DNA from: Chloroflexota bacterium
GTDB lineage: Bacteria; Chloroflexota; Dehalococcoidia; Dehalococcoidales; JAFGLR01
Length of the DNA stretch: 40,599 nucleotides
Assembly (NCBI GenBank): GCA_016210585.1
Contig: JACQTX010000079.1
Coordinates: forward strand, 1-40,599
Direction: 5' to 3'
Shown: piece by piece, positions 1-40,599 of the stretch
How positions within the stretch are numbered: position 1 is the first letter of the stretch
Layout of the letters: every line of letters starts with the position of its first letter
Translations under genes and position numbers: made by a program
The notes under the pieces: generated by a model
Database searches by the model: none
What the model was told of the DNA's origin: nothing
The model's input: the letters and a program-made list of their open reading frames with translations, nothing else

Positions 1-57
1 ATTCTGAGGAGCACATTCGCTTCGCTCAGTGTGAACTCCGCGACGAAGAATCTCAGG
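1..57. repeat. Dispersed 57-bp repeat, copy 1
   Basis: Matches positions 29981-30037 with two mismatches visible by eye. It belongs to a broader family ending in GACGAAGAATCT, also seen near 6310 and 22190. It may be cut off by the left window edge. The rest of the gap before argS (58-257) holds more short palindromes, such as a GATTCCGGC/GCCGGAAT hairpin near 181-202, and the phrase TATTTTCGGGGTAATGACA, which recurs near 6559. No gene is seen in it. Confidence 0.8.
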
Positions 58-257
58 CACTCGTCGAGATTCTCCGCTACGCTCAGGATCTCCATGCTGG
101 ACAGCCAGCACCACGAAGGATGAAAATACACAATGTAACCATACCGACGGAAGTCGGTATCCAGGCAGAGTTCTTGCCTAGATTCCGGCTTTCGCCGGAA
201 TGGAAAAGGGTATTTTCGGGGTAATGACATTGTCAAGCGACCCTCGCCTGCCTCCGA

Positions 258-286
258 TTGAGAATACTCGCTAATCATGCTATAGT
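258..286 (+). promoter_or_regulatory. Sigma-70-type promoter of argS
   Basis: TTGAGA at 258-263 and TATAGT at 281-286 are separated by exactly 17 bp. The predicted start of transcription (about 293) leaves a leader of about 30 nt that carries the AAGGA-type ribosome site at 309-313. Confidence 0.7.
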
Positions 287-321
287 TTAGCCGTGTTGTT
301 GTATTACGAAGGACAAGTGCT

Positions 322-1995
322 GTGAATGATGTTATTGCGGTCAAGAGGCGATTGATCGAAACACTGTCCGAGGCGGCAAGCAAGGCCCAGGAGATGGGCA
401 AGCTGCCGGCTGTGGCCTTGCCGGAGATTACCGTGGAGCACCCGCCGAACTCGGGACATGGCGACTACGCCTCTAGCCTGCCCTTGAAGCTGGCCCGTGC
501 CACCGGCTCCAATCCGATGGCCATTGCCAGGGAGATGGTCGGGCTGATGGCGCCGGCCGCTGAGATTGCTAGCATCGCCGTGGCGCCGCCGGGTTTCATC
601 AACTTCACCCTCAAGGATGACTGGCTGACGCGGCAAGTGGACGGTATTCTGGCGGCCAAAGACGCCTATGGCAACATGACCATCGGCCAGGGCACCCGCG
701 TGCAGGTTGAGTTTGTCAGCGTCAATCCGACAGGCCCCCTCCACGTGGGACACGGGCGCGGCGCCATACTGGGCAGCACGCTGGCCAATGTGCTGGCGGC
801 GGCCGGCTATGACGTCACCAAGGAATATTACATCAATGATGCCGGCAACCAGATAGATGCCTTCTACCGTTCGCTCTACGCCCGCTACCAGCAGGCCTTT
901 GGTATTGCGGCAGGGGTGCCCGCCAATGGCTACGTGGGCAACTACATGATTGACCTGGCCAAAGAGATTATCGCTGAGGAGGGTAACAAGTTTCTCACTT
1001 TGCCAGAGAGAGAGGCCATTGCCCGGCTTGGTGAGATTGGCCTGAAGAAAATGATCGCCCAGATAACGAGTGACCTTGAATTGCTGGGCGTCACCTTCGA
1101 TGTCTGGTTCAGCGAAAGGAGTCTCTACCAGGGCGGGCAGTATGAGAAAGCCATGTCACTCCTCAAACAGGGTGGCTACATCGCGGAAAAAGAGGGGGCT
1201 ACGTGGTTTGAGTCCACGGCCCTCGGCGAGGACAAGGACAACGTGGTGGTGCGCGGTGACGGATCGCCCACCTACTTTGCCGCCGACATCGCCTACCATT
1301 ACAACAAATTCCTGGAGCGCCGCTTTGACAAGGTCATCAATATCTGGGGCGCTGACCATCAGGGCCACGTCTCCCGCATGAAGGCGGTCATCGGCGCCCT
1401 GGGTATCAGCCCGGAGCGCTTCAAGGTTATCATCTCGCAGATGGTCACCCTACGGCGGGGCAGTGAGCTGGTCAAAATCTCGAAGCGCAGTGGCGACCTC
1501 ATCACCCTGCGGGAGGTCATTGAGGAGGTGGGCGCGGATGCCTGCCGTTTCATCTTCCTGTCACGCTCGGCGGACGCCCAGATGGACTTCGACCTGGAGC
1601 TAGCCAAGAAGGAGTCCATGGACAACCCTGTCTATTACGTCCAGTATGCCCATGCTCGTATTGCCAGCATTATGAAGTTCGCCCAGCAGGACCAGATGGA
1701 TTTTAGCGACGGGGACGTTAGCCTGCTGACAACTGAGCCGGAGCTGGCCCTCATCCGCAAGATGGTGCTCCTGCCGGAGGTTATAGAGGTAGTTACCGAG
1801 ACCATGGAGCCGCACCATCTGGCCTACTACGCCCAGGACCTGGCCACGGTCTTTCACAGCTTTTACAAGCAGTGCCGCGTGGTCTCCGATGACAAAGTCC
1901 TCACCAGGGCCCGCCTCAAGCTGGTGCAGGCGGCCAAGAGCGTCCTCGCCAGGACGCTTACCCTGATGGGGATGCAGGCGCTGGAAAAGATGTGA
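322..1995 (+). CDS. argS: Arginyl-tRNA synthetase
   Basis: Charges tRNA-Arg with arginine in the cytosol using ATP (class I synthetase). The 557-residue length is normal for bacterial ArgS. The N-terminal Arg-tRNA synthetase domain spans about 1-100. The class I HIGH signature is HVGH at 141-144 after NPTGPL, and the KMSKS equivalent is KISKR at about 385-389. The C-terminal anticodon-binding DALR domain begins near residue 440, with the family phrase [10 protein letters not shown] just before it. The GTG start at 322 has an AAGGA element 8 nt upstream and a good promoter at 258-286. Monocistronic as far as visible: the next gene is convergent. Confidence 0.97.
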
Positions 1996-2218
1996 GGGCT
2001 AGAGTAGAGGGGCTTCCGGATGCAAATCCTAAGCACGAAATACAAAACCCTAATCAAACTCAAATCCAAAAATATAGAATCACAAAAATAACCGTAACCT
2101 TAGCTACATTACTTTTTTGCTCTGGAATCTTTGTGCTTCGGTAATTTGAATTTGTTTCGGATTTAGGATTTAAGATTTCGGATTTCCAGTTTATCGGGGT
2201 TAGGGTTTAGACTTTCTC
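1996..2218. repeat. AT-rich convergent gap with short repeats
   Basis: This gap between two convergent genes is much more AT-rich than the genes. It contains near-repeats of GGATTTAGGATTTAAGATTT type and their complements (AATCCTAAGC, CAAATCC), so it can fold back on itself. Related AT-rich phrases occur at 2810-2900, 8400-8500, 32730-32830 and 33605-33655. No coding potential is evident. Confidence 0.5.
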
Positions 2219-2728
2219 TTACAGTCCTCCCTGCTCCCTGTATTGCCGGGCCAGGCGGCCATACTCCACGGCCCCTTGATGCAGATATGACCTCTGCGCC
2301 GCCGTAATCTTTGACCTTACCTTCGCCGGCACACCGACCACCAGTGACTCATCGGGGACTTTCATGCCCGCCGTCACCACGCTGCCCGCCGCCACCATGC
2401 AGAACTCCCCTATCTCCGCCCCGTCCAGGACGGTGGCATTGTTGCCAATCAGGCTGTTCTTGCCGATTCTCCGGCAGTGGATAACCGCACCGTGTCCAAT
2501 CAAGACATTGTCCTCGATTATCATCGGCTCACCCGAGTGGACAACGGCGTTGTCCTCCACATGGGAGTTATTGCCGATTTTGATGCTGCCGAAGTCAGCC
2601 CGGAGCACGGCCCCGGGCCAGACCCCGGAGTTCTCCCCGATTTCCACGTCGCCGACAATATAGGCTGTTTCACTGATGAAAGCGGAAGCGGCTATCTTGG
2701 GTGCCTTGTCGCCGAGATGCTTAATCAT
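2219..2728 (-). CDS. Gamma-carbonic anhydrase / hexapeptide-repeat protein
   Basis: A left-handed beta-helix protein of 169 residues in the gamma-carbonic anhydrase / PaaY / YrdA family. Hexapeptide repeats with I/V every sixth residue run over about residues 18-140 (for example GDVEIGENSGVWPGAV). Possible zinc-ligand histidines appear in NNSHVEDNAVVHSG and IGHGAVIHC, the spacing expected for metal sites at trimer interfaces. The ATG at 2728 is preferred because an AGGAG lies 12 nt upstream; the longer TTG form (2764) has no ribosome site. Activity as a true carbonic anhydrase is uncertain: many members have unknown or acyltransferase-related roles. Confidence 0.88.
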   Translation of the reverse strand: MIKHLGDKAPKIAASAFISETAYIVGDVEIGENSGVWPGAVLRADFGSIKIGNNSHVEDNAVVHSGEPMIIEDNVLIGHGAVIHCRRIGKNSLIGNNATVLDGAEIGEFCMVAAGSVVTAGMKVPDESLVVGVPAKVRSKITAAQRSYLHQGAVEYGRLARQYREQGGL

Positions 2729-2941
2729 TCTTCTGTCCGGCTCCTCCTTTGCTACTACAGTCAAAGATATTATCAGAATTCAGGGCCGGCAGTCTATTTT
2801 GTGCGACGAGAGACAAATTCTAAATCCTACGTCCTGAACTCTAAACAACACTAGAATAAGAAGGTTTGAAACCTTTGAATTTTTGACTTTTGAGCTTGTT
2901 TCGGATCTAGATAATAGTGCTTGGGATTTTTCGTCCGCGCC

Positions 2942-2970
2942 TTTACATCCTCTGCCCGTCCCTTTAGACT
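2942..2970 (+). promoter_or_regulatory. Promoter placed for a leaderless start
   Basis: TTTACA (2942-2947) and TAGACT (2965-2970) are separated by 17 bp. The GTG at 2978 follows after only 7 nt, so transcription would begin at or beside the start codon. No Shine-Dalgarno is present. Confidence 0.55.
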
Positions 2971-2977
2971 AAAGCCT

Positions 2978-4297
2978 GTGAAGCGCGTTGTCGTCATCGG
3001 GGCGGGGGCGGGCGGCATGATGGCCGCCGGGCGGGCCGCCGAGCTGGGGGCTGAAGTCACCTTGCTGGAGAAGATGGAACGCCCCGGCAAGAAAGTCCTC
3101 ATCAGCGGTAAGACCCGCTGCAACGTGACCAATACCAGAGAGCTTGACGACTTCATCGCCATGTACGGCCCGAACGGGCGTTTCCTCTACCCGGCCTTCC
3201 ACCGTTTCTTCCGCGATGACTTGCTAGCCTTCCTGAGACGCTACGGCGTGGAGACCAAGACGGAGCGTGGCGGGCGCGTCTTCCCGGCCTCGGACGATGC
3301 CCATGACGTGGTCAGAGCATTAGCGTCCTATCTGGCCGAATACGGTGTCAGGCTTATCACCGAGAGCAAGGTGACGGATATCCTGGTGAACAGGGGACGG
3401 GTCACCGGCGTGCAGGCCGCAGCCGCAACTTACCCGGCGGAGGCCGTAGTCCTGGCCACCGGCGGTGTTTCCTACCCGGGGACAGGCTCCACCGGCGATG
3501 GCTACCGGCTGGCGGCAGATCTCGGCCATACTGTTGTGAAGCTCAGGCCGGCCCTGGTGCCGCTTGTTGTCCATGAAATCGAGCGGGCCAAGAGCATGCA
3601 GGGTGTCAGCCTGCGCAATGTCCGCCTGACGGCCTACCAGTGTCCTGCCGATGAGATTGACCCCGGGTTGCCTGTTAGCGACTGGGGCCGGGGCATCGCC
3701 GGCAAAAGGCCACCTTCCCCTGTTATTGAAAGCCGCCGGGGTGAGGTGATGCTGACCCATTTCGGCCTCGGCGGGCCGGTGACACTGCTGATGAGTTTAG
3801 CAATTGTAGACGCCCTGGAAAATGGGCCGGTCAGCGTGGCCATTGACCTGAAACCGGCCCTGACGCACGACCAGCTACGCCAGCGCCTGCAACGTGACTT
3901 TGATAGCTACGGCAAGCGGGGCTACCGCCACCTCCTGAAAGGCCTGCTGCCACAGAAGATGATTGACCCCTTTGTGGCCATGACCGCCATCCCGCCCGAT
4001 AAGCCCGGCCACCAGCTCAATGCGGAAGAGCGGGAGCGGCTCTTGCACCTGCTCAAATCGCTCCGCTTCAACATCAAAAGCCCGCTACCCCTCAGCGCCG
4101 CTATTGTCACCGCCGGCGGAGTTTCCCTCAAAGAGATTGACCCGCGCACCATGGCCTCAAAGCTGGTGGAAGGGCTTTACTTCTGCGGTGAGGTCATGGA
4201 CATAGACGCCGATAGCGGCGGCTACAACCTGCAGGCGGCTTTTTCTACGGGGTGGGTGGCGGGGGAGGAGGCGGCACGAGAAGCGATGGGAACGTGA
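2978..4297 (+). CDS. BaiN/HI0933-type NAD(P)/FAD-dependent oxidoreductase
   Basis: A flavoprotein of 439 residues in the HI0933/BaiN (aminoacetone oxidase-like) family. The N-terminal dinucleotide-binding motif GAGAGGMMAAG lies at about residues 8-18, followed by the family phrase SGKTRCNVTN near 45-54. The motif ATGGVSYPGTGSTGDGY follows near 160-176. The C-terminal FAD-binding segment ends in LYFCGEVMDIDADSGGYN and AFSTGWVAGE, both typical. Family members are linked to flavin-dependent oxidations, including bile-acid reductions in gut clostridia, but the substrate here cannot be read from sequence. GTG 2978 begins KRVVVIGAG directly; an upstream TTG (2921) adds 19 unlike residues. Confidence 0.9.
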   Translation: MKRVVVIGAGAGGMMAAGRAAELGAEVTLLEKMERPGKKVLISGKTRCNVTNTRELDDFIAMYGPNGRFLYPAFHRFFRDDLLAFLRRYGVETKTERGGRVFPASDDAHDVVRALASYLAEYGVRLITESKVTDILVNRGRVTGVQAAAATYPAEAVVLATGGVSYPGTGSTGDGYRLAADLGHTVVKLRPALVPLVVHEIERAKSMQGVSLRNVRLTAYQCPADEIDPGLPVSDWGRGIAGKRPPSPVIESRRGEVMLTHFGLGGPVTLLMSLAIVDALENGPVSVAIDLKPALTHDQLRQRLQRDFDSYGKRGYRHLLKGLLPQKMIDPFVAMTAIPPDKPGHQLNAEERERLLHLLKSLRFNIKSPLPLSAAIVTAGGVSLKEIDPRTMASKLVEGLYFCGEVMDIDADSGGYNLQAAFSTGWVAGEEAAREAMGT

Positions 4298-4303
4298 CCT
4301 TTT

Positions 4304-4879
4304 CTATACTACCCTCACCCCGAACTCCTTCAAGCCCTCCGCGAGGGCGCTGAGGGGCAGGCCGACCACGTTGTAGTAGTCGCCTTCAATCCTGTCCACG
4401 ATGACCGCGCCAAGTCCTTGGATGGCGTAGGCACCTGCTTTATCGAGTGGTTCCCCTGACTTGACGTAGGCATCAATCTCTTCGGGGGTCAGTTTATTTA
4501 TGTAAACTTTTGTCGTCACGGTGCGGGACAGAGACTTGCCCGTCTCCGTGTCAATAATCGTGAAGCCGGTAATCACCAGGTGCATTTTCCCGCTCAAGGC
4601 TGCCAGCATCTTCCTGGCTTCGTCCTCGCTATGCGGCTTGCCGATGATTTTCCCGTCCAGGACACCGATGGTATCAGCGGCAATTATCACGGCATTGCGG
4701 TGGTTTTGCGCTGCCTGGCGGGCCTTCTCCTCAGCCAGTCTTGTCACCAGCTCATAGGGGTCTGCCGTGGCACCGACGTCCTCTTCATGAACGCTTGGCT
4801 CCACCACAAACTTCAGGCCGATTTGCCGCAGTAGAGCCTTTCTTCTCGGTGAGGCGGAGGCCAGGACTATCTTCTTCAT
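4304..4879 (-). CDS. maf: Maf-family nucleotide pyrophosphatase
   Basis: Maf hydrolyses non-canonical or house-cleaning nucleoside triphosphates (dTTP/UTP or m7GTP classes) to monophosphates. The 191-residue protein starts IVLASASPRRKALL, the Maf signature that binds the triphosphate. It contains AADTIG with the catalytic aspartate, then DGKIIGKP. The C-terminal AGAYAIQGLG and YNVVGLP phrases are typical of the YhdE-type branch. ATG 4879 follows an extended -10-like element (TGCTACAAT on the minus strand) by about 10 nt; ATG 4891 is a four-residue-longer alternative. Convergent with the flavoprotein gene, with 6 nt between stops. Confidence 0.93.
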   Translation of the reverse strand: MKKIVLASASPRRKALLRQIGLKFVVEPSVHEEDVGATADPYELVTRLAEEKARQAAQNHRNAVIIAADTIGVLDGKIIGKPHSEDEARKMLAALSGKMHLVITGFTIIDTETGKSLSRTVTTKVYINKLTPEEIDAYVKSGEPLDKAGAYAIQGLGAVIVDRIEGDYYNVVGLPLSALAEGLKEFGVRVV

Positions 4880-4968
4880 CGGTAAGCCCATTGTAGCATA
4901 AAAACAGCGGGCAACGGACTCGCCGTCACTCTCCTTCGGTAACACTAATTATGACGCAGTTCGCTCAT

Positions 4969-4997
4969 TTGACAGTAGCATCGGAAACGCCTAGAAT
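4969..4997 (+). promoter_or_regulatory. Strong promoter of the thiolase-like gene
   Basis: A perfect -35 TTGACA (4969-4974), a 17-bp spacer and TAGAAT (4992-4997) give the best consensus match in the left half of the window. It leaves a leader of about 65 nt before 5070. Confidence 0.75.
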
Positions 4998-5069
4998 TTG
5001 GGCGCAGAGATAGGATGGACCGAGTCTGGCTATGCGATTTCAGGAAAAAGTTAGGACAGGAGATACGAT

Positions 5070-6260
5070 ATGAAATACGGCAGAGAGGTGGCTGTCCTGG
5101 GTATCGGGATGCATCCCTGGGGGATGTTTCCGGACAAGGATTTTACGGAGTTGGGTGCCCACGCGATTCGTGAGGCCCTGCAGGATGCCGGCCTGGAGTG
5201 GCAGGACATCCAGTTCATGGGCAGCGGCATTGACCAGTGGCGGGGTACCTCTGGCCTCTGGGCGGGGAACGAAATTGCCCTGCGCTTTGGCGAAATAGGC
5301 ATCCCCATCATCAACGTCTCCAATGCCTGCGCCACCGGCGTCTATTCCCTGAAGGTGGTCTGTGACCAGATAAGGCTGGGCGATTACGATATCGGTCTCG
5401 CCATCGGGGCGGGCAAGTCGCCCGGGGGCATGTTCCCCCTGATTTCGCCGGCCACGCCGGTCCCGGCAGATGTCCAGGTGGTTAGCTGGAAAATCGGCCT
5501 GCCCAATCCCAGCTTCTGGGCTATGTATATGATGCGGCGCATGCTTGACTACGGTGATACCGAGGAGATGCTGGCCAAAATCAAGGTCAAATCGAGCAAA
5601 GGCGGCACCGCCAATCCCTACGCCCGCTACCGCAAGGAGTACACCATTCAGGAGGTCCTGGCTTCTCCGATGGTCTGCTACCCCTTGCGGCTTTTTGAAA
5701 TCTGCGCTACCTCGCAGGGCGCCGCGGCGGTCATCCTGGGGAGCTTGGATGTGGCCCGCCGCCTCGGCAAGAAGCCCATCACTGTCGCCGCGGCGACGGC
5801 AGGCAGCCCCCTCTACGGCGATTCGACTCTCCGCCTGCGCACCATTTCCAGCAGCGCCCGGGAGACTGGCCCTTATTTCAGCGAGGCCATCACGGCCAGC
5901 CGCCGTGCCTTCGAAGAGGCAGGCATCGGTCCGGAGGATATTGACATTGCCGAAATACCGGACAATAGCGGCTGGCATGAGCTGCAATACTTTGAGCTGG
6001 ACGGCTTCTGCAAGCCGGGGGAGGCCGGACACCTGGTGAATGAAGGCTACACGGATATTGGGGGGAAGCTGCCGGTCAACATGAGCGGCGGCATGGCCTC
6101 CTATGGTGAGGTCACCAATGCCCAGGGCTTGCAGCAGGTGTGTGACATGGTCCGGCAGCTCCGAGACCAGGCAAGCCGGCAGGTGCCGGGCGTCAAGACA
6201 GGCTTCTGCCAGACCTACGGCGGCGGCGGTAATAACTCGGTCGCCATACTGAAGAGCTAG
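5070..6260 (+). CDS. Thiolase-fold protein (SCP2/lipid-transfer type), altered active site
   Basis: A 396-residue member of the thiolase superfamily, closest by pattern to the SCP-x / acetyl-CoA acetyltransferase-like lipid-transfer branch. The nucleophile loop is intact, with Cys87 in SNACATG. The second catalytic block differs: where thiolases have SKGHPxGATG, this protein has SYGEVTNAQG (about 344-353), replacing the His by Glu347. The C-terminal CxGGGxG loop reads CQTYGGGGNN, with the Cys (380) displaced and Tyr383 beside the glycines. Aldolase-type relatives such as mycobacterial Ltp2 also use tyrosines in place of thiolase residues. No DUF35 partner gene adjoins it. Thiolysis is therefore doubtful; a retro-aldol or other CoA-ester role is possible. 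Confidence 0.85.
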   Translation: MKYGREVAVLGIGMHPWGMFPDKDFTELGAHAIREALQDAGLEWQDIQFMGSGIDQWRGTSGLWAGNEIALRFGEIGIPIINVSNACATGVYSLKVVCDQIRLGDYDIGLAIGAGKSPGGMFPLISPATPVPADVQVVSWKIGLPNPSFWAMYMMRRMLDYGDTEEMLAKIKVKSSKGGTANPYARYRKEYTIQEVLASPMVCYPLRLFEICATSQGAAAVILGSLDVARRLGKKPITVAAATAGSPLYGDSTLRLRTISSSARETGPYFSEAITASRRAFEEAGIGPEDIDIAEIPDNSGWHELQYFELDGFCKPGEAGHLVNEGYTDIGGKLPVNMSGGMASYGEVTNAQGLQQVCDMVRQLRDQASRQVPGVKTGFCQTYGGGGNNSVAILKS

Positions 6261-6587
6261 TGCTGTCTAAGAAGGACTCCTCAGGATGACATTTAGGCAA
6301 GCGAAGGACGAAGAATCTGGCTGGGGCGTTGTCCCCACCGCCACCAGATGCTTCGCTTCGCTCCAGCATGACATTGTATAGTTATTTTCATCTTTCATGG
6401 TGAGTATTGCAGAATACTCATGATTGATTCTGGCGAAGCCTGTCCTGGCGACAGGCCGGGGGCCAGAATCCAGAAGACAACGGTGAGATTCATAGCCTGG
6501 ATTCCAGCCGGAGTTTATCCTGAGTGAAACCGAAGGGCTGGAATGACGGATTGTGTCCTATTTTCGGGGTAATGACAGCATGTGTGG
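6261..6587. repeat. Gap with several palindromic dispersed repeats
   Basis: No gene is seen. Between about 6279 and 6375 an imperfect palindrome carries GACGAAGAATCTGG and its folded partner. Around 6424-6475 are ATTCTGGCGAAGCCTGTC and GGCCAGAATCC arms. Around 6500-6545 are GGATTCCAGCC and GGGCTGGAATGAC arms. The last part (about 6559-6577) repeats the phrase near 212. Related blocks occur at 22122-22270 and 29978-30105. Confidence 0.65.
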
Positions 6588-6959
6588 TCAGATAGGTTTC
6601 GTGAACTGCTCTATGGCCGCGGTAAGGTCTTTGATGTTGAAGGGCTTGGTGAGATAGCCATTGGCACCTACCTTCTCAGCCAGGCGCCGGTTCATCTCGT
6701 AGCCCACGCCCGTAATCATAATGACCGGAATGGCTTTGGTCTCCTCCTGCCCTTTGAGCATGGAGCAGGCCGTGTAGCCGTCAGCCTTGGGCATCATAAT
6801 ATCCATCAGGATAAGGTCAGGCGCCCTGGTGCGCGCCATGCTTACGGCTTCCTCACCGTCACTGGCGGTCAGGACGGTATATTTATCGCTTAGCATGCTG
6901 CTTACCAGCATCCGGATGCTTGCCTCGTCATCAACCACCAGGATTTTCTTTCTCTCCAT
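6588..6959 (-). CDS. Single-domain response regulator (CheY-like receiver)
   Basis: A lone receiver domain of 123 residues that would take a phosphoryl group from a histidine kinase. It shows the acidic pair DD (10-11), phospho-acceptor Asp53 in LMDIMMP, the Thr of IMITG, and the KPF lysine near residue 105. There is no output domain, so it acts by protein contact or as a phosphate relay. An AGGAG lies 7 nt before the ATG, and it has its own promoter (6992-7020). It lies downstream of the HD-GYP regulator and the PAS kinase on the same strand, the most likely partners. Confidence 0.95.
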   Translation of the reverse strand: MERKKILVVDDEASIRMLVSSMLSDKYTVLTASDGEEAVSMARTRAPDLILMDIMMPKADGYTACSMLKGQEETKAIPVIMITGVGYEMNRRLAEKVGANGYLTKPFNIKDLTAAIEQFTKPI

Positions 6960-6991
6960 GCCTTAGCTCCTAAATAACTAAGCTACAAGAA

Positions 6992-7020
6992 ACAATAGCT
7001 AAATAAGCCCCAATAGTCAA
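6992..7020 (-). promoter_or_regulatory. Promoter of the CheY-like gene
   Basis: On the minus strand TTGACT (7015-7020) and TATTGT (6992-6997) have a 17-bp spacer, leaving a short leader before ATG 6959. The gene can thus be expressed apart from the HD-GYP regulator. Confidence 0.6.
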
Positions 7021-7287
7021 ATTCCAAGAACATAATACCTTGGCCCGTCTATTTCCTTTTATTCACCTGCGCCAGACTCCTCGCAATCACCCGTGTCTCT
7101 TATGAGCACCACTATGGGTGAAAATGCGCTCACTTATGAGCACTCACCTCTCTAACTTATTCTCCCCCTTCCCGGTGGGAAGGGGTCGGTGGAGATGGAC
7201 ATTCGACTAAGGGGCCTATGAAGGCTAAGGCGGCTACACGGTGCCATTTTTTGGTAGCAACAGCTACGCATCTTAGTGCCTTCACAC
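7021..7287. other. Gap without a gene between the two response regulators
   Basis: Contains a short direct repeat, CTTATGAGCAC, at 7097-7107 and 7132-7142, and a GC-rich hairpin CCCTTCCC/GGGAAGGG near 7170-7188. A GTAGC/GCTAC hairpin lies near 7252-7267. No convincing terminator T-tract or open reading frame with family features is seen. Confidence 0.4.
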
Positions 7288-8301
7288 TTAGACCGCTTTG
7301 GCCGGCTTCTTGAGCCGGAGCAGGCAATCCACCACAGCCGGGTCAAACTGGGTCCCGGCGCACCGGGTAATCTCCGCACAGGCAACCTCTGCCGGTAGTG
7401 CCTTGCGATACGGTCGCTCGGAGGTCATGGCATCATAGGCGTCGGCTACGGCCAGGATTCTGGCCGTCAGAGGGATGCTGTCACCGGCCAGTCCATCGGG
7501 ATAGCCGGAGCCGTCATAGTGCTCATGGTGGTGCCGCACCGCGACCATGATGTCATTGTCCTCCACGATGGGTGTCAGGATATGCTCGCCCATTTCGCTG
7601 TGTCTTTTGATGTGCTGGTACTCTTCCTCCGTCAGCCGGGCCGGTTTGTTCAGCACCGATTCCTTCACCCCTATCTTGCCGATATCATGGATCAGCCCCG
7701 CTATCCTTATCTTCTCAACCTCTTTCGGCGATAGCCCCATCTCCCGGGCGATAGCTACGGATGTTCGGGCAACTACTTCCGAGTGGCCACTGGTATAATG
7801 GTCTTTGGCCTCCAGGGCGGCGGCCAGGGCAGTGATAGCATTCACGTAGAGCAGACGAATCCGGCTGGCCTGCGCGGCGACTTTCTGCTCCAGGTTGGCC
7901 TGGTAGTCCCGGTTCTCCACCTGCAGCCGGCGCATCTGCAAGGCCCGGCCCACGCTGAGACTGACGGCTTCCAGGTTAAAGGGCTTTGTCAGGTAGTCGT
8001 AGGCCCCTTGGCGCATGCAGTCTATGGCTGTGGTAACATCAGCTATGGCGGTGAGCATAATAACAGCGGTATCAGGGTAGTTTGCTTTTACCAACGGCAG
8101 CAGCTCAAGGCCGGTCCGGCCTGGCATCTTGATGTCCATGATGGCCAGGTCAAAAGCGCCGTTGTTCAGCACTGCCAGGGCCTGGTCCACGTTCTCTGCC
8201 AGGTGACAGCGATAGCCCTCCCGCTCCAGCCGCTGGGCGATGAGCCGCCGGATAGCCTCCTCGTCATCCACGATCAGTATGGTGCCCTGTTTTTCCGCCA
8301 T
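7288..8301 (-). CDS. Response regulator with HD-GYP domain (c-di-GMP phosphodiesterase)
   Basis: An RpfG-type two-domain protein of 337 residues. The receiver occupies 1-125 with phospho-acceptor Asp56 (IMDIKMP) and the KPF lysine near 107. A short coiled linker (125-155) leads to the HD-GYP domain, with HDIGKIG at 205-211 and [11 protein letters not shown] at 258-268. Both signature motifs are complete, so hydrolysis of cyclic di-GMP, or of related cyclic dinucleotides, is likely. ATG 8301 has a GAGG about 8 nt upstream. It lies between the PAS kinase and the CheY-like gene. Phosphorylation by the six-PAS kinase is inferred from position only. Confidence 0.95.
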
Positions 8302-8324
8302 TGTCGTGCCTCACTCATCTTAAC

Positions 8325-8411
8325 GAATAACCAATAGCCAAGAACTTGTCCCATTCACTTCGTTCAGGGCAAGCTCTGAGCGAAGCCGAAGGATACAAAC
8401 ACCAAACAAAT
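8325..8411 (-). repeat. Exact 87-bp inverted repeat, copy 1
   Basis: The reverse complement of this segment equals 32821-32907 base for base in my reading. It lies in the gap between the kinase and the HD-GYP gene. The rest of that gap (8412-8522) is AT-rich, with CAATAACC/GGTTATTG-type arms. Confidence 0.85.
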
Positions 8412-8522
8412 TCCAAGAATCAATAACCAACACTCAAACGTCCCCCCGCACAGACCAAGTATTTGGAATTTGAGATTTGGAAACAGGTTATTGTCTCTTG
8501 TATCTTGGTTATTTCTTCTCCT

Positions 8523-11507
8523 TCACTCCTCCCCTATCGGTAGCTCCACGATAAAGGTGGCCCCTTTGCCTGGCTCGCTCTCGGCGTAGATGCGCCCGCC
8601 GTGTGAGGTGACGATGCCGTGGCAGATGCTCAGGCCAAGCCCGGTGCCCTTGCCGATGCCCTTGGTGGTGAAAAAGGGGTCAAAGATATGCTCGAGATTT
8701 CCCGGTGCGATACCCGGGCCGTCATCGGCGAAATAGGCCCGGACAAAGCGGCGGTCCCTCTCCGTGGTGATGGTGAGGGTGCCACGGCCGTGGGCCTCTA
8801 TCATGAAATATTCCGCATTAATGACTATATTGAAAAAGACCTGCTGGACCTGGAAATCGTCAACCATTAGTGCGGGCAGGTCCAGGGACAGGTGGGTGAC
8901 TACGGTGATATTGCTCACCTTCTGCTCATAGGCCCGGATCTCCAGCACCTTCTCAATAATAGTGTTGATATTGGTCGGCTGCCGGGACGGGGCATGTTTG
9001 CGGGCAAAGGTCAGCAGGTTCTTCACCACCTGCGCCGCACGCTGGGCTTCCCTGGCGATGATTTCTATCTCCTGTCTGATATTGTCCGGGGCTTCCTTTT
9101 CCATTATAAGCTGGGAGAAGCCAATCACGCTGGTCAGCGGATTATTAAGCTCATGGGCCACGCCTGACGCCAGCTCACCAATGGAGGCCAGCCGGTCAGC
9201 AATCATGAGCTGCTCCTCGATGGCCTTCCGCTCACTGACGTCCTCAATCACGCCCACGAAGCCGATGGGCTTAAAGCTGCCGTCTCTCAGGACGCTGGCG
9301 CTAAGCTCCACAGGAAGCTGGCTGCTGTCTTTTCTTAAGATGGAGAGAGCAATTCGCCCGCTATACCCCCTTTCGAGAGTAGTCCTGACGCCGTTTTCGG
9401 CCACGGCGTGGTCTTTCTCCGCAATCAGGTTGAAGGCATTGCGGCCGATAAGCTCGCCCTTGTCGGTACCGCCATACATCCTGACCGTAGCGTCATTCAC
9501 CTCGGTGATGTTCATGGCCATGTCCGTTACGGCAATACCATCTGGCACACAGTCAAATATGAGTCGCAGCTTTTCCGCATAGTCCCGCAAGACTTTATCC
9601 GCTAGCTTTAGTTCTGTTACATCCATCAGGCTGGTCAGAGTAGCCCGCTCTCCCTCGTGCCGGATAGGGGCAAGCTTCTCCACAACCCATTTCACATCAC
9701 CATTCCGGGTGATTACACGGAAATCGTAGGGCGGGACGGATTCTCCCTTCAGCGCCCGTATGGCATTCTGCCGCTCCATCTCTCTGTCTTCCGGGTGAAT
9801 AAGGCTGGCCGCCGTCATGCCGATTACCTCCGCCTGGGTCCAGCCCAGGACGCGTGCCGCCAGGGGGTTGATATACTTGATAATGCCCTCCTGGATGATG
9901 AGGATGCCAATAGGCGAGCTGTCTGCCACCGTGCGGAAGATCTCATCGGCCCGGTGTCGCTCGGTGACATCCCGTGAGACGTGGACTACCTGGACCACCT
10001 TGCCCTGCTCATCCTTGACGGGGAAAGCAGCGACTTCAACATATACTGGCTCACTATGGCTGTTGTGATGCACGTGCCTGGTGATGGCAGGCTCCCCTTT
10101 AACAACGGCGTCAAGAAGAGGACAGACCTCGCCCATCCGGTCGCACGGCTCCGACCAGTGGTGTATCACTTCGTAGCACTTTTTGCCGATAACTTCCGTC
10201 TCCTTGACCTCGTGCTGCTTGAGGAAGGCGTGGTTAACACCGAGTATGCGGTAATCGCTGGTGTCAATCAGGGAGACAGCATCGTTGGTGGCGTTCAGCA
10301 CCGTAGCCTGGAACTCGTGGGCGCGTCGCACCGCTTCCTCGGCCTTTTTCCGCTCGGTAATATCCTTCACAATATGCACGGTGCCCAGCACCTGGCCCTT
10401 CTCATCAAAGATAGGTGACGTGGTGACATTTATGTGCATGCCGAAGCGCGGCTCAAAGGTCTCCAGGCTGGCTACCCTGCCGGTGCGTATTGTCTCCAGA
10501 TGGGGGCAATCACAAATAGGCCCGCTACGGCCGTGGATGACCTCCCAGCAGTTCCGGCCCACCAGCTCGGCTGGTCTCATGTGCAAAGCATCGGCCAGGG
10601 CCCTGTTCGCCCGCACAATCCGGCAGTCCCGGTCCTGCACGGAGACGAAATCGGTAATGGAGTCAAAGGTGGTGCGCCATTCCTGGGCGGCTTGCCTTAG
10701 CTGTTCCTCCATCCGCCGGCGCGCCGTGATATCCCTTATGGTAGCGAAGAAGATAGTCCTGCCTTCCGGGTCAGTGGTCTGGCGGGGTGTGACCAGGGCG
10801 GTGAACCTTTCCCCGCTTTTCTTCCGGAAGACCAGCTCATACTCGCCCTCGGCACCCCTGAATGTAGCCTCAAAAGCCTTGAAGGTCTCCGCCTGCGCTT
10901 CTTCCGCCCAGTATGAGAAGGGTGGTTTCTGCCCGAGCAACTCTTCCTGCGTGAACCCAGTCATGCGGCAAAGCTCGTCATTGACCATGACTTGCCTGCC
11001 CGTTTCATCAGCCACACAAACGCCCACATTGAGGCCCTTGAGCAGGCCGGCGGTGAAATCCTTCTCCCGCCCGATGGCGTCCTCGGCCTGCTTGTGCTCG
11101 GTTATGTCCATATAGTTACCCAGGGTAGCCCGCCGGCCCTGGTACTGGACGGAGGCCACATTCTCCATCACCCAGCGTGGCTTACCGCTCCTGGTCACTA
11201 TGCGGAACCCGTAGGCCTCGTGGAGATCCCCTTTGAGCATCTTCCTGGCGTTTTCCCGCACCATCGCCCGGTCTTCCGGGTGCACAATTTGCAGGGAGTC
11301 CATGCCCAGCAACTCTGCTTGGCTGTAGCCGGAGATCCTCTCAAAGGCGGGGCTGACCAGCGCAAACTTGCCATCCTGGGCAATATAGAGGGCAACGGGC
11401 AGGTTGGCGATGATAACGTGTAGCAGGTCCTGGGCACTCGCCGGAGTGGACTGGCCTGCCCCGTTCGCTGTGGCTGTCACCGGGAGCTCCTTGTTTTCGT
11501 CATTCAT
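8523..11507 (-). CDS. Six-PAS soluble hybrid-free sensor histidine kinase
   Basis: A cytosolic histidine kinase of 994 residues with no membrane segment. Six PAS domains lie in tandem, at about 30-145, 150-270, 275-395, 400-520, 525-640 and 650-765, most ending in a D[IV]TE/SxRK-type PAC junction. PAS3 and PAS4 share a cysteine pattern: NCWEVIH...CDCP and KCYEVIH...EVCP. The HisKA domain has the phospho-acceptor in GVAHELNNPLTS. The ATPase domain shows NIVINAE (N box), DDGPGI and GKGTGLGLSICHG. ATG 11507 has AAGG 8 nt upstream, better than the TTG at 11579. No receiver is fused; the two downstream response regulators are the likely targets. Ligands are unknown. Confidence 0.94.
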   Translation of the reverse strand: MNDENKELPVTATANGAGQSTPASAQDLLHVIIANLPVALYIAQDGKFALVSPAFERISGYSQAELLGMDSLQIVHPEDRAMVRENARKMLKGDLHEAYGFRIVTRSGKPRWVMENVASVQYQGRRATLGNYMDITEHKQAEDAIGREKDFTAGLLKGLNVGVCVADETGRQVMVNDELCRMTGFTQEELLGQKPPFSYWAEEAQAETFKAFEATFRGAEGEYELVFRKKSGERFTALVTPRQTTDPEGRTIFFATIRDITARRRMEEQLRQAAQEWRTTFDSITDFVSVQDRDCRIVRANRALADALHMRPAELVGRNCWEVIHGRSGPICDCPHLETIRTGRVASLETFEPRFGMHINVTTSPIFDEKGQVLGTVHIVKDITERKKAEEAVRRAHEFQATVLNATNDAVSLIDTSDYRILGVNHAFLKQHEVKETEVIGKKCYEVIHHWSEPCDRMGEVCPLLDAVVKGEPAITRHVHHNSHSEPVYVEVAAFPVKDEQGKVVQVVHVSRDVTERHRADEIFRTVADSSPIGILIIQEGIIKYINPLAARVLGWTQAEVIGMTAASLIHPEDREMERQNAIRALKGESVPPYDFRVITRNGDVKWVVEKLAPIRHEGERATLTSLMDVTELKLADKVLRDYAEKLRLIFDCVPDGIAVTDMAMNITEVNDATVRMYGGTDKGELIGRNAFNLIAEKDHAVAENGVRTTLERGYSGRIALSILRKDSSQLPVELSASVLRDGSFKPIGFVGVIEDVSERKAIEEQLMIADRLASIGELASGVAHELNNPLTSVIGFSQLIMEKEAPDNIRQEIEIIAREAQRAAQVVKNLLTFARKHAPSRQPTNINTIIEKVLEIRAYEQKVSNITVVTHLSLDLPALMVDDFQVQQVFFNIVINAEYFMIEAHGRGTLTITTERDRRFVRAYFADDGPGIAPGNLEHIFDPFFTTKGIGKGTGLGLSICHGIVTSHGGRIYAESEPGKGATFIVELPIGEE

Positions 11508-11621
11508 TGGTAAGACCTTGCCAGCAAGCACTACGCCGGCACGTGCTTCTGTTATAGCACTGGCCTGATGTCTTGTCAAATGGCAGCCCGAAAGAGCGTT
11601 CCGCGAAACTCTGTTTTGGAT

Positions 11622-11716
11622 AGCGATTGACCCCTGTAGGGCAGGTTTCCCAACCTGCCCGCCACTTCAGGTCGGGTTAGGAAACCCGACCTACAGATTG
11701 AATCGCTAATTTCGGG
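11622..11716. repeat. Palindromic dispersed repeat (GGGCAGGTT hairpin family), copy 1
   Basis: It carries two hairpins, GGGCAGGTT/AACCTGCCC and GTCGGGTT/AACCCGAC, and is bounded by AGCGATT and AATCGCT arms. A very similar copy lies at 23032-23137, an inverted partial copy at 19187-19240, and related pieces at 28657-28710 and 40419-40487. It lies in the 364-bp gap before the CoA ligase; nothing else but a promoter is seen there. Confidence 0.8.
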
Positions 11717-11723
11717 TGACAAG

Positions 11724-11752
11724 TTGACGCCTGGGAAAGCGCAGGTGATAAT
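11724..11752 (+). promoter_or_regulatory. Promoter of the PaaK-type ligase
   Basis: TTGACG (11724-11729), a 17-bp spacer and GATAAT (11747-11752), ending just past the repeat at 11716. The leader of about 110 nt carries an AAGGAGG ribosome site near 11857. Confidence 0.6.
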
Positions 11753-11871
11753 ATGTCACAAGAAAAGATTTAAGATTTATGCAACAATCTGATTATTCTT
11801 GAATCATAAATCTAGCGATAGATGCTGGCCCGTGCCGCTTATCGGACTAACCGGGTAAGGAGGCAGCAGTC

Positions 11872-13233
11872 ATGGCAAAGAGATACTACAGACCGGAAAT
11901 CGAGACCCTGCCCCGTGAGGACTTCCTGGCTTACCAGTGGCAGATGCTGAAGGCGCAAGTCGAATATACCTATGCCCGGAGCGGCCTCTGCCGCCAGCAG
12001 TTTAAGGCGGCGGGGATTACTCCGGACGACATCAAGACCAGGGATGACTTCACTAACCGGGTGCCCTTCACGACCAAGAAGGACCTTATCATTGACCAGG
12101 AGCGGCAGCCGCCCTATGGCAGCCGCCTCTGCGTGCCGGAGGGCGAGATCCATCACACGTATCTGACCAGCGGGACCTCTGGCAAGGGGCTGGAGGTGCA
12201 CGCCATCACCGAGGCCGATTACCAGTTCCTCCTGACGGTGACAGCCACCATTTATACCTGGTCGGGGTGGCAGGCGGGTGAGAAGGTCATGCTGCCGCTG
12301 CCGCTGAACATGAACTCGGCGGCACCGACCCACCTGGGCGGCCTGGCGCGGCTGGGGTGTGATGTCTTCAACCTCGGCATGTCCGATACCCGGACCAAGC
12401 TGGAATACTTGAAGCGTTTCAAAATCACCGCCTTCTTTGCGACCACTGCTTACCTGGAGACCCTGACCAGCGAGGCGGAAGCCATGGGCCTTGACCCGGC
12501 GAAAGACTTCTCCGTGCGCCGCATACTGACGGGCATCCAGTCCTATCCCGTCTCCTTCATCCACCGGATGGCCCGGAAATGGAATGCCGAGATCTATGAC
12601 TACTATGGCACCACGCAGTGGGCGGATGGCGCCACTTGTGAAAAGGGCGCCGCTATCGGGGACGGGCGGGGCCATTACCATATGCTTGACCACGTGGCTT
12701 TTAATGAGGTGCTGAATCCGGACACGGGCCAGCCGGTGGCGCCCGGGGAGGTCGGTGAGCTGGTCACGACGCCCCTGAACCGCAAAGGCTCGCCCTACCT
12801 GCGCTTCCGGCTGGCGGACAAGGTGCGCCTTCTCCCCGCCGATACCTGTGACTGCGGCCGACCCTTCTCCATCGTGGAGGCGGGGACCGTCTCCCGCTAT
12901 GACGATATGATGAAAATCAAGGGCATCAATATCTGGCCGGACACCATAGACCACATCGTCTTCGCCAAAGACGAAGCATCCGAGTATAAGGGGCGACTCT
13001 ACATCGCCGCGGACGGCCGGGAGAAGGCGGAGATAAACCTGGAGTTCAAGCCGGGCGTGGCCGCTGCTGTCAAGCAGCGCCTGCTCGGCAAGATTGCTGC
13101 CGAGATACAGGATGCCACCGAAATCAACTTCATCCTCAAGGAAGCTACCGAGCCTTTGCCCCACTCCGTCTTCAAGGTGAGAAGGTGGACCGATGAGCGG
13201 GCCAAAGGCTTGGAGGGGAAAGGCGGAGCCTGA
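11872..13233 (+). CDS. PaaK-type acyl/aryl-CoA ligase
   Basis: An ANL-superfamily adenylate-forming ligase of 453 residues, patterned like phenylacetate-CoA ligase. The ATP P-loop is YLTSGTSGKG near residues 98-107. The A5-like motif YDYYGTTQWADG lies near 242-253 (YGxTE in most relatives). The hinge region is MMKIKGINIWP near 346-356. The C-terminal domain holds a candidate catalytic lysine in HSVFKVRRW near 433-441. It would make an acyl-AMP, then an acyl-CoA. The acid is unknown: aromatic acids are common in the family, but the active site cannot be read here. Strong AAGGAGG ribosome site; monocistronic. Confidence 0.88.
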   Translation: MAKRYYRPEIETLPREDFLAYQWQMLKAQVEYTYARSGLCRQQFKAAGITPDDIKTRDDFTNRVPFTTKKDLIIDQERQPPYGSRLCVPEGEIHHTYLTSGTSGKGLEVHAITEADYQFLLTVTATIYTWSGWQAGEKVMLPLPLNMNSAAPTHLGGLARLGCDVFNLGMSDTRTKLEYLKRFKITAFFATTAYLETLTSEAEAMGLDPAKDFSVRRILTGIQSYPVSFIHRMARKWNAEIYDYYGTTQWADGATCEKGAAIGDGRGHYHMLDHVAFNEVLNPDTGQPVAPGEVGELVTTPLNRKGSPYLRFRLADKVRLLPADTCDCGRPFSIVEAGTVSRYDDMMKIKGINIWPDTIDHIVFAKDEASEYKGRLYIAADGREKAEINLEFKPGVAAAVKQRLLGKIAAEIQDATEINFILKEATEPLPHSVFKVRRWTDERAKGLEGKGGA

Positions 13234-13270
13234 CGAGTGCTCCCAAGTCTGTTTGAGAAGCCTTTTGCCT

Positions 13271-13299
13271 TTGCGTAATCGGCTTTGTTAAGCTATACT
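13271..13299 (+). promoter_or_regulatory. Promoter of rel, placed for a leaderless start
   Basis: TTGCGT (13271-13276), a 17-bp spacer and TATACT (13294-13299, read with one-base tolerance). The in-frame GTG at 13306 follows after 6 nt, where transcription should begin. Confidence 0.55.
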
Positions 13300-13305
13300 T
13301 TAGGT

Positions 13306-15495
13306 GTGGTTCTAGCAGTTAGTGGTGCCATAACAATAGACCGGCTAAAGGAAAAGGCGCGGGAATACCTGCCGTCGGAGAAGATAGCCGTTATCGAGAG
13401 TGCCTATGCCTTTGCCGCTAAGGCGCATGACGGCCAGATGCGCAAATCGGGCGAGCCCTACATCGAGCATCCGCTGCAGACGGCACTCATCCTGCTCGAC
13501 CTCAAGCTTGACGCCAGCGCCATTGCCGCGGCCCTGCTACACGATGTTGTGGAGAACTGCGGAGTGGCCATCTCTCAGGTTGAGGCCACCTTCGGCCCCG
13601 AGATCAGCAAGCTGGTGGATGGCGCCACCCGTTTGGGGAAGCTCTCTTTGCACGCCAGCGCGGCCACCAGGGAGGCGCAGGCAGAGAACCTGCGCAAGAT
13701 GCTGGTGGCCATGGCGGAGGACCTGCGCGTGGTCTTCATCAAGCTGGCGGACCGCCTGCACAACATGCGCACCCTGGACTACCTGCCGCCGGAGAAACAG
13801 CACCACATCGCCCAGGAGACCGCCGAGATATACGCACCTCTGGCGCACCGCCTGGGCATATGGGATCTGAAGTGGCAGCTTGAAGACCTGGCCTTCCGCT
13901 ATTTGAAACCCGAGCGGTACCGCGAGATAGCCAGCCTCATCGCTTCCCGACGCGCTGAGCGGGAGAGCTTCATCAGCGAGGCCATCCAGGTCCTGAATGA
14001 GGAGCTTAAGAAGGCGGGCATCAAGGCTGAGGTATCCGGTCGCCCCAAGCATATCTACAGCATTCACCAGAAAATCGAGAAATACGCCGCCATGGGCAAG
14101 GACTTCAATGACATACATGACCTCCTCGCCCTGCGCATACTGGTCAATACCGTATCCGAGTGCTATACCGTTGTCGGCGTGGTGCACAGCCTGTGGCGCC
14201 CATTGCCGGACGAGTTTGACGACTTTATCGCCAACCCCAAACCTAACGGCTATCAGTCTTTGCACACGGCGGTTATGTGCCTGGGGACTACGCCTCTGGA
14301 GGTGCAAATCCGCACCTATGAGATGCACCGTATTGACGAATACGGGATCGCCGCCCACTGGCGCTACAAAGAGGGCGAGCGGAAAGACAAGCGCTTTGAG
14401 GAGCGCATCAGCTGGCTGCGCCAGCTCATAGAGTGGCACCGCGAGCTATCCGGCGCGGAGGAGTTCCTGGAGTCGGTCAAGACGGATGTCTTTATAGACC
14501 AGGTCTTTGTCTATACCCCGAGGGGTGAAATCAAAGACATGCCTAAAGGCTCCACACCCATAGACCTAGCCTACCGCGTTCATACGGAGCTGGGGCATAA
14601 CTGCATCGGGGCCAGGGTCAATGGCAAGCTGGTGCCGCTGAACTACCAGCTAAACAACGGGGACATTGTGGAAATCCTGACCACACGGAAGGCCAAGGGG
14701 CCAAGCCGGGACTGGCTTAGCCCGCACCTCGGCTACACCAGGACAAGCCATGCCCGCCAGAAGATACGGCAGTGGTTCAAGAAGCAGGAGCGCACCGAGA
14801 ATATCGAGCAGGGGCGGGTGCTGCTGGAAAAGGAGATGCGGCGCCTGGGGGTCAGGCTTAACGAGCGTGAGGCACTGGCCAGGCTCTTCAAATACGATAA
14901 TCTGGATGACTTCCTGGCTGCCATTGGCGAAGGCAGTATCTCGGTGCACCAGATAGCCTTGAAGCTGGCGGCACAACAGGAGCAGGCGAAACCGGCGGGA
15001 ACTGCCGCAGAAGCCGCCCCGGCAGCGCCGACGGTGTCCGGAATACAGGTGCTGGGCGTCGGCGACCTGTTCACGCGGCTGGCGCTGTGCTGTCACCCGG
15101 TAGCGGGTGATAAGATTATAGGTTACGTCACGCGCACGCGCGGGGTAACTATTCACCGTCAGGACTGCTATAATATCACTCATGAGGATGAGAAGGAGAG
15201 ACTAATCCCCGTAGGTTGGGGCCAGATTGACGCCCTCTATCCTGTGAATGTGAAGGTAGAAGCCTGGGACCGGGTGGGGCTGCTGCGGGACATCACTAAC
15301 ATGGTCGCTGAGGAGAGGGTGAATATCTCCGCCGTCAACCTGGAAAACCGTCCCGGCGGGGCGACTATTCTGTATTTCACCCTGGAGACAAAGGGACTGG
15401 CCCAGCTCAGCCGACTCCTCGTTAAGATAGAGGGGGTGCGAGGCGTGGCCAGCGTTACCAGGATAAGCAATGAAGGTAGAGTCCGAAAACACTAA
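13306..15495 (+). CDS. rel: RelA/SpoT-family (p)ppGpp enzyme
   Basis: A long RSH stringent-response enzyme of 729 residues, making and possibly degrading (p)ppGpp. The HD hydrolase domain includes IEHP and LLHDVVENC, then DRLHNMRTL. The synthetase domain includes GRPKHIYSI and NPKPNGYQSLHTAV. TGS follows (VFVYTPRGEIKDMPKGSTPIDLAY), then a zinc-finger/helical region with CCHPVAGDKIIGY, and a C-terminal ACT domain. Two oddities: the usual HDxxED hydrolase motif reads HDVVEN, and the synthetase motif reads EFDD, the acidic form found in synthetase-only RelA, not RxKD. The start is uncertain: TTG 13285 or GTG 13306, neither with a ribosome site. rpsT follows closely, suggesting one transcript. 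Confidence 0.93.
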   Translation: MVLAVSGAITIDRLKEKAREYLPSEKIAVIESAYAFAAKAHDGQMRKSGEPYIEHPLQTALILLDLKLDASAIAAALLHDVVENCGVAISQVEATFGPEISKLVDGATRLGKLSLHASAATREAQAENLRKMLVAMAEDLRVVFIKLADRLHNMRTLDYLPPEKQHHIAQETAEIYAPLAHRLGIWDLKWQLEDLAFRYLKPERYREIASLIASRRAERESFISEAIQVLNEELKKAGIKAEVSGRPKHIYSIHQKIEKYAAMGKDFNDIHDLLALRILVNTVSECYTVVGVVHSLWRPLPDEFDDFIANPKPNGYQSLHTAVMCLGTTPLEVQIRTYEMHRIDEYGIAAHWRYKEGERKDKRFEERISWLRQLIEWHRELSGAEEFLESVKTDVFIDQVFVYTPRGEIKDMPKGSTPIDLAYRVHTELGHNCIGARVNGKLVPLNYQLNNGDIVEILTTRKAKGPSRDWLSPHLGYTRTSHARQKIRQWFKKQERTENIEQGRVLLEKEMRRLGVRLNEREALARLFKYDNLDDFLAAIGEGSISVHQIALKLAAQQEQAKPAGTAAEAAPAAPTVSGIQVLGVGDLFTRLALCCHPVAGDKIIGYVTRTRGVTIHRQDCYNITHEDEKERLIPVGWGQIDALYPVNVKVEAWDRVGLLRDITNMVAEERVNISAVNLENRPGGATILYFTLETKGLAQLSRLLVKIEGVRGVASVTRISNEGRVRKH

Positions 15496-15506
15496 GGAGG
15501 TAAATC

Positions 15507-15821
15507 TTGCCAGTCACTAAATCTGCAGAGAGAGAGATGCGCGCTGCAGAGCGAAGGCAGCTGCGCAACAGACCCGTCCGCACTCTGGCCAAAACGAGGA
15601 TTGATAAGGTAGAGCAGTCTATCGCGGCGGGTGACCTGGAGAAAGCCCGTGCCGCGGTTACCGAGGCTGTCAGCGCTCTTGACAAGGCCGTGGAAAAGGG
15701 TGTGCTCCACCGCAATAATGCCGCCCGGCGCAAGGCGCGCCTGCTGAAGAAACTAAACGCGGCTGCGGCTGCCGCCAGTCAGAAGAGCGGAGAAGCAGCG
15801 ACGCCGGAAGAGAAGAAGTAA
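15507..15821 (+). CDS. rpsT: Ribosomal protein S20
   Basis: Binds 16S rRNA and helps early 30S assembly. The 104-residue protein is highly basic and helical, with KSAEREMRAAERRQLRNRPVR at the N-terminus interrupted only slightly from the usual pattern, and GVLHRNNAARRKARLLKKLN, the S20 signature, near 73-92. A low-complexity alanine run and a Gly/Glu-rich tail extend it past the usual 85-90 residues. The TTG start at 15507 is fixed by a full AAGGAGG 6 nt upstream. It begins 11 nt after rel, so the two are probably co-transcribed; linking ribosome supply to ppGpp synthesis this way is an inference. Confidence 0.96.
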   Translation: MPVTKSAEREMRAAERRQLRNRPVRTLAKTRIDKVEQSIAAGDLEKARAAVTEAVSALDKAVEKGVLHRNNAARRKARLLKKLNAAAAAASQKSGEAATPEEKK

Positions 15822-15833
15822 GGCGGCGTAACT

Positions 15834-15946
15834 TGTCATGGCGAGGAGCGTAGCAACGAAGCAATCTCATCCGAACTGTTCATACCAGCAGGTCAGGTGA
15901 TGAGATTGCTTGGCCTCCGCCTGCGGCGGATGGTATCGCAATGACA
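15834..15946. repeat. Palindromic dispersed repeat (GAAGCAATCTCA family), copy 1
   Basis: An imperfect palindrome: TGTCATGGCGAGG...GAAGCAATCTCA is mirrored by TGAGATTGCTT...CGCAATGACA. A related element lies at 39226-39367, and part of the pattern at about 22862-22925. It separates rpsT from the DUF503 gene. Confidence 0.75.
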
Positions 15947-15959
15947 TATTGAGGCACGG

Positions 15960-15987
15960 TTGTTATAACCGGTAACGCAAGTATGCA
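15960..15987 (+). promoter_or_regulatory. Possible promoter of the DUF503 gene
   Basis: TTGTTA (15960-15965), a 16-bp spacer and TATGCA (15982-15987). The ATG at 16000 lies 12 nt after the -10 box and lacks a ribosome site, so the mRNA leader would be only a few bases. Confidence 0.35.
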
Positions 15988-15999
15988 GACCGCTAAACC

Positions 16000-16290
16000 A
16001 TGAACATCGGTGTTTGCCGCATAAGGCTCCGTTTCCCCGAGAACTCATCCCTCAAGGGGAAACGGCAGGTATTGAAGTCCGTTATGGCCCAGGTCAGGAA
16101 TAAGTTCAACGTTTCTGTTGCCGAAGTTGACGATAATGACCTGTGGCAGGTGGCTACCGTTGGCATTAGCTGTGTCAGCAATGACACGCGCTTCGCCAAT
16201 GAGGTCATGAGCAAGGTAGTGGACTTCATTGTTGGCGGGCGGTTTGACCTGGAAGTGCTTGACCACGAGATTGAGATAATCCCTGTTTAG
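16000..16290 (+). CDS. DUF503 (YlxP-like) protein
   Basis: A small protein of 96 residues in the DUF503/YlxP family. It starts MNIGVCRIRLRFPENSSLKGKR, broken here as the classical N-terminal pattern with the conserved SLKxKR, and continues with VAEVDDNDLWQ (conserved D-LWQ) and a C-terminal strand ending EIEIIPV. Family members usually sit beside infB/rbfA, and an RNA-related or ribosome-related role is suspected but unproven. Here the partner is a DEAH helicase starting 14 nt downstream. No Shine-Dalgarno is seen before the ATG. Confidence 0.9.
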   Translation: MNIGVCRIRLRFPENSSLKGKRQVLKSVMAQVRNKFNVSVAEVDDNDLWQVATVGISCVSNDTRFANEVMSKVVDFIVGGRFDLEVLDHEIEIIPV

Positions 16291-16304
16291 CGAGGGTCAG
16301 CCAC

Positions 16305-18623
16305 ATGGACACCTCGGCCTTCCTGAGCGATCTCACCTCTCAGCGGGACTATAGCGGGCAGATTGCGCATGTGGAGCATATACCTCCTCGCGCGTCGGAA
16401 TACGGTAAGCTGGAAAAGCCGCTGCTGCCCGCGCTGCAGGGTCGCCTCAAAGAACGCGGCTTTGTCCGTCTCTATATCCACCAGGCGGAAGCAGTAAATC
16501 AGACCCGCCAGGGGCACAACGTGATAATCGCCACAGCCAGCGCCAGCGGCAAATCTCTGTGCTATAACATCGCCGTTGCCGAGGCCCTGCTGGCTGACCC
16601 GACGGCCCGTGCCCTCTACCTATTTCCCACCAAGGCTCTCGCCCAGGACCAGCTACGCGCCCTGCGCGAGCTGGCCTATCCGGACCTTTTCAACCTGGAT
16701 GACATCGCCACCTTTGACGGTGACACGCCGTCTGCGGAGCGGGGCGAAATCAGGAAGAACGCCCGTATTGTGCTAAGCAATCCCGATATGCTGCACGTGG
16801 GCATCCTGCCCAATCACCAGACCTGGTCGAGGTTCTTGCGGCACCTGAAGTATGTCGTGGTGGACGAGGCGCACACCTACCGCGGCGTTTTTGGCTCACA
16901 CGTGGCCTGTGTCCTGCGCCGGTTGCGTCGCTTGTGCCACCGCTACGGAGCAGACCCACAGTTCATCCTCAGCTCGGCGACAATTGCCAACCCCGGCGAA
17001 CATGCCGAACGATTGACCGGTCTGCCCTTTACGGTGGTGGACAGGGATGGCTCACCGCATGGTGGCAAGGACTTTGTCTTTTGGGACCCGCCCATCATTG
17101 ACAAGGCGAAGAGCACACGGCGCAGCGCCAACACCGAGGCCACCAACCTTTTTACCGGGCTGGTCAGCCGCGGCATCCGGAGTCTGACCTTTGCCCGCAC
17201 CCGCCGCCTCACCGAGCTTATCTATGTGTATTCCAGGCGCCGGCTGGCGGAAGCTGACCCTGCCTTGAGCGAGCGTATAAAACCATACCGGGCCGGCTAT
17301 CTCCCGCAGGAGCGGCGCCAAATTGAGCAAGCCCTCTTCAACGGCCATCTTATTGGTGTGGTAGCTACCACAGCCCTGGAGCTGGGCATTGATATCGGTG
17401 ACCTGGATGCCACTGTGCTGACCGGCTACCCGGGTAGCATCGCCAGCACGTGGCAGCAGGCGGGACGCAGCGGGCGCCGCCGTAGCTGGTCTCTCAGCTT
17501 TCTCATCGGGCTGGACGGCCCCCTGGACCAGTATCTTATGCGCCACCCCGAGGCCTTTTTCCAGAAGGGCTTTGAGCATGCCCTGGTCAATCCAGCCAAC
17601 CCTTACATCTTGCGGGAGCACCTCCTGTGTGCCGCCTGGGAAATGCCCTTGAGCAAGGACGACGAGAAATTCTTGGGAGCAACTATGTCCCAGGAGACGG
17701 CTGAGCTAGAGAAGCAGGGCCTGCTGCGGGAGCGTCATGGCCGGTGGTACCTTTCCACCAGTGTCGCCTACCCGGCCCAGGGCGTAAACATACGCTCCAC
17801 CTTCGGGCAGGACTTCGCCCTCGTTAATACGGCTACCAACTCCCTGCTGGAGACAGTTGAGTCCAGCGTGGCCTTCTTTCAAGTGCATCCGGGGGCGATC
17901 TACTTGCACCAGGGTGAGTCCTATCTGGTCAGCAAGCTGGATTTGACCAACCATATCGCCTACGCTGGCCCGACTACGGCGACCTACTACACGCAGACTA
18001 AAGAATTAACTGACTTGCGCATCATCAAGGTGAAGCAGGAAAAGAGCGCCGGCCCCGTAAAGGTCTACCTGGGTGATGTGGAGGTGACCACGACAGTCGT
18101 CGCCTACCGGAAGAAGGCCCAGTTCACCGAACACGTGCTCGGTGAGGAGCCACTCGACCTGCCGCCCCAGCGCTACACCACGGTGGCCCTGTGGTTTGAC
18201 CTGCCCGCGAGGGCAACGGCCCAGGTTGTCCAGCGGCAGCTTGACTTTGCCGGCGGCCTGCACGCCACCGAGCATGCCGCCATTGGCATCCTGCCCCTCT
18301 TTGCCCTCTGCGACCGTAATGACATCGGTGGCCTGTCCACGCCTTTGCACCCTGATACTGGCAAGGCCCAGATTTTTATTCACGATGGCTATCCCGGCGG
18401 CATCGGCATCGCCGAGAAGGGGTTCGATCTGATTTCAGAGCTATGGCAGGCCACGCTCAAGGTGGTGACCGAGTGTCCCTGTGAGGACGGCTGCCCAAGC
18501 TGTATCCAGTCCCCCAAATGCGGCAATAACAACAAACCACTGGACAAGAAGGCAGCGCGGCTGCTACTGGAAGGGCTGGTGGGGAAGACAGTCCCGGTAT
18601 CGCGGCCGGAACCAAGCCGCTAA
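16305..18623 (+). CDS. DEAD/DEAH-box helicase with DUF1998 domain (MrfA-like)
   Basis: A superfamily 2 helicase of 772 residues. Helicase core: Q-like IHQAEA near 66, motif I ATASASGKS with Lys83, motif Ia PTKALAQDQ, motif II VVDEAH with Asp187, motif III SSATI, and motif VI QAGRSGRR near 385-392. The C-terminal DUF1998 region ends in a four-cysteine cluster, CPCEDGCPSCIQSPKC, near 724-740, expected to bind zinc. Length and order match Bacillus MrfA (YprA), a DNA helicase for mitomycin-lesion repair. The exonuclease partner MrfB is not seen nearby. Co-transcription with the DUF503 gene is likely. A repair role is inferred from family only. Confidence 0.93.
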   Translation: MDTSAFLSDLTSQRDYSGQIAHVEHIPPRASEYGKLEKPLLPALQGRLKERGFVRLYIHQAEAVNQTRQGHNVIIATASASGKSLCYNIAVAEALLADPTARALYLFPTKALAQDQLRALRELAYPDLFNLDDIATFDGDTPSAERGEIRKNARIVLSNPDMLHVGILPNHQTWSRFLRHLKYVVVDEAHTYRGVFGSHVACVLRRLRRLCHRYGADPQFILSSATIANPGEHAERLTGLPFTVVDRDGSPHGGKDFVFWDPPIIDKAKSTRRSANTEATNLFTGLVSRGIRSLTFARTRRLTELIYVYSRRRLAEADPALSERIKPYRAGYLPQERRQIEQALFNGHLIGVVATTALELGIDIGDLDATVLTGYPGSIASTWQQAGRSGRRRSWSLSFLIGLDGPLDQYLMRHPEAFFQKGFEHALVNPANPYILREHLLCAAWEMPLSKDDEKFLGATMSQETAELEKQGLLRERHGRWYLSTSVAYPAQGVNIRSTFGQDFALVNTATNSLLETVESSVAFFQVHPGAIYLHQGESYLVSKLDLTNHIAYAGPTTATYYTQTKELTDLRIIKVKQEKSAGPVKVYLGDVEVTTTVVAYRKKAQFTEHVLGEEPLDLPPQRYTTVALWFDLPARATAQVVQRQLDFAGGLHATEHAAIGILPLFALCDRNDIGGLSTPLHPDTGKAQIFIHDGYPGGIGIAEKGFDLISELWQATLKVVTECPCEDGCPSCIQSPKCGNNNKPLDKKAARLLLEGLVGKTVPVSRPEPSR

Positions 18624-18641
18624 CTGGCGGCGCGATAACGC

Positions 18642-19145
18642 CTACTTGATCTTCTGCCGTGCCGCTTCCAGTGCCTTAGCTGTCTCTTCCAGAAAGCGGT
18701 CGCGGTTGCCGGGGGAAATAACAAGGTTCATCCCCTTTGACCGCCTTATCTCCACCACGCTGTGGCTGGAGGTGGCGAAGCGGATGCCGGAATAGAACAT
18801 AGTCTGACGGCCGGTGCCGGCCCGCGCCTCCTTTATGTGGGCCAATGGTATGTTCAGGGCAAAAGGGCCGCCCAGCGCTATCCTGATACGGTCCTCGAAT
18901 ATCTCGAAGCGGCGGGGCAAAATGGCCTTGAAAAGCAGGGCATCGAAAACCGTAGCCCCGAACATCACCCAGGCCCCGATTGGGTCTTCATAAAGCAGGA
19001 CAATCCCCAGGACAAAGGTGAGCAAGAGAACACCCCCCAGGATTGCCTTCAGCCAGAAGTCATATCTGGGAGTGTCCTGGTAGATTAAGGCAGCCCGCAG
19101 TTTCAGCTTTGTTTTCACGGTGCTGTGACCGATTGATAATACCAT
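18642..19145 (-). CDS. Small membrane protein with PH-like domain
   Basis: A 167-residue protein with two adjacent hydrophobic segments at about 32-52 and 55-77. They are followed by a soluble beta-rich region, RRFEIFEDRIRIALGGPFALN...VVEIRRSKGMNLVISP, and a C-terminal helix. This order, two helices then one PH-like domain reading out an isoform of membrane context, resembles bacterial PH (YdbS/bPH) proteins, but the match is by pattern alone. The ATG at 19145 has only a weak upstream AAGAG. Convergent with the helicase, 18 nt between stops. Function unknown. Confidence 0.7.
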   Translation of the reverse strand: MVLSIGHSTVKTKLKLRAALIYQDTPRYDFWLKAILGGVLLLTFVLGIVLLYEDPIGAWVMFGATVFDALLFKAILPRRFEIFEDRIRIALGGPFALNIPLAHIKEARAGTGRQTMFYSGIRFATSSHSVVEIRRSKGMNLVISPGNRDRFLEETAKALEAARQKIK

Positions 19146-19186
19146 ACTCTTGCGTGCATATGCATCCCGCGAATAGTGATTGACCT

Positions 19187-19240
19187 CGGCGGGCAGGTTG
19201 GGAAACCTGCCCTACGGTGGCCAATCGCTGATTTTGGGAT
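19187..19240 (-). repeat. Partial copy of the GGGCAGGTT hairpin repeat
   Basis: This is the reverse complement of about 23027-23080, including the hairpin and the AGCGATT end. It lies in the divergent gap between two small membrane-protein genes, immediately upstream of the promoter at 19252. Confidence 0.75.
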
Positions 19241-19251
19241 TGCCGGACCAG

Positions 19252-19280
19252 TTGAAAAGGGCACGAGAAATTGCTATAGT
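19252..19280 (+). promoter_or_regulatory. Promoter of the small two-helix membrane protein
   Basis: TTGAAA (19252-19257) and TATAGT (19275-19280) with an exact 17-bp spacer. The leader of about 27 nt includes GGAGAGA, 6 nt before ATG 19314. Confidence 0.7.
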
Positions 19281-19313
19281 TACCGATTAAGAGCACCGCG
19301 CGGAGAGAGCGTA

Positions 19314-19568
19314 ATGACTCAGCAGATTGTTATCATGATGGTCATCGGTGGCGTTTTCATCCTGCTCGGCATTGGTGGCCTCTTCTGGGGACGCACTGAG
19401 GAGAGGAAGTACTTCGAGAACGTGGCACGGCGTTTCGATGTGCGTGAGTATGTTGAGCGCAGTCCCTTCCGTCCCGAGCCGGGCGCCCTCAAGATAGGCG
19501 GCTGGATTATCATTGCTGTGGGTATCGTTTTGCTGGGGCTGGCCGGTTTCTTCCTGCTCAGTGGCTGA
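19314..19568 (+). CDS. Small two-helix membrane protein, unknown function
   Basis: An 84-residue protein with a hydrophobic helix at about 5-25 (MVIGGVFILLGIGGLFW), a charged loop of about 35 residues rich in Arg/Glu (about 26-59), and a second helix at about 60-82. I do not recognise a family. The start is supported by GGAGAGA upstream and a good promoter; an open frame continues further upstream to 19176 but crosses the promoter and repeat, so the longer form is rejected. It converges on radA, 14 nt away. Both termini probably face the same side. Confidence 0.75.
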   Translation: MTQQIVIMMVIGGVFILLGIGGLFWGRTEERKYFENVARRFDVREYVERSPFRPEPGALKIGGWIIIAVGIVLLGLAGFFLLSG

Positions 19569-19582
19569 GCCTTTGGCGTCTA

Positions 19583-20953
19583 TCACTGGGTGTGGCCAAG
19601 CCCTATCTCTATAGCTTCCCCCAGTGTGCCCACAGTATAAAGCTTCAGTGCAGAGGGGATGGTCTCTTTAAGCACCTGGCTGCTAGCCTTGGGCACAAGG
19701 CAACGCTTGAAGCCCAGCCGTGCGGCCTCGGTGAGCCGCCGGTCCAGCCGGGAGACCGCCCTCAGCTCCCCGCTCAGCCCTACCTCACCAACTACGACAA
19801 GCTGCGGGTCAACGCCAGTATCGCGGAAGCTGGAAGCAATGGCGAGAGCAATACCGAGGTCGGCGGCTGGCTCCCTTATTTTCAGCCCGCCGGTGACATT
19901 GGCGACAATGTCCTGGCTGCCAAGTTTCAATCCCATCCGCCTGGTCAGCACCGCTACAATCAGCAGGAGACGGCCAAAATCAATGCCGTTGGCAATTCGC
20001 CGCGGCAGACCGAAGCTGGTGGGATTGGTTAGCGCCTGTATTTCCACCAGCAGAGGGCGGCTGCCTTCCAGGGTAGCCACCACCGCTGAGCCGATAGCGG
20101 CCTCCGCCCGCTGGGACAGGAATATCTGGGAGGGATTGGGCACCTCCGCCAGCCCCTTCTCCTGCATCTCGAAAACGCCTACCTCATTGACTGAGCCGAA
20201 GCGGTTCTTGACGCAGCGGAGCAGGCGGTAGGCGCTCATTGGCTCGCCCTCCAGGTAGAGGACAACATCCACGATGTGCTCCAGCACGCGCGGCCCGGCA
20301 ATGGCCCCTTCCTTGGTCACATGCCCGGTAAGGAAGATAGGCACTGCTCTTTGCTTGGCCCACTGCATGAGCCTCAGGGTGCACTCGCGGACCTGGGTTA
20401 TGCTCCCTGCCCCTGTCTCCAGCTCCGGCAGATAAACGGCCTGGATGGAATCAACTATGACCAGCCCGGGGGCTAGAGCTTCCAGGTGGCCCAGGATGAC
20501 CTCAAGGTTACTCTCTGCCAGCAGGTAAAGCCTGTTGCCATTCACGCCCAGGCGCTCCGCACGGAGCTTAATCTGGTGCAGCGTCTCTTCACCGGAAACG
20601 TAGGCCACGCTGTCTTTTTCGGAGGCCGGTGCCGCAGCCACCTGTAGCAGCAGCGTTGACTTGCCGATGCCCGGTTCGCCACCGATGAGCACCAGTGAGC
20701 CGGCGACCAGCCCGCCGCCCAGCACGCGGTTGAACTCGCCAATGGCCATCGGCAGGCGGTCCGCCGCCTCGACAGAGATATCGGATAGCGCCTGCGGCGG
20801 GTTGCCCTTACCGGCGGTGGGAACAGCGGGGATAGTGACGGTCTGTGCCACAAAGCTGTTCCATGCCTGGCAGCCGGGACAGTGGCCCAACCATTTCAGG
20901 CTTTCCTTGCCGCATTGCTGGCAGATGAAGACAGTCCGGTCTGACTTGCTCAT
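19583..20953 (-). CDS. radA: DNA repair protein RadA/Sms
   Basis: A RecA-like helicase that drives branch migration of recombination intermediates. The 456-residue length is standard. An N-terminal zinc finger has Cys11, Cys14, Cys25 and Cys28. The RecA-like core has Walker A GGEPGIGKST (about 91-100) and Walker B-like LVIVDSIQ. The RadA-specific KNRFG motif lies near 250. The C-terminal Lon-protease-like domain includes DLGIALAIASS and VVVGEVGLSGELRAV. ATG 20953 sits 7 nt after a clear -10 box, with no Shine-Dalgarno, so the message may be leaderless. Confidence 0.97.
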   Translation of the reverse strand: MSKSDRTVFICQQCGKESLKWLGHCPGCQAWNSFVAQTVTIPAVPTAGKGNPPQALSDISVEAADRLPMAIGEFNRVLGGGLVAGSLVLIGGEPGIGKSTLLLQVAAAPASEKDSVAYVSGEETLHQIKLRAERLGVNGNRLYLLAESNLEVILGHLEALAPGLVIVDSIQAVYLPELETGAGSITQVRECTLRLMQWAKQRAVPIFLTGHVTKEGAIAGPRVLEHIVDVVLYLEGEPMSAYRLLRCVKNRFGSVNEVGVFEMQEKGLAEVPNPSQIFLSQRAEAAIGSAVVATLEGSRPLLVEIQALTNPTSFGLPRRIANGIDFGRLLLIVAVLTRRMGLKLGSQDIVANVTGGLKIREPAADLGIALAIASSFRDTGVDPQLVVVGEVGLSGELRAVSRLDRRLTEAARLGFKRCLVPKASSQVLKETIPSALKLYTVGTLGEAIEIGLGHTQ

Positions 20954-20960
20954 GCCTTGA

Positions 20961-20989
20961 ACTTTAGCCTATTTTGACCGAGAAGGCAA
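20961..20989 (-). promoter_or_regulatory. Promoter of radA, placed for a leaderless start
   Basis: On the minus strand TTGCCT (20984-20989), a 17-bp spacer and TAAAGT (20961-20966), then 7 nt to the radA ATG at 20953. Transcription would start at or next to the A of ATG. Confidence 0.6.
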
Positions 20990-21021
20990 GCAGCCTTTTG
21001 TGTGGTACTGCCGGCCAGCAT

Positions 21022-21049
21022 TTGACAAGATATGGCCAAATAGCATAGT
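21022..21049 (+). promoter_or_regulatory. Promoter of ubiX
   Basis: A perfect -35 TTGACA (21022-21027), a 16-bp spacer and CATAGT (21044-21049). It is divergent from the radA promoter. Confidence 0.5.
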
Positions 21050-21108
21050 CTTTTAGCAAATAATGACAGGCTCTCCGCTGAGTCCTGTAGTTAGCCGAGG
21101 AGACTAGT

Positions 21109-21690
21109 GTGAAACTGGTTGTCGGTATTAGCGGCGCTTCCGGGGCGATATACGGCGTGAGGCTTCTGGAGGTCCTGGCTACTATGCCGCACGTGGAGAC
21201 TCACCTCATCATATCCCGCTGGGGTGAGGAGATAATCAGCCATGAGATGAATTTGCCGTTGGCGGCGGTGAAGAAGCTCGCAACCTACTGCTACGATGTT
21301 GATGAGCTTGGGGCGCGGGTCTCCAGCGGTAGCTTTACGAGGGACGGCATGGTCATTGCTCCCTGCAGTGTAAAGACGATGAGTGCTCTGGCCCATTCCT
21401 ATACGGAAAACCTTCTGGTCCGCGCTGGTGATGTGACGCTCAAAGAGCGTAAGCGCCTGGTCCTTGTTCCCCGGGAAACTCCCTTGCATCTCGGACACCT
21501 GCGGACCATGGTGCAGCTAACGGAAATGGGTGCTATCATACTGCCGCCAGTGCCCAGCTTCTATAATCGCCCCAAAACAGTTGATGATATTGTCAACCAC
21601 ACAGTGGGCAGGATTCTCGATTTGTTTGACCTGAAGCATGACCTTTTCCCGCAGTGGAGCGGTATTGATGCTACCCACGCTGAGGGCTGA
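21109..21690 (+). CDS. ubiX: UbiX-family flavin prenyltransferase
   Basis: Makes prenylated FMN from FMN and dimethylallyl (pyro)phosphate, the cofactor of UbiD-type decarboxylases. The 193-residue protein starts LVVGISGASGAIYGVRLLE, the UbiX flavin-binding pattern, and has the conserved IAPCSVKTMSALAHSYTENLLVRA split across about residues 83-106. LVLVPRETPLH near 121-131 and MGAIILPPVPSFY near 142-154 complete the family motifs. The GTG start has a GAGGAGA ribosome site. The next gene overlaps by 23 nt and encodes an LpdD-like protein, strengthening the prenyl-FMN assignment. No UbiD gene lies in the window. Confidence 0.95.
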   Translation: MKLVVGISGASGAIYGVRLLEVLATMPHVETHLIISRWGEEIISHEMNLPLAAVKKLATYCYDVDELGARVSSGSFTRDGMVIAPCSVKTMSALAHSYTENLLVRAGDVTLKERKRLVLVPRETPLHLGHLRTMVQLTEMGAIILPPVPSFYNRPKTVDDIVNHTVGRILDLFDLKHDLFPQWSGIDATHAEG

Positions 21691-22057
21691 CTGGCATTTG
21701 CAGAAGGGCGCCGCGCGCACCGAGGTCTATCTGGCCGCTTGGCGTCTCGGTGAAGACCTGCTGGTGTGGCTCTATAACGAAAATGCTCACCTCGGGGCGG
21801 TGGCCGTCAGCCAGGTTGATAATACCAGTGGCCGGGTGTATACCTCGCTGATAACGCTGGCCGGGCACAAGGATGACTCCGTGGCGCAGCAAGCCGCCTA
21901 CACGATATGCAAGGCGATGCGGCGGTCAACCTCCGTCATTGCTGGCATTCACCTGGACGATATTACCCTCCAGGAAATAGATGAAATCCTCGCCAATGCT
22001 CGCGGTCTTACCGCGGATTTCTTGCAGGTAGTAGCCCGGACGGAAGACAAGCCCTGA
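21668..22057 (+). CDS. LpdD-like putative prenyl-FMN chaperone
   Basis: A 129-residue protein. Its core has a beta-strand pair (TEVYLAAWRLGEDLLVWLYN), then HLGAVAVSQ, SLITLAGHKDDSVAQQAAY, and VIAGIHLDDITLQEIDEILANA. This resembles LpdD, the small subunit of gallate decarboxylase, whose domain has been described as a chaperone for prenylated flavin enzymes. The match is from memory of the family pattern. ATG 21668 has GGAG 8 nt upstream and overlaps the ubiX end, so translation is probably coupled. A role in delivering the cofactor to a UbiD enzyme encoded elsewhere is an inference. Confidence 0.75.
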   Translation: MLPTLRADWHLQKGAARTEVYLAAWRLGEDLLVWLYNENAHLGAVAVSQVDNTSGRVYTSLITLAGHKDDSVAQQAAYTICKAMRRSTSVIAGIHLDDITLQEIDEILANARGLTADFLQVVARTEDKP

Positions 22058-22121
22058 TCCTCGTGTTTTCCCGGAATACGCGATCTCCGGCTACCGTTCA
22101 TTCTTACGAAAATAGCAACCG

Positions 22122-22270
22122 AGCTGTCATTCTGGAGTCCTTCTGTCCTTTACTCCCTGAAGGACGAAGAATCTGGCGGGGGATAGCGACGATGCGGTGA
22201 GACAATCCCCTCCCCACCGGATTCTTCGCGGAGTTTATCCTGAATAACATGAAGGGCTCAATAATGACCT
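22122..22270. repeat. Palindromic dispersed repeat (GAAGAATCTGG family)
   Basis: Opens with GTCATTCTGGAG, contains GACGAAGAATCTGGCGGGG, and is mirrored by CCCCACCGGATTCTTCG and a final AATAATGACC. It resembles 6279-6375 and 29978-30105. The 352-bp gap between the LpdD-like gene and tRNA-Sec holds this, a copy of a short GAAAATAG/CTATTTTC phrase, and the tRNA promoter; no gene is seen. Confidence 0.65.
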
Positions 22271-22369
22271 GGAAAGGCTATTTTCATACTTCGTGGTGCT
22301 GGTGATAAGCTAGAATGGAAAACTACTTCTGAATCGTCTGAAATTCCACATTCGGAGCTTGGCGCCCTA

Positions 22370-22398
22370 TTGCACCATTATGGGACGTGGTATATACT
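22370..22398 (+). promoter_or_regulatory. Promoter of the tRNA-Sec gene
   Basis: TTGCAC (22370-22375), a 17-bp spacer and TATACT (22393-22398). The predicted start of transcription lies only about 5 nt before the mature 5' end at 22410. Confidence 0.65.
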
Positions 22399-22409
22399 TG
22401 ATTTGCCTG

Positions 22410-22505
22410 GGGAGCGGATGAGTTCCGGTGGACTTCGCGGACTTCAAATCCGTTGGGGGGCATTAAAGTGTCTTCGGTGGGTTCGACTCCCATCCGCTCC
22501 CGCCA
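22410..22505 (+). tRNA. selC: tRNA-Sec (anticodon TCA)
   Basis: A selenocysteine tRNA of 96 nt including an encoded CCA. The acceptor stem has 8 pairs (GGGAGCGG with CCGCTCCC) and the T stem 5 pairs (GTGGG/CCCAT around TTCGACT), the 8+5 form of bacterial tRNA-Sec. The D stem is a long 6-pair helix (GAGTTC/GGACTT) with a 4-base loop. The anticodon loop CTTCAAA (22442-22448) reads TCA, which decodes UGA. A long variable arm follows (GGGGGGCATTAAAGTGTCTTC region). The discriminator base is G, as in E. coli selC. The organism therefore probably makes selenoproteins; none is recognised in this window. Confidence 0.95.
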
Positions 22506-22575
22506 GACATACCCTTGACGGTGTTTGGCCTTCTGTCGCTTACACGGGGCGCCGCCATGCTAAAGGAGGCATGAT

Positions 22576-22812
22576 ATGGCCTTTTCTGATGATATCGTAA
22601 GGCAAGCCTTTGAAAGAGCCAATGAGCAGTGCGAGTGTAACCGGCGGACGCATAGCCATTTTCGTACACCATGCGGCAAACCGCTCGTATGGAAGAACCG
22701 GGGCGTTTCCGCCCAGGGCGGCTGGGAGGCGCACCACTACAGCACAAGTGGCGGTGATACCCTCGCTAACTGCGAGATTCTTTGCGCCACATGCTACAAG
22801 AGCGTAGGGTAA
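22576..22812 (+). CDS. Small HNH-like zinc protein
   Basis: A 78-residue protein with the cysteine/histidine layout of a compact HNH endonuclease: CECNRRTH and PCGKPL in the first half, WEAHHYSTSGGDTLANCEILC as the His-His and Asn core, and a final CATCYKS. The four cysteines in two pairs would hold a structural zinc, and EAHH...N...C is the beta-beta-alpha-metal core. AAAGGAGG lies 7 nt before ATG 22576. It begins 70 bp after the tRNA-Sec gene and may be read from the same transcript. Nuclease activity is inferred; such small stand-alone HNH proteins often have unknown roles. Confidence 0.7.
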   Translation: MAFSDDIVRQAFERANEQCECNRRTHSHFRTPCGKPLVWKNRGVSAQGGWEAHHYSTSGGDTLANCEILCATCYKSVG

Positions 22813-22861
22813 AGCCTGCTGTCAAATAAGAACAAAACAAGCCCGCCCTTGTTCCACCAGA

Positions 22862-22925
22862 GGTGGGTGGTGCATTCCGCCCTCCAGCGAAGGGCGGAAG
22901 CCGAAGCAATCCCGTCACTACTCGT
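22862..22925. repeat. Fragment of the GAAGCAATC palindromic repeat
   Basis: GCCCTCCAGCGAAGGGCGGAAG followed by CCGAAGCAATCCCGTCACTAC resembles one arm of the elements at 15834-15946 and 39226-39367. Confidence 0.45.
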
Positions 22926-23031
22926 AACACTTGTTAGACGTCTGACTTAAAGCTCAGGTTTGCTGCAAAAAGATGGTGTCCGGGCCAAACTCGATTCCAG
23001 CCCTGTCCAGGCGAACCAAAAACACCGCCAA

Positions 23032-23137
23032 CCCAAAATCAGCGATTGGCCACCGTAGGGCAGGTTTCCCAACCTGCCCGCCACTTCAAGTCGGGTTAGG
23101 AAACCTGACCTGTAGAATGAATCGCTGATTTCGGGGC
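23032..23137. repeat. Palindromic dispersed repeat (GGGCAGGTT hairpin family), copy 2
   Basis: This is the most complete copy. Its ends are inverted arms, CCAAAATCAGCGATT and AATCGCTGATTTCGGG, and inside are the GGGCAGGTT/AACCTGCCC and TCGGGTT/AAACCTGA hairpins. It is closely similar to 11622-11716. The 386-bp gap from the HNH-like gene to the response regulator contains only this, the fragment at 22862 and a promoter. Confidence 0.8.
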
Positions 23138-23148
23138 CAACGTATCAA

Positions 23149-23177
23149 TTGACTTATGTTAACCGGAAAATTAATAT
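23149..23177 (+). promoter_or_regulatory. Promoter of the two-component operon
   Basis: TTGACT (23149-23154), a 17-bp spacer and TAATAT (23172-23177). The leader would be about 15 nt, with no strong Shine-Dalgarno before ATG 23199. Confidence 0.6.
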
Positions 23178-23198
23178 GGCGTAGGAACAATCATTCTG

Positions 23199-23888
23199 AT
23201 GGAAAAGGTAGCGGATAACGCAGTCTCGATACTGGTTGTAGAAGATGACCCGCTCATTACCGACTTGCTGAGGATGGGGCTGGGCCACGAAGGCTTCCGG
23301 GTAATCACAGCTCGGGACGGTGAAAACGCGCTGGAGCTTCTGCGCCGGCAGCAAGTCTCTGTAGTAATCCTGGACCTGATGCTGCCTGGTATGAGCGGTG
23401 AAGAAATATGCAAGCGCATCAGGGCAGAAAGTAATATTCCGATTCTGGTCCTGACTGCCCGAGACCAGGTGGAATCGAAGATAAGCCTGCTGAAGCTGGG
23501 GGCTGACGATTATCTGGTAAAGCCATTCGACTTCGGTGAGCTACTGGCCAGGGTGCAGGCTTTGCTGCGCCGGAGTGGCAATTCTGCCGAGTCCAAAATA
23601 CTGACCTTTCTCGATATCGAGATGAGAATAGATACGAGAGAGGTATTCCGCCACGGCCAACCGATAGAGATGAGCACCAAGGAGTTTGATTTACTGCGTT
23701 TCTTCCTGTCCAACCAGCGCCGGGTATTATCAAAAGAGTCCATTCTGAACCAGGTGTGGGGATACGACTTTATGGGTGATAACAACATCGTTGAGGTGTA
23801 TGTTGGCCATCTGCGGAAGAAGCTCGGCGAACCGTCTCCTATCCAGACAATACGGGGCGCCGGTTACAGCCTGAGAGCGCCAGGGTAG
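23199..23888 (+). CDS. OmpR/PhoB-family response regulator
   Basis: A 229-residue DNA-binding response regulator. The receiver spans 1-120 with acidic residues in VVEDDP, phospho-acceptor Asp59 (ILDLMLPG), Thr in VLTAR and Lys in LVKPF near 107-111. The winged-helix output domain spans about 130-228, with STKEFDLLRFFL, the recognition region VWGYDFMGDNNIVEVYVGHLRKKLG, and the terminal IRGAGYSL strand. The histidine kinase gene starts 10 nt after its stop. Members of this family bind direct repeats spaced 11 bp; such repeats lie just past the kinase gene at 25357-25394. Confidence 0.96.
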   Translation: MEKVADNAVSILVVEDDPLITDLLRMGLGHEGFRVITARDGENALELLRRQQVSVVILDLMLPGMSGEEICKRIRAESNIPILVLTARDQVESKISLLKLGADDYLVKPFDFGELLARVQALLRRSGNSAESKILTFLDIEMRIDTREVFRHGQPIEMSTKEFDLLRFFLSNQRRVLSKESILNQVWGYDFMGDNNIVEVYVGHLRKKLGEPSPIQTIRGAGYSLRAPG

Positions 23889-23898
23889 AGACAGGCAA

Positions 23899-25332
23899 AT
23901 GACTGTCAAGCTGCGCTGGCGCCTGTTTCTGCTCCAGTTGGTAATTGTGACGGCAGTTTTCACCACCATCGGCATTATGATTTACCTTCAGGCGCAGTCT
24001 CGTTTCATCGCCAACCGGTTAGCACAGGCGCAGGAAAACGTCTATTGGGCGTTGACGAACGCTGAGCCTTATGGTGACCTCCGCGTCAAGGACATCGCGG
24101 AAATTGGCCGGAATCTTGCTGAGGTCCCCGGCCCTGACTACTCCTTCTTTTTTCTAGCGCCGGACGGCAATCTGGTAAATACGCTGAGCCAGGGAGCACC
24201 GGGGTATGTACCGGCCCTGGAAGTTTTGCCCGGTCTTGCTGAGACACTGGGGAAGGGTGAGACCGCCGTGTCTGTGACGAATAGCGCCGGCAGTGCCTAC
24301 CGGACCTTGCTCTATGTCGTGCCTGTATCAGACCCTGAAGGCAGGCGGCTCGGCGCTGTCCAAGTTGAGGTTCGCCTGGATGAAGCTGACCTGGCACTCC
24401 GGAAGCTCAGGGTATTGCTGGCTGAAGGTTTTGGCATTGCCTTCATGGCGATGGCGGCGGTATGGTTCCTCTTGACCAGAAACGCTTTACGGCCTCTCGA
24501 AGATGTGCACCGTATTTCCGGGAGCGTCGCCAGGGGAGACTTCCACGCCCGCGTGAGTTTGCCCAGTGTGCGTGATGAGGTGTATGAGGCGGCTGCCGCA
24601 TTCAATAGTATGCTTGACCACATCGAAGCCTCCATGCAAAAAGAGAAGATGGCTCAGGAGAGTATGCGGGCGTTTCTGGCTGATGTGTCCCACGAGCTGC
24701 GCTCACCGCTGACGATTTTGACAGGCTATCTGGACATCTTGCTCCGGGGTGCCAAGGACAGCCCTGAAGAGCTACAAAACGCCCTGGAAGGCATGAAGCT
24801 GACAGCTGGCCGGATGAAGCGGATGACGAACGACCTGCTAACACTCAGCAGGCTGGATGCTGGGGCAGAGCTGCAGATGAAGACCGTTGCGCTGAACGCC
24901 GTATGCCGCCAGGTCTTTGAAACAGCCCGCATGATTGCCCCTGATAAGGAGATGAAATTCATAGACACTGAACCCATCCATGTTAATGGTGATGAGGAGC
25001 TTTTGTCGCGGGTAGTGTGGAACCTGATAGAGAATGCTATCAAGCATACCCCTGCCAGTGGCAGGATTATGCTATCTTTAGCACGAAGCGGACCAAATTG
25101 TATCATCACAGTAGAGGACAACGGCGAGGGCATATCCGCGCCAGAGCTGCCACGTCTTTTTGAGCGTTTCCACAAGGTGCACCAGACCGATTCCTCCGGC
25201 GCCGGGCTGGGGCTGGCCATCGTCAAGTCCATAGTTGCGGCGCATGGCGGACAGGTAACGGTCCAGAGCACCGTTGGCAAAGGTACCACCTTCACCGTCA
25301 ACCTGCCGATGCTGCAGTCTCCACCAGCATAG
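23899..25332 (+). CDS. Membrane sensor histidine kinase (HAMP-HisKA-HATPase)
   Basis: A 477-residue kinase. Transmembrane helix 1 is at about 8-30 (LFLLQLVIVTAVFTTIGIMIYL region), an extracytoplasmic sensor of about 140 residues follows, and helix 2 is at about 173-193. HAMP spans about 194-247. The dimerization domain carries phospho-acceptor His265 in FLADVSHELRSPLTIL. The ATPase domain has NLIENAIKHT (N box), VEDNGEGI and GAGLGLAIVKSIVAAHGG. It is an EnvZ/PhoR-type class and pairs with the regulator just upstream. The signal is unknown; the sensor region shows no recognised ligand motif. Confidence 0.95.
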   Translation: MTVKLRWRLFLLQLVIVTAVFTTIGIMIYLQAQSRFIANRLAQAQENVYWALTNAEPYGDLRVKDIAEIGRNLAEVPGPDYSFFFLAPDGNLVNTLSQGAPGYVPALEVLPGLAETLGKGETAVSVTNSAGSAYRTLLYVVPVSDPEGRRLGAVQVEVRLDEADLALRKLRVLLAEGFGIAFMAMAAVWFLLTRNALRPLEDVHRISGSVARGDFHARVSLPSVRDEVYEAAAAFNSMLDHIEASMQKEKMAQESMRAFLADVSHELRSPLTILTGYLDILLRGAKDSPEELQNALEGMKLTAGRMKRMTNDLLTLSRLDAGAELQMKTVALNAVCRQVFETARMIAPDKEMKFIDTEPIHVNGDEELLSRVVWNLIENAIKHTPASGRIMLSLARSGPNCIITVEDNGEGISAPELPRLFERFHKVHQTDSSGAGLGLAIVKSIVAAHGGQVTVQSTVGKGTTFTVNLPMLQSPPA

Positions 25333-25356
25333 CGCAAAAAGGCTAACCGACTCTTC

Positions 25357-25394
25357 TTCAGGAAACTCTTATCTGGCATTCAGCTAATATTCAG
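25357..25394 (+). promoter_or_regulatory. Candidate operator: TTCAG repeats on an 11-bp register
   Basis: TTCAG occurs at 25357-25361, 25379-25383 and 25390-25394, that is, offsets 0, 22 and 33. An 11-bp direct repeat register is what OmpR/PhoB-type regulators bind. AT-rich -10-like sequence (TATATTAT, 25411-25418) follows at a fitting distance. Binding by the adjacent response regulator is an inference. Confidence 0.4.
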
Positions 25395-25423
25395 GTTCGT
25401 ATGTTAAAGTTATATTATAGCTC

Positions 25424-25542
25424 TGATACAAGGGATATTGTGTCCAGCGGAGGCGATGAAGCGCCGCCTGTACTTGGTAACTTGGGCGGCGCGGAGCCGG
25501 TAGTTAAACCGACCGCACAAATCGCGGTCGGTTTTTGTTTTT
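25424..25542 (+). ncRNA. Structured leader ending in an intrinsic terminator, no family recognised
   Basis: Helices I can draw: GATACAA/TTGTGTC around 25425-25444; an 8-pair helix GCGCCGCC/GGCGGCGC closing a 16-nt loop around 25461-25492; and the terminator, an 11-pair stem AAACCGACCGC/GCGGTCGGTTT (25506-25516 with 25524-25534) with a T-rich tail to 25542. The segment GGAGCCGGTAGTTAAACCG (25493-25511) overlaps the 5' arm of the terminator, so alternative pairing could control read-through into the secreted protein gene 58 nt downstream. It does not match the conserved cores I know for cobalamin, c-di-GMP, fluoride, SAM, TPP or FMN riboswitches. Confidence 0.5.
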
Positions 25543-25599
25543 CTCAAGGTTATTCCTACTGGCTCGTAAAAATAAGGCTGGTAGTAAAGGAGGGGTATC

Positions 25600-26883
25600 A
25601 TGAAGAAGATTCTCAGGCTTGTGGCAGTGCTTGCCGTGGCTGTCATGCTGCTGGCAATAGCCGTCCCGGTGCTGGCTGACCAACTCAACGGTGACGGGGA
25701 TACCGTCAATGGCGGAAACTCGTGGAACGTAGGCGAGGTCTATTCGGGAGACGTAGTCAGCAGTGCGAATGCCGCAATCAGCATCTCGCGCAGCGGCGGT
25801 ATCAACAGCGGGAACGTCTATGCAAATGGCGCAACTGTGTCTTTCAGCGTATCAGGACCAAACGTCACTGCAGGTTTCCCGGGTCCTGGCTTCAGCCTGA
25901 CCGGGACAACTCCCAGCGCCATCACGCTCCCGGGCACTTGGGCTAATAATAGTAGCGGCAACACCGGCGACATTCCCATAACTTTGACGCTGACGGCTGA
26001 CGGTGAACCGGGGGACTACACCGCTAAATTGACGTACACAGCAACCGGCGCGAATGCCAAACCAAACACAGCAGATAACGTGCGGAGCACCGATATCGTG
26101 GTGAACTGGACTATTGTGGCACCGCCACCGCCCCCACCAGACCCGCTCAGCATAGCCGCACCAGCAGACATCACCGTAGAAGGTAACACTACGGGCGGGG
26201 CTACCGGCGTCGCCCTGGGCGGTCCGACAGTAGCGGGGGGCACACCCCCATATACCATAACGAATGATGCCCCGGCCTTCTTCCCGCTGGGTGATACGGT
26301 AGTCACCTGGACGGCCACGGATGACAATGGCGATACTGCCTCTGCCACGCAGACGGTCACCGTGGTGGATACTACGCCCCCAACAATAACGGCGGCTAGT
26401 TCACTGGCTGTCATCGTGGGTGCACCGTCCTCTGTCTTGCCAGCACCGTCCGTATCCGACATCGTTGACCCCGACCCGACGGTAACCAATGATGCGCCAG
26501 GTGTCTTCCCGCTAGGCACAACAGTGGTCACCTGGACGGCCACGGATGCCAGCGGTAATTCGGCCACCGCGACGACAACGGTGACAGCGACTTACAACTT
26601 TGGCGGTTTCCTGCCGCCTCTGGGTCCCGGACCGAAGGAATTTAAGGCCGGCTCCACCATCCCGGTGAAGTTCCAGCTATTCGATTACGACGGCAACGCC
26701 GTCGGCACGGCAAGCGGGACTGCTGCTATGACCGGCGCCTCAGCGGCCATCCGCTATGACGCCGATGCGCAGCAGTATATCGCCAACCTGAAGACCCCCA
26801 AAGGCGCGGCGCCTGGCAGCTACACCATCACCGTAACCCTGGATGATGGCACGTCTCACTCGGTCTCGGTGACCCTGAAATAG
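25600..26883 (+). CDS. Secreted HYR-repeat protein
   Basis: A 427-residue exported protein. The signal peptide occupies 1-27, with cleavage likely after VLA in PVLADQ. An N-terminal beta-rich domain of about 145 residues follows. A proline run (PPPPPPDP, about 176-183) leads to two HYR-type immunoglobulin-like repeats at about 184-267 and 268-345, each with a FPLG(D/T)T(T/V)VVTWTATD block. The last module (about 350-427) starts KEFKAGSTIPVKFQLFDYDG and ends in a beta strand. No LPXTG, lipobox or C-terminal membrane helix is seen, so it is probably released or loosely bound. AAAGGAGG precedes the ATG. The structured leader and TCS upstream suggest regulated expression. Confidence 0.88.
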   Translation: MKKILRLVAVLAVAVMLLAIAVPVLADQLNGDGDTVNGGNSWNVGEVYSGDVVSSANAAISISRSGGINSGNVYANGATVSFSVSGPNVTAGFPGPGFSLTGTTPSAITLPGTWANNSSGNTGDIPITLTLTADGEPGDYTAKLTYTATGANAKPNTADNVRSTDIVVNWTIVAPPPPPPDPLSIAAPADITVEGNTTGGATGVALGGPTVAGGTPPYTITNDAPAFFPLGDTVVTWTATDDNGDTASATQTVTVVDTTPPTITAASSLAVIVGAPSSVLPAPSVSDIVDPDPTVTNDAPGVFPLGTTVVTWTATDASGNSATATTTVTATYNFGGFLPPLGPGPKEFKAGSTIPVKFQLFDYDGNAVGTASGTAAMTGASAAIRYDADAQQYIANLKTPKGAAPGSYTITVTLDDGTSHSVSVTLK

Positions 26884-26910
26884 GCAACGCCATTAGTTTG
26901 AAGGTAGCCA

Positions 26911-26945
26911 AGATGGGGGGCGGCTCGCAGAGCCGCCCCCCATCT
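26911..26945. terminator. Perfect 16-bp hairpin, likely terminator
   Basis: AGATGGGGGGCGGCTC and GAGCCGCCCCCCATCT pair completely around a GCA loop. It lies 28 nt after the secreted protein gene and faces the end of mttB from the other side. The T-tract is poor on both strands, so termination efficiency is uncertain. Confidence 0.6.
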
Positions 26946-27036
26946 TCTTGCCCCCGTATAGTGCCAGGCCAGCAGAAGTGTTATTGCTTCGTCATCCTTA
27001 CACCAACAGTCCTGCCCCTATCGGGCAAGGGCGGCG

Positions 27037-28470
27037 CTAGCTGACCAGGCTAGTATCCGCTTTTTCCACAATACGCTGGAGCTCTCTTACTGCCACATCA
27101 GGCAGTATGCCTGGCTTCGGGTCTCGTTTGAACTCGTAGTACTTGTCCAGAGCACGGTGGTATAGGTCTTTACTGCCCGCCGCAGCCCAGGTGTCACGTG
27201 GCTGGTTCAATATTAGCTCGCTCTGGAAGGCCTCCCGGCAGTGCCTTAAGGTATGCGCTGATGCCAGGTAGTGGCCGGCAGAAGCGCCCTGCATGATTTC
27301 GTTCCAGGCCAGCGTTTCCGCGTCAACCGTCAGCCCCGAAAGGGTCCGCTGCAAGATGCCAATCAACAGGTCATCCATTATTAGCTGGACGGGACTCAGT
27401 GCCTTGGCCGAGTCCACGCGCCCGGCACCATCCAGAATATCGCATCCGCTCAGGGCCACCAGCAAGCCTTTTGTGCTCTTCTGCATCAGCGCCTGCCCGT
27501 CAGGCACCAGCGAGTCTGAACCCAGTCCCATGCTGCGCACCGGGACATGGAGAGTTTCCTTTATGAGCTGGGTGAGAGCAGCCAGGCCGAGTGCGGCTTC
27601 CACGCTTGAGTCAACGGTAGCCCCGGTCTTCATATCAAGGGTGTAAAATGATGGTCCAGCGATGAGAGGCGTGCCCGGCTGGACCAATTGTGTCATCACC
27701 ATGCCCGCCAGAATCTCAGCCGCGCCCTGCAGCACGGCACCAGCAGTAGTGATTGGCGCGGTGGCCCCGGCAGAGCCAAGCGTGCAAGCGTGTATGGGGA
27801 CCCCGTAGCGGGGCGCCCGAAGAATTACCTCCGTGGCCCACGGCTCGAATTGGAGAGGCGAACGGGCTGCGGTAATGATGCTCACTATCGGGCGCTCTCT
27901 TAGCTTCCCGGGGCTGTCGCTCGCCACCGCTGCCATTTCCAGCAGATAGGTGACACTTGCGGCACTGAAAGGCTGTATAGTGATGTGTTTTGCTGTTCCT
28001 TCCAATAATGCCTTGAAGGCGTGAAGGTCAGCCGTTGCCTGCGGCATATCGCCAGCAGTCGGAAATGTCACGGAACTAATGCGGTCGAGTCTGTCAGCCA
28101 GTTGGCCAAACTCGGCAACATCAGCCAGGGTTGAACTGCGACACAGGAGTGTCTCGGCCTCGATATAGCAGGGCGCCCCGGTGCCACCACGAGTATGGAA
28201 TGACCCTTCAGGATGGGGGAAATAGAGGTCATGGCTGCCGCCGAGCCTCAGCGTGCGAGGACACGTCCTGAGAGCTGCCTCCGTTAGCTCCCGACTGAAG
28301 GTGACCTTCTGACTGGCATGATTGACCTGGGCCCCCGCCTTCTCCAGCACGTCAAGAGCCTGGGCATGCTCTACGGTTATGCCAATGGTGGCCAGGACTT
28401 GCACGGCCTTTTCATAGATGATGGCCACCTCTTGGCTGCTTAGCAACTTCAATGACAGGTTTGCTCTCAT
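27037..28470 (-). CDS. MttB-family (non-pyrrolysine) corrinoid methyltransferase
   Basis: A 477-residue member of the trimethylamine methyltransferase (MttB/MTTB) superfamily, which moves a methyl group from a quaternary or tertiary amine to a corrinoid protein. The TIM-barrel shows HTRGGTGAPCYIEAET near 96-112, VTFPTAGDMPQATADLHAF in the middle, and the C-terminal LYHRALDKYYEFKRD. No in-frame amber codon interrupts it, so it belongs to the non-Pyl branch, which includes glycine betaine and proline betaine demethylases. The substrate is unknown. ATG 28470 with GGAG 8 nt upstream gives the family length; an upstream open extension to 28812 is unlike the family. It is divergent from the cobalamin riboswitch; no corrinoid protein gene adjoins it. 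Confidence 0.9.
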   Translation of the reverse strand: MRANLSLKLLSSQEVAIIYEKAVQVLATIGITVEHAQALDVLEKAGAQVNHASQKVTFSRELTEAALRTCPRTLRLGGSHDLYFPHPEGSFHTRGGTGAPCYIEAETLLCRSSTLADVAEFGQLADRLDRISSVTFPTAGDMPQATADLHAFKALLEGTAKHITIQPFSAASVTYLLEMAAVASDSPGKLRERPIVSIITAARSPLQFEPWATEVILRAPRYGVPIHACTLGSAGATAPITTAGAVLQGAAEILAGMVMTQLVQPGTPLIAGPSFYTLDMKTGATVDSSVEAALGLAALTQLIKETLHVPVRSMGLGSDSLVPDGQALMQKSTKGLLVALSGCDILDGAGRVDSAKALSPVQLIMDDLLIGILQRTLSGLTVDAETLAWNEIMQGASAGHYLASAHTLRHCREAFQSELILNQPRDTWAAAGSKDLYHRALDKYYEFKRDPKPGILPDVAVRELQRIVEKADTSLVS

Positions 28471-28573
28471 ATCTGAAGCTCCGATCTTTAGACTTCCCTC
28501 CGCCCGATAATATCGGTTCTGCGGTGCAGTAAGCTCGGTAGATAGAATCATCTTGCTATGGCAAGTTGTTGAC

Positions 28574-28602
28574 ACGGTAGCACGGTTTTTGGGGTTTGTC
28601 AA
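28574..28602 (-). promoter_or_regulatory. Possible promoter of the mttB-like gene
   Basis: On the minus strand a perfect TTGACA (28597-28602) and a weaker TACCGT (28574-28579) with 17-bp spacing, leaving a leader of about 97 nt. A piece of the hairpin repeat family (TCGGGTTTTGAAAACCCGG, near 28667) lies just upstream. Confidence 0.45.
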
Positions 28603-28723
28603 ACCTATTCTGGCCTCAAAGCTGGCTTGCCATTCCGCAATATTGATGCATCTTGCTTCTTCAGGTCGGGTTTTGAAAACCCGGTTTACAGATTGACTGG
28701 TTGAATCCTGATTTGGTGGCCAC

Positions 28724-28752
28724 TTGCGTTTTGCCGGGGATTCCTTTATGCT
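28724..28752 (+). promoter_or_regulatory. Promoter of the cobalamin-regulated operon
   Basis: TTGCGT (28724-28729), a 17-bp spacer and TATGCT (28747-28752), ending about 20 nt before the riboswitch aptamer. Confidence 0.6.
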
Positions 28753-28771
28753 AATAGCAATTGAATATCGC

Positions 28772-28980
28772 GCTGAGAGGTGCCTGAGTAGCTCAGGCGT
28801 GCCGGATAGCAAGTCGGTGCAAGTCCGACGCAGTCCCGCCTGCTGTAATCCTTTGGCAGAAGGAAAGCCAGAACGCCGGACCTCGAAGAACGCATAGCCT
28901 CCGCGGCGAAAGGGGGTGAGGGAATATGTTCGTCACATGAATATCCCCTTGTCACCTGGGCAAGGGGATTTTTTGTTTTG
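28772..28980 (+). promoter_or_regulatory. Cobalamin riboswitch with terminator
   Basis: The aptamer (about 28772-28890) is closed by GAGG/CCTC. It holds the cobalamin core: AAGTCGGTGCAAGTCCGACGC followed by AGTCCCGCC and CTGTAA (a B12-box variant with a two-base insert), then AAAGCCAGAACGCCGGACC. Downstream an expression platform ends in the intrinsic terminator ATCCCCTTG/CAAGGGGAT (28943-28969) with a T run. Cobalamin binding is expected to favour termination and so turn off btuF and the cob genes. The terminator position points to transcriptional control. Confidence 0.93.
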
Positions 28981-29024
28981 TCCCGTATTTTTTATCTTAC
29001 TGAAGGAGTGGAGGTAATACCTGA

Positions 29025-29942
29025 TTGAATAAGCAACGGACTTTTCTTTGTCTTATCCTTGCCTTGCTTGGTCTCGCTATTGTAGCTATGGCGTGCAAAC
29101 CGCAGTTCCAGCCGGGCACATTCACCGATGATGCCGGCCGGGCTGTGACCATCAACAAAGCCCCGCAAAGGCTAGTATCTCACGTGCCCAGCATAACGGA
29201 GATGCTCTTTGCCATCGGCCTCGGCGATAAAGTAGTTGGCGTGAGCGATTGGGACAAATATCCGCCCGAAGCCAAATCCAAGCCCAGCGTGGGGGACTAT
29301 TTCAAGCCCTCCGTGGAGCGGATTGTAGCGCAGGACCCGGACCTGGTGCTCACCGATGGCTATAGCAAAGACTTGCCCCGGCAGCTTGATAGTCTCAAGA
29401 TAAACTATGCGGTCATCAACCCTAAAGATGTGGACGGCATCTTCAGAGACATTGATCTGATTGGCAAGATGACGGGCAGTGAAGTGGCGGCGCAGAAGCT
29501 GGTTCAGAGCATGAAGGATGATATGGCTGACGTGGTAAGCAACGTGAAGGGCGCACCCAGGGTAAAGGTCTTCTATGTCATTGATGCCAAGACTGACCCC
29601 AACAATCCCTGGACGGCCGGCCCTGGTTCCATCCATGACTACCTCATCACCACCGCTGGCGGCAGCAACATCGCCGCAACGGCGGTGGGTGATTACGTCC
29701 AGCTCAGCATTGAGGCTATAGTGGCGGCCAACCCCGACATAATCGTTATTGCTGACTATCCCGGCTCGACCATCGCGACGTCAATTGAGGCCTTCAAGCA
29801 ACATCCCGTCTGGAGCAGGACGCGGGCTGTGCAGAACGAGAGAGTATTCATGTTTAACAGTGACCTCAGCAATCCCACACCCAGAATAGCGCAAGGCCTG
29901 CGCGAGATGGCCAAAATCCTGCACCCTGACCTGGTGAAATAA
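29025..29942 (+). CDS. btuF: BtuF-like cobalamin/corrinoid-binding lipoprotein
   Basis: A substrate-binding protein of 305 residues for an ABC importer, of the helical-backbone (Peripla_BP_2) fold. The lipoprotein signal ends at Cys near residue 24 (AIVAMAC). Typical motifs follow: TDDAGRAVTI, PQRLVSHVPSITEMLFAIGLGDKVVGV, VLTDGYSKDL and the C-terminal half with PDIIVIADYPG. TTG 29025 is selected by GGAGG 10 nt upstream. The riboswitch 45 nt ahead supports cobalamin or cobinamide as ligand. No permease (BtuC) or ATPase (BtuD) gene follows, so they must be elsewhere. Confidence 0.9.
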   Translation: MNKQRTFLCLILALLGLAIVAMACKPQFQPGTFTDDAGRAVTINKAPQRLVSHVPSITEMLFAIGLGDKVVGVSDWDKYPPEAKSKPSVGDYFKPSVERIVAQDPDLVLTDGYSKDLPRQLDSLKINYAVINPKDVDGIFRDIDLIGKMTGSEVAAQKLVQSMKDDMADVVSNVKGAPRVKVFYVIDAKTDPNNPWTAGPGSIHDYLITTAGGSNIAATAVGDYVQLSIEAIVAANPDIIVIADYPGSTIATSIEAFKQHPVWSRTRAVQNERVFMFNSDLSNPTPRIAQGLREMAKILHPDLVK

Positions 29943-29980
29943 AAGTCAAATAGTGGAGGTTTTGCCTCAATGTAATTGTC

Positions 29981-30037
29981 ATTCTAAGGAGCACATTCGC
30001 TTCGCTCAGTGTGAACTCCGTGACGAAGAATCTCAGG
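29981..30037. repeat. Dispersed 57-bp repeat, copy 2
   Basis: Two-mismatch copy of 1-57. It forms one arm of a larger imperfect palindrome (about 29978-30105) whose other arm includes GAGACTCTGAGAGAAGCGAAGAGTGACA. It sits between btuF and cobT, so the two could be separated into distinct transcripts. Confidence 0.8.
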
Positions 30038-30134
30038 GTGGGGGCTGAGATTTCACTGCTACCACCCCGAGACTCTGAGAGAAGCGAAGAGTGACAATTC
30101 TCATAACTTCTTTTACAGAAAGGACAAATCTGGA

Positions 30135-31205
30135 ATGACCGGACTACTGGACAAAACAATTGCTGCAATCAGGCCGCTCAGCGTAGCGGCAATGGCACAG
30201 GCCAAGGCCCGGCAGGACATGCTGACCAAGCCGCAGGGCAGCCTGGGACGTTTGGAAGCACTCTCCGTGCAGTTGGCCGGAATTCAGGGCAAACCTATCC
30301 CACAGATAAAGCACAAGGCCGTCATTGTCATGGCGGGCGACCACGGTGTAGTAGCGGAAAGGGTGGGCAACTGGCCGCAGGACGTGACGGCACAGATGGT
30401 CTATAATTTCCTGCGGGGCGGCGCTGGCATCAATGTCCTGGCGCGGCACGTGGGTTCCCGCGTGGTTGTCGTTGACATGGGCGTCGCGGCAACACTTAGC
30501 TCTCAGGACCACCTTCTCAACCGTAAGATAGCGACCGGCACGAGGAACATCGCCACAGGACCAGCTATGACCATTGAGCAGGCCACACGGGCTATAGAGA
30601 CCGGCATCGAGGTGCTGGAATCGGAAATACCGAAGGGACTGGACATTGTGGGGACCGGGGACATGGGCATCGGTAACACCACGCCTAGCAGCGCTATCTG
30701 CGCTGTCATGACGGGCCGCCCGGTGAGAGAGGTCACCGGGCGGGGCACGGGCATAGACGATGACCTCTTGCGGCACAAGGTGGCCGTGATAGAGCGGGCT
30801 CTGGCGGTGAACCGCCCTGACCCGGCCCGGCCGCTGGAGGTGCTGGCCAAGGTTGGCGGCTTCGAGATTGTCGGCCTGGCCGGTGTCATGCTGGCCGGGG
30901 CTGCCCACCGTATTCCAATGGTTATTGACGGTTTCATCTCTGGTGCCGCGGCACTGGTGGCTGCTGGGCTAGCACCGGGGGTGAAGGACTTCCTCATTGC
31001 CGGGCATGTTTCCGCCGAGGGGGGCCACCGGATTCTGCTGGAGCACCTGGGTCTGAGACCACTCCTGGACATGGAGATGCGCCTGGGTGAGGGCACCGGG
31101 GCGGCCCTGGGAATCTTCCTGGCCGAAGCAGCTGCGAGAATTCTTGGTGAGATGGCCACCTTCGCTGAGGCGGGCGTATCGGAAAAGGAGACGGCAGGCA
31201 CTTGA
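30135..31205 (+). CDS. cobT: Nicotinate-nucleotide--DMB phosphoribosyltransferase
   Basis: Activates the lower-ligand base (usually 5,6-dimethylbenzimidazole) by forming alpha-ribazole phosphate from nicotinate mononucleotide. At 356 residues it has normal length. Visible motifs: KPQGSLGRLE near 33-42, AGDHGV near 66-71, GTGDMGIGNTTPSSA near 171-185, and the catalytic-glutamate region RLGEGTGAALG near 316-326. The ribosome site AAAGGA is about 14 nt before the ATG. Its stop overlaps the cobS start (TTGA), so the two are coupled. Base specificity is not readable from sequence. Confidence 0.97.
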   Translation: MTGLLDKTIAAIRPLSVAAMAQAKARQDMLTKPQGSLGRLEALSVQLAGIQGKPIPQIKHKAVIVMAGDHGVVAERVGNWPQDVTAQMVYNFLRGGAGINVLARHVGSRVVVVDMGVAATLSSQDHLLNRKIATGTRNIATGPAMTIEQATRAIETGIEVLESEIPKGLDIVGTGDMGIGNTTPSSAICAVMTGRPVREVTGRGTGIDDDLLRHKVAVIERALAVNRPDPARPLEVLAKVGGFEIVGLAGVMLAGAAHRIPMVIDGFISGAAALVAAGLAPGVKDFLIAGHVSAEGGHRILLEHLGLRPLLDMEMRLGEGTGAALGIFLAEAAARILGEMATFAEAGVSEKETAGT

Positions 31206-31954
31206 GGTTTCTGGCAGCGCTGCGCTTTCTCACCATAATACCCTTGCCCCGCTGGCGGGAGGCCAGCGCCGGAGAGGTGGGCTTTTCCCTGGCCTATTTC
31301 CCGCTGGTCGGTGTCATCATCGGTTTTGTCCTGGCTGGACTGGACTGGGTCTTCAGCTTGTTCCTCCCCACGGAGATTGCGAATGTCCTGCTCATCATCA
31401 GCCTGGTCATCATCACCGGGGCGCTTCACTTGGATGGCCTGGCCGATACTTGTGATGGTATGGCCGGACGAACAATCGAGGATAGGTGGCGTATCATGAA
31501 GGACAGCCACGCCGGCAGCTTCGGCGTTGTCGGCGTGCTGTCCCTGCTCCTCCTCAAGTATGTCTCCCTGGGCAAGGTGCCCGATTTCTGGTTGATGCCC
31601 ACGCTGGTGCTCATGCCCGTGCTCAGCCGGTGGGCCATGGTCTATGCCGTTTTCGCCTATCCTTACGCCAGGCCATCGGGACTGGGCACCGCCTTCAAGG
31701 CCGGGGCCATCTGGCCCGTCTTCGTCCTCGCTACGCTGACAGCCCTGGCAGTCGCCCTGGTCCTGGCCCGGCTGTCTGGCCTGGTCATCATGGCCGGTGT
31801 CTGGGTTATCACCGTGGCCCTGGCAACCTACTTCCGGCGCCGCTTCGCCGGGCTGACAGGGGATACCTACGGTGCCATCAACGAGATTGCCGAGGTCAGC
31901 GTCCTTATCATTGTCTCCATTTTGGCCTATAATCAGGTGGAGATGCCATGGTAA
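31202..31954 (+). CDS. cobS: Adenosylcobinamide-GDP ribazoletransferase
   Basis: An integral membrane cobalamin synthase joining adenosylcobinamide-GDP with alpha-ribazole (phosphate). The 250-residue protein starts FLAALRFLTIIPLP, typical of the family. The catalytic loop HLDGLADTCDGMAGR lies near 80-94, and MKDSHAGSFGVVG near 99-111. Six or so hydrophobic helices fill the remainder. The TTG start at 31202 overlaps cobT by four bases; no other start fits the N-terminal pattern. Confidence 0.96.
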   Translation: MRFLAALRFLTIIPLPRWREASAGEVGFSLAYFPLVGVIIGFVLAGLDWVFSLFLPTEIANVLLIISLVIITGALHLDGLADTCDGMAGRTIEDRWRIMKDSHAGSFGVVGVLSLLLLKYVSLGKVPDFWLMPTLVLMPVLSRWAMVYAVFAYPYARPSGLGTAFKAGAIWPVFVLATLTALAVALVLARLSGLVIMAGVWVITVALATYFRRRFAGLTGDTYGAINEIAEVSVLIIVSILAYNQVEMPW

Positions 31955-32100
31955 TCCGTAATAAGAGCGTGCAAGAATGGAAAACCTTTAGCAGTCAGCC
32001 ATCAGCCGTCAGCAATCAACATTCAATAATTAACTAGGTGGTTGAAAGCTGAATGCTGAGGGCTATGTTAGCTTCAGTTTGCCCGGGTTAGGAGGGATGA
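31955..32100. other. Gap between cobS and cobC with inverted arms
   Basis: Holds CAGTCAGCCATCAGCCGTCAG and, in the reverse sense, GAATGCTGAGGGCT, which can pair with AGCAATCAACATTC-type sequence, forming a fold-back of about 100 nt. It ends in TAGGAGGG, the ribosome site of the next gene. No gene is seen. Confidence 0.4.
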
Positions 32101-32718
32101 TTGTCCCGCTTGTTTTTGGTAAGACACGGTATCACGGAGTTCAATAGCAACCGGCGCTTCAATGGCCACACCGATGCCGAACTGAGCGAAACGGGCTGCC
32201 GGCAGGCAGAGAAGTTGCGTGACCGCTTGGCCACCGAGCACATTGACGCTATTTACGCGAGTGACCTGAGACGGGCTGTGGCGACAGCCGCAGTTATCTC
32301 TTCCCCGCACAAGTTGGCGGTTGTCCCATGCCCGGAGCTGCGGGAGATTAACTACGGCAGCGTGGAAGGGCTGACCTTCGCCGAAATCAGCGAGAGCTAT
32401 CCGGATGTGGCGGCAGCCTGCACGGAATGGAGCGTGCACCTGAAGTTCCCCGGCGGTGAGAGTTTTGACGAGTTTCGCCGGCGTGTCGCCAGGTTTCTGG
32501 AGACATTGCAGCAGTATACACCGGAGCAGACTATCCTCATCGTATCCCACAGCGGGCCGCTGCGGGTATTGCTATGCCAGCTATTGAAAATTGGACTGGA
32601 CTGCTGGTGGCAGGTGCGTTTTGACAATGGCTCTCTGAGCCGGGTGGATACCTACGCGCGGGGCGCCATCCTTAGCCTTCTGAATGATGTGTCACATCTT
32701 CAGTCTATTACAAGCTAA
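32101..32718 (+). CDS. cobC: Histidine phosphatase, CobC-like alpha-ribazole phosphatase
   Basis: Removes the phosphate from alpha-ribazole phosphate or adenosylcobalamin phosphate in the last step of nucleotide-loop assembly. The 205-residue protein shows the RHG signature near 8-10 (LVRHGITEFN), GHTDAELSETG, the catalytic second histidine in IVSHSGPLRVLL near 142-153, and acidic ELREINYGSVEG. TTG 32101 is fixed by TAGGAGGG about 7 nt upstream. Related phosphoglycerate-mutase-like phosphatases have many substrates; the location between cobS and cobU supports the CobC role. Confidence 0.85.
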   Translation: MSRLFLVRHGITEFNSNRRFNGHTDAELSETGCRQAEKLRDRLATEHIDAIYASDLRRAVATAAVISSPHKLAVVPCPELREINYGSVEGLTFAEISESYPDVAAACTEWSVHLKFPGGESFDEFRRRVARFLETLQQYTPEQTILIVSHSGPLRVLLCQLLKIGLDCWWQVRFDNGSLSRVDTYARGAILSLLNDVSHLQSITS

Positions 32719-32820
32719 GTCTTGAGCAAAATGAAAAGAAACCAGAAGCAATAACCAAACAATAGCCAATGACCAAATAACAAAATCCTTAGTTTGGTAA
32801 TTGTTTCTTGGAATTTTGAG

Positions 32821-32907
32821 ATTTGTTTGGTGTTTGTATCCTTCGGCTTCGCTCAGAGCTTGCCCTGAACGAAGTGAATGGGACAAGTTCTTGGCTATTG
32901 GTTATTC
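32821..32907 (+). repeat. Exact 87-bp inverted repeat, copy 2
   Basis: Reverse-complement match to 8325-8411, 24 kb away. It occupies much of the 227-bp gap between the phosphatase and the PP-loop gene; the rest (32720-32820) is AT-rich with CAATAACC and TTTGGTAATTG pieces. Confidence 0.85.
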
Positions 32908-32945
32908 ATTGAGTGGCTCTGACGTGCCTAAATTAAGGAGTAGCT

Positions 32946-33617
32946 ATGACTGATGTTTTTGTGTCCTGGAGCGGCGGTAAAGACAGCTGCTACGCTGCTC
33001 ATAAGGCGGTGACGGGCGGCATGGCCATCCGCTACCTTTTGAACATGGTGACCGAGGACGGCAACAAGTCCTGGTCGCACGGGCTGTCCACGGAGTGGCT
33101 CAGGATGCAGGCCAGTGCGATGGGCGTGCCCCTGCTGCAGCGGCGCACCACAGGTGATAAATACGAGCAGGAGTTCAAGAACGCACTGGCCGAGATGAGG
33201 CAGGAAGGCATAAGCCACGGGGTCTTCGGCGATATTGACTTTATGCCGCACCGGGAGTGGATTGAGCGTGTCTGCCGGGATAGCGGGGTAACGCCGCAAC
33301 TACCTCTGTGGCAGCAACCCCAGGATGAGATAATGGCTGGCTTCATTGCCGCCGACTTCAAGGCGACAGTGGTGGTAACTAAAGCTGACCTGCTGGGCGA
33401 GCCATGGGTAGGCCAACCTGTTGACCAGGACTTCCTGGCACGCTTGCTGAAGGTTCCGAATGTGACCCCATGCGGTGAGGCGGGCGAATACCACACCTTC
33501 GTCACGGACGGGCCGCTCTTTAAGCAGCGCCTCGAGCTTGTGGAAACCCGCCAGTTCTTGCGTGACGGCTATTGGTTCCTGGAGATTCTAGGGTGCGAGG
33601 CAAAGGATAAATCCTAA
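32946..33617 (+). CDS. Dph6-like PP-loop ATPase (ATP_bind_4 family)
   Basis: A 223-residue protein with the PP-loop SGGKDS at 9-14 and the diphthine--ammonia-ligase family core: GLSTEWLRMQASAMGVPLL, EGISHGVFGDIDFMPHREWIERV, and the conserved CGEAGEYHTFVTDGPLFK near 178-195. In archaea and eukaryotes Dph6 amidates diphthine on elongation factor 2, but bacteria lack diphthamide. Bacterial homologues probably adenylate and amidate or thiolate another target. Its place between cobC and cobU suggests a link with corrinoid metabolism; this is only contextual. AAGGAG lies about 6 nt before the ATG. Confidence 0.85.
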   Translation: MTDVFVSWSGGKDSCYAAHKAVTGGMAIRYLLNMVTEDGNKSWSHGLSTEWLRMQASAMGVPLLQRRTTGDKYEQEFKNALAEMRQEGISHGVFGDIDFMPHREWIERVCRDSGVTPQLPLWQQPQDEIMAGFIAADFKATVVVTKADLLGEPWVGQPVDQDFLARLLKVPNVTPCGEAGEYHTFVTDGPLFKQRLELVETRQFLRDGYWFLEILGCEAKDKS

Positions 33618-33669
33618 ATCCAAAGCATTTCGGATTCAGTGCTTCGGATTTGCTACGTGAGGTGATTCA

Positions 33670-34233
33670 ATCTCTGCGTTTATCCTTATAACCGGTGGTG
33701 CCCGCAGCGGGAAGAGCTGGCTGGCGCAGGAGCTTGCCCTCAAGCTCGGCGGCCCGGTGCTGTTTGTCGCCACCGCCGAGGCCGGCGATGCCGAGATGCG
33801 CGCCCGCATCGAGGAGCACCGGCGGGCCAGGCCGGCATCATGGCGCACCCTCGAGGCGGCCACGGATGTTGGTCGTCAGATTGAGGCGCGTATCGGGGAT
33901 GCCCGGGTAGTGATTGTGGACTGCATTACTCTCCTGGTGAACAATGTTTTCAACCTCTATGGCAGTGATATAGAGGCTAAAGCGTCTCTTGTTGAGGAGA
34001 AGACTCTGGCTGAAATCAGAGACCTGGCTGTTTACGCTGGCCACCTCAATGCTGATTTCATTATCGTGACTAACGAGGTAGGCCTGGGCCTGGTGCCTAC
34101 CACTGCCCTGGGCCGGCTCTACCGTGATTTGCTCGGCAAGGCGAACCAGATGCTGGCGGCGCAAGCTGATCAGGTCTATTTCATGGTGTCCGGCCTGCCT
34201 CTCCGGATTAAGCCTGCTACCACAAATCTATAA
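33670..34233 (+). CDS. cobU: Adenosylcobinamide kinase/guanylyltransferase, non-standard start
   Basis: Phosphorylates adenosylcobinamide and transfers GMP to it. P-loop GGARSGKS, then FVATAEAGDAEMRARIEEH with the histidine that carries GMP in the family, VIVDCITLLVNN, and VTNEVGLGLVPTTALGRLYRD. From 33670 it has 187 residues, close to the normal size. No ATG, GTG or TTG exists in frame between the upstream stop (33658-33660) and a GTG at 33757, and that GTG would remove the P-loop. The best-placed codon is ATC at 33670, 4-5 nt after GAGGTGA (33659-33665). A one-base frameshift from GTG 33662 is the alternative. The stop overlaps the convergent permease gene by 6 nt. Confidence 0.85.
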   Translation: MSAFILITGGARSGKSWLAQELALKLGGPVLFVATAEAGDAEMRARIEEHRRARPASWRTLEAATDVGRQIEARIGDARVVIVDCITLLVNNVFNLYGSDIEAKASLVEEKTLAEIRDLAVYAGHLNADFIIVTNEVGLGLVPTTALGRLYRDLLGKANQMLAAQADQVYFMVSGLPLRIKPATTNL

Positions 34234-35052
34234 CGGCCAACCCAGCCAGTCAAAAAGCCCCAGCATTTTCAGGCCGACGTAGAAGGTCATCGCGATGAAG
34301 ATATTCCGCAGCCATTTGGCGGACAGCCGGTGGGCTGTTTTCGCGCCCAACTGCGCCGTGACCACGCTAGTGATAGCCAGCAGGAACCATGATGGCAGAT
34401 TGACATAACCTATTGAGTAAGGCGGCAAACCCGGAACGCCCAGACCATTTACAATGTAGCCGATGACGCCGCCGGCACTGCCAAAAATCATAATGGCCAG
34501 GGAAGTGGCCACTGCCATATGCATGCTGAACTTCAGCACCAGGACCATTATCGGGATAGCGATGCCGCCGCCGCCAAAACCGATAAGCCCCACAAAAAAG
34601 CCGACGGGGACTGACCAGACCGCCCACAGCCAGGGACTGTTGACAGGCTCCGTCTCCACTTTCGGTGTCCCGGACATGAGTAGCCTGATGCCGCTAATGA
34701 TTATGATGGCGCCAAAGGTCATTTTCAGCACCACGCCGGGAAGATGCGTGGCCAGGGTAGCGGCGCCGAAGGACACAGCCATGCTGGAAACGCCCATAAT
34801 GACGGCGGTGCGCCAGCGGACGGCCCCTTTCTTGGTATGCTGCCAGGCGCCGCTGATGGCGGTCGGCAGGATGACCAGCAGGTTGGTGCCGAAGGCCAGC
34901 TTGATGGCCGTATCCGAAGGCACGCCGGCGGAGGTGAAGAGGGCGTACTGGAGGGGGGTCATCAGGAAGCCCCCGCCGATGCCCAGCAGGCCACTCACGA
35001 AGCCCACGGCGGCACCGCTGAAGAGCAGGATGACAATGTGTAGTGGGGTCAA
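34228..35052 (-). CDS. TauE/SafE-family permease
   Basis: A 274-residue integral membrane protein of the sulfite exporter TauE/SafE (DUF81) family. About eight hydrophobic segments are seen in two halves. The family GxxSGLLGIGGG motif is GFVSGLLGIGGGFLMTP near 17-33, and its second-half counterpart is GFFVGLIGFGGGGIAIP near 154-170. It may carry sulfite, sulfonates or other small organic acids; the substrate is not readable. TTG 35052 has AGGA 5 nt upstream, and a TATAAT -10 box lies on the minus strand at 35082-35087. Confidence 0.93.
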   Translation of the reverse strand: MTPLHIVILLFSGAAVGFVSGLLGIGGGFLMTPLQYALFTSAGVPSDTAIKLAFGTNLLVILPTAISGAWQHTKKGAVRWRTAVIMGVSSMAVSFGAATLATHLPGVVLKMTFGAIIIISGIRLLMSGTPKVETEPVNSPWLWAVWSVPVGFFVGLIGFGGGGIAIPIMVLVLKFSMHMAVATSLAIMIFGSAGGVIGYIVNGLGVPGLPPYSIGYVNLPSWFLLAITSVVTAQLGAKTAHRLSAKWLRNIFIAMTFYVGLKMLGLFDWLGWPL

Positions 35053-35198
35053 GTCTTCCTCGATATAGACAGGCCAGTGTCATTATACACTCTGGGCGGG
35101 CCTGATGCTAACCTGGAAGGGGTGTGGTGTTTTCATCCTTCGTGGTGTCCCTGTAAAGCGGGTATGGGGGATTCGCGCCAAAAACCCGTGGATTGTGG

Positions 35199-35543
35199 CT
35201 ACAGCTTCGTCCCCGTGCGGCCAATTTCCCGGTTAAGGAAGTAGCTGATAGCTGTCCTGATGGCCACAATTGACCCCAGTATGGCCAGCTCCTGCAGGGT
35301 GGGGTTGGCGATGGTGCGGACGATGTCCGCGGCGATCATGAACTCCAGTCCCAGCAACAGGTGAAAGGCCATGTCATGCCTGACGCGCTCGAACGTCATT
35401 GTCCTGCTGTGCGACCGGAAGCGGCGGACTTCGGCACGGATAAGGTCCACCAGCCCCAGTATCACACCCCACACGATGACCAGTATGCCAATAAAGCCGA
35501 TGCCAAAGGCTACAGTGGTCAATATCCTAATCAGCGCATCCAT
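35199..35543 (-). CDS. DUF1622 membrane protein
   Basis: A 114-residue membrane protein matching DUF1622 by pattern: an N-terminal helix (TTVAFGIGFIGILVIVWGVILG), then FRSHSRTMTFERVRHDMAFHLLLGLEFMIAADIVRTI, a conserved amphipathic and second hydrophobic region, and RTAISYFLNREI at the C-terminus. Members occur widely with no known role; two to three helices are predicted. ATG at 35543; the ribosome site is a weak GGGGG-rich stretch. Confidence 0.85.
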   Translation of the reverse strand: MDALIRILTTVAFGIGFIGILVIVWGVILGLVDLIRAEVRRFRSHSRTMTFERVRHDMAFHLLLGLEFMIAADIVRTIANPTLQELAILGSIVAIRTAISYFLNREIGRTGTKL

Positions 35544-35685
35544 CTTGGTGACCCGCCCCCAGCGCTAACAAGTGTCTCTAGTAAACCATGTTAGCACACA
35601 GACGCTGGAAAGACATATGATTTGGCAAAAAGGTTATGCGGGACTTTACTGTTTGGAGAATGCAAATGGCTATTGCTGACGGGTG

Positions 35686-35991
35686 TTACTCTTCCTGGCT
35701 CCAGTTCTGCATGATTTCTTTGAGGCGCTGAGCAAGCTTCGGGCTGGAACGCAGGCGCTCGATGAAGACCGGGCAGCCTTCCAATAATGAGTTCTGGGCG
35801 GCTGTCGCCATGCTGGACAGGAGATTCTGCAGGCTGAGGTCAATCTGAGAAAAGTTCATCCCCAGCGCCGAAGACTCCAACTGCCGGCGGATGTCCTCGG
35901 CAGTGAAGCGCATCGGGATGATGCAGGACTTATACCACGGACATTCCTTGCACTGGACCAGCCCATAAGCCTCATTTAGTATATCGCCCAT
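35686..35991 (-). CDS. Small cysteine-motif protein, unknown function
   Basis: A 101-residue soluble protein that I do not recognise. Near the N-terminus it has CKECPWYKSC (14-23), three cysteines in a zinc- or iron-sulfur-like spacing, plus Cys24-IIP and another cysteine at about 73 (LLEGCPVFIERL). The middle is amphipathic and helical. GAGGT lies 9 nt before ATG 35991 and overlaps the TGA of the thioredoxin remnant just upstream, suggesting it once formed the tail of that operon. A redox or metal-binding role is a guess. Confidence 0.65.
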   Translation of the reverse strand: MGDILNEAYGLVQCKECPWYKSCIIPMRFTAEDIRRQLESSALGMNFSQIDLSLQNLLSSMATAAQNSLLEGCPVFIERLRSSPKLAQRLKEIMQNWSQEE

Positions 35992-36003
35992 TCTCTTTTG
36001 ACC

Positions 36004-36126
36004 TCAGACCGCCATCTTCCGGAATATGCCGCCAACTTCAGCTTTGCTCTGAAAAAGACCTTGCTTGACCACGCGAATTATACCATTCTTATCAAGGAAG
36101 ACGGTAGTCGGCGGGAGCCAGAGGCG
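36004..36126 (-). pseudogene. Remnant of a TlpA/ResA-like thioredoxin gene
   Basis: Forty codons on the minus strand read RLWLPPTTVFLDKNGIIR...GGIFRKMAV and end at TGA 36004-36006. LPPTTVFLDKNGIIR is the cis-proline strand and following turn of TlpA/ResA-type thioredoxins. A TAA stands directly before it (36127-36129), and no N-terminal half with CxxC is found upstream, where the membrane protein gene stops at 36138. It is best read as the decayed 3' end of a redoxin gene deleted by fusion with the preceding gene's end. Confidence 0.75.
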
Positions 36127-36137
36127 TTACCCACTCC

Positions 36138-36599
36138 TTAAGTTGTAGAGCAGCAGCTCTGACTGATAGCATGCACTCGCAGGTGCAGTGCCCAGCCGAG
36201 CAGAGCCAGGGAAGCAATGCCTATATAAAGCTGGGCTGGAGCGAAATACCTAAGGGCACCGGAGATCCCCAGAAGCAGTAGCACCAGCTTGTTGCAAATA
36301 GGACAACCGACAGCCAGAAAAGATAAGAACCCTCCGGAGGCAGCTTTACCCGTAGCATTGGCCCCGGCTGGCATAGTGTAGGTGCCCGCAATAAGGCCCG
36401 CCAGAAGGCCGGTCAATACCCAAATGATATGGTCCTGAAGCCGGACCGCTGTCTGCCGTAAGAAGAACGGATTCTCAATAATAGCGGTTGGTATACCGAT
36501 CAGTAGCAAAGTGGCTATGCCGCCGCTCACGGCCACAAGCCAGCCTCGCAGACCGAAGAGTTGAAAGACAGACTTGTATCGCCAGTGCCATGGTTTCAT
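36138..36599 (-). CDS. Membrane protein with CPIC motif
   Basis: A 153-residue integral membrane protein with about four hydrophobic helices (about 20-40, 58-76, 93-113, 120-142). The third helix begins with Cys99-Pro-Ile-Cys102 (AVGCPICNKLVLLLLG), a CxxC at the membrane boundary, as in small thiol-redox or metal-handling membrane proteins. The CcmH and CcdA neighbours support a disulfide or cytochrome c maturation role. ATG 36599 has an AAGGGG ribosome site 9 nt upstream. The tail QSCCSTT may be affected by the deletion that left the thioredoxin remnant next door. Confidence 0.7.
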   Translation of the reverse strand: MKPWHWRYKSVFQLFGLRGWLVAVSGGIATLLLIGIPTAIIENPFFLRQTAVRLQDHIIWVLTGLLAGLIAGTYTMPAGANATGKAASGGFLSFLAVGCPICNKLVLLLLGISGALRYFAPAQLYIGIASLALLGWALHLRVHAISQSCCSTT

Positions 36600-36627
36600 C
36601 AGTTGACCCCTTACAACCTAAGAACCG

Positions 36628-37140
36628 TCATCTGAACCCTCGGTCTCCAAACTCCTTCAGGTCCTCTTCAAGCTGCCGGCGATACCTCTCATCATGGGGA
36701 CCGTGCGGGGTCGGCGTAACTGGTGCCGGGGGGGACTTCTTTCCTCTCCTGGCCCATTTCCTGACCAGAAACCAGATGACTACGATGCCGGCAGCGAGGC
36801 CAATAAATGGGCCGAGCCAGGCAATCAGGTTAAAGCCTTTCGGGGGTGGTGCCGCCAGCACCTGCTCGCCATACCGCTCGACGAAGAACCGCAGGATTTG
36901 CTCTTTGGTCTCACCCTGCTCCAGCCTCTCCCGGACAATCGCCCGCATCTGGGCTGACAGTTCGCTTTGGGACTGGGCGATGGTCTGCCCCGGACACAGC
37001 GGGCACATCAGGCTTTCGTAAATGTCCTGTGCCTTCTCGTCCAGGGATTGGGCGCGCTCCGGCCCAGCACAGCCAATGAAAGACACTGACAGGGCGATTA
37101 TGGCCAGAAGGCCTGCTATCAAGAAAACTGACCTTTTCAT
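36628..37140 (-). CDS. ccmH: CcmH-family cytochrome c maturation lipoprotein
   Basis: A 170-residue CcmH/NrfF-type protein that keeps apocytochrome c CXXCH cysteines reduced. A lipoprotein signal ends at Cys24 (SVSFIGC). The redox motif is MCPLCPGQTIAQSQSE with Cys46 and Cys49, the family LRCxxCQxxS pattern with two changes (P-L and P-G). QMRAIVRERLEQGETKEQILRFFVERYGE follows, then one membrane helix at about 107-127 and a charged tail. The heme lyase CcmF or CcsBA does not appear in the cluster. Position between ccdA and the CPIC membrane protein suggests one operon. Confidence 0.92.
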   Translation of the reverse strand: MKRSVFLIAGLLAIIALSVSFIGCAGPERAQSLDEKAQDIYESLMCPLCPGQTIAQSQSELSAQMRAIVRERLEQGETKEQILRFFVERYGEQVLAAPPPKGFNLIAWLGPFIGLAAGIVVIWFLVRKWARRGKKSPPAPVTPTPHGPHDERYRRQLEEDLKEFGDRGFR

Positions 37141-37166
37141 TCTAGAAACTTCACGGCCAAATTGAC

Positions 37167-37901
37167 TTAGTAAAATAGCTGGTAGTATATTCTTTGTGCC
37201 CACAGGCTGAGGAAGAAGAAGCGGTTGCTGATGAACAGCAGCCCCATCACTACCAGCACACCGCCACCAAAATAGTTAAAGGCCCGGCGATGCCGCTGCA
37301 GCCAGCGCAAAGCCCCCAGCGCCCGGCCAAAAAAGGAACCTGTCAGGATGAAGGCCAGCCCCAGCCCCAAAGAATAGACCAGCAGCAGTAGCGTCCCCTG
37401 CACCACCGTCTCCGCCGTGCTGGCATAGAACAGGATCGCGGCCAGGACGGGGCCAACGCAGGGGAGCCAGCCCAGGCCGAAGGCCATGCCCAATGGAATC
37501 CCGCCCAGCATTCCCAGCCTCCGCGTCTCCGGATGAAAGCGCACCTCTCGCGCTAGCAATTCCACCGGAATAATGTCCATCGTCAGGATGCCCATGAGCA
37601 CCATCACGCCGCCGGCTGCCAGGGTCAGCTCGCGGCGGTAGGCCTCGGCCAGCGAGCCGAGCAAAGAGGCCGATGTGCCCAGGCTGACGAAAACCATGGT
37701 AAAGCCCAGGACAAAGAGTGTTGATGAGAGCAGGATGCGACCAAGCTGAGATAGACTCGGCTTGCCCAGATTGTCAATGGACACCCCGGACACATAGGAG
37801 AGATACCCCGGAATGAGCGGCACGACGCAGGGCGACAAAAAAGATATAAGACCGGCCAGAAAGGCAAAACCAAATCCTACCATTGGCACAAGGTCGTTCA
37901 C
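37167..37901 (-). CDS. ccdA: CcdA-type thiol-disulfide transmembrane protein
   Basis: A 244-residue CcdA/DsbD-beta protein that passes electrons from cytosolic thioredoxin across the membrane. Six helices are visible. The paired redox cysteines are Cys25 (FLSPCVVPLIPGYLS) in helix 1 and the Cys of GLGWLPCVGPVLAAIL in helix 4, both with the family prolines. GTG 37901 overlaps the tlpA stop by 4 nt (GTGA), so translation is coupled. The recipients are probably the TlpA and CcmH proteins of the same operon. Confidence 0.95.
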   Translation of the reverse strand: MNDLVPMVGFGFAFLAGLISFLSPCVVPLIPGYLSYVSGVSIDNLGKPSLSQLGRILLSSTLFVLGFTMVFVSLGTSASLLGSLAEAYRRELTLAAGGVMVLMGILTMDIIPVELLAREVRFHPETRRLGMLGGIPLGMAFGLGWLPCVGPVLAAILFYASTAETVVQGTLLLLVYSLGLGLAFILTGSFFGRALGALRWLQRHRRAFNYFGGGVLVVMGLLFISNRFFFLSLWAQRIYYQLFY

Positions 37902-38434
37902 CGCAACAAATCCTCTATTCGGGACACCAGGACTCTTTCATTGATGGCACCCACCCAGCGGCTGACTATGACGCCTTCTTGGTTGATGAAAAAGGTGACC
38001 GGAATACCGGAGACCCCATAGTCAATGGTTATCCTGCCGCCGCTGTCCGGGCCATTGGGGTAGGTGATATTGAACTCTTTGATATAGGCACGGGCATCAG
38101 CTTCCCTGTCCTGAATGTCCACTCCGATGAAAGTCACGCCCTTGCCCTTGTAGCGCCGCCACACCGCCTCCAGGATAGGCGCCTCCTCCCGGCACGGCGG
38201 GCACCAGGAGGCCCAGAAATTGACCACCACTGGTTTTCCTCTCAGGCTGGAAAGGGTGAGGTTACCCCCGGTGAACAGCGGCAGCGTAAAGTCTGTGGCG
38301 GCACGGTTCACACGGGCCGCACCACTGCCGCCGGTAAGCGGCTCGTTCCGGGCCAAACCGCCCCACAGGAGCAGCACAAATCCCACAACCGCAAGAATTA
38401 CAAGACTGAGGACCACAACGCGACGATAACTCAC
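37898..38434 (-). CDS. TlpA/ResA-family membrane-anchored thioredoxin
   Basis: A 178-residue extracytoplasmic thiol-disulfide oxidoreductase. An uncleaved signal anchor lies at about 5-27. The thioredoxin domain shows [15 protein letters not shown] with Cys78 and Cys81, and the cis-proline region [21 protein letters not shown]. Residues 45-70 have the redoxin pattern [28 protein letters not shown] 38434 has GGAGG 6 nt upstream. It is the first gene of the minus-strand redox operon (tlpA-ccdA-ccmH-CPIC membrane protein). Confidence 0.94.
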
Positions 38435-38665
38435 CAGCGGCCTCCAAAAGCCATGACGGTCTGGCAGGCATTACCGCCAACTAAGCTAAACGGGAATAGC
38501 GGTTGAGACATTTCAGTAGCGGCGTGATAATACGGATGGCTATGCCCAGCCTCAAGGAGAGGTAACTAGAAGGTGGGCACCCCTTGCCAGACGGTCTCCG
38601 CAGTTCCACCTACTCTTAGAATACCACCCAGCACCAAAACGATGCAAGGTGTGACGGCTCGCTAT
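38435..38665. other. Divergent gap between tlpA and dtd
   Basis: Together with the dtd promoter region this is a 310-bp gap. I see no gene, no member of the main repeat families and no clear promoter for tlpA on the minus strand; a TTTAGC/TAAGCT palindromic patch near 38480-38490 is the only local symmetry. Confidence 0.4.
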
Positions 38666-38694
38666 TTGCCTGTGGCCAAACGTTGCGATAGAAT
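38666..38694 (+). promoter_or_regulatory. Promoter of dtd
   Basis: TTGCCT (38666-38671), an exact 17-bp spacer and TAGAAT (38689-38694). The leader is about 45 nt and includes AGGAAGGA near 38723. Confidence 0.65.
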
Positions 38695-38744
38695 TAGGTG
38701 GTAACGAGGATTGGTCACCGGCAGGAAGGATAGAGAAACAGGTC

Positions 38745-39194
38745 GTGAAGGTCCTGCTACAGCGGGTCACCGAAGCTTCTGTAAGTATTGCTGGCGAGGA
38801 TGTCGGGCGGATTGGTCGGGGACTGGTGGTCCTTGTCGGCGTGGCCCGTGATGATACGGAACGGGAGGCCCGCTATCTAGCACAGAAGGCGGTAAGCCTG
38901 CGTATCTTCCCGGATGACGCCGGGAAGTTCAATCTCTCGGCCCTGGACGTCAATGGTGAGCTTCTGGTCGTTAGCCAGTTTACCCTGCTGGCGGACACGC
39001 GCAAGGGGCGGCGTCCCGGCTTTACCGATGCGGCCCCGCCGGACCAGGCGGCGGCCCTTTTCGAGCAGTTTGTCGCTGAGGCGCGCGCCAGTGGCCTGAA
39101 GGTGGCCACCGGACGTTTCCAGGAGCATATGCTGGTTGAAATCCACAATGACGGGCCGGTTACCATCATGCTGGATAGCCGGGACAAGTTCTAG
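38745..39194 (+). CDS. dtd: D-aminoacyl-tRNA deacylase
   Basis: Removes D-amino acids mischarged on tRNA, and glycine from tRNA-Ala. The 149-residue size is exact for the family. It starts KVLLQRVTEASVSI, contains LVVSQFTLLADTRKGRRPGF near 72-91 (the SQFTL signature), and ends NDGPVTIMLDS, the C-terminal GP cross-subunit motif that enforces chirality. The GTG start is the only one that fits the N-terminus; the ribosome site is weak (AGGTC directly before it, GGAAGGA further off). Confidence 0.97.
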   Translation: MKVLLQRVTEASVSIAGEDVGRIGRGLVVLVGVARDDTEREARYLAQKAVSLRIFPDDAGKFNLSALDVNGELLVVSQFTLLADTRKGRRPGFTDAAPPDQAAALFEQFVAEARASGLKVATGRFQEHMLVEIHNDGPVTIMLDSRDKF

Positions 39195-39225
39195 CCGTAG
39201 CAGCTAATACAAACACACCGGATAA

Positions 39226-39367
39226 TGTGTCATTGCGAGCGCATCCCTCCGCAGGCGGGAGCCGAAGCAATCTCGCGCGACATGGGCATGAGATTGCCAC
39301 AGCTTGCCCTGTACTTGATACGGGGTCGTCCTTCACTATTGGTCAAGGACTCCTCGCAATGGCACAT
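39226..39367. repeat. Palindromic dispersed repeat (GAAGCAATCTC family), copy 2
   Basis: GTGTCATTGCGAGCG...GAAGCAATCTCG on the left is mirrored by GAGATTGCC...CTCGCAATGGCACA on the right. It parallels 15834-15946. It occupies most of the gap between dtd and the MBL-fold gene. Confidence 0.75.
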
Positions 39368-39400
39368 TGTGCGCAGGATTAGCGTAGGAAGGGATGACTG

Positions 39401-40378
39401 ATGATTGAAGAGATGTTGCCTGGCTTTTACCGCGTGGAGGTGCCCCTGCCTAAGAACCCGTTGAAGTTTCTGAACTCCTACATGGTGAGGGGACCGGAGC
39501 GGGACCTGATTATTGACACGGGCATGAACCGCCCGGAATGCCTGGAGGCCATGACCGAAGCTATAAAGGCCTTAAATATTGATCTGAGCAAAACTGACTT
39601 CTTTATCAGCCATATGCATTCAGACCATATCGGGCTTGTCGGGACCCTGCCAGCGAAGAGCGCAAGGGTCTATTTTAACGGGCCGGAGTCAGTGCACGTG
39701 GTGACACCCGAATACTGGGAGTTCAGCGGCCCGATTCGCGACTTTGCCCGGCAGCATGGTTTCCCCGAGGACGAACTGACCAGGGCATTGGGCAATCACC
39801 CCGGCCTGAAGTATAAGGCCTCCGCCTACCCTGATTTCCATATACTGAAAGACGGCGATAGGCTCACGGTAGGTGAATACCAGTTTGACTGCATCGAGAC
39901 GCCCGGACATACCAAGGGGCATATCTGCCTCTATCAGCCGGACCACAAGGTCTGCCTCACTGGCGACCACATTCTAGGAGACATAACACCCAATATCCTT
40001 TCGCGCTTCAACGACACGCAGGACTCGCTGGCAGATTACCTGCGCAGCCTGGACAAGGTCTATCCGTTAGAGGTCAAGCTGGTAGTGCCCGGCCACCGCA
40101 GCACATTCACGAATTTCCGCGGCCGGATTGATGAGCTGAAACACCATCACGAGGTCAGAGCAAATGAGGCCCTGTCCATTGTGTCGCTCGGCAACCTGGA
40201 CGCTTACCAGGTAGCCGCCCGGATGACCTGGGATATGCCCGGACCGTGGGAGCAGTTCCCCAGCTTCCAGAAATGGTTTGCCTTCGGCGAGGCCCTGGCC
40301 CACATCCAATACCTGGAGAAGAAAGGGCAGGTGCGGCGGACCGCCAACGGCCAAATCGTCCACTACGCGTTGGTCTAG
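39401..40378 (+). CDS. MBL-fold metallo-hydrolase with winged-helix tail
   Basis: A 325-residue metallo-beta-lactamase-fold protein. The zinc motif HMHSDH is at 71-76 (FISHMHSDHIG). Further likely ligands lie in ETPGHTKGHI near 166-175 and TGDHIL near 187-192, and in VPGHRS near 229-234. The C-terminal 50 or so residues (about 275-325) look like the short helical/winged domain that follows the MBL fold in LACTB2-type proteins (HIQYLEKKGQVRR...IVHYAL). The substrate is unknown; RNA, thioesters and lactones all occur in the family. AGGAAGG lies 11 nt before ATG 39401. Confidence 0.92.
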   Translation: MIEEMLPGFYRVEVPLPKNPLKFLNSYMVRGPERDLIIDTGMNRPECLEAMTEAIKALNIDLSKTDFFISHMHSDHIGLVGTLPAKSARVYFNGPESVHVVTPEYWEFSGPIRDFARQHGFPEDELTRALGNHPGLKYKASAYPDFHILKDGDRLTVGEYQFDCIETPGHTKGHICLYQPDHKVCLTGDHILGDITPNILSRFNDTQDSLADYLRSLDKVYPLEVKLVVPGHRSTFTNFRGRIDELKHHHEVRANEALSIVSLGNLDAYQVAARMTWDMPGPWEQFPSFQKWFAFGEALAHIQYLEKKGQVRRTANGQIVHYALV

Positions 40379-40418
40379 CCGCCGGCAACTATTTGCTGTT
40401 CCCAAGAATAGCGGTCCA

Positions 40419-40487
40419 ATCTGTAGTCGGGTTTCCCAACCCGACCGCCGTGGCAGGGCAGGTTTCCAAACCTGCCCTACCGGGAGT
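40419..40487. repeat. Rearranged copy of the GGGCAGGTT hairpin repeat
   Basis: Contains GTCGGGTT-TCCC-AACCCGAC and GGGCAGGTT-TCCA-AACCTGCCC in the reverse order to 11622-11716, without the AGCGATT ends. Confidence 0.65.
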
Positions 40488-40492
40488 AACCG

Positions 40493-40592
40493 CTAGTGTC
40501 CCGTATTAGAAGTTCGTTACATAAGTCGCGCTCTCAGATAAGCCATCTTCCGAGCCTGACTTATGAAAGGGTCTAATAACTCAGGACACTAG
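40493..40592. mobile_element. MITE-like palindromic element
   Basis: A 100-bp element with terminal inverted repeats CTAGTGTCC(C)GTATTAG and, on the other strand, CTAGTGTCCTGAGTTATTAG. A second inner pair, CATAAGTCGCGCTC and GAGCCTGACTTATG, makes the whole element nearly palindromic around a centre near 40542. It carries no gene. The ends resemble those of IS630/Tc1-type elements by memory only. The flanking target duplication cannot be judged because the window ends at 40599. Confidence 0.6.
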
Positions 40593-40599
40593 CTTACGG

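Follow-up and report, generated by a model that had tools for sequence, protein, structure and literature searches.

What controls the gene of a secreted repeat protein that follows, in a bacterium of the Chloroflexota, a strongly folded untranslated leader? In the window (that is, the whole stretch of 40,599 nucleotides that was analysed), a gene pair for a response regulator and a histidine kinase on the plus strand (23199-25332) is separated by a 267-nt gap from an open reading frame of 427 amino acids on the same strand (25600-26883). An earlier note, made without database searches, had seen in this gap a chain of strong helices with an intrinsic terminator, and had put it first among the candidates for a new regulatory RNA in this stretch. 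We asked whether the leader is indeed new, and in which direction it would act on the gene.

The structured leader with its intrinsic terminator lies at about 25424-25545, ahead of a strong ribosome-binding site (AAAGGAGGGG) just upstream of the ATG at 25600. The region 25436-25545 folds with -47.3 kcal/mol, compared with -35.6 +/- 3.4 kcal/mol for 200 dinucleotide shuffles, none of which was as good (z = -3.45). The terminator (25506-25545, plus strand) consists of a hairpin of 11 pairs, AAACCGACCGC-acaaatc-GCGGTCGGTTT (25506-25534; 5' arm 25506-25516, 3' arm 25524-25534), which has -18.4 kcal/mol on its own and is followed in the terminator scan by the U-rich tail TTGTTTTTCT. The helices and the terminator are thus found where they had been placed, and so is the start codon: the T-rich run ends at about 25542, and the ATG lies 58 nt beyond. 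Note that the terminator scan alone performs at chance level (2 terminators found, 2.6 expected); it is the conservation in related leaders that lifts this terminator above chance.

Transcription of the leader could begin at a weak promoter-like site, TTCAGG-17 nt-TATTAT (25390-25418, plus strand; putative start near 25425), which has 8 of 12 consensus bases and falls under the scan threshold, or it could run through from the two-component genes upstream. The controlled gene (25600-26883, plus strand) begins with MKKILRLVAVLAVAVMLLAIAVPVLA. Its product has an N-terminus that reads as signal-peptide-like and an HYR domain (Pfam PF02494, E = 1.3e-12), in agreement with the secreted HYR protein that had been announced, and its role would be adhesin-like. 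We found no match for it among solved structures and no close orthologue in 60 relatives; the matches in a wider contig search were partial only, mostly over HYR or Ig-like stretches and from unrelated phyla. Since there were no close orthologues and only partial matches, we followed the leader rather than the gene.

Assignment of the leader to an RNA family

The Rfam model of the c-di-GMP-II riboswitch aptamer (RF01786) finds the leader unaided. The match (Infernal cmscan, Rfam 15; 25440-25523, plus strand) runs end to end, from model position 1 to 84 of 84, and scores 62.4 bits (gathering score 53.5; E = 1e-13). The structured leader is therefore a new copy of a known riboswitch class. The earlier statement that it cannot be matched to a known aptamer core does not hold, and a match to a known Rfam family, which the earlier note itself had named as speaking against novelty, makes the supposed new RNA a member of the c-di-GMP-II family.

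The leader shares with this family and with its solved structure (3Q3Z) the helices P1, P2 and P3, the pseudoknot that joins the loop of P3 to the strand ahead of AACCG, and the conserved UGA, UGG, GAG and AACCG, including the ligand-contact strand with A69, A70 and G73. On the plus strand, the 5' strand of P1 (GCGG, 25447-25450) pairs with 25513-25516, that of P2 (GGC, 25452-25454) with 25496-25498, that of P3 (GCGCCGCC, 25461-25468) with 25485-25492 and that of the pseudoknot (UAAC, 25478-25481) with GUUA at 25503-25506. On the other hand, it differs in the letters of the pseudoknot, where UAAC/GUUA replaces the GCAC/GUGC of the consensus with full pairing retained, in a G at the position of A61, and in P1, which has only 4 contiguous pairs (GCGG/CCGC) and pairs poorly at the positions that lie further out in the model.

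One could still think of a new riboswitch or a protein-bound leader outside the known families, as a strong fold with a terminator and pseudoknot letters unlike the family consensus would agree with it. However, a full-length match above the gathering score, in which every core position is retained and the pseudoknot still pairs, leaves this reading with next to no probability.

How far does the family reach in the phylum? Of 400 Chloroflexota genomes sampled evenly, 103 match RF01786 with E <= 0.001 and 49 contain a match above the family cut-off; among 121 nearer genomes, the source genome included, the respective numbers are 33 and 29. We oriented 31 of these Chloroflexota copies and aligned them with MAFFT, that is, without fitting the alignment to the structure. 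Because RF01786 itself served to find the copies, its fold is partly favoured by the selection in the following numbers: in the aptamer structure including the pseudoknot, 95.8% of the cells are paired (71.2 +/- 1.2% in shuffled sequences, 32-44% when the partners are slid as a control), and in 16 of the 19 pairs both partners have changed. For the P1, P2 and P3 helices the paired fraction is 93.5-96% (96% for P1), with both-side changes in 13 of 15 pairs and compensatory changes in all 8 pairs of P3; the pseudoknot is paired in 100% of the cells, with GC/UA swaps. Homologous leaders with covarying helices, which the earlier note had proposed to seek upstream of HYR genes, do exist and were found through RF01786, but the HYR genes are an unhelpful route to them: the downstream genes differ from copy to copy, while the leader is conserved across Chloroflexota.

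The c-di-GMP-II class has been called typical of clostridia and Deinococcus (review PMC9495176). Within the open literature, a scope that leaves out most subscription papers, we did not find a detailed treatment of the class in Chloroflexota.

Ligand site and variant classes

The contacts of c-di-GMP in 3Q3Z are A13, A14, U37, G39, U60, A61, C68, A69, A70, C71, C72, G73 and A74 (review PMC7288161). A shift by one position brings these contacts onto the family consensus in Rfam numbering, and from it we deduced the equivalents in the leader. By this alignment, A69, A70, C71, C72 and G73 correspond to A25507-G25511 (plus strand), the AACCG strand, which is unchanged here and invariant in the 31 copies. 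The equivalents of A13, U37 and G39 (A25451, U25475 and G25477) match by position, and that of C68 (A25506) is altered jointly with its pseudoknot partner. The ligand of the window copy would be c-di-GMP.

The presumed equivalent of A61 is G25499 (plus strand). The alignment column has A in 26 of the 31 copies, U in 3 and C in 1, and the window copy is the only one with G; this is its sole specific oddity, and it may change the affinity. Could it go further and change or tune the ligand preference of the c-di-GMP-II fold, such that this copy and the second, ordinary one in the genome answer different levels of c-di-GMP, or different cyclic dinucleotides? The contact position itself and the many variant aptamers of the same fold in the phylum (RF03169) speak for such a change; yet the known variants alter A69/A70, both of which are intact in the window copy, and the U and C that other copies have in place of A61 show that substitutions are tolerated there. 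We consider a changed preference unlikely and give it only a small chance.

The variant class c-di-GMP-II-GAG (RF03169) is abundant in some Chloroflexota, where a single genome can have as many as 14 matches to RF03169, canonical copies included (loci L065-L074; further matches in genomes G179, G031, G058 and G257). To our knowledge, no ligand has been assigned to this variant, and its Chloroflexota copies are candidates for a study of variant ligands. The window copy scores 42.8 bits with RF03169, just over a permissive cut-off of 40 and about 20 bits below its score with the canonical model. The fold is common to both, but the variant has GACCG where the window copy has AACCG: among the best 10 RF03169 matches in the phylum, 9 have GACCG and 1 has GCCCG, with the same leading G. 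The AACCG strand, together with the lower RF03169 score, therefore makes the window copy one of the canonical type. For c-di-GMP-II-GCG (RF03170), it reaches 40.8 bits against a gathering threshold of 47.9, and this class is rejected as well; RF03168 proved to belong with class I, as a variant of it.

Direction of the switch

In the aptamer, the 5' arm of the terminator (25506-25516) serves as the last base of the pseudoknot, as the AACCG strand and as the 3' side of P1. As this strand takes part in both structures, aptamer and terminator are mutually exclusive. The overlap of GGAGCCGGTAGTTAAACCG (25493-25511) with the terminator 5' arm had been pointed out before and is confirmed by the coordinates; likewise, the layout of a transcription-attenuating riboswitch, recognised in the earlier note, is borne out by a 3' aptamer strand that is common to the terminator. 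A terminator with the AACCG strand as its 5' arm is present in 29 of the 31 copies, compared with a mean of 1.0 and a maximum of 4 when the downstream sequence is shuffled, and the most variable position of the terminator helix (column 88:122) alternates between A-U and G-C. In an energy model that leaves out both the pseudoknot and the ligand, the terminator fold (-47.4 kcal/mol) is better than the aptamer-enforced fold (-36.8 kcal/mol) by about 10.6 kcal/mol, and this higher stability suggests that the default state is the terminated one.

We propose the following mechanism. When c-di-GMP is absent, the AACCG strand and the P1 3' strand would pair downstream and form the terminator hairpin (25506-25534), and transcription would halt ahead of the HYR gene. 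When c-di-GMP is bound, the pseudoknotted aptamer would retain AACCG and P1, the terminator would be blocked and the secreted HYR protein (25600-26883) would be made. Because one strand is shared by aptamer and terminator, ligand binding should block termination, and we infer that the window copy is a transcriptional ON switch.

A functional aptamer might also act as an OFF switch, or its terminator might be constitutive. The c-di-GMP-I switches of C. difficile do act OFF (PMC6200980), and the much higher stability of the unbound terminator fold could be read in the same sense. However, with a single strand used by terminator and aptamer, binding must disfavour termination, and the strand overlap is kept in all but two of the 31 copies; an OFF or constitutive element is thus very improbable. 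In C. difficile, all 4 class II switches are ON in vivo, and 3 of the 4 regulate type IV pili or proteins that are known or putative adhesins (PMC6200980). The window copy resembles Cdi-2-1, Cdi-2-3 and Cdi-2-4 of that species (PMC6200980) in having a class II aptamer before a surface or adhesion gene and, as far as can be deduced here, in the ON direction, whereas the phylum is another one and the proteins are unrelated. Furthermore, one C. difficile arrangement involves a group I ribozyme (PMC9481103), while the window leader has a plain terminator. In summary, we hold it highly probable that the leader represents the canonical c-di-GMP-II type and acts as a transcriptional ON switch.

c-di-GMP riboswitches and their genes

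Two proteins of the same genome combine a GGEEF motif with an HD-GYP domain and could make and break c-di-GMP. There are further HD_5 proteins in the genome, one of them within the window (HD-GYP-type, 7288-8301, minus strand, E = 4.5e-41), a possible c-di-GMP phosphodiesterase. A second c-di-GMP-II copy (L002; G000:C91:3656-3738) stands before a winged-helix gene (HTH_45), an arrangement that recurs in a second genus of the source organism's family (G400, L054). In addition there are two copies of c-di-GMP-I. The first (L034, L037; G000:C126:31043-31132) precedes type IV pilin-like genes with an N_methyl motif, and the second (L035, L038; G000:C39:5918-6018) precedes genes that are prepilin-like by sequence only and have no Pfam match. 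In both c-di-GMP-I copies, as read from the sequence, the complement of the aptamer 5' end doubles as the 5' arm of a terminator. This suggests that they are ON switches, unlike most class I copies of C. difficile.

In relatives from the same order, c-di-GMP-II copies are mostly followed by genes of secreted or repeat/Ig-like proteins; others precede the gene of a T2SSE-type (PilT-like) ATPase or of a histidine kinase, a glmS-like gene, or the winged-helix gene named above. The glmS-like gene (GATase and SIS), directly behind the c-di-GMP-II copy L016 (G249:C1:1832610-1832693), is an unusual target. Elsewhere in the phylum, many c-di-GMP-II copies precede HD-domain proteins or bacterial sugar transferases. 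In one Chloroflexota group, canonical copies lie upstream of membrane HD-domain proteins (L009-L013, L017-L020, L022-L024 and L026), which are HD-GYP-type, some with MASE9, as judged from four that were run against Pfam. A c-di-GMP-II switch ahead of HD-GYP-type proteins would mean negative feedback on c-di-GMP.

Two further RNA features are found in the window. A cobalamin riboswitch (28761-28899, plus strand), with 32.0 bits just over its threshold of 31.5, lies upstream of genes for a periplasmic binding protein (29025), a DBI_PRT/CobT-type protein (30135) and CobS (31202), and it would represent ordinary B12 control; it overlaps the 5' end of an open reading frame of the trimethylamine methyltransferase (MTTB) family on the opposite strand (591 amino acids; 27037-28812, minus strand). 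A tRNA-Sec gene (22410-22501, plus strand, 77.4 bits) indicates that the source organism probably uses selenocysteine.

c-di-GMP is a signal to settle down, and it is plausible that the HYR gene is a member of a c-di-GMP attachment regulon. The locus adds a case from the Chloroflexota of a secreted, adhesin-like protein whose production is probably turned on by c-di-GMP through direct action on the RNA, and the four c-di-GMP riboswitches in this one genome jointly point to a regulon for surface attachment.
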